The notes below the pieces were generated by a model that saw only the letters and a program-made list of their open reading frames with translations, was not told the DNA's origin and searched no databases. Made by a program: the position numbers and the translations under genes. This document shows, one piece after another, positions 1 through 40,904 of a stretch of DNA of 40,904 nt. This DNA is from Betaproteobacteria bacterium. Its GTDB lineage: Bacteria > Pseudomonadota > Gammaproteobacteria > Burkholderiales > Nitrosomonadaceae. Location of the stretch: the NCBI GenBank assembly GCA_004356775.1, contig SMXG01000016.1:1-40904 (forward strand), read 5' to 3'. The stretch's first letter is position 1; each line of letters starts with the position of its first letter.

Positions 1-366
1 TAGTCAGCATTCCCAGCACTGTCATCGCCAGAGAACCAAACAGGTGAGAAGAAATTATGGCGAAAGCCCAGCTAGATTGCTCACGTAATAACAACATAAC
101 GGTTTCGTCGGAGAATGTGAAGAAAGTAGTCAATCCACCCATAAATCCTGTAATAACAAACAGCCGCCCCTCAGGTGGGAGTGTGGTGTTGTAAAAGAAA
201 TATTCGGCCGCGATGCCGACAAGATAGCAGCCAACCAGGTTTTCCGCCAGAGTACCAAAGGGAGGCACGGAAAAACAGAATTAAACATCATGCAGAATTC
301 CCATCGCAGCCATGCTACTAATGCCGCGCCCACCCCCATTGCAGTTAACGCATGATACCTACCCAT
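1..366 (-). pseudogene. crcB: Fluoride exporter CrcB, frameshifted, cut by window edge
   Basis: CrcB (Fluc) is a small inner-membrane fluoride channel that works as a dual-topology dimer. The first frame (ATG at 366) gives a CrcB-like N-terminus with GAALVAWLRW and FNSVFPCLPL. At about 260-268 the frame must shift by one base to continue as GTLAENLVGCYLVG and then GFMGGLTTFFTFSDE, the family signature. One G appears to be missing in the codons for Leu-Gly-Thr. The second frame stays open to base 1, so the C-terminal part lies outside the window. Downstream of the shift the protein looks well conserved, so a recent mutation or a one-base consensus error is as likely as an old pseudogene. It lies downstream of recN on the same strand, separated by 134 bp. 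Confidence 0.85.
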
Positions 367-500
367 CCATCATCCGAAATTTACTACTAATGTACGAGAA
401 TACAGCTAACGATGAGTTTCAGCCATTGTGTGGAAATATTCGCATAAGTATGCGATACGAAAACATGTCTGGATTGTTAGATAACTCTAAAAATTCGTCT

Positions 501-2183
501 CTAATCCTCACCCACCCGTAGCATTTCGGCCGCGTGCTTGCGGGTAGTTTCGGTTATTTCCACGCCACCTAGCATGCGGGCAATTTCTTCGATACGTTCT
601 TGATTCTTAAGTACAGTAATACGACTCAAAATATTTCCGCCATTGGCTCGATCACTTGATTTAACAACCTGCCATTGCTGATCTCCTGCCGAGGCAACTT
701 GCGCCAGATGTGTAACACACATCACTTGACGTTCTGCACCCAATTTTTTTAATAATCCACCAACAATCTCCGCAACACGCCCACCGATACCTGCATCCAC
801 TTCATCGAATATCAGCGTCGGTGCCACGCCAACCTTACTGGTGATAACCTGTATCGCCAAGCTAATGCGCGATAGCTCGCCGCCAGAGACAACCTTTGCT
901 AAGGGGCGTAGCGGCAATCCCTGGTGGGGGGAAACCTGGAATTCAATTTGTTCCATACCGTGGGCATTGCCTTGTTCCAGAGATATTTGTATCACGGTAA
1001 ACTTCCCACCCTCCATTGCTAGAGTCTGCATCGCAGCAGTAACTTGCTGAGTAAGCTTCCTGGCCGCTCCATCTCTCACCACACTCAATTTTTTTGCAAG
1101 CTTTAAGTATACGTCTCTCGCTATTGCCTCCTCCTTCGCCATCGCCTCACCATTGCCACCTTGGCTGAATTCTTCCAACCGCTCCTTCACTGTTCTCAAC
1201 AAATTCGGTAATTCATCCGGAACAACGCGATACTTTCTGGCGGCAGCGTGAACCACGGACAACCGCTCTTCCATTTCCTGTAGGCGCTGCGGATCGAGAT
1301 CAAGGCGCTGCTGATAATGCCCTAATTCGTAAACTACTTCCTGCAGCTGGATCTGTGCCGACTCTAGCATGTCTAGCATGCCTTTGAGATTGGTATCGTA
1401 TTGAAGCAACCCATTCAGACGCGAAGTCACAAAATTGATTTGCGTCAGGGAAGCCGACTCACCCTCTGACATAATCTCTAGGCACGCCTGCACAGTCTCT
1501 AGTAAGCTTGCAGAATGCGATAGACGGCTGTGATCAGTTTGAAGGGTCTGCCATTCATCAGGTGAAAAATTCAAAGTGGAGAGTTCGCGATTTTGTAACT
1601 CCAACTGTTCGTGCTCGCTCACAAATGCGGCAGTATTCTGCTCCCAAGTCATGCGACGCTGCAGCAAACTTTGCCAACGACGATAGCCTGTGGCTACTGC
1701 CTGCGCCAACTCGCGACTACCTGAAAACGAATCAAGTAAATCACGTTGAGCTTCACTGTGCAATAAAGATTGATGCTCTTGCTGTCCGTAAATATCCACC
1801 AGTTTCTTCCCCGCCGTTCGTAATTGCTGCAAGGTAGCGGGGCGACCATTAATAAAACCGCGGGAACGCCCACCAATTTCTATTACCCGACGCATTAGGC
1901 ACACACTGTCGTCATCACCGTGGCCTTCTAGATCATTTTTGCGCAACCAGTCTACTAATTCTGGTGATTTACTCACGTCGAACTCTGCACTGATTTCGGC
2001 ACGCTTACAGCCATTACGCACCTCCCCCACATCACCACGCTCACCCAATGCAAGTGAGAGTGCATCGATCAAGATCGACTTCCCCGCTCCAGTTTCTCCG
2101 GTAAGAACGGTGAAACCAGGGACGAACTCCATTTCCATCCGATCAATGATGACAAAATCCTGAATATTCAAAAACCTTAACAT
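501..2183 (-). CDS. recN: DNA repair protein RecN
   Basis: RecN is a cytosolic SMC-like ATPase that holds DNA at double-strand breaks during recombinational repair. The 560-residue product has the family's usual length and layout. The Walker A motif GETGAGKS is at residues 29-36 in the N-terminal head, followed by a long central coiled coil. The C-terminal head carries the signature SGGE at about 433-436 and the Walker B DEVDAGIGG at about 460-468. The start MLRFLNIQDF matches the usual RecN start. It follows nadK on the same strand after a gap of about 23 bp, so the two are probably co-transcribed, an order common in betaproteobacteria. I saw no SOS box before it. Confidence 0.97.
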   Translation of the reverse strand: MLRFLNIQDFVIIDRMEMEFVPGFTVLTGETGAGKSILIDALSLALGERGDVGEVRNGCKRAEISAEFDVSKSPELVDWLRKNDLEGHGDDDSVCLMRRVIEIGGRSRGFINGRPATLQQLRTAGKKLVDIYGQQEHQSLLHSEAQRDLLDSFSGSRELAQAVATGYRRWQSLLQRRMTWEQNTAAFVSEHEQLELQNRELSTLNFSPDEWQTLQTDHSRLSHSASLLETVQACLEIMSEGESASLTQINFVTSRLNGLLQYDTNLKGMLDMLESAQIQLQEVVYELGHYQQRLDLDPQRLQEMEERLSVVHAAARKYRVVPDELPNLLRTVKERLEEFSQGGNGEAMAKEEAIARDVYLKLAKKLSVVRDGAARKLTQQVTAAMQTLAMEGGKFTVIQISLEQGNAHGMEQIEFQVSPHQGLPLRPLAKVVSGGELSRISLAIQVITSKVGVAPTLIFDEVDAGIGGRVAEIVGGLLKKLGAERQVMCVTHLAQVASAGDQQWQVVKSSDRANGGNILSRITVLKNQERIEEIARMLGGVEITETTRKHAAEMLRVGED

Positions 2184-2206
2184 GATGGTAGGTTAACAGT
2201 TCTTTT

Positions 2207-3079
2207 TTAGGGAAATCCACTCCAACCAAGCTTTTCTCGCAACATACGGTAGTAGCTATGATTGGAAGAATGCAGAAATCTCACCGAGTGGGGAGAGCGC
2301 CATATTACAACTTTATCCCTCTCATCCAAGTCAAAATGAGAGTGACTGTCAGAATGAACACGCGCACCTTCAGTGCGATGCATCAATACTTCCACCGTGG
2401 CGTCGGACCCCACCACGATGGGCCGGTTGCTCAGGGTATAGGGACTAACCGGTACCAGCGCAATCAGGTTGAGACTAGGATGCAAAATCGGGCCACCCGA
2501 TGACAACGCATATGCTGTTGAACCAGTAGGAGTAGCTATAATCAGGCCATCTGAACGTAAAGAGTATACATATTCTCCATCGATGCGTACTTCGAATTCA
2601 ATCATACCGCCACCAATCCCTCGGTTTACTGCTACATCGTTGAACGCTAGGGCACTAAACAAACTAGCTTCGTTGCGTATCACCTCAGCTGATAGCAACA
2701 TGCGCCGCTCGGTAACATACTTGCCATCGAGAATGGAACCAAGGGTTTCTAGCATGGTGTCGATAGAAAGGTCGGTGAGAAACCCAAGCCGACCCTGGTT
2801 GATGCCTACTAGCGGCACATCGAAAGGTGCAAGCCTACGTGCAATATTAAGCATGGTGCCGTCACCCCCCAGAACGATGGCTAGATCAGCCCGCGCACCG
2901 ATCTCGTCGAGAGTAAGGATGGGGTATTCTTTCCCTGCAACATGTTGGGCAGTAAGACAGTCCAGCACTACACCAAGATTGCGACTTTCCATATATTGTC
3001 CCAGTCGCAGTAGTGGCGTCATGATTTCTGGATTATCGTGCTTGCCAATCAAAGCTATGGTTTTGAATAGAGAACTCAT
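2207..3079 (-). CDS. nadK: NAD kinase
   Basis: NAD kinase phosphorylates NAD+ to NADP+ in the cytosol and sets the NADP pool. The GGDGT motif (residues about 71-75) and the following GINQGRLGFLTD are diagnostic. FNDVAVNRG and the glycine-rich TPTGSTAYALSSGGP complete the active site. Length (290 residues) is normal. I take the ATG at 3079; a GTG lies one codon upstream at 3082 but adds nothing conserved. It sits before recN and diverges from hrcA across a 166-bp intergenic region holding an 11-bp inverted repeat. Confidence 0.97.
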   Translation of the reverse strand: MSSLFKTIALIGKHDNPEIMTPLLRLGQYMESRNLGVVLDCLTAQHVAGKEYPILTLDEIGARADLAIVLGGDGTMLNIARRLAPFDVPLVGINQGRLGFLTDLSIDTMLETLGSILDGKYVTERRMLLSAEVIRNEASLFSALAFNDVAVNRGIGGGMIEFEVRIDGEYVYSLRSDGLIIATPTGSTAYALSSGGPILHPSLNLIALVPVSPYTLSNRPIVVGSDATVEVLMHRTEGARVHSDSHSHFDLDERDKVVIWRSPHSVRFLHSSNHSYYRMLREKLGWSGFP

Positions 3080-3159
3080 CACTGGACTAAACCTAAAAAA
3101 CCATTGAACTGAATTGTAGTGGTGTCGTTTTCATGATTAAACCATATTGGACAACAAGT

Positions 3160-3227
3160 GACAAAGGATTCCAGATTCCGCCGAGTCACACTTGCTTTGC
3201 TAATTCCTAGGTCCAAAATCCTTTGTC
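3160..3227. repeat. Perfect 11-bp inverted repeat between nadK and hrcA
   Basis: GACAAAGGATT at 3160-3170 is matched by its exact reverse complement at 3217-3227, 46 bp apart. It lies in the divergent nadK/hrcA intergenic region and ends 18 bp before the hrcA start. It is not the HrcA operator CIRCE (TTAGCACTC-N9-GAGTGCTAA). The spacing suits a pair of opposed protein-binding half-sites rather than a simple terminator. Function is unknown. Confidence 0.55.
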
Positions 3228-3245
3228 CTAGTGTAGAATGATCGT

Positions 3246-4265
3246 ATGCTTAATCAGCGTGCCCAAATCTTACTCAAAACACTGGTTGAACGTTATATCA
3301 GTGAAGGTCAGCCTGTAGGCTCTCGCGTACTCTCTAAGTTCTCCAAACTGAATCTGAGCCCTGCTACCATACGCAACGTGATGTCTGGCCTTGAGAAAAT
3401 GGGTTTTGTCACTAGTCCTCACACTTCCTCTGGACGTATCCCTACTCCGCGAGGCTACCGTTTATTTGTGGACACACTACTGGTTGTAAAACCTCTGGAC
3501 TCAATCGAGATCCATCATCTGGAAAATCAGTTGCCTCCGAATAATCCGTCACGCTTGATCAATTTAGCTTCACAGTTGTTGTCTGAATTGACGCGTTTTG
3601 TGGGCGTAGTTGCCACTCCCAAGCGTAGCAACACAGTATTTCGCTATATCGAATTTATGACTCTGTCTGAGAAACGCATTCTACTCATCATTGTCACGCC
3701 TAAGGGTGATGTGCAAAACCGAGTACTCTCCACTGACAGAGACTATAGCCGATCAGAATTAGTTGAAGCGACAAACTTCATCAACCAGAATTATGCTGGC
3801 TGCACTTTCAAGGAAATCCGCAGCCGTCTTCGGAAAGAGCTAAAAATATTGCATCACGATATGACCAGCCTCATGACCGCAGCTATCGAGGCCAGCAGCG
3901 AGGCAATCAATGAGTGTGGTGAGACCATGGTAGTAGCAGGTGAACGCAGGCTGCTTGATGTAGATGATCTATCAAGCAACATGGACAGCTTGAAGAAGCT
4001 ATTCGCCCTATTCGAGCGAAAAACCGCATTACTGCAATTACTAGAATTTAGCCGCCAGGCACAAGGCGTACAGATATTCATTGGTGGAGAATCGGGCGCA
4101 ATAACACTGGATGAATTCAGCGTTGTCACTGCGCCCTACGAGGTAGATGGAGAAATTGTCGGCACTGTTGGCGTGATCGGCCCCACACGTATGGCCTACG
4201 AACGTGTCATTCCGATTGTAGATGCAACCGCCAAGCTGCTCTCCAACGCGCTGTCGCACCATTGA
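3246..4265 (+). CDS. hrcA: Heat-inducible transcription repressor HrcA
   Basis: HrcA represses groESL and sometimes dnaK operons by binding CIRCE elements, with GroEL maintaining its active fold. The start [18 protein letters not shown] is typical. The N-terminal winged helix includes [17 protein letters not shown] and the strong signature [17 protein letters not shown] (about 58-77). The C-terminal part has the usual IFIGGESG and [18 protein letters not shown] motifs. The 339-residue length is standard. No CIRCE was seen upstream, so autoregulation is not evident. The gene diverges from nadK and is followed on the same strand by hemH after 86 bp. Confidence 0.97.
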
Positions 4266-4351
4266 TTAGTTGGACGCGATCCACCACGCTATACCCGTCG
4301 TTGATCTAGGAAAGACAGTCTAATTGCCGCAGCAGAAATAAAACTAGACAA

Positions 4352-5437
4352 ATGTCCCCCGAACCTATTTATCAGCATGGCTCTTCTAGCAGGGTTGGTA
4401 TCCTGTTAGTCAATCTTGGCACCCCAGATGCGCCTACTCCCCGAGCGCTGAGGCCGTACCTTAAGGAATTCCTGAGAAATTCTCGGGTAATTGAAATTTC
4501 ACGATGGCTCTGGTGGCCAGTCCTTAACGGTTTCATTCTTAACACCCGTCCAAAGAAATCGGCAGAAAAGTATGCGCTAATCTGGACACCAGAAGGTTCA
4601 CCGCTGAAAGTTCACACTGAACGCCAGACCAGATTGCTGCTGGGCTTCATTGGAGAACGCATTAAGCCAGTACCGTTGGTAGAGTACGCCATGAGTATTG
4701 GCAATCCCTCTATTTCCGAGGTTCTAGCACGCATGAAACAACATGGTTGTGAGTGCATTCTGGTGTTGCCACTCTATCCCCAGTACGCTGCCAGCAGCAC
4801 CGCTGTAGCATTCGATGCAGTGTTCGAACAGTTAAGAAAAATGCGCAATACTCCGGCCATCCGCACAGTTAAACATTATCACGATCATCCTGGCTATATT
4901 AATGCTCTAGCACAAAATGTGCGAGATTACTGGACAAAAACCGGAAAACCAGACAAACTGGTCATGAGCTTTCACGGTGTACCACGCTTCACACTGGACA
5001 AGGGAGACCCCTATCACTGCGAATGCCAGAAAACTGGGAGGCTGTTGGCCGAGGTACTAAGTCTGGATACAGGCCAATTCCAGATTTGCTTTCAGTCTCG
5101 CTTTGGTAATACGGAATGGTTGAAACCCTATACTACGGAAATACTAGAACAACTCGGCAAACAGAACGCTAGACGCATAGATGTTGTTTGCCCTGGCTTT
5201 GTCTCTGACTGTCTCGAAACACTGGAAGAAATCGCTATGGAAGGCAGAACCACTTTTGTTCAAGCTGGAGGTCAAGAGTTTCATTACATTCCCTGCCTTA
5301 ATGAACGCGATGACTGGATACACGCATTAGCCGATATCGCTCTCACTAATTTACAAGGGTGGCTTGGCTTTGAAAAATCAGAAGAGGAAGCTGAACAATC
5401 ACGACAGCGGGGCCTAAAAATGGGAGCCAAGGAGTAA
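4352..5437 (+). CDS. hemH: Ferrochelatase
   Basis: Ferrochelatase inserts Fe2+ into protoporphyrin IX, the last step of protohaem synthesis, at the inner face of the cytoplasmic membrane. The metal-binding histidine is in SFHGVP (His208) and the catalytic glutamate in DCLETLEE (Glu289). VNLGTPDAP near residue 20 and the NTEWLKPYT segment are also typical. The 361 residues match the family. It follows hrcA, an order often seen in betaproteobacteria, and ends convergent to the dedA gene with 53 bp between them. No clear hairpin terminator is visible in that gap. Confidence 0.97.
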
Positions 5438-5490
5438 CAAAAGAAACAGCTAGCGAAAAAAGTATAAAAAATACCCTTCACCGAGTTGTT

Positions 5491-6162
5491 CTACTCAATT
5501 TTATCGTGATTTTTACTCTTTCCGCTGTTCTCAAGCCAGCTTCGTATAAGTTGAACAATTCCTGGAACGATAGAAATCAAAACAATGCCAAGGATGAAAA
5601 AAGAAAGATTATTCTTCACTATAGGCACATTGCCAAAGAAGTAACCACCGAATATGAAGAAATTGATCCAGAAAAAGCTACCGAACGCGCTATATGTCAT
5701 GAAACGCGCATAAGCCATTCTTCCAATACCTGCAACAAAGGGGGCAAAAGTACGAATGATGGGTAGGAAACGTGCAAAAATAATAGTCTTTGCGCCATGT
5801 TTTTTATAAAATCTGTTGGTCCTTTCCAGGTGCTTACGGTTTAATACGCGCGAATCTGTGCGGGCGAATATCCTGGGACCTAAATAACGCCCAATCCAGT
5901 AATTGGTATTGTCACCAGAGAATGCAGCAAGTATGAGAAGTATTACCAGAAACTGAACATTCATCACACCATTTGCTGCGATTGCACCTGCCACAAATAG
6001 CAACGAATCCCCTGGTAGAAAGGGCATTATCACCAATCCGGTTTCACAGAAAATAATCAAAAATAGGACGAGATAAATCCAATTTTCATAATTCTGAATC
6101 AGCCATATAAGATGGCGGTCCAAATGCAGAACAATATCGATGAATTCGGTAATGAGTTCCAA
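5491..6162 (-). CDS. DedA family membrane protein (YqjA/YghB type)
   Basis: DedA proteins are inner-membrane proteins implicated in lipid carrier flipping, membrane potential and envelope stress tolerance. The 223-residue product has several hydrophobic segments. It carries the family motifs FCETGLVIMPFLPGDSLLF (about 39-57), GDNTNYWIGR with the conserved Asn/Tyr, and FARFLPIIRTFAPFVAG, where the arginines are needed for function in E. coli homologues. The start is TTG at 6162, preceded by AGGT at a suitable distance, and aligns with the usual N-terminus. It is 44 bp downstream of secF and could be the distal gene of that operon. Confidence 0.93.
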   Translation of the reverse strand: MELITEFIDIVLHLDRHLIWLIQNYENWIYLVLFLIIFCETGLVIMPFLPGDSLLFVAGAIAANGVMNVQFLVILLILAAFSGDNTNYWIGRYLGPRIFARTDSRVLNRKHLERTNRFYKKHGAKTIIFARFLPIIRTFAPFVAGIGRMAYARFMTYSAFGSFFWINFFIFGGYFFGNVPIVKNNLSFFILGIVLISIVPGIVQLIRSWLENSGKSKNHDKIE

Positions 6163-6206
6163 GACGACCTAAACCTAATAGAGACCTGATAAATCGGTGG
6201 CTAAAA

Positions 6207-7142
6207 TTAAGGCAATGCTTCTGCTTCTTTGTCTTTCTTTTCTACCCTGACAAGATCCTCACGCGAAACGCCTAACAGCATGACGATGGGACTCGCCACC
6301 AGAACCGCGGAATAAATGCCAAACAGGATTCCGATAGTAAGCGCCAAAGCAAAGTAATGCAGTGCCTCACCACCAAAGAATAGCATTGAGCATACCGCCA
6401 TCTGGGTGCAGCCGTGGGTAATAATGGTGCGCGACATGGTGCGAGTAATTGCGTTGTTTATAACTTGCGCCACTGGGGCTTTGCGCATCTTACGAAAATT
6501 TTCACGTATACGATCGAACACCACTACCGATTCATTCACTGAGTAACCCAGAATCGCTAGTACCGCGGCCAGCACTGTGAGCGAGAATTCCCATTGAAAA
6601 AAAGCAAAGAAACCAAGAATGATTACCACGTCATGTAGATTAGCAATGATCGCAGCAACACCAAACTTCCATTCGAAGCGAAACGCCAAGTAAGCGATGA
6701 TACCTAGGGATACTACTAGCAGCGCGAGCGCACCATTTTCTACTAGCTCTTCACCCACTTGCGGACCAACAAACTCCACCCGGCGCATTTCTACTGTGCT
6801 GTCGTCTTGACGTAGTGCCGTCATCACTATCTCGGACAGCTTAGCACTAGATATTTCTGGCTTGGTGGACAGACGTATCAATACGTCTCTAGAGGTACCA
6901 AAATTCTGCACGCTGGCATCCGACATCCCAATTTTGGCAAGGGTACCCCGTACTCTGTTAAGGTCAGCAGCCTGAGTATAGCCCACTTCCATCACGGTTC
7001 CACCTGTAAAATCGACACCTAGATTTAACCCCTTGGTAACGAGAAAAAATACGGCCACGATGAAGGTTGCCAGTGATATGGTGGTGGTATATTTCCCCCA
7101 ACTCATGAAGGGAATATCACGTTTGAATCTGAAAAACTCCAT
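6207..7142 (-). CDS. secF: Protein translocase subunit SecF
   Basis: SecF pairs with SecD as an inner-membrane RND-like complex that uses the proton gradient to pull exported proteins through SecYEG. The 311-residue product has a first membrane segment, the periplasmic motif GVDFTGGTVMEV, then five more membrane helices. These include SLTVLAAVLAILGYSVNES and VVVFDRIRENFRK in the conserved cytoplasmic loop region. Length is normal for SecF. It lies 53 bp downstream of secD on the same strand, the last Sec gene of the queA-tgt-yajC-secD-secF operon. Confidence 0.98.
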   Translation of the reverse strand: MEFFRFKRDIPFMSWGKYTTTISLATFIVAVFFLVTKGLNLGVDFTGGTVMEVGYTQAADLNRVRGTLAKIGMSDASVQNFGTSRDVLIRLSTKPEISSAKLSEIVMTALRQDDSTVEMRRVEFVGPQVGEELVENGALALLVVSLGIIAYLAFRFEWKFGVAAIIANLHDVVIILGFFAFFQWEFSLTVLAAVLAILGYSVNESVVVFDRIRENFRKMRKAPVAQVINNAITRTMSRTIITHGCTQMAVCSMLFFGGEALHYFALALTIGILFGIYSAVLVASPIVMLLGVSREDLVRVEKKDKEAEALP

Positions 7143-7195
7143 CTAGAACCCTTATTCTCTTAAAGAGTAGATTGTTACCCTACTAGCCTTAGGTA

Positions 7196-9040
7196 TCATC
7201 GTTTGTCACTCGCTGGCTTCCACACCTGGCCGATAGGAACATGCACTAGTTTTCGACGTTTCCCGTACAGCAGATTAACTATTGCGCGCGAGACCATTAC
7301 CGCACTAAACATTGAAGTCAGAATGCCTAAACACAGCACTACCGCAAACCCTTTCACCGAGCCAGAACCAAAAGCAAAGAGCGCGAGACCGGCAATCAAG
7401 GTAGTGATGTTGGCATCCACTATGGTGCCGAATGCACGCTCGTATCCAGCGTTAATTGCTGCCTGTGGCGAAACACCATTTCGCAACTCGTCGCGAATGC
7501 GTTCGTTAATCAGCACATTAGCATCGATTGCCATACCCAACGTAAGGGCGATTGCCGCCATACCGGGGAGTGTCAACGTGGCCTGTAAGATTGAGAGAAG
7601 GCCGACCAGAAGCAGCAAATTTACACTGAGTGCCGTTACCGAGATAAAACCGAATATCAAATAATAAGCGGTCATGAAAATAGCGATAGCTGCAAAACCA
7701 AATAAAACTGAATTAAAGCCACTAGCGATATTTTCTGCGCCGAGACTCGGGCCTACGGTACGCTCTTCAATAATATCCATGGGCGCAGCTAGCGCACCGG
7801 CACGCAGCAACAGCGAAATATCTCTGGCTTCTTCTATAGTCATATTCCCAGTAATCTGCACTCGTCCGCCACCTATCTCCTCCCGTATTACCGGTGCGGT
7901 AATAACCTCCTTCTGATTCTTCTCAATCAGTAGAATTGCCATGCGCTTACCAACATTATTTCGAGTCAATTGCTTGAAAATACGCGTGCCATTGCTGTCC
8001 AGAGTAATGTGCACTGCCGGCTGATTGTTGTTGTCGAAACCAGGCTGCGCGTCAGTAATGCGCTCTCCTGTCAACATTACCCGTTTTTTCACTAACAATG
8101 GACCACCACCGCGCTCAGTGTACAGCTCCGAACCAATGTGACCCTGTCCGCGCAATGCCGAACTCACGTCATGCTCCTCATCAACCATACGCAACTCCAG
8201 TGTGGCAGTTCGCCCCAGTATGTCCTTAGCTTTTGCGGTATCCTGCACACCAGGTAATTGCACCACGACACGATCAGCACCAGCCTGCTGAATAATAGGC
8301 TCCGCCACACCTAGCTCATTAACACGATTGCGTAGAGTAATAATATTCTGCTGCACGGCAGAGTCCTGCATGCGTATTAATGCTTCTTGCTTAAGGACCA
8401 CTGCAAGATGAAACTCATCTTCCACATCCTGCTCGCGCAGGCTTAAATCGTCATAATTCTTATTGATCTCGTCACTCGCCGAAGCGCGCGATTCGGCATC
8501 ACGAAACTTTACGATAATCTGCGAACCTTCCCTATCTAGTCCCTTATAACGGATTTTCTGCTCGCGCAGGCTAGCTCGCATATCGGCGCTATAGCGATCA
8601 AGCGATTTGGAAAGCGCACCTTTCATATCCACCTGCAACAAGAAATGCACCCCACCACGCAGATCAAGCCCCAAATACATTGGCAATGCCCCGATATCAG
8701 TCAGCCACTGAGGAGAATCGGAGAGTAAATTTAGTGCAACTACATATCCATTACCAAGTGCCGACTGCAACATATCCTTGGCTCTGAGTTGCGTATCAGT
8801 ATCTGCAAAACGCACCTTGACGCCACCTGCTTCAAGAAACATTCCTCTGGTGGAAATATTGTCTTTTCTCAGCGTATCTTCCACTCGCGCTAGCAGCACA
8901 GCATCGGCCTTAACAGTGGTACGCAAGGGCAAGATCTGGACCGCTGGTGATCTTCCATAAAAATTGGGTAGAGCATAAACTAGCCCGAGTAGAACTGAAA
9001 CCAAGACAATCAGATATTTCCAGAGTGGGTACTGATTCAT
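7196..9040 (-). CDS. secD: Protein translocase subunit SecD
   Basis: SecD is the large partner of SecF in proton-driven late steps of Sec export. The 614-residue product begins with an uncleaved membrane segment (about 8-25). It then has LGLDLRGGVHFLLQVD (about 123-138), the P1 periplasmic domain, and a C-terminal six-helix bundle. That bundle contains LGMAIDANVLINERIRDELR, the segment with the key membrane-embedded aspartate. The start MNQYPLWKYLIVL is typical of proteobacterial SecD. It is 81 bp downstream of yajC. Confidence 0.98.
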   Translation of the reverse strand: MNQYPLWKYLIVLVSVLLGLVYALPNFYGRSPAVQILPLRTTVKADAVLLARVEDTLRKDNISTRGMFLEAGGVKVRFADTDTQLRAKDMLQSALGNGYVVALNLLSDSPQWLTDIGALPMYLGLDLRGGVHFLLQVDMKGALSKSLDRYSADMRASLREQKIRYKGLDREGSQIIVKFRDAESRASASDEINKNYDDLSLREQDVEDEFHLAVVLKQEALIRMQDSAVQQNIITLRNRVNELGVAEPIIQQAGADRVVVQLPGVQDTAKAKDILGRTATLELRMVDEEHDVSSALRGQGHIGSELYTERGGGPLLVKKRVMLTGERITDAQPGFDNNNQPAVHITLDSNGTRIFKQLTRNNVGKRMAILLIEKNQKEVITAPVIREEIGGGRVQITGNMTIEEARDISLLLRAGALAAPMDIIEERTVGPSLGAENIASGFNSVLFGFAAIAIFMTAYYLIFGFISVTALSVNLLLLVGLLSILQATLTLPGMAAIALTLGMAIDANVLINERIRDELRNGVSPQAAINAGYERAFGTIVDANITTLIAGLALFAFGSGSVKGFAVVLCLGILTSMFSAVMVSRAIVNLLYGKRRKLVHVPIGQVWKPASDKR

Positions 9041-9121
9041 GGTTTTAGATAGATGCGAATAGAAAGACGATGTGGGAAGAATTACGTTTTTCCCTTTACG
9101 TTTCAGCTTTACTGCTGCTGA

Positions 9122-9454
9122 TTATTCCTTTCCGATACTCTTCAATGTTCCTTTCGGCAACAGGGTTTGAATGGCTGTCTTCTGTATTATAACTTCCACG
9201 TTTGGGGAAACTTCCAACATTACGTAACTCCCGGTAAGCTTGGTCACCCGTCCTAGTTCGCCGCCGCTTGTTGCTACCTCATCACCCTTCTGAAGCGATT
9301 CAACCATCGATTTTTGTTCCTTTACTCGCTTCGTCTGAGGACGAATTACCACAAAGTAAAATATGGCGATGACCAGTACGATCAACGGCAACTCCATTAA
9401 CATCCCCCCTCCAGATGGGGCGGAATCCTGAGCATAAGCCTCACTAATCAACAT
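9122..9454 (-). CDS. yajC: Sec translocon accessory protein YajC
   Basis: YajC is a small single-pass inner-membrane protein that joins the SecDF-YajC subcomplex. The start is the ATG at 9454, giving MLISEAYAQ, the usual N-terminus; GGAG sits 6 nt before it. A longer reading from a TTG at 9478 lacks support. The membrane segment is LPLIVLVIAIFYFVVIRPQ, followed by the typical cytosolic basic stretch TKRVKEQKSMVESLQKGDEV. The gene lies between tgt and secD, its classic position. Confidence 0.95.
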   Translation of the reverse strand: MLISEAYAQDSAPSGGGMLMELPLIVLVIAIFYFVVIRPQTKRVKEQKSMVESLQKGDEVATSGGELGRVTKLTGSYVMLEVSPNVEVIIQKTAIQTLLPKGTLKSIGKE

Positions 9455-9490
9455 AGCATTCTCCGAAGGAGATTTCAAAGGAGGTGCATT

Positions 9491-11631
<2,141 letters not shown>

Positions 11632-11832
11632 CCGATACATTATACCGGCGCTCTGCACTTTGACCCACCTAAGTTGCGGCTTCCTAGGTTTTCAGTGATA
11701 GTTGAGATCTAGTAGTCGTAAAGAAATGAGAAAAATTATCCGGAAGAATAGTATTTGTGATACATGAAACGCAAAATACGCGTGTACTGCACTATCATTA
11801 GCTATCGTATTATGAACCCTGAAATAGAATGG

Positions 11833-12917
11833 ATGAATAACATTGTAGTAATGGGCGCTTTCCTACTAGTAAGTGGAGGAGTGTATGCACAAGAAAATCC
11901 ACGATTACAAACATTCTGCTCTCACCGTTCACGATCAGTGGTTACACTGAAGCATATTATTCTGTTGATCTTAGTAAATCTTTTAATGACAGGAAATCAT
12001 CATTCTTCGTAAGCTGCAACAGAAATGATGAGCCGGCAGCAAACTTAGCCTTTTTAAAACATCATACGATACTGAAAATATCAAAGCCAATTTTGCACTA
12101 GCCGTAGGCACCTATGCCTGCCAATTATGTGGCAGAATCTGGTTTGTTGAAAAATTTCTATGACGGCAGTGTCGCCATAAAACTTTCAAAAGAAAATAAT
12201 CTATGGCTTGAGACAGGTGTTTTTTCTTCCCACATTGGATTCGAAAGTGCCGAAGCTAAGAACAACTGAATTTTAACCAGAAGTATCGAAGCTGAAAATA
12301 GTCCCTATTATGAATCTGGCACAAAAATTAGCCATACTCAAAAGATGGAAAATGGTTCTTGAGTGCGTTAATTCTGAGTGGTTGGCAACGTATTCAGCCT
12401 GTGGATGAGAATACTCTTCCTTTATTTGGTACGCAAATTACTTGTAGCTCCTCCTTAAAAATAACTTTAAATAACCGCACTTTTTTGGTACCGACACGCC
12501 TGATTGTATGAGGCTGATTCGCTACTTTGACGATTTCTATGGCATTTTCAGACTGAATAATAAGCTCGCGACAACCATCCGTTTTGATATTTGTATCCAA
12601 CAAAAAAGGTTCGTCGGCCATGCATACATGGTTCAAACCGATAACCATCTTACGATATACACCGACAGCAATAACTGCTATTACAATAAGTGCGGAATAT
12701 TATAATGACAAGAATAATGTGATCGTCTCTACTAACTCGCCTAATAACTTTAGGACATGAAGCTTCTAAACCAATTTTGATTGGCGTATCACCAAAAATT
12801 ACTCTAGAGAGTTGAAGAAAGAACGTTGGTTAGCAAAGATAATATTTTACCAAGCTAAACGGCATCACTACGGATAGCAAGACATCTTTGACGATAGCAC
12901 TGGCTAAGAGTTACTAA
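11833..12917 (+). pseudogene. Outer-membrane beta-barrel porin (BBP2/OmpL-like), broken
   Basis: Reading across frames rebuilds a porin of the putative beta-barrel porin-2 type. An intact signal peptide starts at 11833 (MNNIVVMGAFLLVSGGVYAQ). It is followed in successive frames by ISGYTEAYYSVDLSKSFND, a TSYDTENIKANFALAVGTY segment, then ESGLLKNFYDGSVAIKLSKE and ETGVFSSHIGFESAEAKNN. An in-frame TGA lies at 12267-12269 where the family has Trp. Then come ILTRSIEAENSPYYESG and KWFLSALILSGWQRIQP, and a barrel-like end TSLTIALAKSY with TAA at 12915. At least four frameshifts are needed. The roughly 360-codon span and aromatic C-terminus fit the family. It is certainly non-functional; the family call rests on remembered sequence patterns. 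Confidence 0.75.
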
Positions 12918-13065
12918 TTACATTGGACAAAGTAATTGATAGGGGGTTATCCTCAAATTTTTCTTGGACCGCTATCTGATTGCTCCGGATTGGCATACCA
13001 AATCTTATTCCCATACGGTGTACCTCTATTCGTTATTACGACTGTCTGGTTAAGTTACGATTTAT

Positions 13066-13355
13066 TTATATTGTTTGCAGTGTGTGAAGATCCCGCTCAA
13101 CATGGGAGAAATGATGGGTCATATCTTTAATTAGGTTATGAGCGACCTTTTTGTTCCACCAGTTGATTCTCTCTAAAACATTAATCGCTTTTTCTATAAA
13201 TGAGTTTTTAAAACCTCAAGGCTATTAAACACTTGGAGATAGAAAGCTAACAATGATTCATCTGGCTCTTCGCGCATTTTTCTTGTTGCCTCATTTATCC
13301 CTTTTAAGGGTGTAACTAGATGTTTATAGTCAAGGAGGATCTTGGCTTCGTCCAT
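13066..13355 (-). pseudogene. Unknown helical protein, frameshifted
   Basis: I do not recognise this gene. From an ATG at 13355 a 53-codon frame encodes a charged helical peptide (MDEAKILLDYKHLVTPLKGI at its start), ending at TAG 13194-13196. A different frame then continues with EKAINVLERINWWNKK and DMTHHFSHVERDLHTLQTI, stopping at 13066. The two halves share composition and heptad-like hydrophobic spacing. They therefore look like one protein of about 97 residues with a frameshift near 13195-13205. It may be a cytosolic helical bundle. Upstream bases give only a weak ribosome site. Confidence 0.4.
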
Positions 13356-13857
13356 ATTAACTTAATCCATATTTAATCAAATCCTAGAATAATCGAAGAA
13401 TTGTTGAACAAGCTAAGTGAAAAATCAATTAAAGGTTAATCGAAAATAGAAAAAATCTTGTTTAGCTATATCGTACAAATTAATTTTTTCTACCCTAAAA
13501 CATCCGTGCAATATTTGTGCCTCAATAAATTATTACATAATATCAACAACTTTATAATGCTCTATCATTGAAAATGTATTTTTCTCTACATATTTTGGTG
13601 TTATACCAATAACGATACCCATATTTTACATGGCTCTAAAAAACGAAGCAGTAGGAAAGAGCATCGATTTATTATATTGAGAACATAAGTGCGCGCACCC
13701 TATTCCGTTCGAAATTTGTTAACACTGAAACCAACATTCTTACCATAGTCTGAGTTACAATCAATCGTACACTCCACAGATTTTTTATCTTATTTGTAAG
13801 CCGCAATATACTGATAAATAATAATCTTCAAAGATTCTAATCAACGGGAAAAAATTT
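13356..13857. other. AT-rich gap without recognisable genes
   Basis: About 500 bases with many stops in all frames and strong AT bias. I see no protein-like segment, RNA gene, repeat or convincing promoter, apart from the region just before the tRNA, which must hold its promoter. It is probably decayed sequence continuous with the broken genes to its left. Confidence 0.5.
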
Positions 13858-13944
13858 GCCGGGATGGCGGAATTGGTAGACGCACGGGACTCAAAATCCC
13901 GCGATGGTGACATCATGGGGGTTCGATTCCCCCTCTCGGTACCA
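13858..13944 (+). tRNA. tRNA-Leu (anticodon CAA)
   Basis: An 87-base class II tRNA with CCA encoded at 13942-13944. The anticodon stem CGGGA/TCCCG (13885-13889 with 13897-13901) closes a seven-base loop CTCAAAA, with anticodon CAA at 13892-13894. The long variable arm pairs GATG with CATC. The T arm is GGGGG-TTCGATT-CCCCC. The D arm has the leucine-type AATTGGTAGACGC. The acceptor stem ends in a G-U pair. It reads UUG codons. It stands alone at the edge of an accessory stretch, a common integration site, though I found no repeated 3' end nearby. Confidence 0.95.
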
Positions 13945-14174
13945 GAAAATACAAGGCTCCACAAAGATAAAGATCGTTTCTGTTTTCACGCTACTTCACA
14001 AATTTGGCACGCTCGCATAAGAAATTCCCAAAACCAACTTACCGAATCTTCGATATCTGCCCTTCTCAACCTGTGGATAACTACCCATTCTAGCCTTTAC
14101 AGTGCCATGAATGTGCCACGAACATAATGGCACACTGCTAATCAGTGCAGAAAACTCTCGATTGCAGATTGCAC

Positions 14175-14240
14175 CAGCCGAAACTAACTCACGCTCCAGT
14201 CAAAACTGACTTACGCATCAGTCGAAACTGACTTACATAG
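14175..14240 (+). repeat. Three tandem 22-bp repeats
   Basis: Three head-to-tail copies begin at 14175, 14197 and 14219 with an exact 22-bp period. Copies two and three agree at nearly every base over CAGTCAAAACTGACTTAC and CAGTCGAAACTGACTTAC; copy one is more diverged (CAGCCGAAACTAACTCAC). Each of the last two contains the small dyad CAGT...ACTG. The array ends just before AGAAGGAGAA, the ribosome site of the small gene at 14260, so it could be an operator array. Phased 22-bp units put the sites on one face of the helix every two turns. Confidence 0.85.
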
Positions 14241-14259
14241 AGAAGGAGAATTAAGGCGT

Positions 14260-14469
14260 TTGGTTTATCTAGTAAATGGCCATACATGCTTTAGCCAAGA
14301 AGACTATGAGGGAATCTTAACTCATGCATTAGACGATCCTTTTAGCGCTCTAATCTATTTTATAACTCTAGCGAGGCAGGCAGTACCCTATTACACAAAA
14401 TACGCTAAGGAATATGATCCATTTCGACTATTGGCATTAATAAAGAGACACGGACAGGAAACACACTAA
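14260..14469 (+). CDS. Small hypothetical protein
   Basis: A 69-residue frame starting at TTG (14260), with GGAG at 14245-14248, 11 nt upstream. The product begins MVYLVNGHTCFSQEDYEGIL and contains a mildly hydrophobic central part (FSALIYFITLARQAVPYY) and a basic end. No known motif is recognised. The strong ribosome site and the tandem repeats immediately upstream support a real, possibly regulated gene. No in-frame ATG exists near the start. Confidence 0.45.
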   Translation: MVYLVNGHTCFSQEDYEGILTHALDDPFSALIYFITLARQAVPYYTKYAKEYDPFRLLALIKRHGQETH

Positions 14470-14573
14470 TTAGGAGCAATCATGCAATTTTAATTAGGGT
14501 ACTAAGCCAACATGGAACGTGTTTAAGAATTGGATAGACAGCAACTCACAGATTTCTTCTACGCCAAGTGTTT

Positions 14574-15047
14574 TCATTTATCCCTCGTAAGCAACCACTC
14601 TTCAAAAACCCTGTTACATAGAACTGCGGGTGACCTCTTAGCTCTTAGCAAAGCAATAGCCTCTACTGCTTTCATCCCACTCTCAATTAACGCCAGTGCA
14701 GCAACTAATCCAGATCTGTTTAATCCCGCCTGACAATGCACCAAAGTGACACCTCGATGTTTATACGCATTTACACATGCTGCCAGCGAGTATAACTGCT
14801 CTTCTTTTGGCATATCCGAAGAATCAAATAACTGGGCTTTCGTAACCACTTGGTGACTTTGTATATCGTAAGGCTCCCAAGGATACAGATTCACTATGTA
14901 CTCAAACTCCTCTGGGGCCTCCCCGACAGGACAACCTCCACTCCATAAATTACCCTCAATATGCGAAAACAATGGAACCTTGAACGGAGTATCCCCATGT
15001 AGGGCAATCCCCTCAATATGGTGTGATGTTAGATCAGCTAGTTTCAT
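14574..15047 (-). CDS. Dual-specificity protein phosphatase-like protein
   Basis: A 157-residue cytosolic protein with the Cys-dependent phosphatase loop HCQAGLNRSG. The nucleophile would be Cys105 and the phosphate-binding residue Arg111. Acidic residues in LFDSSDMP (about 74-80) lie where the general acid is expected. The segment after the loop, LVAALALIESGMKAVEAIALLR, is the usual helix of tyrosine and dual-specificity phosphatases. It would dephosphorylate proteins or another phospho-substrate. It stands alone on the minus strand among accessory genes; similar small phosphatases occur in phages and islands. The substrate cannot be inferred. Confidence 0.85.
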   Translation of the reverse strand: MKLADLTSHHIEGIALHGDTPFKVPLFSHIEGNLWSGGCPVGEAPEEFEYIVNLYPWEPYDIQSHQVVTKAQLFDSSDMPKEEQLYSLAACVNAYKHRGVTLVHCQAGLNRSGLVAALALIESGMKAVEAIALLRAKRSPAVLCNRVFEEWLLTRDK

Positions 15048-15315
15048 TTCTTTTATTCAACATTGTTGCATTGTTATCTGACAAAGATACTCCATTCAAG
15101 CAGCATTTATCTACTTTCTTAAATCAGATGGTCGGAATTAACAGACCGAAAAGAAGTACAGGCATTGCCACAAGATGACGTGAGTTGAAAAAGCGCTTAA
15201 TCCGTTTTGGCGGTTTTTTTTCTTATCCGATTTGCGAATGTAGCAGCGTGTATACTAGCTGATAGAAAACATATTTAAAATATAATCTTGTACTCAATCT
15301 TTGGGTTTTTCCGCC

Positions 15316-15965
15316 ATGAACTCTAAGCTTTCGAAATGGTTTCGTTGGTTAGAAGTTGTGAGAAGCGAGGTCCGAAACCTTGTCATGGCAAAATACACAT
15401 TCCACGAAATCCAAGGAATGATAAAGGCTAACCCTCGTCTTAATCAGTACAGTAATTTGTTCATGACTATCTGTCACGTACTTATTTATCGCATGTTGTC
15501 ATTGGCGTTAGACGTCAGGTCAAATGTGGTAAGCAGAGTATCTCAATAGCTCGTCTTTTCAAAGAAATGATTGCCGCACCTCAAGCATCCTCAAGAGATT
15601 ATTACGTTAAACTGTACAAGTCATCGGTTATGGAAGGTTTGGCTGACGAAGATTTTAATAAATTCGCATCTCCAGATTCGGAGTATATCGATTCAGCCCT
15701 TGTAGCCGACGATCTTGCTTCTCTTCGAGAAGCATCTGGGCGACTCGAAGGCTTCGCTGACAAACATACTACACACTCAGATATACGCGGATTAATAAAG
15801 CTTTCAACATTCAACGACGTTGATTCCTGTATCGACTTACTCAACAGACTATATGTTAAGTATCATAGTTTTTTCCACGCTAAGAAAATAGACACATCGT
15901 TTATCGAACCGAAACATGATTGGAAGAATATTTTTAGCGTACCTTGGTTGCCATCTAGTGAATAG
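15316..15965 (+). pseudogene. AbiU2/HEPN-like protein, frameshifted
   Basis: Two overlapping frames join into one helical protein of about 215 residues. The first runs from ATG 15316 (MNSKLSKWFRWLEVVRSEV) through NPRLNQYSNLFMTICHVLIY to TAG at 15547-15549. The second covers RRQVKCGKQSISIARLFKEM, SSRDYYVKLYKSS, a long acidic section, and DKHTTHSDIRGLIKLSTFND. A one-base loss near 15508-15515 separates them. The RR...SIS.ARL...SRDYY pattern followed by DK..HSD resembles AbiU2-type HEPN proteins, associated with abortive infection, where the RNase motif is RX4-6H. Here the Arg of that motif is not obvious. The second half is cleanly open, so the shift may be recent or an assembly error. Confidence 0.55.
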
Positions 15966-15999
15966 GGAATTCACCCTCCCAGTTAGGCTTTAAAGAAAG

Positions 16000-16013
16000 A
16001 GGGGCTTACCCCT
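16000..16013. other. Short hairpin in gap after the glg/tre operon
   Basis: AGGGG-CTTA-CCCCT forms a five-base-pair stem in the 229-bp space between the AbiU2-like gene and the convergent malQ-treY end. No T-run follows on either strand, so it is at most a weak terminator. Confidence 0.25.
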
Positions 16014-16194
16014 AGAGGATCACAATGGAACGCAAGGGGTATGGATAAGTATGGAACTGACCCACTTCTTCTTAGACTGGATACCGCGCCTTTTTCCTTT
16101 TCCCAATTTTGGCGAAAAAAATTCCTAGAAGGAAATTAAGACATAGAAATACCTATAAAGGTGAACCATTAACTTAAGTTGGCCTACCCTCGCA

Positions 16195-19100
16195 TCATGC
16201 GTCCTCTGCAGCCAGCAAACATATCGGAAAATAAGCAAGTAGCCGACCCAGCTTGAATTTGTTAGTCGCCATGTAGCGTTCTCCGGTGAAGACATTATTC
16301 CATTTGAGGCCAGCCAACTCGCTGGGTACTTCCAGTGCCGTATCACCCCACACCTCTGCCCCCATGGGAAGAATGTTTCGCTCGCCCAGCAGGCGCGTAG
16401 GCAAGCGTGGAACAAGTGCGATCATGGCACGATTTCCGAAGCGGCGTGCGAAGGCACAGGCATGAACAGCATGCTCGCCACGCACCATGAGTGGAAGATA
16501 GTCACCATCCCGAAAAACTTCAGGCCATCGCGCGCGTAGAGCAAGACTCTGCCAAATAGTATAGAGCTTAACGCGACCGTCTGCCATGTCCGCTACCAAC
16601 GGCTGTAAGCGCTGTGGCCACTGTCCTGGCGGTACGCCCTCGACAAGCGATTTTACTTCCGCAAGCAGCTTGCGCCTATGGGCAAAATCTACCGGGCGAC
16701 GATTGTCCGGATCAACCAAGTTGAACTGCCACAGTTCGCATCCCTGGTAGATATCTGGTACACCGGGTGAGACAAGCTTGATTAGGGTCTGAGCAAGACT
16801 GTTAAGAAGGCCTCGTAAGGCTATGGGCTGCACCAAGGATGCGAAGTCAACTAAAAATAGATTATTCTTTCCGGGCGCCAGCAGAGCCTGGACAAAGGCA
16901 CTCGAGGCATTCTCGTAATCGATGTTTACGTTGATCCAACTGCTGTGCTCCTTGCTTTCGCGCAGGGCCTTGATCACGTAGGCGACAATACGAATCCGGT
17001 AATCCGAAAGCGCCGCCTCGTCAGGCTGGGTTAACGGCCAAGTGCCCACCAGGGTCTGGTAGAGCAAGTACTCGTCGTTACGGGAGGGTGCCTCCATACC
17101 ATCGATAACACGCTTGCGGCCACGGTTCATGCGACTCCAGCGCGTAAGAATCTGCTTCCACGCCGTCGGCATCTCAGAGAGTACGTTGAGTCGAGCGCGA
17201 ACATCTTCCGAGCGCTTGCTGTCGTGGGTGGATGTAGCCAGCAGGCTATGGGGCCAGCGGGATGCGCTGGCTCGTGTAGCTGCATGAAAGGCTGCCACGG
17301 AAATGCCGAAGCGACTCGGGTCCCCGCCAACATCATTGAGCGAGATCAGGCGGTGGTAGCGGTAGAGGGCCGTATCCTCCACCCCTTTAGCCATTACCGG
17401 CGGGGAAACCTGCTGGAACTTCATTGCAAAGTCATGTACCCGTTCACGGAAGAATACGTTACGACCGCGGGCAATATCGGTAGTCAATACCGCTTGGAGG
17501 AAATCGTAAATACCAGAGTCGGCGTCCGGACTACGCTTCTTGGCCGCCGCCACAGCCCAAGCAATATAGCGGCGATCGCCTGCAGACAGGTGTCCGTAGG
17601 CGACATAACTACGATATACTGGGAAGCAAGCCACCACCTCCATAAGGGCATCGCGCAACCCATTTAGGGTAAAGTCACAGGTATCTCGGCTTGCAGATGC
17701 GATGCGTGTCAAGCGGTTGGCAAGCACGTTTAGTTCGCACGCTAAGGACTTGTGCATGATAAGCTTCTTAGCCTCGTAAGCAAGCGTATTGAAGTCGACA
17801 TCCGTATCGGTGAAATCATGGTAGATACGAGTCATTCGACATTCAGCGGTGCTATCCACAAAAAGGTTATTTACCAAGTTGGCGAAACGGTAGCCGGTAT
17901 CTCCATGGATCGGCCAATTGTCTGGTAAGCACTCGTGGTCGGCGAGGATTTTCTCGATCACTAGATAGATCGGCAACCGCTCACCCGGCGCGAAGGGCTT
18001 GCCACTGATGGCCTGTTGCAAGCGGCGAAAGTATTGACCTGGGTCGTAAAGCCCATCTGGATGGTCGATGCGTAGCCCCTCGACCTTGCCCTGGGCCACG
18101 AGATCGAGAACGAAGCGGTGTGTGGCCTCGAACACTGCGGGATCCTCCATGCGCAAAGCCGCAAGATCATTGATGTCGAAAAAACGCCGATAGTTTATTT
18201 CATCAAGCGCGACTCGCCAGTAGGCGAGACGGTAGCCTTGAAGTTGAATCAGCTCGTGAAGCAGGTCGAAGCTGGACGCATCACCGGGGCGACCATTGAA
18301 CTCTATTAAATTATCCGCAATGTGGCGAGCGATGTTGACGCAGGCCTCACTCAGGGCGATTAGATGGCGCTTATGTACATCCTTGTCGCGCTGGCGCTCG
18401 GCTACGCGTTCCGGAGACTTATCAGTACGCGCCGGCAGGCGCTCAAAGGCCGCGAGGAGGGTCTGTAGATCGACAAAGTCCTCGTGATTTTCCCCGAGGA
18501 CGGCCGCCAGGCGCTCCATGTGGTGACCGACGATAAATGGATAGGTCGCAGGATCCACAGGTAATCGGTGTTCGTAGTAATACAGGCTAAATTCGCCGCG
18601 TGCTATGTCGTAGTCCAGATGTAACGTACCACTATTAAGCATCGCTCCGTAGTGATCACCCAACAAGGGCAAGAGCACCTTACCCTTCAGGTCAGGGTTA
18701 AGTGACTCCCAATCAATGTCGAAGTAAGAACCCCATACTGAGGCCGGACCATTCTCTAGCACGTCCAGCCACCATACGTTGTCTGCGCCCATGACGCCCA
18801 TATGATTGGGAATCACATCGAGGATCTGACCTAGGCCATGTGCCTTTAGCGTAGCTACAAAATCTTCATATTCCTGTTGCGTGCCAATTTCCGGGTTGAG
18901 GAAGCCATGTGCGACGATGTCATATCCGTGGCTGCTACCAGGCCGTGCCTTGAGATAGGATGAGACGTAGCAGTGACTCACTCCCAACTCAGCAAGATAG
19001 GGCGTTAGTGCCGCAGCCTGCGTGAATGTAAGCGCACAGTTGAACTGGAGCCGGTAGGTTGCACGCGGTATTACGGCTTGGCGGGATGGCAGTAGTTCTT

Positions 19101-21336
19101 TGTTTTTGGAAGCTACCGAGCTGCCGCGCTCACGGAGCAACACTTCTCCAACAGCAGTAAAACGACCATCATCCCGCCAGTTCTCGAGATCTAGTGGCAA
19201 TCTCCGCCGCCAGTTGGGATGCTGGTCATCTTGGCTACCTGGAAGGTTGGTCTGCCCAACGACACCAAGAATGTCCTCGGGCTGCACCAACATGACCTGC
19301 GCCTTAGTCCTTGCCAGGAAAGCGTGGATTGCGATCACAAAGGGCGTCGTAATATCGGGTACGGAAGCCGGATCGATGCTTGCTCCTTCCGGTAACAATG
19401 CCTCGTGTTCCAAGGCTATAAGAAATCGCGCACGATCCTGAGCGCGCTCCACAACCATCTTGCCGTGCTGTTCCTCCGAGGGAAAAAGTCGCAGGGCAGC
19501 GCGGGCGTCGAGGTCACTGCCCTTCCAGAAACCGCACAAAGTTGGCAAATCGTGGGTGCTCACGGCCACCAGGGCTTGGTGTGGATAATCGATCGGCGAT
19601 TTGAAGCCGCCTTCTTCCGTGCGCTCTAACAAAAATGGTCGATAGGAAAGCACGCCAGCCGCTGCGAGGCGGGTTCGGAAATTCTCTGGTACCGTACCTA
19701 GGTCCTCACCAATCACCAGACAGCGGTTCCTCTGGCTCTCAAGTGCGACAATGCCAAGCATGTCTTCCATGGGGTAAGAAACGTAAGTACCTTGCTTTGG
19801 GGTTAAACCTGCGGGTACCCAAAACACGCGAGCGAGCGCCATAACGTGGTCAATGCGTAGTGCGCCACAGTGGCGCATGTTTGCGCGCAGCACGTCGATG
19901 AAGGGCATATACGCCACCTCCCTCAGACGATGTGGTACAAATGGTGGAAGTCCCCAATCCTGCCCAAAGAGATTTACCTCGTCGGGCGGCGCCCCTGTAT
20001 AGGCGCTAGAAGCAAGAACATCTTGCCAGACCCAGGATTCTGATCCGCCCGGACTCGCACCCACCGCTAAGTCTTGAAAAAGACCCACGCCCAGACCACG
20101 GCGCCAGGATTGCTGACCGACGAAGGCAAGCTGTTCGTCGGTCAACCATTGCAGCCAGATGAAGAACTCCACGGCAACTGCGTGTTCGGCTGCGAATTCC
20201 ACCACCGCTTGCGACTTGGGTTGGTGATATTGCGCTGGCCAAACCGGCCAGCCCCAAACAGCGGGATCTTCGCGTCTGAAATGATCCTGCAAGGCTTCAA
20301 AGCGCGCATGACATTCAAGGGCCTCGCCACCTTCCTCACGGAAGAATCGAAACGCGCGCGCCCTATCGGTGTCATTCACAAGATGGTGATCACGAAAGTG
20401 ACGGTAAAGCAACGACAATACCGAGCGCTTGGCTGCAGATACCTCTTTGTAGTTGACCTTTTCGCTTGCACGCAGCCGCCGTAACCGAGTCTGGAAACGA
20501 TCAGAGGCAACAAGATGGCGTGCGGCTTCGCATTCTACAAATTCTGGCATAGCCTCCACATCGAGGTAAAGGATGTTCATAAAACAGTGGCTCGATGGGC
20601 TGTAGGGGCTGATCCGCTCAGGGTCGTCCGGAAATAAGGCATGTAGGGGATTAACTCCAACCACACCGCCGCCAGCATCAGCGGTTAGGTCTACCAGAGA
20701 GCGCAAATCACTGAAGTCGCCAATACCCCAATTACGCCGTGAACGTAGGCCATAGAGCTGTACAGTTGGTCCCCACACTCGGTTTTCTCCTTTAACAGCT
20801 TCTGGTTGGTAGCAATTTTCCGGAGCGATGATAAGGGTCATAGCCCCATGCAGCTCGGTTTCGCGTCCTTGCTGCTCGATTTCTAAGCGATAGTAGCCGG
20901 GTGTCGCGAGTAGCGGTATGCCTAGCTCAACACGTAGAAAATATATCCCGCCCAGACACTGTTCATCCAGCTTTGGTAGCTCGTTGGGTAAAAACTCTCC
21001 CATCATCGCCGTACCTTCCTCCGGTGTTAGAATCCAGCGATGTTGAAGCCCTGTAGACGCCATCGGCAGCGAGAGTGATACAGCAGGCATCTCTCCGATC
21101 CGTAACACCTTTACAGGTGGCAATAACCGGCGCCATTCTCGCTCCTCTATTTCACGCAGCGATTCTTCGAGGCCAACCTCCGTATTGAAGTGCATGGCCG
21201 TAAGCAACGCCCGCCGGACGCGGTCTGAGGTAGCGTGGTGCTTGCCCCAGATGTCCTGATACTCTGATGCGATGCCACAGCGAGCTGCAAGTTTCACTAG
21301 CGTTTCAGATTTACCTTGAGCAGTGGAACGGCTCAT
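16195..21336 (-). CDS. 4-alpha-glucanotransferase / maltooligosyltrehalose synthase fusion (MalQ-TreY)
   Basis: A 1713-residue fusion of two GH enzymes. Residues 1 to about 750 are MalQ (GH77), which moves maltodextrin segments between glucans. Its catalytic residues are D496 (LRIDHVMA), E544 (IGEDLGTVPE) and D596 (STHDLPTL). From about 757 (RATYRLQFN) the TreY domain (GH13) begins, with SSHGYDIVAHG, DVIPNHMG, GLRIDHPDGLYDP (nucleophile) and STHDSKRSEDVRARL. TreY converts the reducing end of maltodextrins to a trehalosyl unit, which TreZ releases; MalQ can rebuild long chains from short ones. The ATG at 21336 overlaps the treZ stop as ATGA. Both halves keep their catalytic residues, so it looks functional. 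It is last in the mscS-to-malQ-treY operon. Confidence 0.95.
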   Translation of the reverse strand: MSRSTAQGKSETLVKLAARCGIASEYQDIWGKHHATSDRVRRALLTAMHFNTEVGLEESLREIEEREWRRLLPPVKVLRIGEMPAVSLSLPMASTGLQHRWILTPEEGTAMMGEFLPNELPKLDEQCLGGIYFLRVELGIPLLATPGYYRLEIEQQGRETELHGAMTLIIAPENCYQPEAVKGENRVWGPTVQLYGLRSRRNWGIGDFSDLRSLVDLTADAGGGVVGVNPLHALFPDDPERISPYSPSSHCFMNILYLDVEAMPEFVECEAARHLVASDRFQTRLRRLRASEKVNYKEVSAAKRSVLSLLYRHFRDHHLVNDTDRARAFRFFREEGGEALECHARFEALQDHFRREDPAVWGWPVWPAQYHQPKSQAVVEFAAEHAVAVEFFIWLQWLTDEQLAFVGQQSWRRGLGVGLFQDLAVGASPGGSESWVWQDVLASSAYTGAPPDEVNLFGQDWGLPPFVPHRLREVAYMPFIDVLRANMRHCGALRIDHVMALARVFWVPAGLTPKQGTYVSYPMEDMLGIVALESQRNRCLVIGEDLGTVPENFRTRLAAAGVLSYRPFLLERTEEGGFKSPIDYPHQALVAVSTHDLPTLCGFWKGSDLDARAALRLFPSEEQHGKMVVERAQDRARFLIALEHEALLPEGASIDPASVPDITTPFVIAIHAFLARTKAQVMLVQPEDILGVVGQTNLPGSQDDQHPNWRRRLPLDLENWRDDGRFTAVGEVLLRERGSSVASKNKELLPSRQAVIPRATYRLQFNCALTFTQAAALTPYLAELGVSHCYVSSYLKARPGSSHGYDIVAHGFLNPEIGTQQEYEDFVATLKAHGLGQILDVIPNHMGVMGADNVWWLDVLENGPASVWGSYFDIDWESLNPDLKGKVLLPLLGDHYGAMLNSGTLHLDYDIARGEFSLYYYEHRLPVDPATYPFIVGHHMERLAAVLGENHEDFVDLQTLLAAFERLPARTDKSPERVAERQRDKDVHKRHLIALSEACVNIARHIADNLIEFNGRPGDASSFDLLHELIQLQGYRLAYWRVALDEINYRRFFDINDLAALRMEDPAVFEATHRFVLDLVAQGKVEGLRIDHPDGLYDPGQYFRRLQQAISGKPFAPGERLPIYLVIEKILADHECLPDNWPIHGDTGYRFANLVNNLFVDSTAECRMTRIYHDFTDTDVDFNTLAYEAKKLIMHKSLACELNVLANRLTRIASASRDTCDFTLNGLRDALMEVVACFPVYRSYVAYGHLSAGDRRYIAWAVAAAKKRSPDADSGIYDFLQAVLTTDIARGRNVFFRERVHDFAMKFQQVSPPVMAKGVEDTALYRYHRLISLNDVGGDPSRFGISVAAFHAATRASASRWPHSLLATSTHDSKRSEDVRARLNVLSEMPTAWKQILTRWSRMNRGRKRVIDGMEAPSRNDEYLLYQTLVGTWPLTQPDEAALSDYRIRIVAYVIKALRESKEHSSWINVNIDYENASSAFVQALLAPGKNNLFLVDFASLVQPIALRGLLNSLAQTLIKLVSPGVPDIYQGCELWQFNLVDPDNRRPVDFAHRRKLLAEVKSLVEGVPPGQWPQRLQPLVADMADGRVKLYTIWQSLALRARWPEVFRDGDYLPLMVRGEHAVHACAFARRFGNRAMIALVPRLPTRLLGERNILPMGAEVWGDTALEVPSELAGLKWNNVFTGERYMATNKFKLGRLLAYFPICLLAAEDA

Positions 21337-23168
21337 TGGCAGCTCTCGAGTAACAGATGCCAGGCCGCCGAATATTGCGGCATCCTTCCTGTAGCTAGCG
21401 TAGTAGCGTTTAGGTTAGACGTAGCAAAGATCAGGGTTCCGTCCAAGAGTTCTACCTTGATATCTTCCTCACCAAAATTGGCGACGAGTGATAACCAACG
21501 GTTGCTACCTAGGCGCCAGCGAACAGAGAGCGAGTGCTCAGACCAAAACACCAGTTGAGGCGACCCGTTGCCCATGCCAACAAGATGTGGAGTAATCCAC
21601 TGCCGGCGCAACCATAGTAGTCGTTGATGCAGTTCCAGAGTTGAACGATGATGTGCGCGTTCGAGGACACTCCAGTCAAGTACGCAGGTAGTAAAGGTAG
21701 TAATGGCATTGGGATCAGAGATGAGCTCCCGCTCGGCCGCATCAGTGAAGGGTTCGAAATGTGAAAACTCGTGCCGCCGGCTTTCGGTCACGGAATGGGC
21801 GAGCTCCTTGCCAAAGTCGCAGAAAAATAGGAAAGGTTGCTCCGCGGCGAATTCCTCGCCCATGAACAGCATGGGCGGCTGCGGTGCGAGCAGCAGTATG
21901 GCCGTAACGACCTCCTGCGCGGCGGGGGAAACGATATGGCACAGACGCTCCCCCATGGCACGATTGCCCACCTGGTCGTGAGTTTGCAGGAAATTGACGA
22001 AGGCGGCAGGTGGCAGGTGCCCACTTGGTTCCCCGCGCGGTGCGCCGTTTCGGAAGGCAGAAGGTTCGCCCTGGAAGATGAAGCCCTCGGTAAGACAGCG
22101 GCCTAGAAGCTGCGCTGGATGGGCAGTGTAGTCATCATAGCAACCATCAATTTCGTTGCTAGTTAGCACATGCATGGCATGGTGGAAATCGTCGTTCCAC
22201 TGGGCCGTGGCATGGCGTGGCTTGCCCGCATCGTCACGGCCCAGATATCGAGCTTCATTGCGATCGTTTTCCAGTATCAGATGCACATTGCTCTCGCATC
22301 CCGGACCATGCTTGATGGCATCGGCAAGTTCTTCGACGATATTCAGTGAACTGTCGTCGTGCATGTTGTGGATAGCATCCAAGCGCAGACCATCTAGGTG
22401 GTATTCTTCTAGCCAGTAGAGTGCGTTGTGGATGAAGAAATCGCGCACCGTGCGGCTACCTTCACCGTCGAAGTTGATAGCCGCACCCCAGGGAGTTACG
22501 TGAGTGGAGTTGAAGAAGACTGGCGCATAGGTATGTAGATAGTCGCCCTCTGGACCGAAGTGATTGTAAACCACGTCTAGCAACACCATTAGGCCTCGGT
22601 CGTGGGCAGCATCGATGAGACGCTTGAAATCATCTGGGCGACCGTAAACAGCATCGGGGGCGAAAAGTAACACGCCATCATAACCCCAGTTGCATCGACC
22701 AGGGAAATCGGCCACGGGCATGATCTCGAGAGCGGTCACTCCCAGATCAACTAGATAGTCAATCCGCTCCATGACGCCGCCGAAGTTTCCCGTCGACGTG
22801 AAGCTACCAACGTGTAGCTCATAGATCACTGCCTCCTCCCAGGGGCGGCCACGCCAATCGTCATCTGACCAGTCGAAGGTGTCTGGATCAATTACCTCGG
22901 AGGGTCCATGCACATCTTCAGGGCTAAAGCGCGAGGCAGGATCTGGGACGATCAATCCGTCAGGCAACTCAAAGTGATAACGGCTTCCATTGCATGCCGC
23001 CGGTACCTTAAGCTCAAACCAACCAGCACCCATGGCTGCCATGGGCATTCCCTGTGCCTTGTCGAGTTGCAGCTTGACCGCTGTGACAGCTGGTGCCCAG
23101 AATCGAAAATTAACACCACCACCCTCGAGGATTTCGGTGCCGAATGGCATGACGTGGCGGCGCTTCAC
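21333..23168 (-). CDS. treZ: Malto-oligosyltrehalose trehalohydrolase
   Basis: TreZ (GH13) hydrolyses maltooligosyltrehalose to free trehalose, completing the TreY-TreZ route in the cytosol. The N-terminal beta-sandwich starts MPFGTEILEGGGVNFRFWAP. The barrel has EEAVIYELHVGSFT, DVVYNHFGPEGDYL, GLRLDAIHNM (nucleophile Asp), ILENDRNEARYL (acid Glu) and LQTHDQVGNRA. The 611 residues match the family. The start is GTG at 23168, overlapping the upstream stop as GTGA; the ATG six codons in is an alternative. The end overlaps malQ-treY as ATGA. All catalytic positions are present. Confidence 0.97.
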   Translation of the reverse strand: MKRRHVMPFGTEILEGGGVNFRFWAPAVTAVKLQLDKAQGMPMAAMGAGWFELKVPAACNGSRYHFELPDGLIVPDPASRFSPEDVHGPSEVIDPDTFDWSDDDWRGRPWEEAVIYELHVGSFTSTGNFGGVMERIDYLVDLGVTALEIMPVADFPGRCNWGYDGVLLFAPDAVYGRPDDFKRLIDAAHDRGLMVLLDVVYNHFGPEGDYLHTYAPVFFNSTHVTPWGAAINFDGEGSRTVRDFFIHNALYWLEEYHLDGLRLDAIHNMHDDSSLNIVEELADAIKHGPGCESNVHLILENDRNEARYLGRDDAGKPRHATAQWNDDFHHAMHVLTSNEIDGCYDDYTAHPAQLLGRCLTEGFIFQGEPSAFRNGAPRGEPSGHLPPAAFVNFLQTHDQVGNRAMGERLCHIVSPAAQEVVTAILLLAPQPPMLFMGEEFAAEQPFLFFCDFGKELAHSVTESRRHEFSHFEPFTDAAERELISDPNAITTFTTCVLDWSVLERAHHRSTLELHQRLLWLRRQWITPHLVGMGNGSPQLVFWSEHSLSVRWRLGSNRWLSLVANFGEEDIKVELLDGTLIFATSNLNATTLATGRMPQYSAAWHLLLESCQ

Positions 23169-24705
23169 GTATAGCTCCGCTGGACCAAGAGGGCAAGTGA
23201 GCGGCCTTCGATGGTATAGGTATCTCCACCCTGAAAATAGCCGTCTGCTTCAAGGCCACAGGCTAAATTAAAATCGAGGAGGCTTAGCCATTGGCTGCCT
23301 TCATATAACTCGGGCAGGTGGAAGAGAATAGCCTCATGGTGACCGTTGAAGAGCAAAAGTAAGTTATCGTCAAGGATTGGGTTGCCACGTTGGTCCCGCT
23401 CCTCCATCGCTTCACCGTCCAGATACATGCCCAGGCAGCGCGCAAAATCGTGAACCCATTCCTCGTCGTTCATTTCGGTACCGTCTGGCTTGAGCCATAA
23501 AATATCCTTGATACTCGAACCGCGAATCGAGCGGCCCTGTAAAAAGTTGTTACGGCGGAACACAGGGTGTGCACGCCATAAACTAATGAGGTGTTGTACA
23601 AAAGCGAGAAACTCCCTATCAGTGCTGGAAGGGTCCCAGTTCACCCAACTAATTTCGTTGTCCTGACAGTAGGCATTGTTATTGCCTTTTTGGGTGCGCC
23701 TAATCTCGTCACCAGCCACGAGCATAGGCGCACCTTGAGAGAAGACAGTATTGCGGATACGCGCGCACTTGGCTAACAAGCCAGCACCAATGACACTGTC
23801 CTGGATGTCACCAGAGAGGATATGCAGCGAAGGTCCCGGATAATTACTAGAATTAATAAACCACTGCGGATTTAAGAGATTAAAGCTAGACTCACCACCC
23901 ATCACATCGTGGTGAACGGCATAAAAAGTATTAATGTCGCCGGCGTCGCACCAGTAGGATTGCTCTTCGTATCTATAGATCCACGGAATACGGTTATCGG
24001 AAAAATTATAAACACAAACCCGGTGGCTGTAGATGAAGCGCAGCAGGAAATGACAGCCAAATTCATTCTCACCACGTTCCTTCGCTTCATGTAACGCCGT
24101 CAGCAGCACGCCCATGTCAAACAGGTAGTTACCCATGAAACCATAGGTCTGGTTCGAGTCGGAAGGCATTGATGGAAGATTCTCTGGTTTTTCCAGAAAA
24201 CCTCGGATCCGGCCATCTCTGTCAGTATCAATGACGCCAAAGCTGGTAGCTTTACTCGGCGGCACTGGAATCGCCTCTACATGAGCCGAGCGCTGGCGAT
24301 GACAATCAATCATCTACCGCACATCCATACTGTAGATATGATCGGTGCCAAAACCGCAACCATATCGAGCGCATGGCGATTTATTAGGTTGATGTTCTGA
24401 AACACAGCGTCAGGCATGCCCTAAAACCACCCTGTACCCTCGCGCATTTGCGGAGGAACAAGGGTGAATTGGCCTGTGAAACCGTTACCATGCCCCCGTC
24501 TTATCATATGCTCGATCAATGACTGGGATTTATACTGTATCCGCAGGTAGATGCTGTATATCTCCGAATTTACCAGGTTGCTGAGGACAAAATCAATGAT
24601 GCGGTAGCGGCTACCGAAGGAAACCGACGGCTCGGATCGTTCTGCCGTGAGAGGCTTTAATCGGGAGCCCTGTCCGCCGGTTAGAACCATAACAAGTAAT
24701 TTCAT
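23165..24705 (-). pseudogene. Broken glgC fused to the C-terminal part of glgX
   Basis: The first two thirds are ADP-glucose pyrophosphorylase (GlgC). ATG at 24705 opens [20 protein letters not shown] and [24 protein letters not shown] at 24421-24423 then replaces an Arg codon, one T is missing at about 24350-24353 (VAVFGTDHIYSMDVR), and a second TAG at 24314-24316 replaces Gln. The frame then runs open through GlgC (SSFGVIDTD-like region, YWCDAGDINTFYAVHHD, GDIQDSVIGAGLLAKCARIR). Near 23735-23745 it passes without a break into the C-terminal domain of glycogen debranching enzyme GlgX (GAPMLVAGDE, GNNNAYCQDNEISWVNWD), ending at 23165. The GlgC C-terminus and the whole GlgX catalytic barrel are missing. 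Neither enzyme can be active. It is coupled to treS by ATGA and to treZ by GTGA overlaps. Confidence 0.92.
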
Positions 24706-27700
24706 GAGTTATCTCCTGTGAGAACTTCTGTATCTCCTTGGTGATGGAACATTCTAAGCAAACTGAAGAGCGGGATGGCTAGCCAATCAGGCCGGTTGTC
24801 CATTTCGTAACGTAGCTCGTAGAGGGCCTTGTCGATGACGAAAAAATCGATCAGCCGCTCCGCCGCACCAGGGTCAATCGGCCATACCACACAGCCCTGA
24901 ATCGCGTCTTGATAGCTTTTGAGAAAAGTCTCGGCAACCTTTTTCTCCCAGATATTCACCAAGGGGCCGAGATGATGGCGGTCTGCTGGGCGTACAGTGG
25001 TAGCACGATTAGCGGCCACAGACGAGACATAACTGAAAGAGCGCAGCATGCTAGCGACGTCACGAAGTGGCGAATGCTTTTGGCGCCGCACTTCTATGGG
25101 CCGGGCTGGTTCACCTTCGAAGTCCGTAATCACAAAATCGTTCTCCACTAACAGTACTTGGCCGAGGTGGTAATCTCCGTGATATCGCATCTTGGCGGCG
25201 GAAATGCCCACCAAAACTCGCGGGGAAATGCGTTCTAGCAGCGACGGCCGTAGTGAGAGTAGGCGATCGACCGCGGCTCGCAACACGAGGGGTAAGATGT
25301 CGCGGTGATCTTCCAGTTTATCTAGCGTAGCAACAGCCTCGGTATGCAGCTGGTCTGACCAAGCAGTAAGATTATCCGGCGTAATTGGTTCGGGTTCGAA
25401 TGCGACATCACCAGTAGATTTGCAGAAAGCACGGTGAAGTTCAGCGGTTCGACGGCCGAGTACGCCCATCAGGGTTAGGAAGTAGCCGTGTGAGTCGCTT
25501 TGAAACTCTGCTGAATTGTGTATCGGCTCGGACAATTGCTCAGCCAGGTAGCGATCAAGATAATCTACGGCAAAGTTCCAGCCCGTACCCTGGTTTTCCA
25601 CATAGGCCTGAAGCAGCACAAGCGTCAGTGTTTGGCCGTCGGAACGGTGGAATTCTATAGAACCAGCGACGGGCACAATATGCTGGAGGGATGACTGCTC
25701 GGTGAGAAAACGCCCCACTTCTACCTCTTGGCTGGTGCCGAACTGGAGACGACGATAGCCCTTAAGAAATAGGCGGTTGCCAAAACAGATTACCGTGTTA
25801 CTTTGTTCCAGCGAAGGGTGACTAACCGGCTCCTCGATGCCGTCGGCTAGTTTGCCGAACGCCGGGTAGGAGCGAAACTCGACCCGTCCCTTACCAAACG
25901 GGAAATCGATGTTTTGGCTAATACCCTGGACCAGCGCGCGGCAGAAACAGTCATCACCGATGGCGTCGAAAAGGACCCCAGTATGTTCCTTCTGCCGTAT
26001 CCTTGCTAACGTCCAAGGCGCTAGTGCCTGGAGATTTTCCTCGCCATCTTCCTTCTCCCAACAGATGGCCAGGGGCAGTAGATAGAGCTGGGGTGATAGG
26101 TCAGCAAAATGCACCTCGATGATGGTAAGCAACCAGTTGCCTTGAGACGTGTTCCACTCTTCCTGCTCCAATAACTCTATACGAATAATACGATGGCCCT
26201 TGGCGGCGAACCAGCGCTTGGTAGTAAGATAGGGCGTCAGCACTTTGTGCTGGAATTGTTCCTGTGTGGTAGCGGCGATGGCGCCACGCACGGTGTTAGC
26301 GCTGGCCCGACCCTTGGAGAGTAGTGGATCCCAGCCCTCAGTGAGCACCAGCACAGGCAGCGCCGGCCGCGCCAAGCGATCTTCGTGCCAGTAGGGAACC
26401 TCAGCATCAGTAGCAAGACGAAAACCGTAGGTACCATAACCCTTGAGAGTAAGTAGGTAAGGCAGGACACCGATTGGAGGAAAGGCGATGTGTCCGAGCA
26501 GCTCAACCGGCACCCGATCAATGAAGGCGGAAAGGTCGAGTTCCACCGGCTGGGAAGTACGCGAGAGATTCACCACACATAGCAGTGTCTCGTTCTTCCA
26601 CTCGAGCACATAGGCAAGAATCTTGCGGTTACCAGGTTCCAGGAATTTAATGCTGCCTCGGCCAAAGGCCTTATAGTTCTTGCGTACGGCGATGATGCGC
26701 TTAATCCAGTGCAACAGAGACGAGGGATTGCGCGCCTGCGCCTCAACATTGATAGCCTCATAGCCGTAAATAGGATCCATATTGGGAGGCAGATAAAGTC
26801 GTTGCGGATCGACCTTGGAAAATCCAGCGTTGCGATCCGGGCTCCACTGCATAGGAGTACGCACGCTGTCCCGGTCACCGAGATAGATGTTATCGCCCAT
26901 GCCGATCTCATCGCCGTAATAAATAATGGGGGAACCTGGAAGAGTCATTAGAAGAAAATTCACCAGCTCGATCTTGTCGCGATTATTTTCCATGAGTGGT
27001 GCTAGACGCCGTCTAATACCGTCGTTGACGCGCATGCGCGGTTCGGCAGCGTACATCTCATACATGTAGTCGCGCTCACTCTTGGTAACCATTTCCAGGG
27101 TTAATTCGTCGTGATTGCGCAGAAAGATGGCCCACTGGCAATTATCGGGAATGTCCGGCGTCTGCTGCAAAATCTCGACAATGGGATGGCGTTCCTCCTG
27201 AGCCACAGCCATGAAGATGCGAGGCATGAGTGGAAAGTGGAAGGCCATGTGACATTCGTCGCCGTCGCCGAAGTACTTGTACGCATCCTCGGGCCACTGG
27301 TTGGCCTCGGCAAGTAAAATTCGATTCTGGTACCTGGCGTCGATGGCCTGACGTATCTGCTTGATGACCGCATGGGTTTCTTCCAGGTTTTCGTTGTTAG
27401 TACCTTCTCGCACGCACAGGTAGGGAATTGCGTCTAGGCGCAGGCCGTCGACGCCGAGATCAAGCCAGAAACGCATAACGCGGATAACTGCCTTCACCAC
27501 CTTTGGGTTGTTGTGGTTGAGGTCAGGCTGGTGGGAGAAAAAACGGTGCCAGTAGTAAGCGCCGGCCACATCGTCCCAGGTCCAGTTGGATTTTTCCGAG
27601 TCGGTAAAGATAATGCGCGTCTCGGAAAACTTCTTGTCGGTATCCGACCAAACGTAGAAATCACGTTTGTTTGAACCAGGTGGTGCGCGGCGTGCGGCCT

Positions 27701-28097
27701 GGAACCAAGGATGCTGGTCGGAGGTGTGATTAATGACCAACTCGATAATGATCTTTATTCCACGCTTGTGGGCCTCTCGGATGAAATTACGAATGTCTGA
27801 ACGGGTCCCATACTCCGGTTGCACGTTGCGATAATCGGAGATGTCATATCCTTCGTCCTTGAACGGCGATGGGTAAAACGGCAGCAGCCACAGGGTGTTG
27901 ACACCGAGGTCCTGAAGGTAGTCTAGCTTCTCTGTCAATCCTTTGAAGTCACCTATGCCATCGTCATTGCTGTCGAAAAACGCTTTGACGTGTACTTCAT
28001 AGATGATGGCATCCTTGTACCAGAACGGATCGTCCTCCCAGTCAAGGTCGACCGGGGGAAAGAAGGCACTGTGGTTCTTATTGTTAGCCTTGTGCAT
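24702..28097 (-). CDS. treS: Trehalose synthase / maltokinase fusion (TreS-Mak)
   Basis: TreS (GH13) interconverts maltose and trehalose; the maltokinase domain phosphorylates maltose to maltose-1-phosphate, the GlgE substrate. The ATG at 28097 is preceded by GGAG with 6-nt spacing and is preferred over a GTG four codons earlier. The TreS domain (about 1-550) has [29 protein letters not shown] (Asp222), [12 protein letters not shown] (Glu264) and [12 protein letters not shown]. The C-terminal kinase starts near [12 protein letters not shown] and has the catalytic [12 protein letters not shown] and [11 protein letters not shown]. About 1131 residues, usual for this fusion. It overlaps the glgE stop and meets glgC as ATGA. 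It appears intact. Confidence 0.97.
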
Positions 28098-30180
28098 TAC
28101 GCTCTCCACGTAGGGTGGGAGTAATCAAAGTTGCGTTCGCTTCGCTTGTGGTGCGCAAACTGAGGATTTGCATCGGCGACGCCCGCGGATAAAGGCGAAC
28201 GAAATTACGCCTTCCCTGCCACTCAAATTTAGCACCAGAAAGCAGGTCATGCACCTCGTAGGGTAAATCGGGTGGTACACCAAGTTCAGCTAGAGGTAGT
28301 TCAATCCAGCCGGCTTGAACGTTATGTGGTTCAAGATTAGCTACCATGACCAAAACGTTGCCACCCGCCAATTTACTGTAGCAGAGCATGAGAGGGTTGT
28401 CGACCATGTGAAAGCGTAGGCTCCAGTCTGACTGCAAGGCAGGATTGTCGTGACGGATGTGGTTAAGGCGGGCAATATAGTCGCGCAGACTGTCAGGACA
28501 GTCGAGATCCCATTGCCGCAACTGATACTTCTCAGAATTTCGGGGTTCCTCGCTACCTGGCTCGCACGCTTCGTGTTCCATCAGCTCAAATGCTGGACCG
28601 TAGATACCATAGCTGGCACCCAAAGTCGCCGCCAGAGCCACCCGTAAAAGGAAAGCAGGTCGACCTCCATATTGCAAGAACTCGGGCAGGATGTCCGGGG
28701 TAATGGGCCATAGGTTAGGCCGAAAATACTCTCGGGAATCGTGGTGAGTAAGCTCGGTAATGTAGTCCGTCAGCTCCTGCTTGGTATTGCGCCACGTAAA
28801 ATAGGTATAAGATTGAGTGAAACCCAGTTTCGCCAGATGGTGCATGATCTTTGGCCGGGTGAAGGCCTCAGCAAGAAAAATAACTTCTGGATGCTCTGCT
28901 TTGACACCTCCAATCAACCACTCCCAGAAGGAAAAGGGCTTGGTGTGCGGATTATCCACTCGAAAGATGTGCACCCCCTCCCCGATCCAATGGTCCACTA
29001 CGCTTCTCAGTTCGTACCACAGTTCTTCCCAGCGTTCACTCTCAAAATTGAAAGAATAGATATCCTGATACTTCTTAGGGGGATTTTCCGCGTATTGGAT
29101 GCTTCCGTCCGGACGATGGTGAAACCACTCTGGGTGTTGCGCCACATAAGGATGATCCGGCGAACACTGGAAAGCAAGATCTAAGGCGACTTCGATGCCA
29201 AGCTCTCGAGCCCGCACTACCAACCGGCGGAAATCCTCAGCGCTGCCTAGTTCGGGGTGGATATCACGGTGTCCACCCTCGATGGCACCAATGGCCCATG
29301 GACTGCCGGGATCGTCTGGGCTAGTTGAAAGGCTGTTGTTGGGGCCCTTACGGAAGGTGTGGCCGATAGGGTGAATAGGCGGTAGATAAAGCACGTCGAA
29401 GCCCATAGAGACGATGTCCGGCAACCTCCCGATCAGCTGAGTGAAAGTACCGTGTGCGTTGTCTCCGGCAAGACAGGAACGAGGGAAAAGCTCATACCAG
29501 GTGGAAAAACGTGACCGCTCAATGTCCACCACCACCTCCAGTACGCGGCAGTATTCGGTAATGAAGAATCTCTCCCCATTTGTGGCCATGAGGGTAGTTA
29601 AATCTTCGCTTTGGGCTATTGCCTGCCCTGCCTCTATCGTGGTAGTAGAGTGAAGTTTGGAGGCCCAGTCCTTGAGTTCACGACTATCATCACCTCCAGC
29701 ACGTTCCGCAGCAGCACCTATCAGAGCGGCGCCAACCTGCAGAGCGACAATGATATCGTCGTCCTCCTGACGCTGAGCAAGGTCATGGCACCAGGTCAGG
29801 AAGTGATCCACGCTGGCAACGACGGTGTATTCGTGCCGGCCTACAGCATCAACAGAAAAACGGGATTGCCAGCGGTCTTTTCTCGCGGGAGTCATCAACA
29901 CCTCTACCCAGGACTGGGTTCCAGCCGGCCGATGCAGCAACAAGCAGAGCAACTGATCGTGGCCGTCGACAAAGATGTCCGCCTCAACGATCACATCCTC
30001 ACCCACGGTACGCTTGATCGGGAAGCGACCACCGTCGACTTCGGGGCTAACCCGATCGATTACCGCGCGGGTACGACCGGCTTGGGAGAGAGCGCGATTC
30101 TTTATGATGTTCCTCCACTTCTGGTTGCTGGCTTTAGGACCAGTGCCGCCAGCGGCGGAAGAGTCAACGACAGGGAACAT
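28084..30180 (-). CDS. glgE: Alpha-1,4-glucan:maltose-1-phosphate maltosyltransferase GlgE
   Basis: GlgE (GH13) adds maltosyl units from maltose-1-phosphate to alpha-1,4-glucans. Catalytic residues are Asp409 in [10 protein letters not shown] and Glu438 in FLAEAFTRP, counted from the ATG at 30180. [25 protein letters not shown] and [11 protein letters not shown] are typical. The true start is doubtful. The ATG at 30180 lies inside glgB coding sequence, though AAGG precedes it. Family length and a strong GGAGG (30112-30116) point instead to the codon at 30103-30105, which is ATA rather than ATG. With ATG there, the junction with glgB would be the ATGA overlap used elsewhere in this operon; it now reads ATAA. 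The rest of the frame is intact (673 or 698 residues). Confidence 0.93.
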
Positions 30181-32038
30181 GAATAGCCTTGGCTGACAAG
30201 AAGTGTTGCCTCGAATCGGCCAAAGTTGCTCATACCACTACCACCGTAATAATTTGCGTCGCTGTTGAGGATTTCCTCCCATTGACCGCCACGTGGTACT
30301 CCGACGATGTTGTTGTGACGCGGCATCGGGGTAAAGTTGCACACCACTAAGACGACATCGCCCAGGTAGCCGCCATAGCGCAGAAATCCTATGACGCTTT
30401 TCTTCCTGGCGCAGAAACTCACCCAGGCAAAACCGTCTGAGGTAAAATCCCTATCATGAAGTGCCGCTTGTTCGCGATAAACGTGATTGAGATCGGCCAC
30501 CCAACGCTGAACACATTCGTGCAGCAGATACTGAAGCACCTGCCATTCTAAGCTTTCCTCATGCTGCCACTCGCACTTCTGCCCGAATTCTCCACCCATG
30601 AACAGCAACTTCTTGCCGGGGTGAGTCCACATCAGGCCATAGAGCAAGCGTAGGTTAGCGAACTGCTGCCACTCGTCTCCCGGCATCTTGCTAAGGAGAG
30701 TGCCCTTACCGTACACTACCTCGTCGTGGGATAAGGGTAGGACAAAATTCTCGGTAAGGGCGTGACAAAGTCCGAAGGTGAGATGGTAGAAGCGATACTC
30801 GCGAAATAGCGGCTCCTGCTGGAAGTACTTCAGCGTATCGTGCATCCAGCCCATGTTCCACTTCATGCCAAAACCCAGGCCACCCATGCAGGTGGGACGA
30901 AACACCATGGGCCAGGCGGTGGATTCCTCGGCGATAGTCTGGATGTCCGGATAATCGCGATATACGGCTTCGTTGAGGCTGCGCAGGAAACTTATGGCTT
31001 CAAGGTTCTCGCGCCCGCCGGGGACGTTAGGTATCCACTCGCCCTCCTTTCTCCCATAATCGAGGTAGAGCATGGAGGCAACGGCATCGATGCGTAAGCC
31101 GTCCACATGGAACTTGTCGAACCAGAAAAAGGCACTGGAAATGAGGAAAGCGCGCACTTTGTGACGCCCGAAATTGAATATGGAACTTTTCCAGTCCGGG
31201 TGAAATCCTTGGTGCGAATCAACGTGCTCGTAGAGGCAGGTGCCGTCGAAGCAGAACAGGCCATGTCCGTCATCGGGAAAATGTGCAGGCGCCCAGTCGA
31301 ATATGACGCCGATGCTGGCCTGGTGCAGGGTGTCGATCAGGAACATGAGATCCTGGGGGGGCCATAGCGAGCCGTCGGGGCAAAATAACCCGTGGTCTGG
31401 TAGCCCCAGGAACCGTAAAAGGGGTGCTCCGTCAACGGAAGCAACTCCACGTGGGTAAAGCCCATCTCCTTCACATAGGACGCGAGTCGAGGCACCACCT
31501 CTCGGTAGCTGAGGAAACGGTTACCCTCCTCAGGAACACGTCGCCAGGAACCCTGATGCACCTCATAGGTGGATATGGGGGCATTAAGGGCATTGACCGT
31601 AAAGCGTCCAGCCATCCAATCCCCGTCGCTCCAAGCGTAGTCTAACTTCCAGAGGCGCGAAGCGCTGCACGGCGGCTCCTCGGCATAGCGGGCGAAAAGG
31701 TCGGCTTTCTCGGCTACCTCACCGCCGGGACCGGTAATATGAAACTTGTAGCAGTCACCTATAGCTGGCCCTGAGATGAATCCTTCCCAAAGGCCCGAGT
31801 CGTCGTCTCGGCGATGCAGAACATGATGCTCCACCTGCAAGCCGTTGAAGTCGCCGATTACCGACACGCGCGCGGCATTGGGCGCCCAAACACAAAACCG
31901 GAAACCGGCTTGGCCAGACTTTTCTGTCGCATGGCCGCCAAAATGCTCGTAGAGGCGGTCATGGGCGCCCTCGCGGAAGAGGTAGATATCGTGCTTGCTA
32001 AAGAGGGTATGCGAAAGTACGGTAGTCGTAAGGTTTAT
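30102..32038 (-). pseudogene. glgB: 1,4-alpha-glucan branching enzyme GlgB, start and frame altered
   Basis: GlgB (GH13) makes alpha-1,6 branches in glucans. The N-terminal part (KHDIYLFREGAH, GFRFCVWAPNAARVSVIGDF) is open from 32038 to the C7 tract at 31355-31361. There the frame must shift to go from [11 protein letters not shown] to [16 protein letters not shown]; eight Cs would restore it. The rest is well conserved: [15 protein letters not shown] (nucleophile), [10 protein letters not shown] (acid), [21 protein letters not shown] and the end [12 protein letters not shown]. The expected ATG at 32036-32038, 6 nt after GGAGG and overlapping the mscS stop, is ATA. No other in-frame ATG, GTG or TTG lies upstream of 31867. 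Either glgB is inactivated, or it uses AUA plus a slippery C-run. Confidence 0.9.
30112..30116 (-). promoter_or_regulatory. Ribosome binding site before ATA of glgE
   Basis: GGAGG on the minus strand, 6 nt before the ATA at 30103-30105. The spacing is the same as before glgB and ispH. It supports this codon as the ancestral or present glgE start. Confidence 0.6.
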
Positions 32039-32982
32039 CGCGTACCTCCCGGCTGCGTACCACCATCCCGAAACGGCTGCGCACCTGCTTCCTGAGATAG
32101 GTTAAAGGGCGGGCTTGAGCCATCCTTGGATTGGCCGGCATAGATCGTAAGATGGGGAAAAGGAATCTCAATACCAGCAGCGTCGAAGGCGTATTTGAGA
32201 CGACGATAATATTCTCTGCGTACTCCCCACTGCTGTATGGGCGCCACCTTGAAGCGACAGCGCAGAATTATCGCCGAGTTGGCCCATTCATTTACACCGA
32301 CGATTTCCATTTCCTCCAGGATCTTGGGGGCAAAAACCGGATCGGCACGCAACTCGGCACCCACCTCGCTCATCACCCTAAGTGCCTGATCAATATCCTC
32401 GCGATAAGCCACGCCCACATCCACCACCGCATGAGCGTGGCCGCGGGTCATGTTAGTGACTGTAGTAATGCAACCATTGGGCACGAAGTGGACGTGGCCA
32501 TCGTAGTCGCGCATCTGCACGTAGCGCAAAGTGACCTCTTCTACTATGCCGGCATGGCCGCCGACCGCGACTACGTCGCCCTCGCGAAGCTGGTTCTCCA
32601 GCAGCAGGAAGAAACCGGTGAAATAATCCTTGACGAGGCTCTGGGCGCCAAAGCCAATAGCTAGGCCCATCACGCCGGCGGCGCCGAGTATGGGTGCGAT
32701 GGAAATACCTAGTTCGCCCAGTATCACGATGCCGGTGACCAGAGAAATGAGAACCGAGGCAATGTAGCCGAACACCCGGCTGAGGGTGGCGACGCGCTTC
32801 GCCTTCTCAGCATCCTTGGAACTTTGTGCGACGCGGAAGCGAAAGGTGCTGATCAGTTTGCGGGAGAAAGCTAAGGCAACCCACCCTAGTATGGCGATGA
32901 AGACAATGCGCAGACCCGATACCATTGCTGGCGAAAACTGGTAGCCAAATAAAACTAGGTCATTTAGTGAAATTTGTCCCAT
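32035..32982 (-). CDS. Small-conductance mechanosensitive channel (MscS family)
   Basis: MscS-family channels open under membrane tension and release solutes on osmotic downshock. The 315-residue protein has an N-terminal membrane segment (about 18-40), further helices at about 70-90, and the pore-lining helix with GAAGVMGLAIGFGAQSLVKDY. The beta-domain motif EGDVVAVGGHAGIVEEVTLR and FVPNGCITTVTNMTRG are also typical. The ATG at 32982 has GGGGG upstream. It is first in the glucan/trehalose operon, which suggests osmotic stress as the operon's theme. Its stop TAA (32035-32037) overlaps the ATA that stands for the glgB start. Confidence 0.95.
   Translation of the reverse strand: MGQISLNDLVLFGYQFSPAMVSGLRIVFIAILGWVALAFSRKLISTFRFRVAQSSKDAEKAKRVATLSRVFGYIASVLISLVTGIVILGELGISIAPILGAAGVMGLAIGFGAQSLVKDYFTGFFLLLENQLREGDVVAVGGHAGIVEEVTLRYVQMRDYDGHVHFVPNGCITTVTNMTRGHAHAVVDVGVAYREDIDQALRVMSEVGAELRADPVFAPKILEEMEIVGVNEWANSAIILRCRFKVAPIQQWGVRREYYRRLKYAFDAAGIEIPFPHLTIYAGQSKDGSSPPFNLSQEAGAQPFRDGGTQPGGTR
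32045..32049 (-). promoter_or_regulatory. Ribosome binding site before ATA of glgB
   Basis: GGAGG on the minus strand inside the last codons of mscS, 6 nt before the ATA at 32036-32038. A G at 32036 in place of A would recreate an ATGA stop/start overlap with mscS ending in TGA. Confidence 0.6.
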
Positions 32983-33206
32983 TACTGTTCCCCCTGTTCA
33001 CTGTATAGTATAAGAAAATTCTTGATTGTTATGTTTGTGTTAAAGATTATGGCCAAAAATGATCATTCAAGCAAGCTAAGGGGCAGACAGCAGTAGGAGG
33101 AGGAAAGAGAAATCTCGTTTTCACCAACTTAGCCTAATGAACAACCCAGATAGGCACAGCAAGCAAACAACTGTACGAGAAAATATAAATTCTGGACCGT
33201 TAATTC

Positions 33207-33235
33207 TTGCTATTCAAGAAACCCAAGCGTATACT
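33207..33235 (+). promoter_or_regulatory. Sigma-70-type promoter of umuDC
   Basis: TTGCTA (33207-33212) and TATACT (33230-33235) are separated by exactly 17 bp, a good match to the sigma-70 pattern, 31 bp upstream of the umuD start. An inverted repeat TTCTTG-N5-CAAGAA (33204-33220) covers the -35 side. Confidence 0.65.
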
Positions 33236-33259
33236 TGATTACTTGTTACATAATCAAGT
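33233..33259. promoter_or_regulatory. Palindromic operator candidate upstream of umuD
   Basis: ACTTGATTA-N9-TAATCAAGT is a perfect 9-bp inverted repeat that overlaps the -10 element and the expected transcription start, ending 6 bp before the umuD ATG. It is not a LexA box (CTGT-N8-ACAG). Its position is right for a repressor-binding site. Confidence 0.6.
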
Positions 33260-33265
33260 TGCACG

Positions 33266-33865
33266 ATGAACAACACTATAAAAACCCATGGTGGCAGGCG
33301 CCCAGGAGCCGGGCGTAAACCTGGCAATAGTGCGACTCAACCCACTACAGTCATACGTGTTCCGGTAAACACAGCCGAAACCATCAAGGACTTTGTTTCT
33401 GCCCTAAAAAAGAAGCACACGTTACAGGGACGGGCTGGTGTTGTTGATCTGATCCAATTCGCACAAGCTAAGCAACGTGTCATTCTTCCACTCTATACGT
33501 CGAAGGTGTCTGCCGGTTTCCCGTCCCCAGCTGATGACCACGTCGAACAGCGGCTCAATCCAAGCGACTATCTCGTGAAAAACGATACTGCAACCTTCTT
33601 CGTACGCGCCAAAGGTGACTCAATGATAGAGGTCGGTATCTTTGATAATGACGTGCTGGTTATTGATCGTTCTAGAACTCCGCAGACTGGTGACATCGTC
33701 CTTGCGGTGCTGGACGGCGAATTTACCGTGAAAACTCTGGGTCGGTCTAGAAAAAGCGTGAAGCTTATCCCGGCCAACCGGAACTACCCTGTCATTGAAA
33801 TCAAGAAAGGCCAGTCACTTGAAATCTGGGGTGTTGTCACTGGCTCCATGCGCAAATTCAAATGA
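33266..33865 (+). CDS. umuD: Error-prone polymerase V subunit UmuD (S24 peptidase family)
   Basis: UmuD cleaves itself with RecA help to UmuD', the partner of UmuC in translesion polymerase V. The 199 residues include an N-terminal extension with [13 protein letters not shown] (about 8-20), a basic AT-hook-like motif, before the peptidase part. The Ala83-Gly84 cleavage site is in [17 protein letters not shown]. The active-site pair is Ser119 (GDSM) and Lys156 (EFTVK). E. coli UmuD is about 139 residues and lacks such an extension. The gene overlaps umuC as ATGA. The promoter carries a strong palindrome but no recognisable LexA box. Confidence 0.93.
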
Positions 33866-35151
33866 GTCACTCCATCACTCTCGTTGACTGCAACAACTTT
33901 TACGTTAGTTGCGAGCGAGTATTTAACCCAAAGTTAGAAGGTAAACCAGTGGTAGTACTTTCCAATAATGACGGCTGTGCGATTGCCAGAAGCGATGAGG
34001 TGAAGGCACTCGGTGTGAAAATGGGGCAACCTTGGTTTCAGTTTAAAGACTTAGCAAGAAAACATGGCATCATCGCTTACTCTTCCAATTATGCGCTCTA
34101 CGCCGATATGTCCAATCGAGTAATGAACATTCTCTCCGAGTTCAGTCCTAATCAAGAGGTGTATTCCATTGATGAATGCTTCCTCGACCTCACAGGGTCC
34201 TGTAGATACAACCTGACTGACCATGTGCAGAGAATTCGCAAGCGCATCCGGCAACAGACGGGATTACCTGTATGCGTAGGAATTGGAACATCCAAGACAC
34301 TAGCGAAACTCGCGAACCATATCGCCAAGAAAAACTCACAGTTCCAAGGCGTGTGTGACCTCAACGCGATGACAACACAGGAACAAAATAAATGGCTACA
34401 CAAGATTAAAATTGGAAAAGTATGGGGCATCGGTAAGCAGCTTGCACCAAAGTTGCGGCAGATCGGAATTTATAACGCACTCGATCTGAAACATGCTAAT
34501 CCAGAAACGCTGAATTTGCGGTTTTCGGTGTTGTTGAAGAAAACTATCCACGAGCTTAATGATGTAATCTGTATTGAATTGGAAGAAATAGTCTCTCCCA
34601 AGAAACAAATAATTTGCTCCCGCTCCTTCGGTGTGCCGGTGACTGACCTCGAAAGTCTGGAGCAATCCGTTGTCCTCTATGTTAGCCGTGCTGCCGAGAA
34701 ACTACGCCAACAGAATTCCTATGCGGGGTCAATCCACGTCTACATCCGCACTAGCCCGTTCAACAAGAAAGAACCTTACTACGCCAACAGCATGACTATC
34801 CCATTACCGGAACAAACAGACGATACCTTGGTACTTATTCGGGCCGCATCATGGGGACTACGTAAGATTTACCATGACGGATGCAAATACCAAAAGGCAG
34901 GGGTTATGCTATCCAAACTCGTGTCGGATGAAGAACGACAACCTGACCTGTTTGGTAAAGAAAAGGTGCGGAGCAAGTCAAACAATCTGATGATGGTACT
35001 AGATCAGGTCAATGCACTGATGGGAAGAAAAACGCTGGCAATCGCCGCCGAGGGCATCATACAACCATGGAAGATGAAACAGAGCAACAGAAGTCCGAGA
35101 TATACGACTAGCTGGGATGATTTGATAGCGGTTAATCACAATTTAATATAA
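33862..35151 (+). CDS. umuC: Error-prone polymerase V catalytic subunit UmuC
   Basis: UmuC is the Y-family polymerase subunit that, with UmuD', copies past lesions. Metal ligands are Asp9 in [15 protein letters not shown] and Asp104/Glu105 in [30 protein letters not shown] and [12 protein letters not shown] follow, then the little-finger region. The C-terminus has [20 protein letters not shown] and [19 protein letters not shown], as in complete UmuC. The 429 residues are normal. The ATG overlaps the umuD stop, so the two are translationally coupled. Confidence 0.97.
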
Positions 35152-35342
35152 GGGAATGCTGAGCTAAAATTAAATCTCTATAGATACGCAGTGATTTGAT
35201 TCTCTTTCTACAAGAACCATCATGGGTTTTAGTCAGCAAGTTGGAGTTTCCCTGATTAAGACGGATCTAGTTCATGTCGACCATTATCCATGTAATGATT
35301 AATCCAGAAATATTCTGTTGGTCTATGCGGTATAGTAGAAGC

Positions 35343-35370
35343 CACGTATTTAGTTTATGCAACATACGTG
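35343..35370. repeat. 7-bp inverted repeat upstream of ispH
   Basis: CACGTAT (35343-35349) and its exact reverse complement ATACGTG (35364-35370) are separated by 14 bp. They lie 60 bp before the ispH start in the 278-bp gap after umuC. It could be a regulatory site; there is no T-run to make it a terminator. Confidence 0.35.
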
Positions 35371-35418
35371 TTAAAATATTGTCGTAGTGGAAATTTAAGA
35401 TTTAACAAAACAATAATA

Positions 35419-35423
35419 GGGAG
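35419..35423 (+). promoter_or_regulatory. Ribosome binding site before ATA of ispH
   Basis: GGGAG lies with 6-nt spacing before the ATA at 35430-35432, which is exactly where the conserved IspH start falls. It strongly favours initiation at that codon over the GTG at 35472. Confidence 0.7.
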
Positions 35424-35429
35424 AGTGAC

Positions 35430-36368
35430 ATAGAGGCCATACTTGCTAACCCCAGAGGATTCTGTGCGGGCGTGGTACGCGCCGTAGAAATCGTCGAGCA
35501 TGCACTGGTACTTTATGGAGCGCCAATCTATGTACTGCACCAGATCGTACACAATCAGCAGGTAATCCACGATTTGGAGGAACGTGGGGTCATTTTTACC
35601 GAGGACATGAAAAGTATCCCACCTGGCACGGTAACCGTGCTAAGTGCCCATGGCGTATCCGACGCCGTTATGGAAGCTGCCCGTACCCAAGATCTAGAAA
35701 TTATCGACGCAACTTGCCCGCTAGTTACCAAGGTACATATACAAGCTCAACGTTATAGCAAAGAGGGGTACGAGGTGGTGATCATCGGCCATCGGGGCCA
35801 TGTTGAGGTAGAAGGAACCTATGGACGAGTGCGTGGAACGGTACATGTGGTTGGCTCTGTAGAAGATGTCCAAGCCTTGGTGGTTTATAATCCGAACCGG
35901 GTAGCCTACGTCACCCAGACTACCCTCAGTCTGGATGATACACGCTCCATAGTGCAGGCCCTGAAAAATCGCTTTCCGGACGTACATGGCCCTGAGTTAT
36001 CAGACATCTGCTATGCGACACAAAATCGTCAGAACGCCGTGCGAAACCTTGCCACAAAAGTTGATGTAATCCTGGTGGTGGGTGCGCGAAATAGTTCCAA
36101 CTCATCGCGTTTACAAGAAGTAGGTAAAATGAGTGGTGTGGATGCCTATCTAATTCAGGATGCGGATGAAATTTCACCGAATTGGTTTGTTAATGGCTCA
36201 CGAATCGGCATAACTGCCGGTGCTTCTACTCCTGAGGTATTGGTGCAAGGTGTTCTCGATCGTTTGCGGAAGCTTGGAGTAAACAGTATCCACGAGATGG
36301 AAGGAGTGACTGAAGATATCACGTTCAAGCTCCCGACAACACTATTACGGCACCAGGAATCGCTATAA
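35430..36368 (+). CDS. ispH: 4-hydroxy-3-methylbut-2-enyl diphosphate reductase
   Basis: IspH reduces HMBPP to IPP and DMAPP, the last step of the MEP isoprenoid pathway, with a [4Fe-4S] cluster held by three cysteines. These are in RGFCAGV (residue 12), DATCPLVTKVH and DICYATQNRQ. The SSN motif (NSSNSSRL) and EVEGT are also present. The frame upstream of the GTG at 35472 reads [ATA] EAILANPRGFCAG. No ATG, GTG or TTG occurs between the preceding in-frame stop and that GTG, which lies after the first cysteine. I therefore place the start at ATA 35430. Some normally conserved positions differ (GVVRA for GVDRA, GHVEVEG for GHPEVEG). It may be a second, hopanoid-linked ispH copy, possibly weakened. 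Confidence 0.9.
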   Translation: MEAILANPRGFCAGVVRAVEIVEHALVLYGAPIYVLHQIVHNQQVIHDLEERGVIFTEDMKSIPPGTVTVLSAHGVSDAVMEAARTQDLEIIDATCPLVTKVHIQAQRYSKEGYEVVIIGHRGHVEVEGTYGRVRGTVHVVGSVEDVQALVVYNPNRVAYVTQTTLSLDDTRSIVQALKNRFPDVHGPELSDICYATQNRQNAVRNLATKVDVILVVGARNSSNSSRLQEVGKMSGVDAYLIQDADEISPNWFVNGSRIGITAGASTPEVLVQGVLDRLRKLGVNSIHEMEGVTEDITFKLPTTLLRHQESL

Positions 36369-36463
36369 GTGTAATTCACAAAAAAAAGAAGATAGAGGGT
36401 AGCTATTTTGTTTAAGTATGACTATCATTCGGCCTATTAAAAAAAAATGGGGGAGACTTGTTC

Positions 36464-37573
36464 ATGGGCGTTCCGTTACGTCAACAAATAGCTGTAGGCA
36501 GCTATTTAATTAAACAAAAATTGAAAAGGGTTAAGAAATACCCGTTAGTTCTAATGTTGGAACCCCTTTTTCGTTGTAATTTAGCCTGTGGGGGCTGTGG
36601 CAAGATAGATTATTCTGATGAAATTCTGGACAAACGTCTTTCATTTGAAGAATGTATGCAAGCTGTCGATGAGTGTGGCGCACCAATGGTATCAATTCCG
36701 GGCGGAGAACCACTAATACACAAAGAAATGCCACAAATAGTTGAAGGTATTGTCGCCCGTAAAAAGTACGTCTATCTGTGTACGAATGCGCTTTTGTTAA
36801 AAAAGAAAATCGGCGATTATAAACCATCTCCGTATTTAACCATTTCTGTCCATCTGGATGGGATGAAAAAAAGACATGACACCTCTGTTTGTCAGGACGG
36901 CGTTTTTGATCGGGCAGTTGAAGCTATAAAAATAGCAGTAAGAAAAGGCTTTAGAGTCACCGTGAACTGCACTCTCTTCCAAGGCGAAACCCCAGAAGAC
37001 GTTGCAGAATTTCTGGACTATTCCATGACGTTGGGCATAGAAGGTGCAACCATTGCACCTGGATTCAGTTATGAGCACGCGCCCCAGCAGAATGTCTTCA
37101 TTAAAGGCCAAGACACCAAAAATTTGTTTCGGGGTATCTTTAAACTTGGTAAAAAACGTAACTGGAAATTAAATCATTCCACGCTTTATCTTGATTTTCT
37201 GGCGGGTAATCAGAGCTATGATTGCACCCCATGGGGCAACCCGACACGTAACGTGTTTGGCTGGCAGAAACCCTGTTATTTGTTGTCAGACGAGGGCTAT
37301 GCATCCAGTTTCCAAGAACTTCTGGACGATACACCTTGGGAGAAATATGGAAATACTAATAATCCTAAATGCGCGCAATGTATGGCCCACTGTGGTTATG
37401 AAGCAACTGCGGTTGAAGATATGTTGCAACATCCTCTGAAAGGGTTGCTGATATCTATCCGAGGCCCAAAGACTTCGGGGGAAATGGTAGCTGAACCTGT
37501 ACCTAAATGGATAACCAAGGAGTTGGAAGAACGAAATAAACTTTCTGGGATTCCTATTTCGGTTATGCGATAG
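36464..37573 (+). CDS. hpnH: Adenosyl-hopene transferase HpnH (radical SAM)
   Basis: HpnH adds the 5'-deoxyadenosyl group to diploptene, the first step of extended-hopanoid side-chain synthesis. The start is ATG 36464 (MGVPLRQQIAVGSYLIKQKL), with GGAG 8 nt upstream; a TTG two codons earlier is less likely. The radical-SAM cluster motif C-x3-C-x2-C is in FRCNLACGGCGKIDY (about 42-56). PGGEPLIHKEM, LTISVHLDGM and the C-terminal cysteines of CAQCMAHCGYEATA complete the typical pattern. The 369 residues are normal. Following ispH, it points to a hopanoid gene group. Confidence 0.96.
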   Translation: MGVPLRQQIAVGSYLIKQKLKRVKKYPLVLMLEPLFRCNLACGGCGKIDYSDEILDKRLSFEECMQAVDECGAPMVSIPGGEPLIHKEMPQIVEGIVARKKYVYLCTNALLLKKKIGDYKPSPYLTISVHLDGMKKRHDTSVCQDGVFDRAVEAIKIAVRKGFRVTVNCTLFQGETPEDVAEFLDYSMTLGIEGATIAPGFSYEHAPQQNVFIKGQDTKNLFRGIFKLGKKRNWKLNHSTLYLDFLAGNQSYDCTPWGNPTRNVFGWQKPCYLLSDEGYASSFQELLDDTPWEKYGNTNNPKCAQCMAHCGYEATAVEDMLQHPLKGLLISIRGPKTSGEMVAEPVPKWITKELEERNKLSGIPISVMR

Positions 37574-38013
37574 TGTTTGTCACCTAATAAGCATTAAACT
37601 GAGCTTTCACTTGCCTACCATGATAGTATAAATTTGTTCAATTACTTGATTGTTGTAACTCCGACTAAAATTACCACAACAAACAAAACCCTCAGTTATC
37701 TACCTAAGTTATCTACTCGACGTGATCAAGATTTCTACGCGAGACTCACGCTTAGATGCTCCATCGTGGCGATGTTTAAGTACGGATCGAATCTAGTTAA
37801 TTCTAACCCGGCGCATTGATTAGCTATAATAGGTGTGCATTCTGCCCTTGCTAGCAACATTCTTTACCTTAATCTTGTAGTCAATCCGTGTAAGTGAATA
37901 GCACGCACCGTCTCCCATCCACTGCTTGTCAGCCTTACTTTATACTTAGATATAATACCAAATTCTACACAACGCTATCGCTTCGAAGTACACCTGTTAA
38001 AAAGACTGCCGAC
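37574..38013. other. 440-bp gap between hpnH and hpnM
   Basis: No protein-like frame is seen here. The short open frame at 37634-37819 and the extension upstream of hpnM from 37894 have no conserved or signal-like content. Two TATAAT-like boxes occur, near 37827 and at 37951; the second is the better promoter candidate for hpnM. Confidence 0.5.
37926..37956 (+). promoter_or_regulatory. Candidate promoter of hpnM
   Basis: TTGTCA (37926-37931) and TATAAT (37951-37956) with a 19-bp spacer, slightly long, lie 57 bp before the hpnM ATG. It is a plausible sigma-70 promoter by pattern only. Confidence 0.3.
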
Positions 38014-38652
38014 ATGAGAATTTTGCTCAAAATTAAATCAATATTTCATTTTCTAACAATGGCAGCGATACTATTGATACTATTGTATATACCAGCATCT
38101 TGGGCCCAGAAACCGGATACTACTAGCCCGGTGCAGATTATAAACAGTCTACACGAGACTCTGCTCAAGGGAATGCGAGGGGGAGACAAATTAGGATTTC
38201 AAGGTCGCTTTAAATTACTAGCCCCCGTAATTGATCGCACCTACGACCTCGATTTCATTGCACATATTATTCTAGGAAAGTTTTGGACTAAACTAGACCG
38301 CGAGCAACAACATATCTTTTTCGAGACTTTTCGTAAGCTCAGTATTAGCACCTACGTGGGATGGTTCAAAAACTATGAGGGCGAGCGTTTTGAATTTATA
38401 GAACAAAAAACTATGCCTCGAAATCAGTTACTAGTGCGCAGTCGATTGATCAAGGCCAATGGCGACACTGTGAGTTTTGACTACATTCTGCGTCAGGGAA
38501 AAGGGGGTTGGCGCATCATCAACATTTTGGCTGATGGAGTCAGCGACATTGCACTAAAACGTGTCGAATACCGTTCCATTCTTAGTCAGAATGGCTTCCC
38601 AGTCTTCATCGATATGCTCAAGAAAAAGATTGTTATGGCCGAGAAAAACTAA
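38014..38652 (+). CDS. hpnM: Hopanoid-associated MlaC/Ttg2D-like periplasmic protein HpnM
   Basis: HpnM is an MlaC-like periplasmic lipid-binding protein found with hopanoid genes, thought to act in lipid or hopanoid transport. I start at ATG 38014. It gives a signal peptide, with basic MRILLKIK, then a hydrophobic stretch, then SWA-QK. A longer frame to 37894 would bury this signal. The mature part has NSLHETLLKGMRGG, DRTYDLDFIAHIILGKFW, the FFETFRKLSISTYVGWF segment and GWRIINILADGVSDIALKRVEY, all typical of the Ttg2/MlaC fold. It is 212 residues long and precedes hpnN by 44 bp. Confidence 0.88.
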   Translation: MRILLKIKSIFHFLTMAAILLILLYIPASWAQKPDTTSPVQIINSLHETLLKGMRGGDKLGFQGRFKLLAPVIDRTYDLDFIAHIILGKFWTKLDREQQHIFFETFRKLSISTYVGWFKNYEGERFEFIEQKTMPRNQLLVRSRLIKANGDTVSFDYILRQGKGGWRIINILADGVSDIALKRVEYRSILSQNGFPVFIDMLKKKIVMAEKN

Positions 38653-38696
38653 GAATTAACTGTTTCAACTTACTTCCTGAAGGATAACCCACGATA

Positions 38697-40904
38697 GTGG
38701 AAGCCTCGCAAGGACATATCTATCGCGCTTTTGCACGTTGGACTACTGCCTCTTATCTCTACGCTCCATGGATTCTTCTTGCGGCGTTACTAACTGCTGT
38801 GACATGTACCGTGTATATTTCACGTAATCTGGGCATGAATACTGATACCACGGATATGCTCTCTGAACACCTGCCGTTTCGTGTCAATACAAAGCACTAC
38901 AATAAAACGTTCCCCCAGGAAATGGATAGCTTGTTACTGGTACTAGATGCACCTACACCCGAGCAAGCTTATGCCGCCGCTGAACTTCTTTCTGCTCGCT
39001 TGAAAGAAGACCCCATAAATTTTCAAGACGTTTACGCTCCAAACGTGGACGCTTTTTTCGTGCGCAACAGTTTACTTTACGAGAGCATTCCTGAATTGGA
39101 AAGAATTTCTGATCACTTGGCAAGCGCACAGCCGCTGATCGCTCATATTGCTCGAGATCCAACGTTGCATACCTTTGCTTCTGTGCTCACTGGTGCAGTA
39201 GAGGAATTGCATAAGGGGCGCAGCTTGGAGCTAGGGCCTTTACTAAATAGCTTGAGTGAGACTCTGAATGCTCGGCTTGCAGGAATACCGAGAATTCTTT
39301 CATGGCAAACTCTATTTCGTGGTGAGCCACAGAAAACTAGGTACCAAGAATTTATTATGGTGAAACCAAGGCAGGATTTCACCCAGTTATACCCAGCAGA
39401 ACGATCCATTTCGGCACTACATGTTTTAGCAACGGATATCAGCTTAACGAATGATGGTCCGGTACGAATGCGCATTACCGGTGAAGTGGCTTTAGCTGAT
39501 GAGGAGCTCAAAAGCTCTCTACGCGGCATGGAGTATGCCGGAACAATCACGTTTGTGATGATAATGATAGTGCTCTTTCTTGCAATGCGTACTATTAGGC
39601 TGGTGCTCGTCGTGTTGCTGTGCCTAACGCTAGGTCTGATTCTTACCGCAGCTTTCGCCACCGCTGTCATCGGTCACCTGAACCTTATCTCCATCGCTTT
39701 TGCGGTGTTATACATAGGTCTTGGCGCAGATTTCGCCATCCATTTTCTGCTGCGACATCGCGAGATACTAGAAAGAGGCCTACCAGCAAAAGGAGCTATG
39801 TACGAAGCTGGCGGCACGACCGGAGGTGCACTAATGGCGTGTGCTATCACGAACGCAATTGGTTTCTATGCTTTTATACCTACCGATTACAGTGGAGTGG
39901 CGGAGTTGGGAGTCATCTCTGGTACCGGAATGCTGATAAGTCTGTTGGTTACCCTTACTATAGGTCCCGCCTTGCTACGTTACATACCAAAACGACTTGA
40001 AACAAAATCTGGCACAAAGGTTTCTCTAAGCAGAGTACTTGAAATATTATTTAAGTGGCATAAATTGACGTATGTAACTATTTTTGTAGGATTACTTGCT
40101 GCTGTGGCACTGTTACCCCAGCTAAGATTTGACTATAACTTATTGAATATGCAAGACCCAAATGGAAAAGCTGTAAAGACTTTTAGGGAACTACTCGAGG
40201 AAGTTGAAAACTCACCCTGGCATGCAAATTTGCTGGTTAACAATCGTGAGGAGACAGATCGCTTGGTGCAAAGTCTGACCGAACTTTCAGAGGTGAAAAA
40301 AGTAGTAACAATCTTTGATTTTGTACCAGTAGAACAGGAGAAAAAACTCTCACTCATTGCGGAGATGGCGCTCATAACAGGACCGATTATGCTATCAACG
40401 CCTTCGTCAGTGAAAAATGAACAGGTATCGATAAAACAAAGAAAAGCGTTGGACAAGTTAAGTATCACGTTGGATCGATTCATTGCTGAAAGACCTGAGC
40501 ATCCTGTCTCGATATCCGCCCGCACTCTGAGAAACTCGCTTGCCACACTGTTCGATCATCTCAACATACAGAACATTAAAGATAGAAACAAGCTGTTGCA
40601 TTCAGTAGAAGAGGATTTACTCGTTACTTTACCTACATCTCTGCGACGCCTGCAGATTGCTATCAATGCTTCCACTCCGTTTAGCGAGCAGGGCCTTCCA
40701 ACTTCGTTGAGTAGCCGCTGGCACAGTCAATCAGGGGAATACAGGATCGCAGTCTACCCAACAGAGGATATTAACGACAACGAGGCATTACGACGTTTCG
40801 TACGAGCAGTGCAACAAGTAGCACCTCAGGCTACAGGGGCTCCGATGGTGAGTCTGGAAGCGGGCGAAGCCGTAGTACAAGCCTTCATACAAGCTTTCAC
40901 ACTA
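38697..40904 (+). CDS. hpnN: Hopanoid transporter HpnN (RND/MMPL family), cut by window edge
   Basis: HpnN is an inner-membrane RND-type exporter that moves hopanoids to the outer membrane. The frame is open for 736 codons to the last base, so the C-terminus lies outside. It has a first membrane helix (APWILLAALLTAVTC) and the typical NTDTTDMLSEHLPFRVN. After a large periplasmic loop come helices with LVLVVLLCLTLGLILTAAF and LYIGLGADFAIHFLLRHRE, the RND signature. A second half begins near FVGLLAAVALLP. The start is given as GTG 38697; an ATA immediately precedes it and AGGA lies 9 nt before that ATA. It is coupled to hpnM in order and strand. Confidence 0.92.
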   Translation, partial: MEASQGHIYRAFARWTTASYLYAPWILLAALLTAVTCTVYISRNLGMNTDTTDMLSEHLPFRVNTKHYNKTFPQEMDSLLLVLDAPTPEQAYAAAELLSARLKEDPINFQDVYAPNVDAFFVRNSLLYESIPELERISDHLASAQPLIAHIARDPTLHTFASVLTGAVEELHKGRSLELGPLLNSLSETLNARLAGIPRILSWQTLFRGEPQKTRYQEFIMVKPRQDFTQLYPAERSISALHVLATDISLTNDGPVRMRITGEVALADEELKSSLRGMEYAGTITFVMIMIVLFLAMRTIRLVLVVLLCLTLGLILTAAFATAVIGHLNLISIAFAVLYIGLGADFAIHFLLRHREILERGLPAKGAMYEAGGTTGGALMACAITNAIGFYAFIPTDYSGVAELGVISGTGMLISLLVTLTIGPALLRYIPKRLETKSGTKVSLSRVLEILFKWHKLTYVTIFVGLLAAVALLPQLRFDYNLLNMQDPNGKAVKTFRELLEEVENSPWHANLLVNNREETDRLVQSLTELSEVKKVVTIFDFVPVEQEKKLSLIAEMALITGPIMLSTPSSVKNEQVSIKQRKALDKLSITLDRFIAERPEHPVSISARTLRNSLATLFDHLNIQNIKDRNKLLHSVEEDLLVTLPTSLRRLQIAINASTPFSEQGLPTSLSSRWHSQSGEYRIAVYPTEDINDNEALRRFVRAVQQVAPQATGAPMVSLEAGEAVVQAFIQAFTL

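Follow-up and report, generated by a model that had tools for sequence, protein, structure and literature searches.

The closest described relative of the system analysed here is UmuDAb of Acinetobacter, whose host has been published as lacking LexA. According to the accessible text of one report, the UmuDAb operator is TTGA(N4)GTWAC(N4)TCAA, its core outweighs its arms, and the core with one arm is enough for binding in vitro (PMC11332147). In A. baylyi, the operator was given as AACTTGAA(N11)TTCAAGTT and was required for repression (PMC4807011). The N-terminal domain of UmuDAb is needed for repression and mutants of this domain bind less well (PMC4807011, PMC11332147); E24 and K40-N41 are the residues that were mutated as HTH1 and HTH2, respectively (PMC11332147). 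UmuDAb monomers bind and repress poorly (PMC11332147), and UmuDAb failed to complement E. coli umuD (PMC4807011). Control of the UmuDAb type has been reported in Moraxellaceae, and takeovers of polymerase control by S24 proteins were treated as convergent in the accessible part of that paper (PMC8565304). The Francisella repressor is a different, phage-type protein (PMC13148647). Among open-licence papers, our literature search found no such system described in Nitrosomonadaceae and no UmuDAb-like repressor outside Moraxellaceae.

The window, which is the whole stretch of 40,904 nucleotides analysed here, is one contig (C69) of a Nitrosomonadaceae genome of 1.76 Mb that is 88% complete. It carries umuDC as a single operon with an intact umuC, and UmuD is of an extended form, as seen in Table 1. 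This UmuD shares with UmuDAb a homologous N-terminal domain, an S24 domain with Ala83-Gly84, Ser119 and Lys156, a site at its own promoter in which TTGA and TCAA arms flank a GTWAC core, and a host in which no LexA was found. The GTTAC(N4)TCAA half of the window's site is identical to the Acinetobacter operator, whereas the left arm lies two bases further out, making the site 23 bp with N6/N4 spacing compared to 21 bp with N4/N4. UmuDAb works with DdrR; in contrast, no ddrR-like gene adjoins umuD at this locus, where the search was made, and the site was found only at its own operon. The divergent neighbour of umuD (32035-32982) matches MscS families. Another difference is that no S24 protein besides UmuD was found in the host genome at its 88% completeness, so the same protein probably also feeds UmuC.

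Other known proteins are less similar. E. coli UmuD and plasmid MucA share the S24 domain and the umuDC operon with the window but lack the extension, and the unextended MucA gene of L059 is preceded by an exact LexA box, CTGT-N8-ACAG. The RumA-type umuD genes of pFK2-7 (L061) and pARA1 (L057) carry the same extension, and TTTGATTTTGTSACAAAATCAAA directly precedes their start codons; unlike the window's gene, they are plasmid-borne with a 21-bp operator and a GTnAC core. LexA has in common with the window's UmuD the S24 domain, the Ala-Gly cleavage site and the proposed logic of self-repression, but the window's UmuD lacks the PF01726 winged helix and its operator is unlike CTGT-N8-ACAG.

Table 1. 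Features of the umuDC region, in window positions, and of survey loci with a nuclease gene behind extended umuD
Feature	Position	Strand	Remarks
site 1, TTCTTG-N5-CAAGAA	33204..33220	.	contains -35
sigma-70-like umuDC promoter	33207..33235	+	-35 TTGCTA 33207-33212, -10 TATACT 33230-33235, N17 between
site 2, predicted UmuD operator, ACTTGATTA-N9-TAATCAAGT	33233..33259	.	21 of 27 columns invariant in 6 genomes
umuD	33266..33865	+	199 aa, extended form; S24 catalytic S119 and K156
UmuD N-terminal part	33266..33514	+	to predicted cleavage site Ala83-Gly84; homologous to UmuDAb N-terminal domain
predicted UmuD' (residues 84-199)	33515..33862	+	model closest to E. coli UmuD'
umuC	33862..35151	+	429 aa; overlaps umuD stop (ATGA); above NCBIfam UmuC cut-off
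extended umuD and RNase_T/GIY-YIG gene	L029:92-1501, L035:113-1501		13 further loci likewise

Three other observations were made in the window. Two adjacent ORFs on the minus strand (30102-31346 and 31337-31867) match consecutive parts of the glycogen branching enzyme GlgB and represent a split gene, a frameshifted gene or an assembly error. In ispH (35419-35474), the first usual in-frame start codon is a GTG at 35472 and the best family match begins at profile position 16; the coding sequence of the conserved N-terminus seems to open with an ATA codon at 35430, downstream of GGGAGAG, instead of ATG, GTG or TTG. Long perfect palindromes were also present, ATATGTAACGTTACATAT at 11018-11035 and TTTAATGACACGTGTGTCATTAAA at 11437-11460.

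Promoter and palindromes in front of umuDC

A preliminary description of this DNA had claimed a good promoter covered by two palindromes, with no LexA box. The promoter and both palindromes were confirmed (Table 1), and no CTGT-N8-ACAG lies over the promoter even when 2 mismatches are allowed; the closest match at that level, with 2 mismatches, is at 33171. The promoter matches 9 of 12 consensus positions and is unremarkable alone, since one was found in 400 bp compared to 0.7 expected in shuffles. In five genomes of relatives, the umuDC promoter has TTGCCA as -35 and TAAACT as -10.

The description had also taken a CTTG/CAAG core as the unit shared by the two palindromes. The actual unit is TTGA...GTTAC...TCAA and occurs in site 2 only, where TTGA (33235-33238), N6, GTTAC (33245-33249), N4 and TCAA (33254-33257) lie inside ACTTGAT...ATCAAGT. 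Site 2 takes in the end of the -10 as well as the predicted transcription start, and it ends 6 bases before the umuD start codon. A perfect 9-bp inverted repeat with a spacer of up to 20 arose in 19 of 2000 dinucleotide shuffles of 33101-33266 (about 1%). The 6-bp repeat of site 1 at spacer 5 arose in 86 of 2000 (about 4%). Across the window, perfect 9-bp inverted repeats gave 11 matches at 7 places (shuffle mean 2.4, maximum 5). The palindromes alone are unconvincing as sequence, and their weight comes from comparison.

Six of the eight genus genomes have umuD, and all six have site 2 in front of it. With up to 3 mismatches, the site-2 pattern has one match in each of these six genomes, always just before umuD, and the same motif at all SOS genes, which the description had named as evidence against its idea, was not seen. 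Of the two genus genomes without umuD, one had no match to the pattern and the other had a single one with 3 mismatches. In the host genome, CTTGATT-N11-AATCAAG was matched 170 times when up to 3 mismatches were allowed, compared to 73 times for the reversed control, and only the window's place was exact. Two outgroup promoters, L101 and L102, whose UmuD proteins are 65% and 52% identical, keep most of site 2, including GTTAC.

A position weight matrix was built from 26 sites outside the family. These had been picked with the TTGA/TCAA rule when the window and the literature were already known, so that the matrix tests the flanks, the core and the rank and not the discovery of the rule. It placed 33235 first in 40.9 kb with a score of 30.8, compared to 14.4 for the next place and 5.9-20.6 for the maxima of 15 shuffles. 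Using the arms only, the scores were 25.8 and 16.4. On these comparisons taken together, site 2 is very probably a real operator.

The idea that site 1 is a second operator of the same kind was not supported: compared to a UmuDAb-type operator, it lacks the GTnAC core and its spacing is wrong. It is missing from both outgroup promoters, where hardly anything beyond the TTG of the -35 is retained. Site 2 persists in L101 and L102 while site 1 does not, so site 2 is the older element. Within the genus, TCTTGCYATTCAA is conserved, and TTCTTG-N5-CAAGAA occurs at one further place in the host genome (C10:2512-2528). Judging from these alignments, site 1 is mostly the -35 region in a conserved setting.

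UmuD, its extension and LexA

The S24 domain of UmuD (PF00717, E 4.7e-31) covers residues 75-191. The approximately 74 residues before it had no Pfam match to a DNA-binding family, and no such family was found in 56 members. The extension carries the motifs PTTVIRVP...IKDF. Its profile aligned with the Acinetobacter profile at an hhalign probability of 98.7 (E 4.3e-16, 44 columns), and BLASTP gave 46% over 37 aa between the extension and UmuDAb. K41, the counterpart of UmuDAb K40, is invariant in the family set, and A83, G84, S119 and K156 are invariant among 56 extended relatives. The AlphaFold model (mean pLDDT 78.0, pTM 0.50) has high confidence in the S24 part and low pLDDT at residues 1-30 and 51-100, with helices at 34-53 and 59-67 before the S24 part. 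A VIA fold search with residues 96-199 only found E. coli UmuD' to be closest (Z 18.4, rmsd 1.4, 108 aligned). A ribbon-helix-helix fold, with the strand RVP followed by a helix, was considered for the extension, and several short members seem to have no room for the second helix.

No LexA (PF01726) was found in the eight genus genomes, two of which are 99% complete. Among 19 family genomes (G000-G018), there were only two PF01726 hits, both weak: one narrowly passed the cut-off and the other fell below it. The domain was not among the Pfam hits of the window's UmuD up to E 1 and was absent from the 56 extended members. A recA gene is present in the host genome (G000:C21:1-207), where it is cut by the contig end. 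The preliminary proposal that a repressor distinct from LexA acts here, possibly UmuD in its extended form, is supported for site 2 by the lack of LexA in the genus set and by UmuD being the lone S24 protein found.

Survey of UmuD loci across taxa

We collected 145 UmuD loci: 30 from a family search, 7 from plasmid records, 28 from a class-wide search of 369 genomes and 80 from named contigs. All were found with this protein family as the query, and relatives of the family are overweighted in the counts. L019 (stop inside), L082 (contig end) and L166 were left out, leaving 142 loci, 115 of them extended and 27 unextended. Ten of the 145 loci without a recognised core were kept and assigned by hand, L142 was classed as extended, and a corrected start was used for L151. 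Extended UmuDs occur in many Proteobacteria, on plasmids, and on contigs labelled Planctomycetes, Verrucomicrobia and Actinobacteria, these being metagenome-bin labels taken as given.

An exact TTGA-N13-15-TCAA within 75 bp upstream was found at 65 of the 115 extended genes (dinucleotide shuffles 1.10, maximum 3), leaving 50 without it, and at none of the 27 unextended genes (shuffles 0.20). When the set was collapsed at 65% identity, the exact site stood before 20 of 45 extended genes (shuffles 0.20, maximum 1) and 0 of 14 unextended ones, and the spacers peaked at 13-15. When the arms, 12 positions in all, were allowed up to 2 mismatches, the counts rose to 98/115 (shuffles 12.8) and 2/27 (shuffles 2.2). 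Under a preliminary class assignment with spacers of 12-16, the exact site was present at 60 of 104 extended and 0 of 31 unextended genes. An exact LexA box (CTGT-N8-ACAG) within 130 bp upstream was seen at 1/115 extended and 5/27 unextended genes. L017, a family member with no recognisable extension whose UmuD is 68% identical over residues 60-199, has no TTGA-N12-16-TCAA in 460 bp. The S24 tree is poorly resolved; the best tree implies 8 changes in the extension, and supported branches imply 2. A tree-controlled pair test was not significant, with only 2 supported pairs, which puts significance out of reach. The sequence counts support the view that extension and operator go together across taxa. 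This association and the homology of the extension to that of UmuDAb both favour the extended UmuD as the repressor, as the preliminary description had proposed. Two survey loci, L157 (A. beijerinckii) and L176 (A. dispersus), match the published landmarks of UmuDAb (203 aa, Ala83-Gly84, E24, K40-N41, and a divergently oriented ORF of some 75 codons) and have ACTTGAATTTGTAACTTTTTCAAGT as operator.

A PF01726 hit was found in 16 of 62 genomes with extended UmuD compared to 10 of 16 with unextended UmuD (Fisher p 0.008, kinship uncorrected, one duplicate genome dropped). Since 16 of the 62 also have a LexA hit, the extended-UmuD system is not simply a LexA replacement.

By tblastn, 74 of the 110 extended genes with enough downstream sequence were followed by a umuC relative; a short regex had undercounted these (62/110), and the tblastn count was used. 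The other 36 (e.g. L062, L073, L083, L127, L136 and L165) had no umuC relative in 1.5 kb downstream, and the neighbours of extended umuD without umuC were varied in the nine loci checked. A gene that combines an RNase_T exonuclease domain with a GIY-YIG domain follows umuD at 15 of 137 loci and usually overlaps its stop codon; the umuD of all 15 is of the extended form. Seven of these 15 had no umuC in the stretch searched; among the seven, TTGA-N15-TCAA is exact in L029 and L035, and the other five have a degenerate arm. For an extended UmuD that heads a repair-nuclease operon, a role as regulator makes the most sense.

At up to 1 mismatch, TTGAATNNNGTNACNNATNTCAA was found at 77 places in 125 family genomes compared to 1 for the reversed control. 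Thirty of these places were inspected: 15 are at extended umuD (11 seen directly; L197, L201, L202 and L207 by coordinates), 12 are inside unrelated ORFs and 3 are neither. A wider regulon in the family was considered and rejected as there was no sign of one among the 30, though the places away from umuD exceed the reversed control.

Proposed control of umuDC and alternative explanations

It is likely, judging from site and protein comparisons, that the extended UmuD uses site 2 as its operator; it would repress its own umuDC and be inactivated by RecA-stimulated self-cleavage. A UmuD dimer, held together by the S24 domain, would place its basic N-terminal domains on TTGA(N6)GTTAC(N4)TCAA. On site 2, it would cover the end of the -10 and the transcription start and keep RNA polymerase off umuDC; because of this overlap, binding should block initiation. 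After DNA damage, RecA filaments would stimulate self-cleavage at Ala83-Gly84, parting the DNA-binding domain from the dimerisation domain and lifting repression. The poor binding and repression by UmuDAb monomers fit such a release of the DNA-binding part from the dimerising S24 domain. The same cleavage step would yield UmuD', the Pol V subunit, so that one protein is probably repressor, damage sensor and polymerase subunit. We infer the binding, the repression, the cleavage and the double role, and for the block at the promoter we rely on the position of the site and on the Acinetobacter work. The double role may not hold because UmuDAb did not complement E. coli umuD.

One possible alternative is that both palindromes are operators bridged by one repressor. 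The conservation of site 1 in the genus would agree with this, with 12 of 17 columns invariant in the six genomes compared to 9 of 61 upstream. However, much of site 1 is the -35, the palindrome is perfect in only 2 of 6 genomes and has no GTnAC core, and L101 and L102 retain site 2 without site 1, which makes bridging unlikely. N-termini of UmuD proteins are known to carry protease signals. The extension could thus serve in protease recognition or in UmuC binding, for example, while a repressor outside the S24 family binds site 2. This is somewhat less likely still, since the operator is present in 20 of 45 clusters with the extension (shuffles 0.2) and in 0 of 14 without it, and the homologous domain of UmuDAb is needed for repression and binds less well when mutated (PMC4807011, PMC11332147).

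Another explanation is that a divergent LexA, or an S24 repressor of the phage type, occupies the site and has its gene in the 12% of the host genome that is missing. Incompleteness leaves room for such a gene, but it is very improbable given that PF01726 was found in none of the eight genus genomes, two of them 99% complete, and that the motif fits the UmuDAb operator and not CTGT-N8-ACAG. Chance is scarcely credible as the origin of the palindromes: even though 9-bp inverted repeats occur at 7 places in the window, the position and sequence are conserved in 6/6 genomes and a motif model from outside the family recovers site 2.

Self-repression by the extended UmuD through site 2 is the reading we prefer for this locus. 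For the wider group, it is moderately likely that a widespread family of extended UmuDs, UmuDAb included, regulates itself through a LexA-independent TTGA-GTnAC-TCAA operator, with one protein acting as repressor, sensor and subunit as proposed here, and that in Nitrosomonas the module also heads DnaQ/GIY-YIG operons. Compared to the literature, what is probably new is a system outside Moraxellaceae, with no adjacent ddrR, in which one protein would be both repressor and polymerase subunit. That a betaproteobacterium in which no LexA was found, and many other taxa, share this N-terminal domain and operator with UmuDAb suggests that the family is wider than the literature recognises. In the one-protein design, de-repression and polymerase activation would be the same chemical step. 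This provides a concrete hypothesis for how bacteria without LexA, nitrifiers included, may keep their mutagenic polymerases off.
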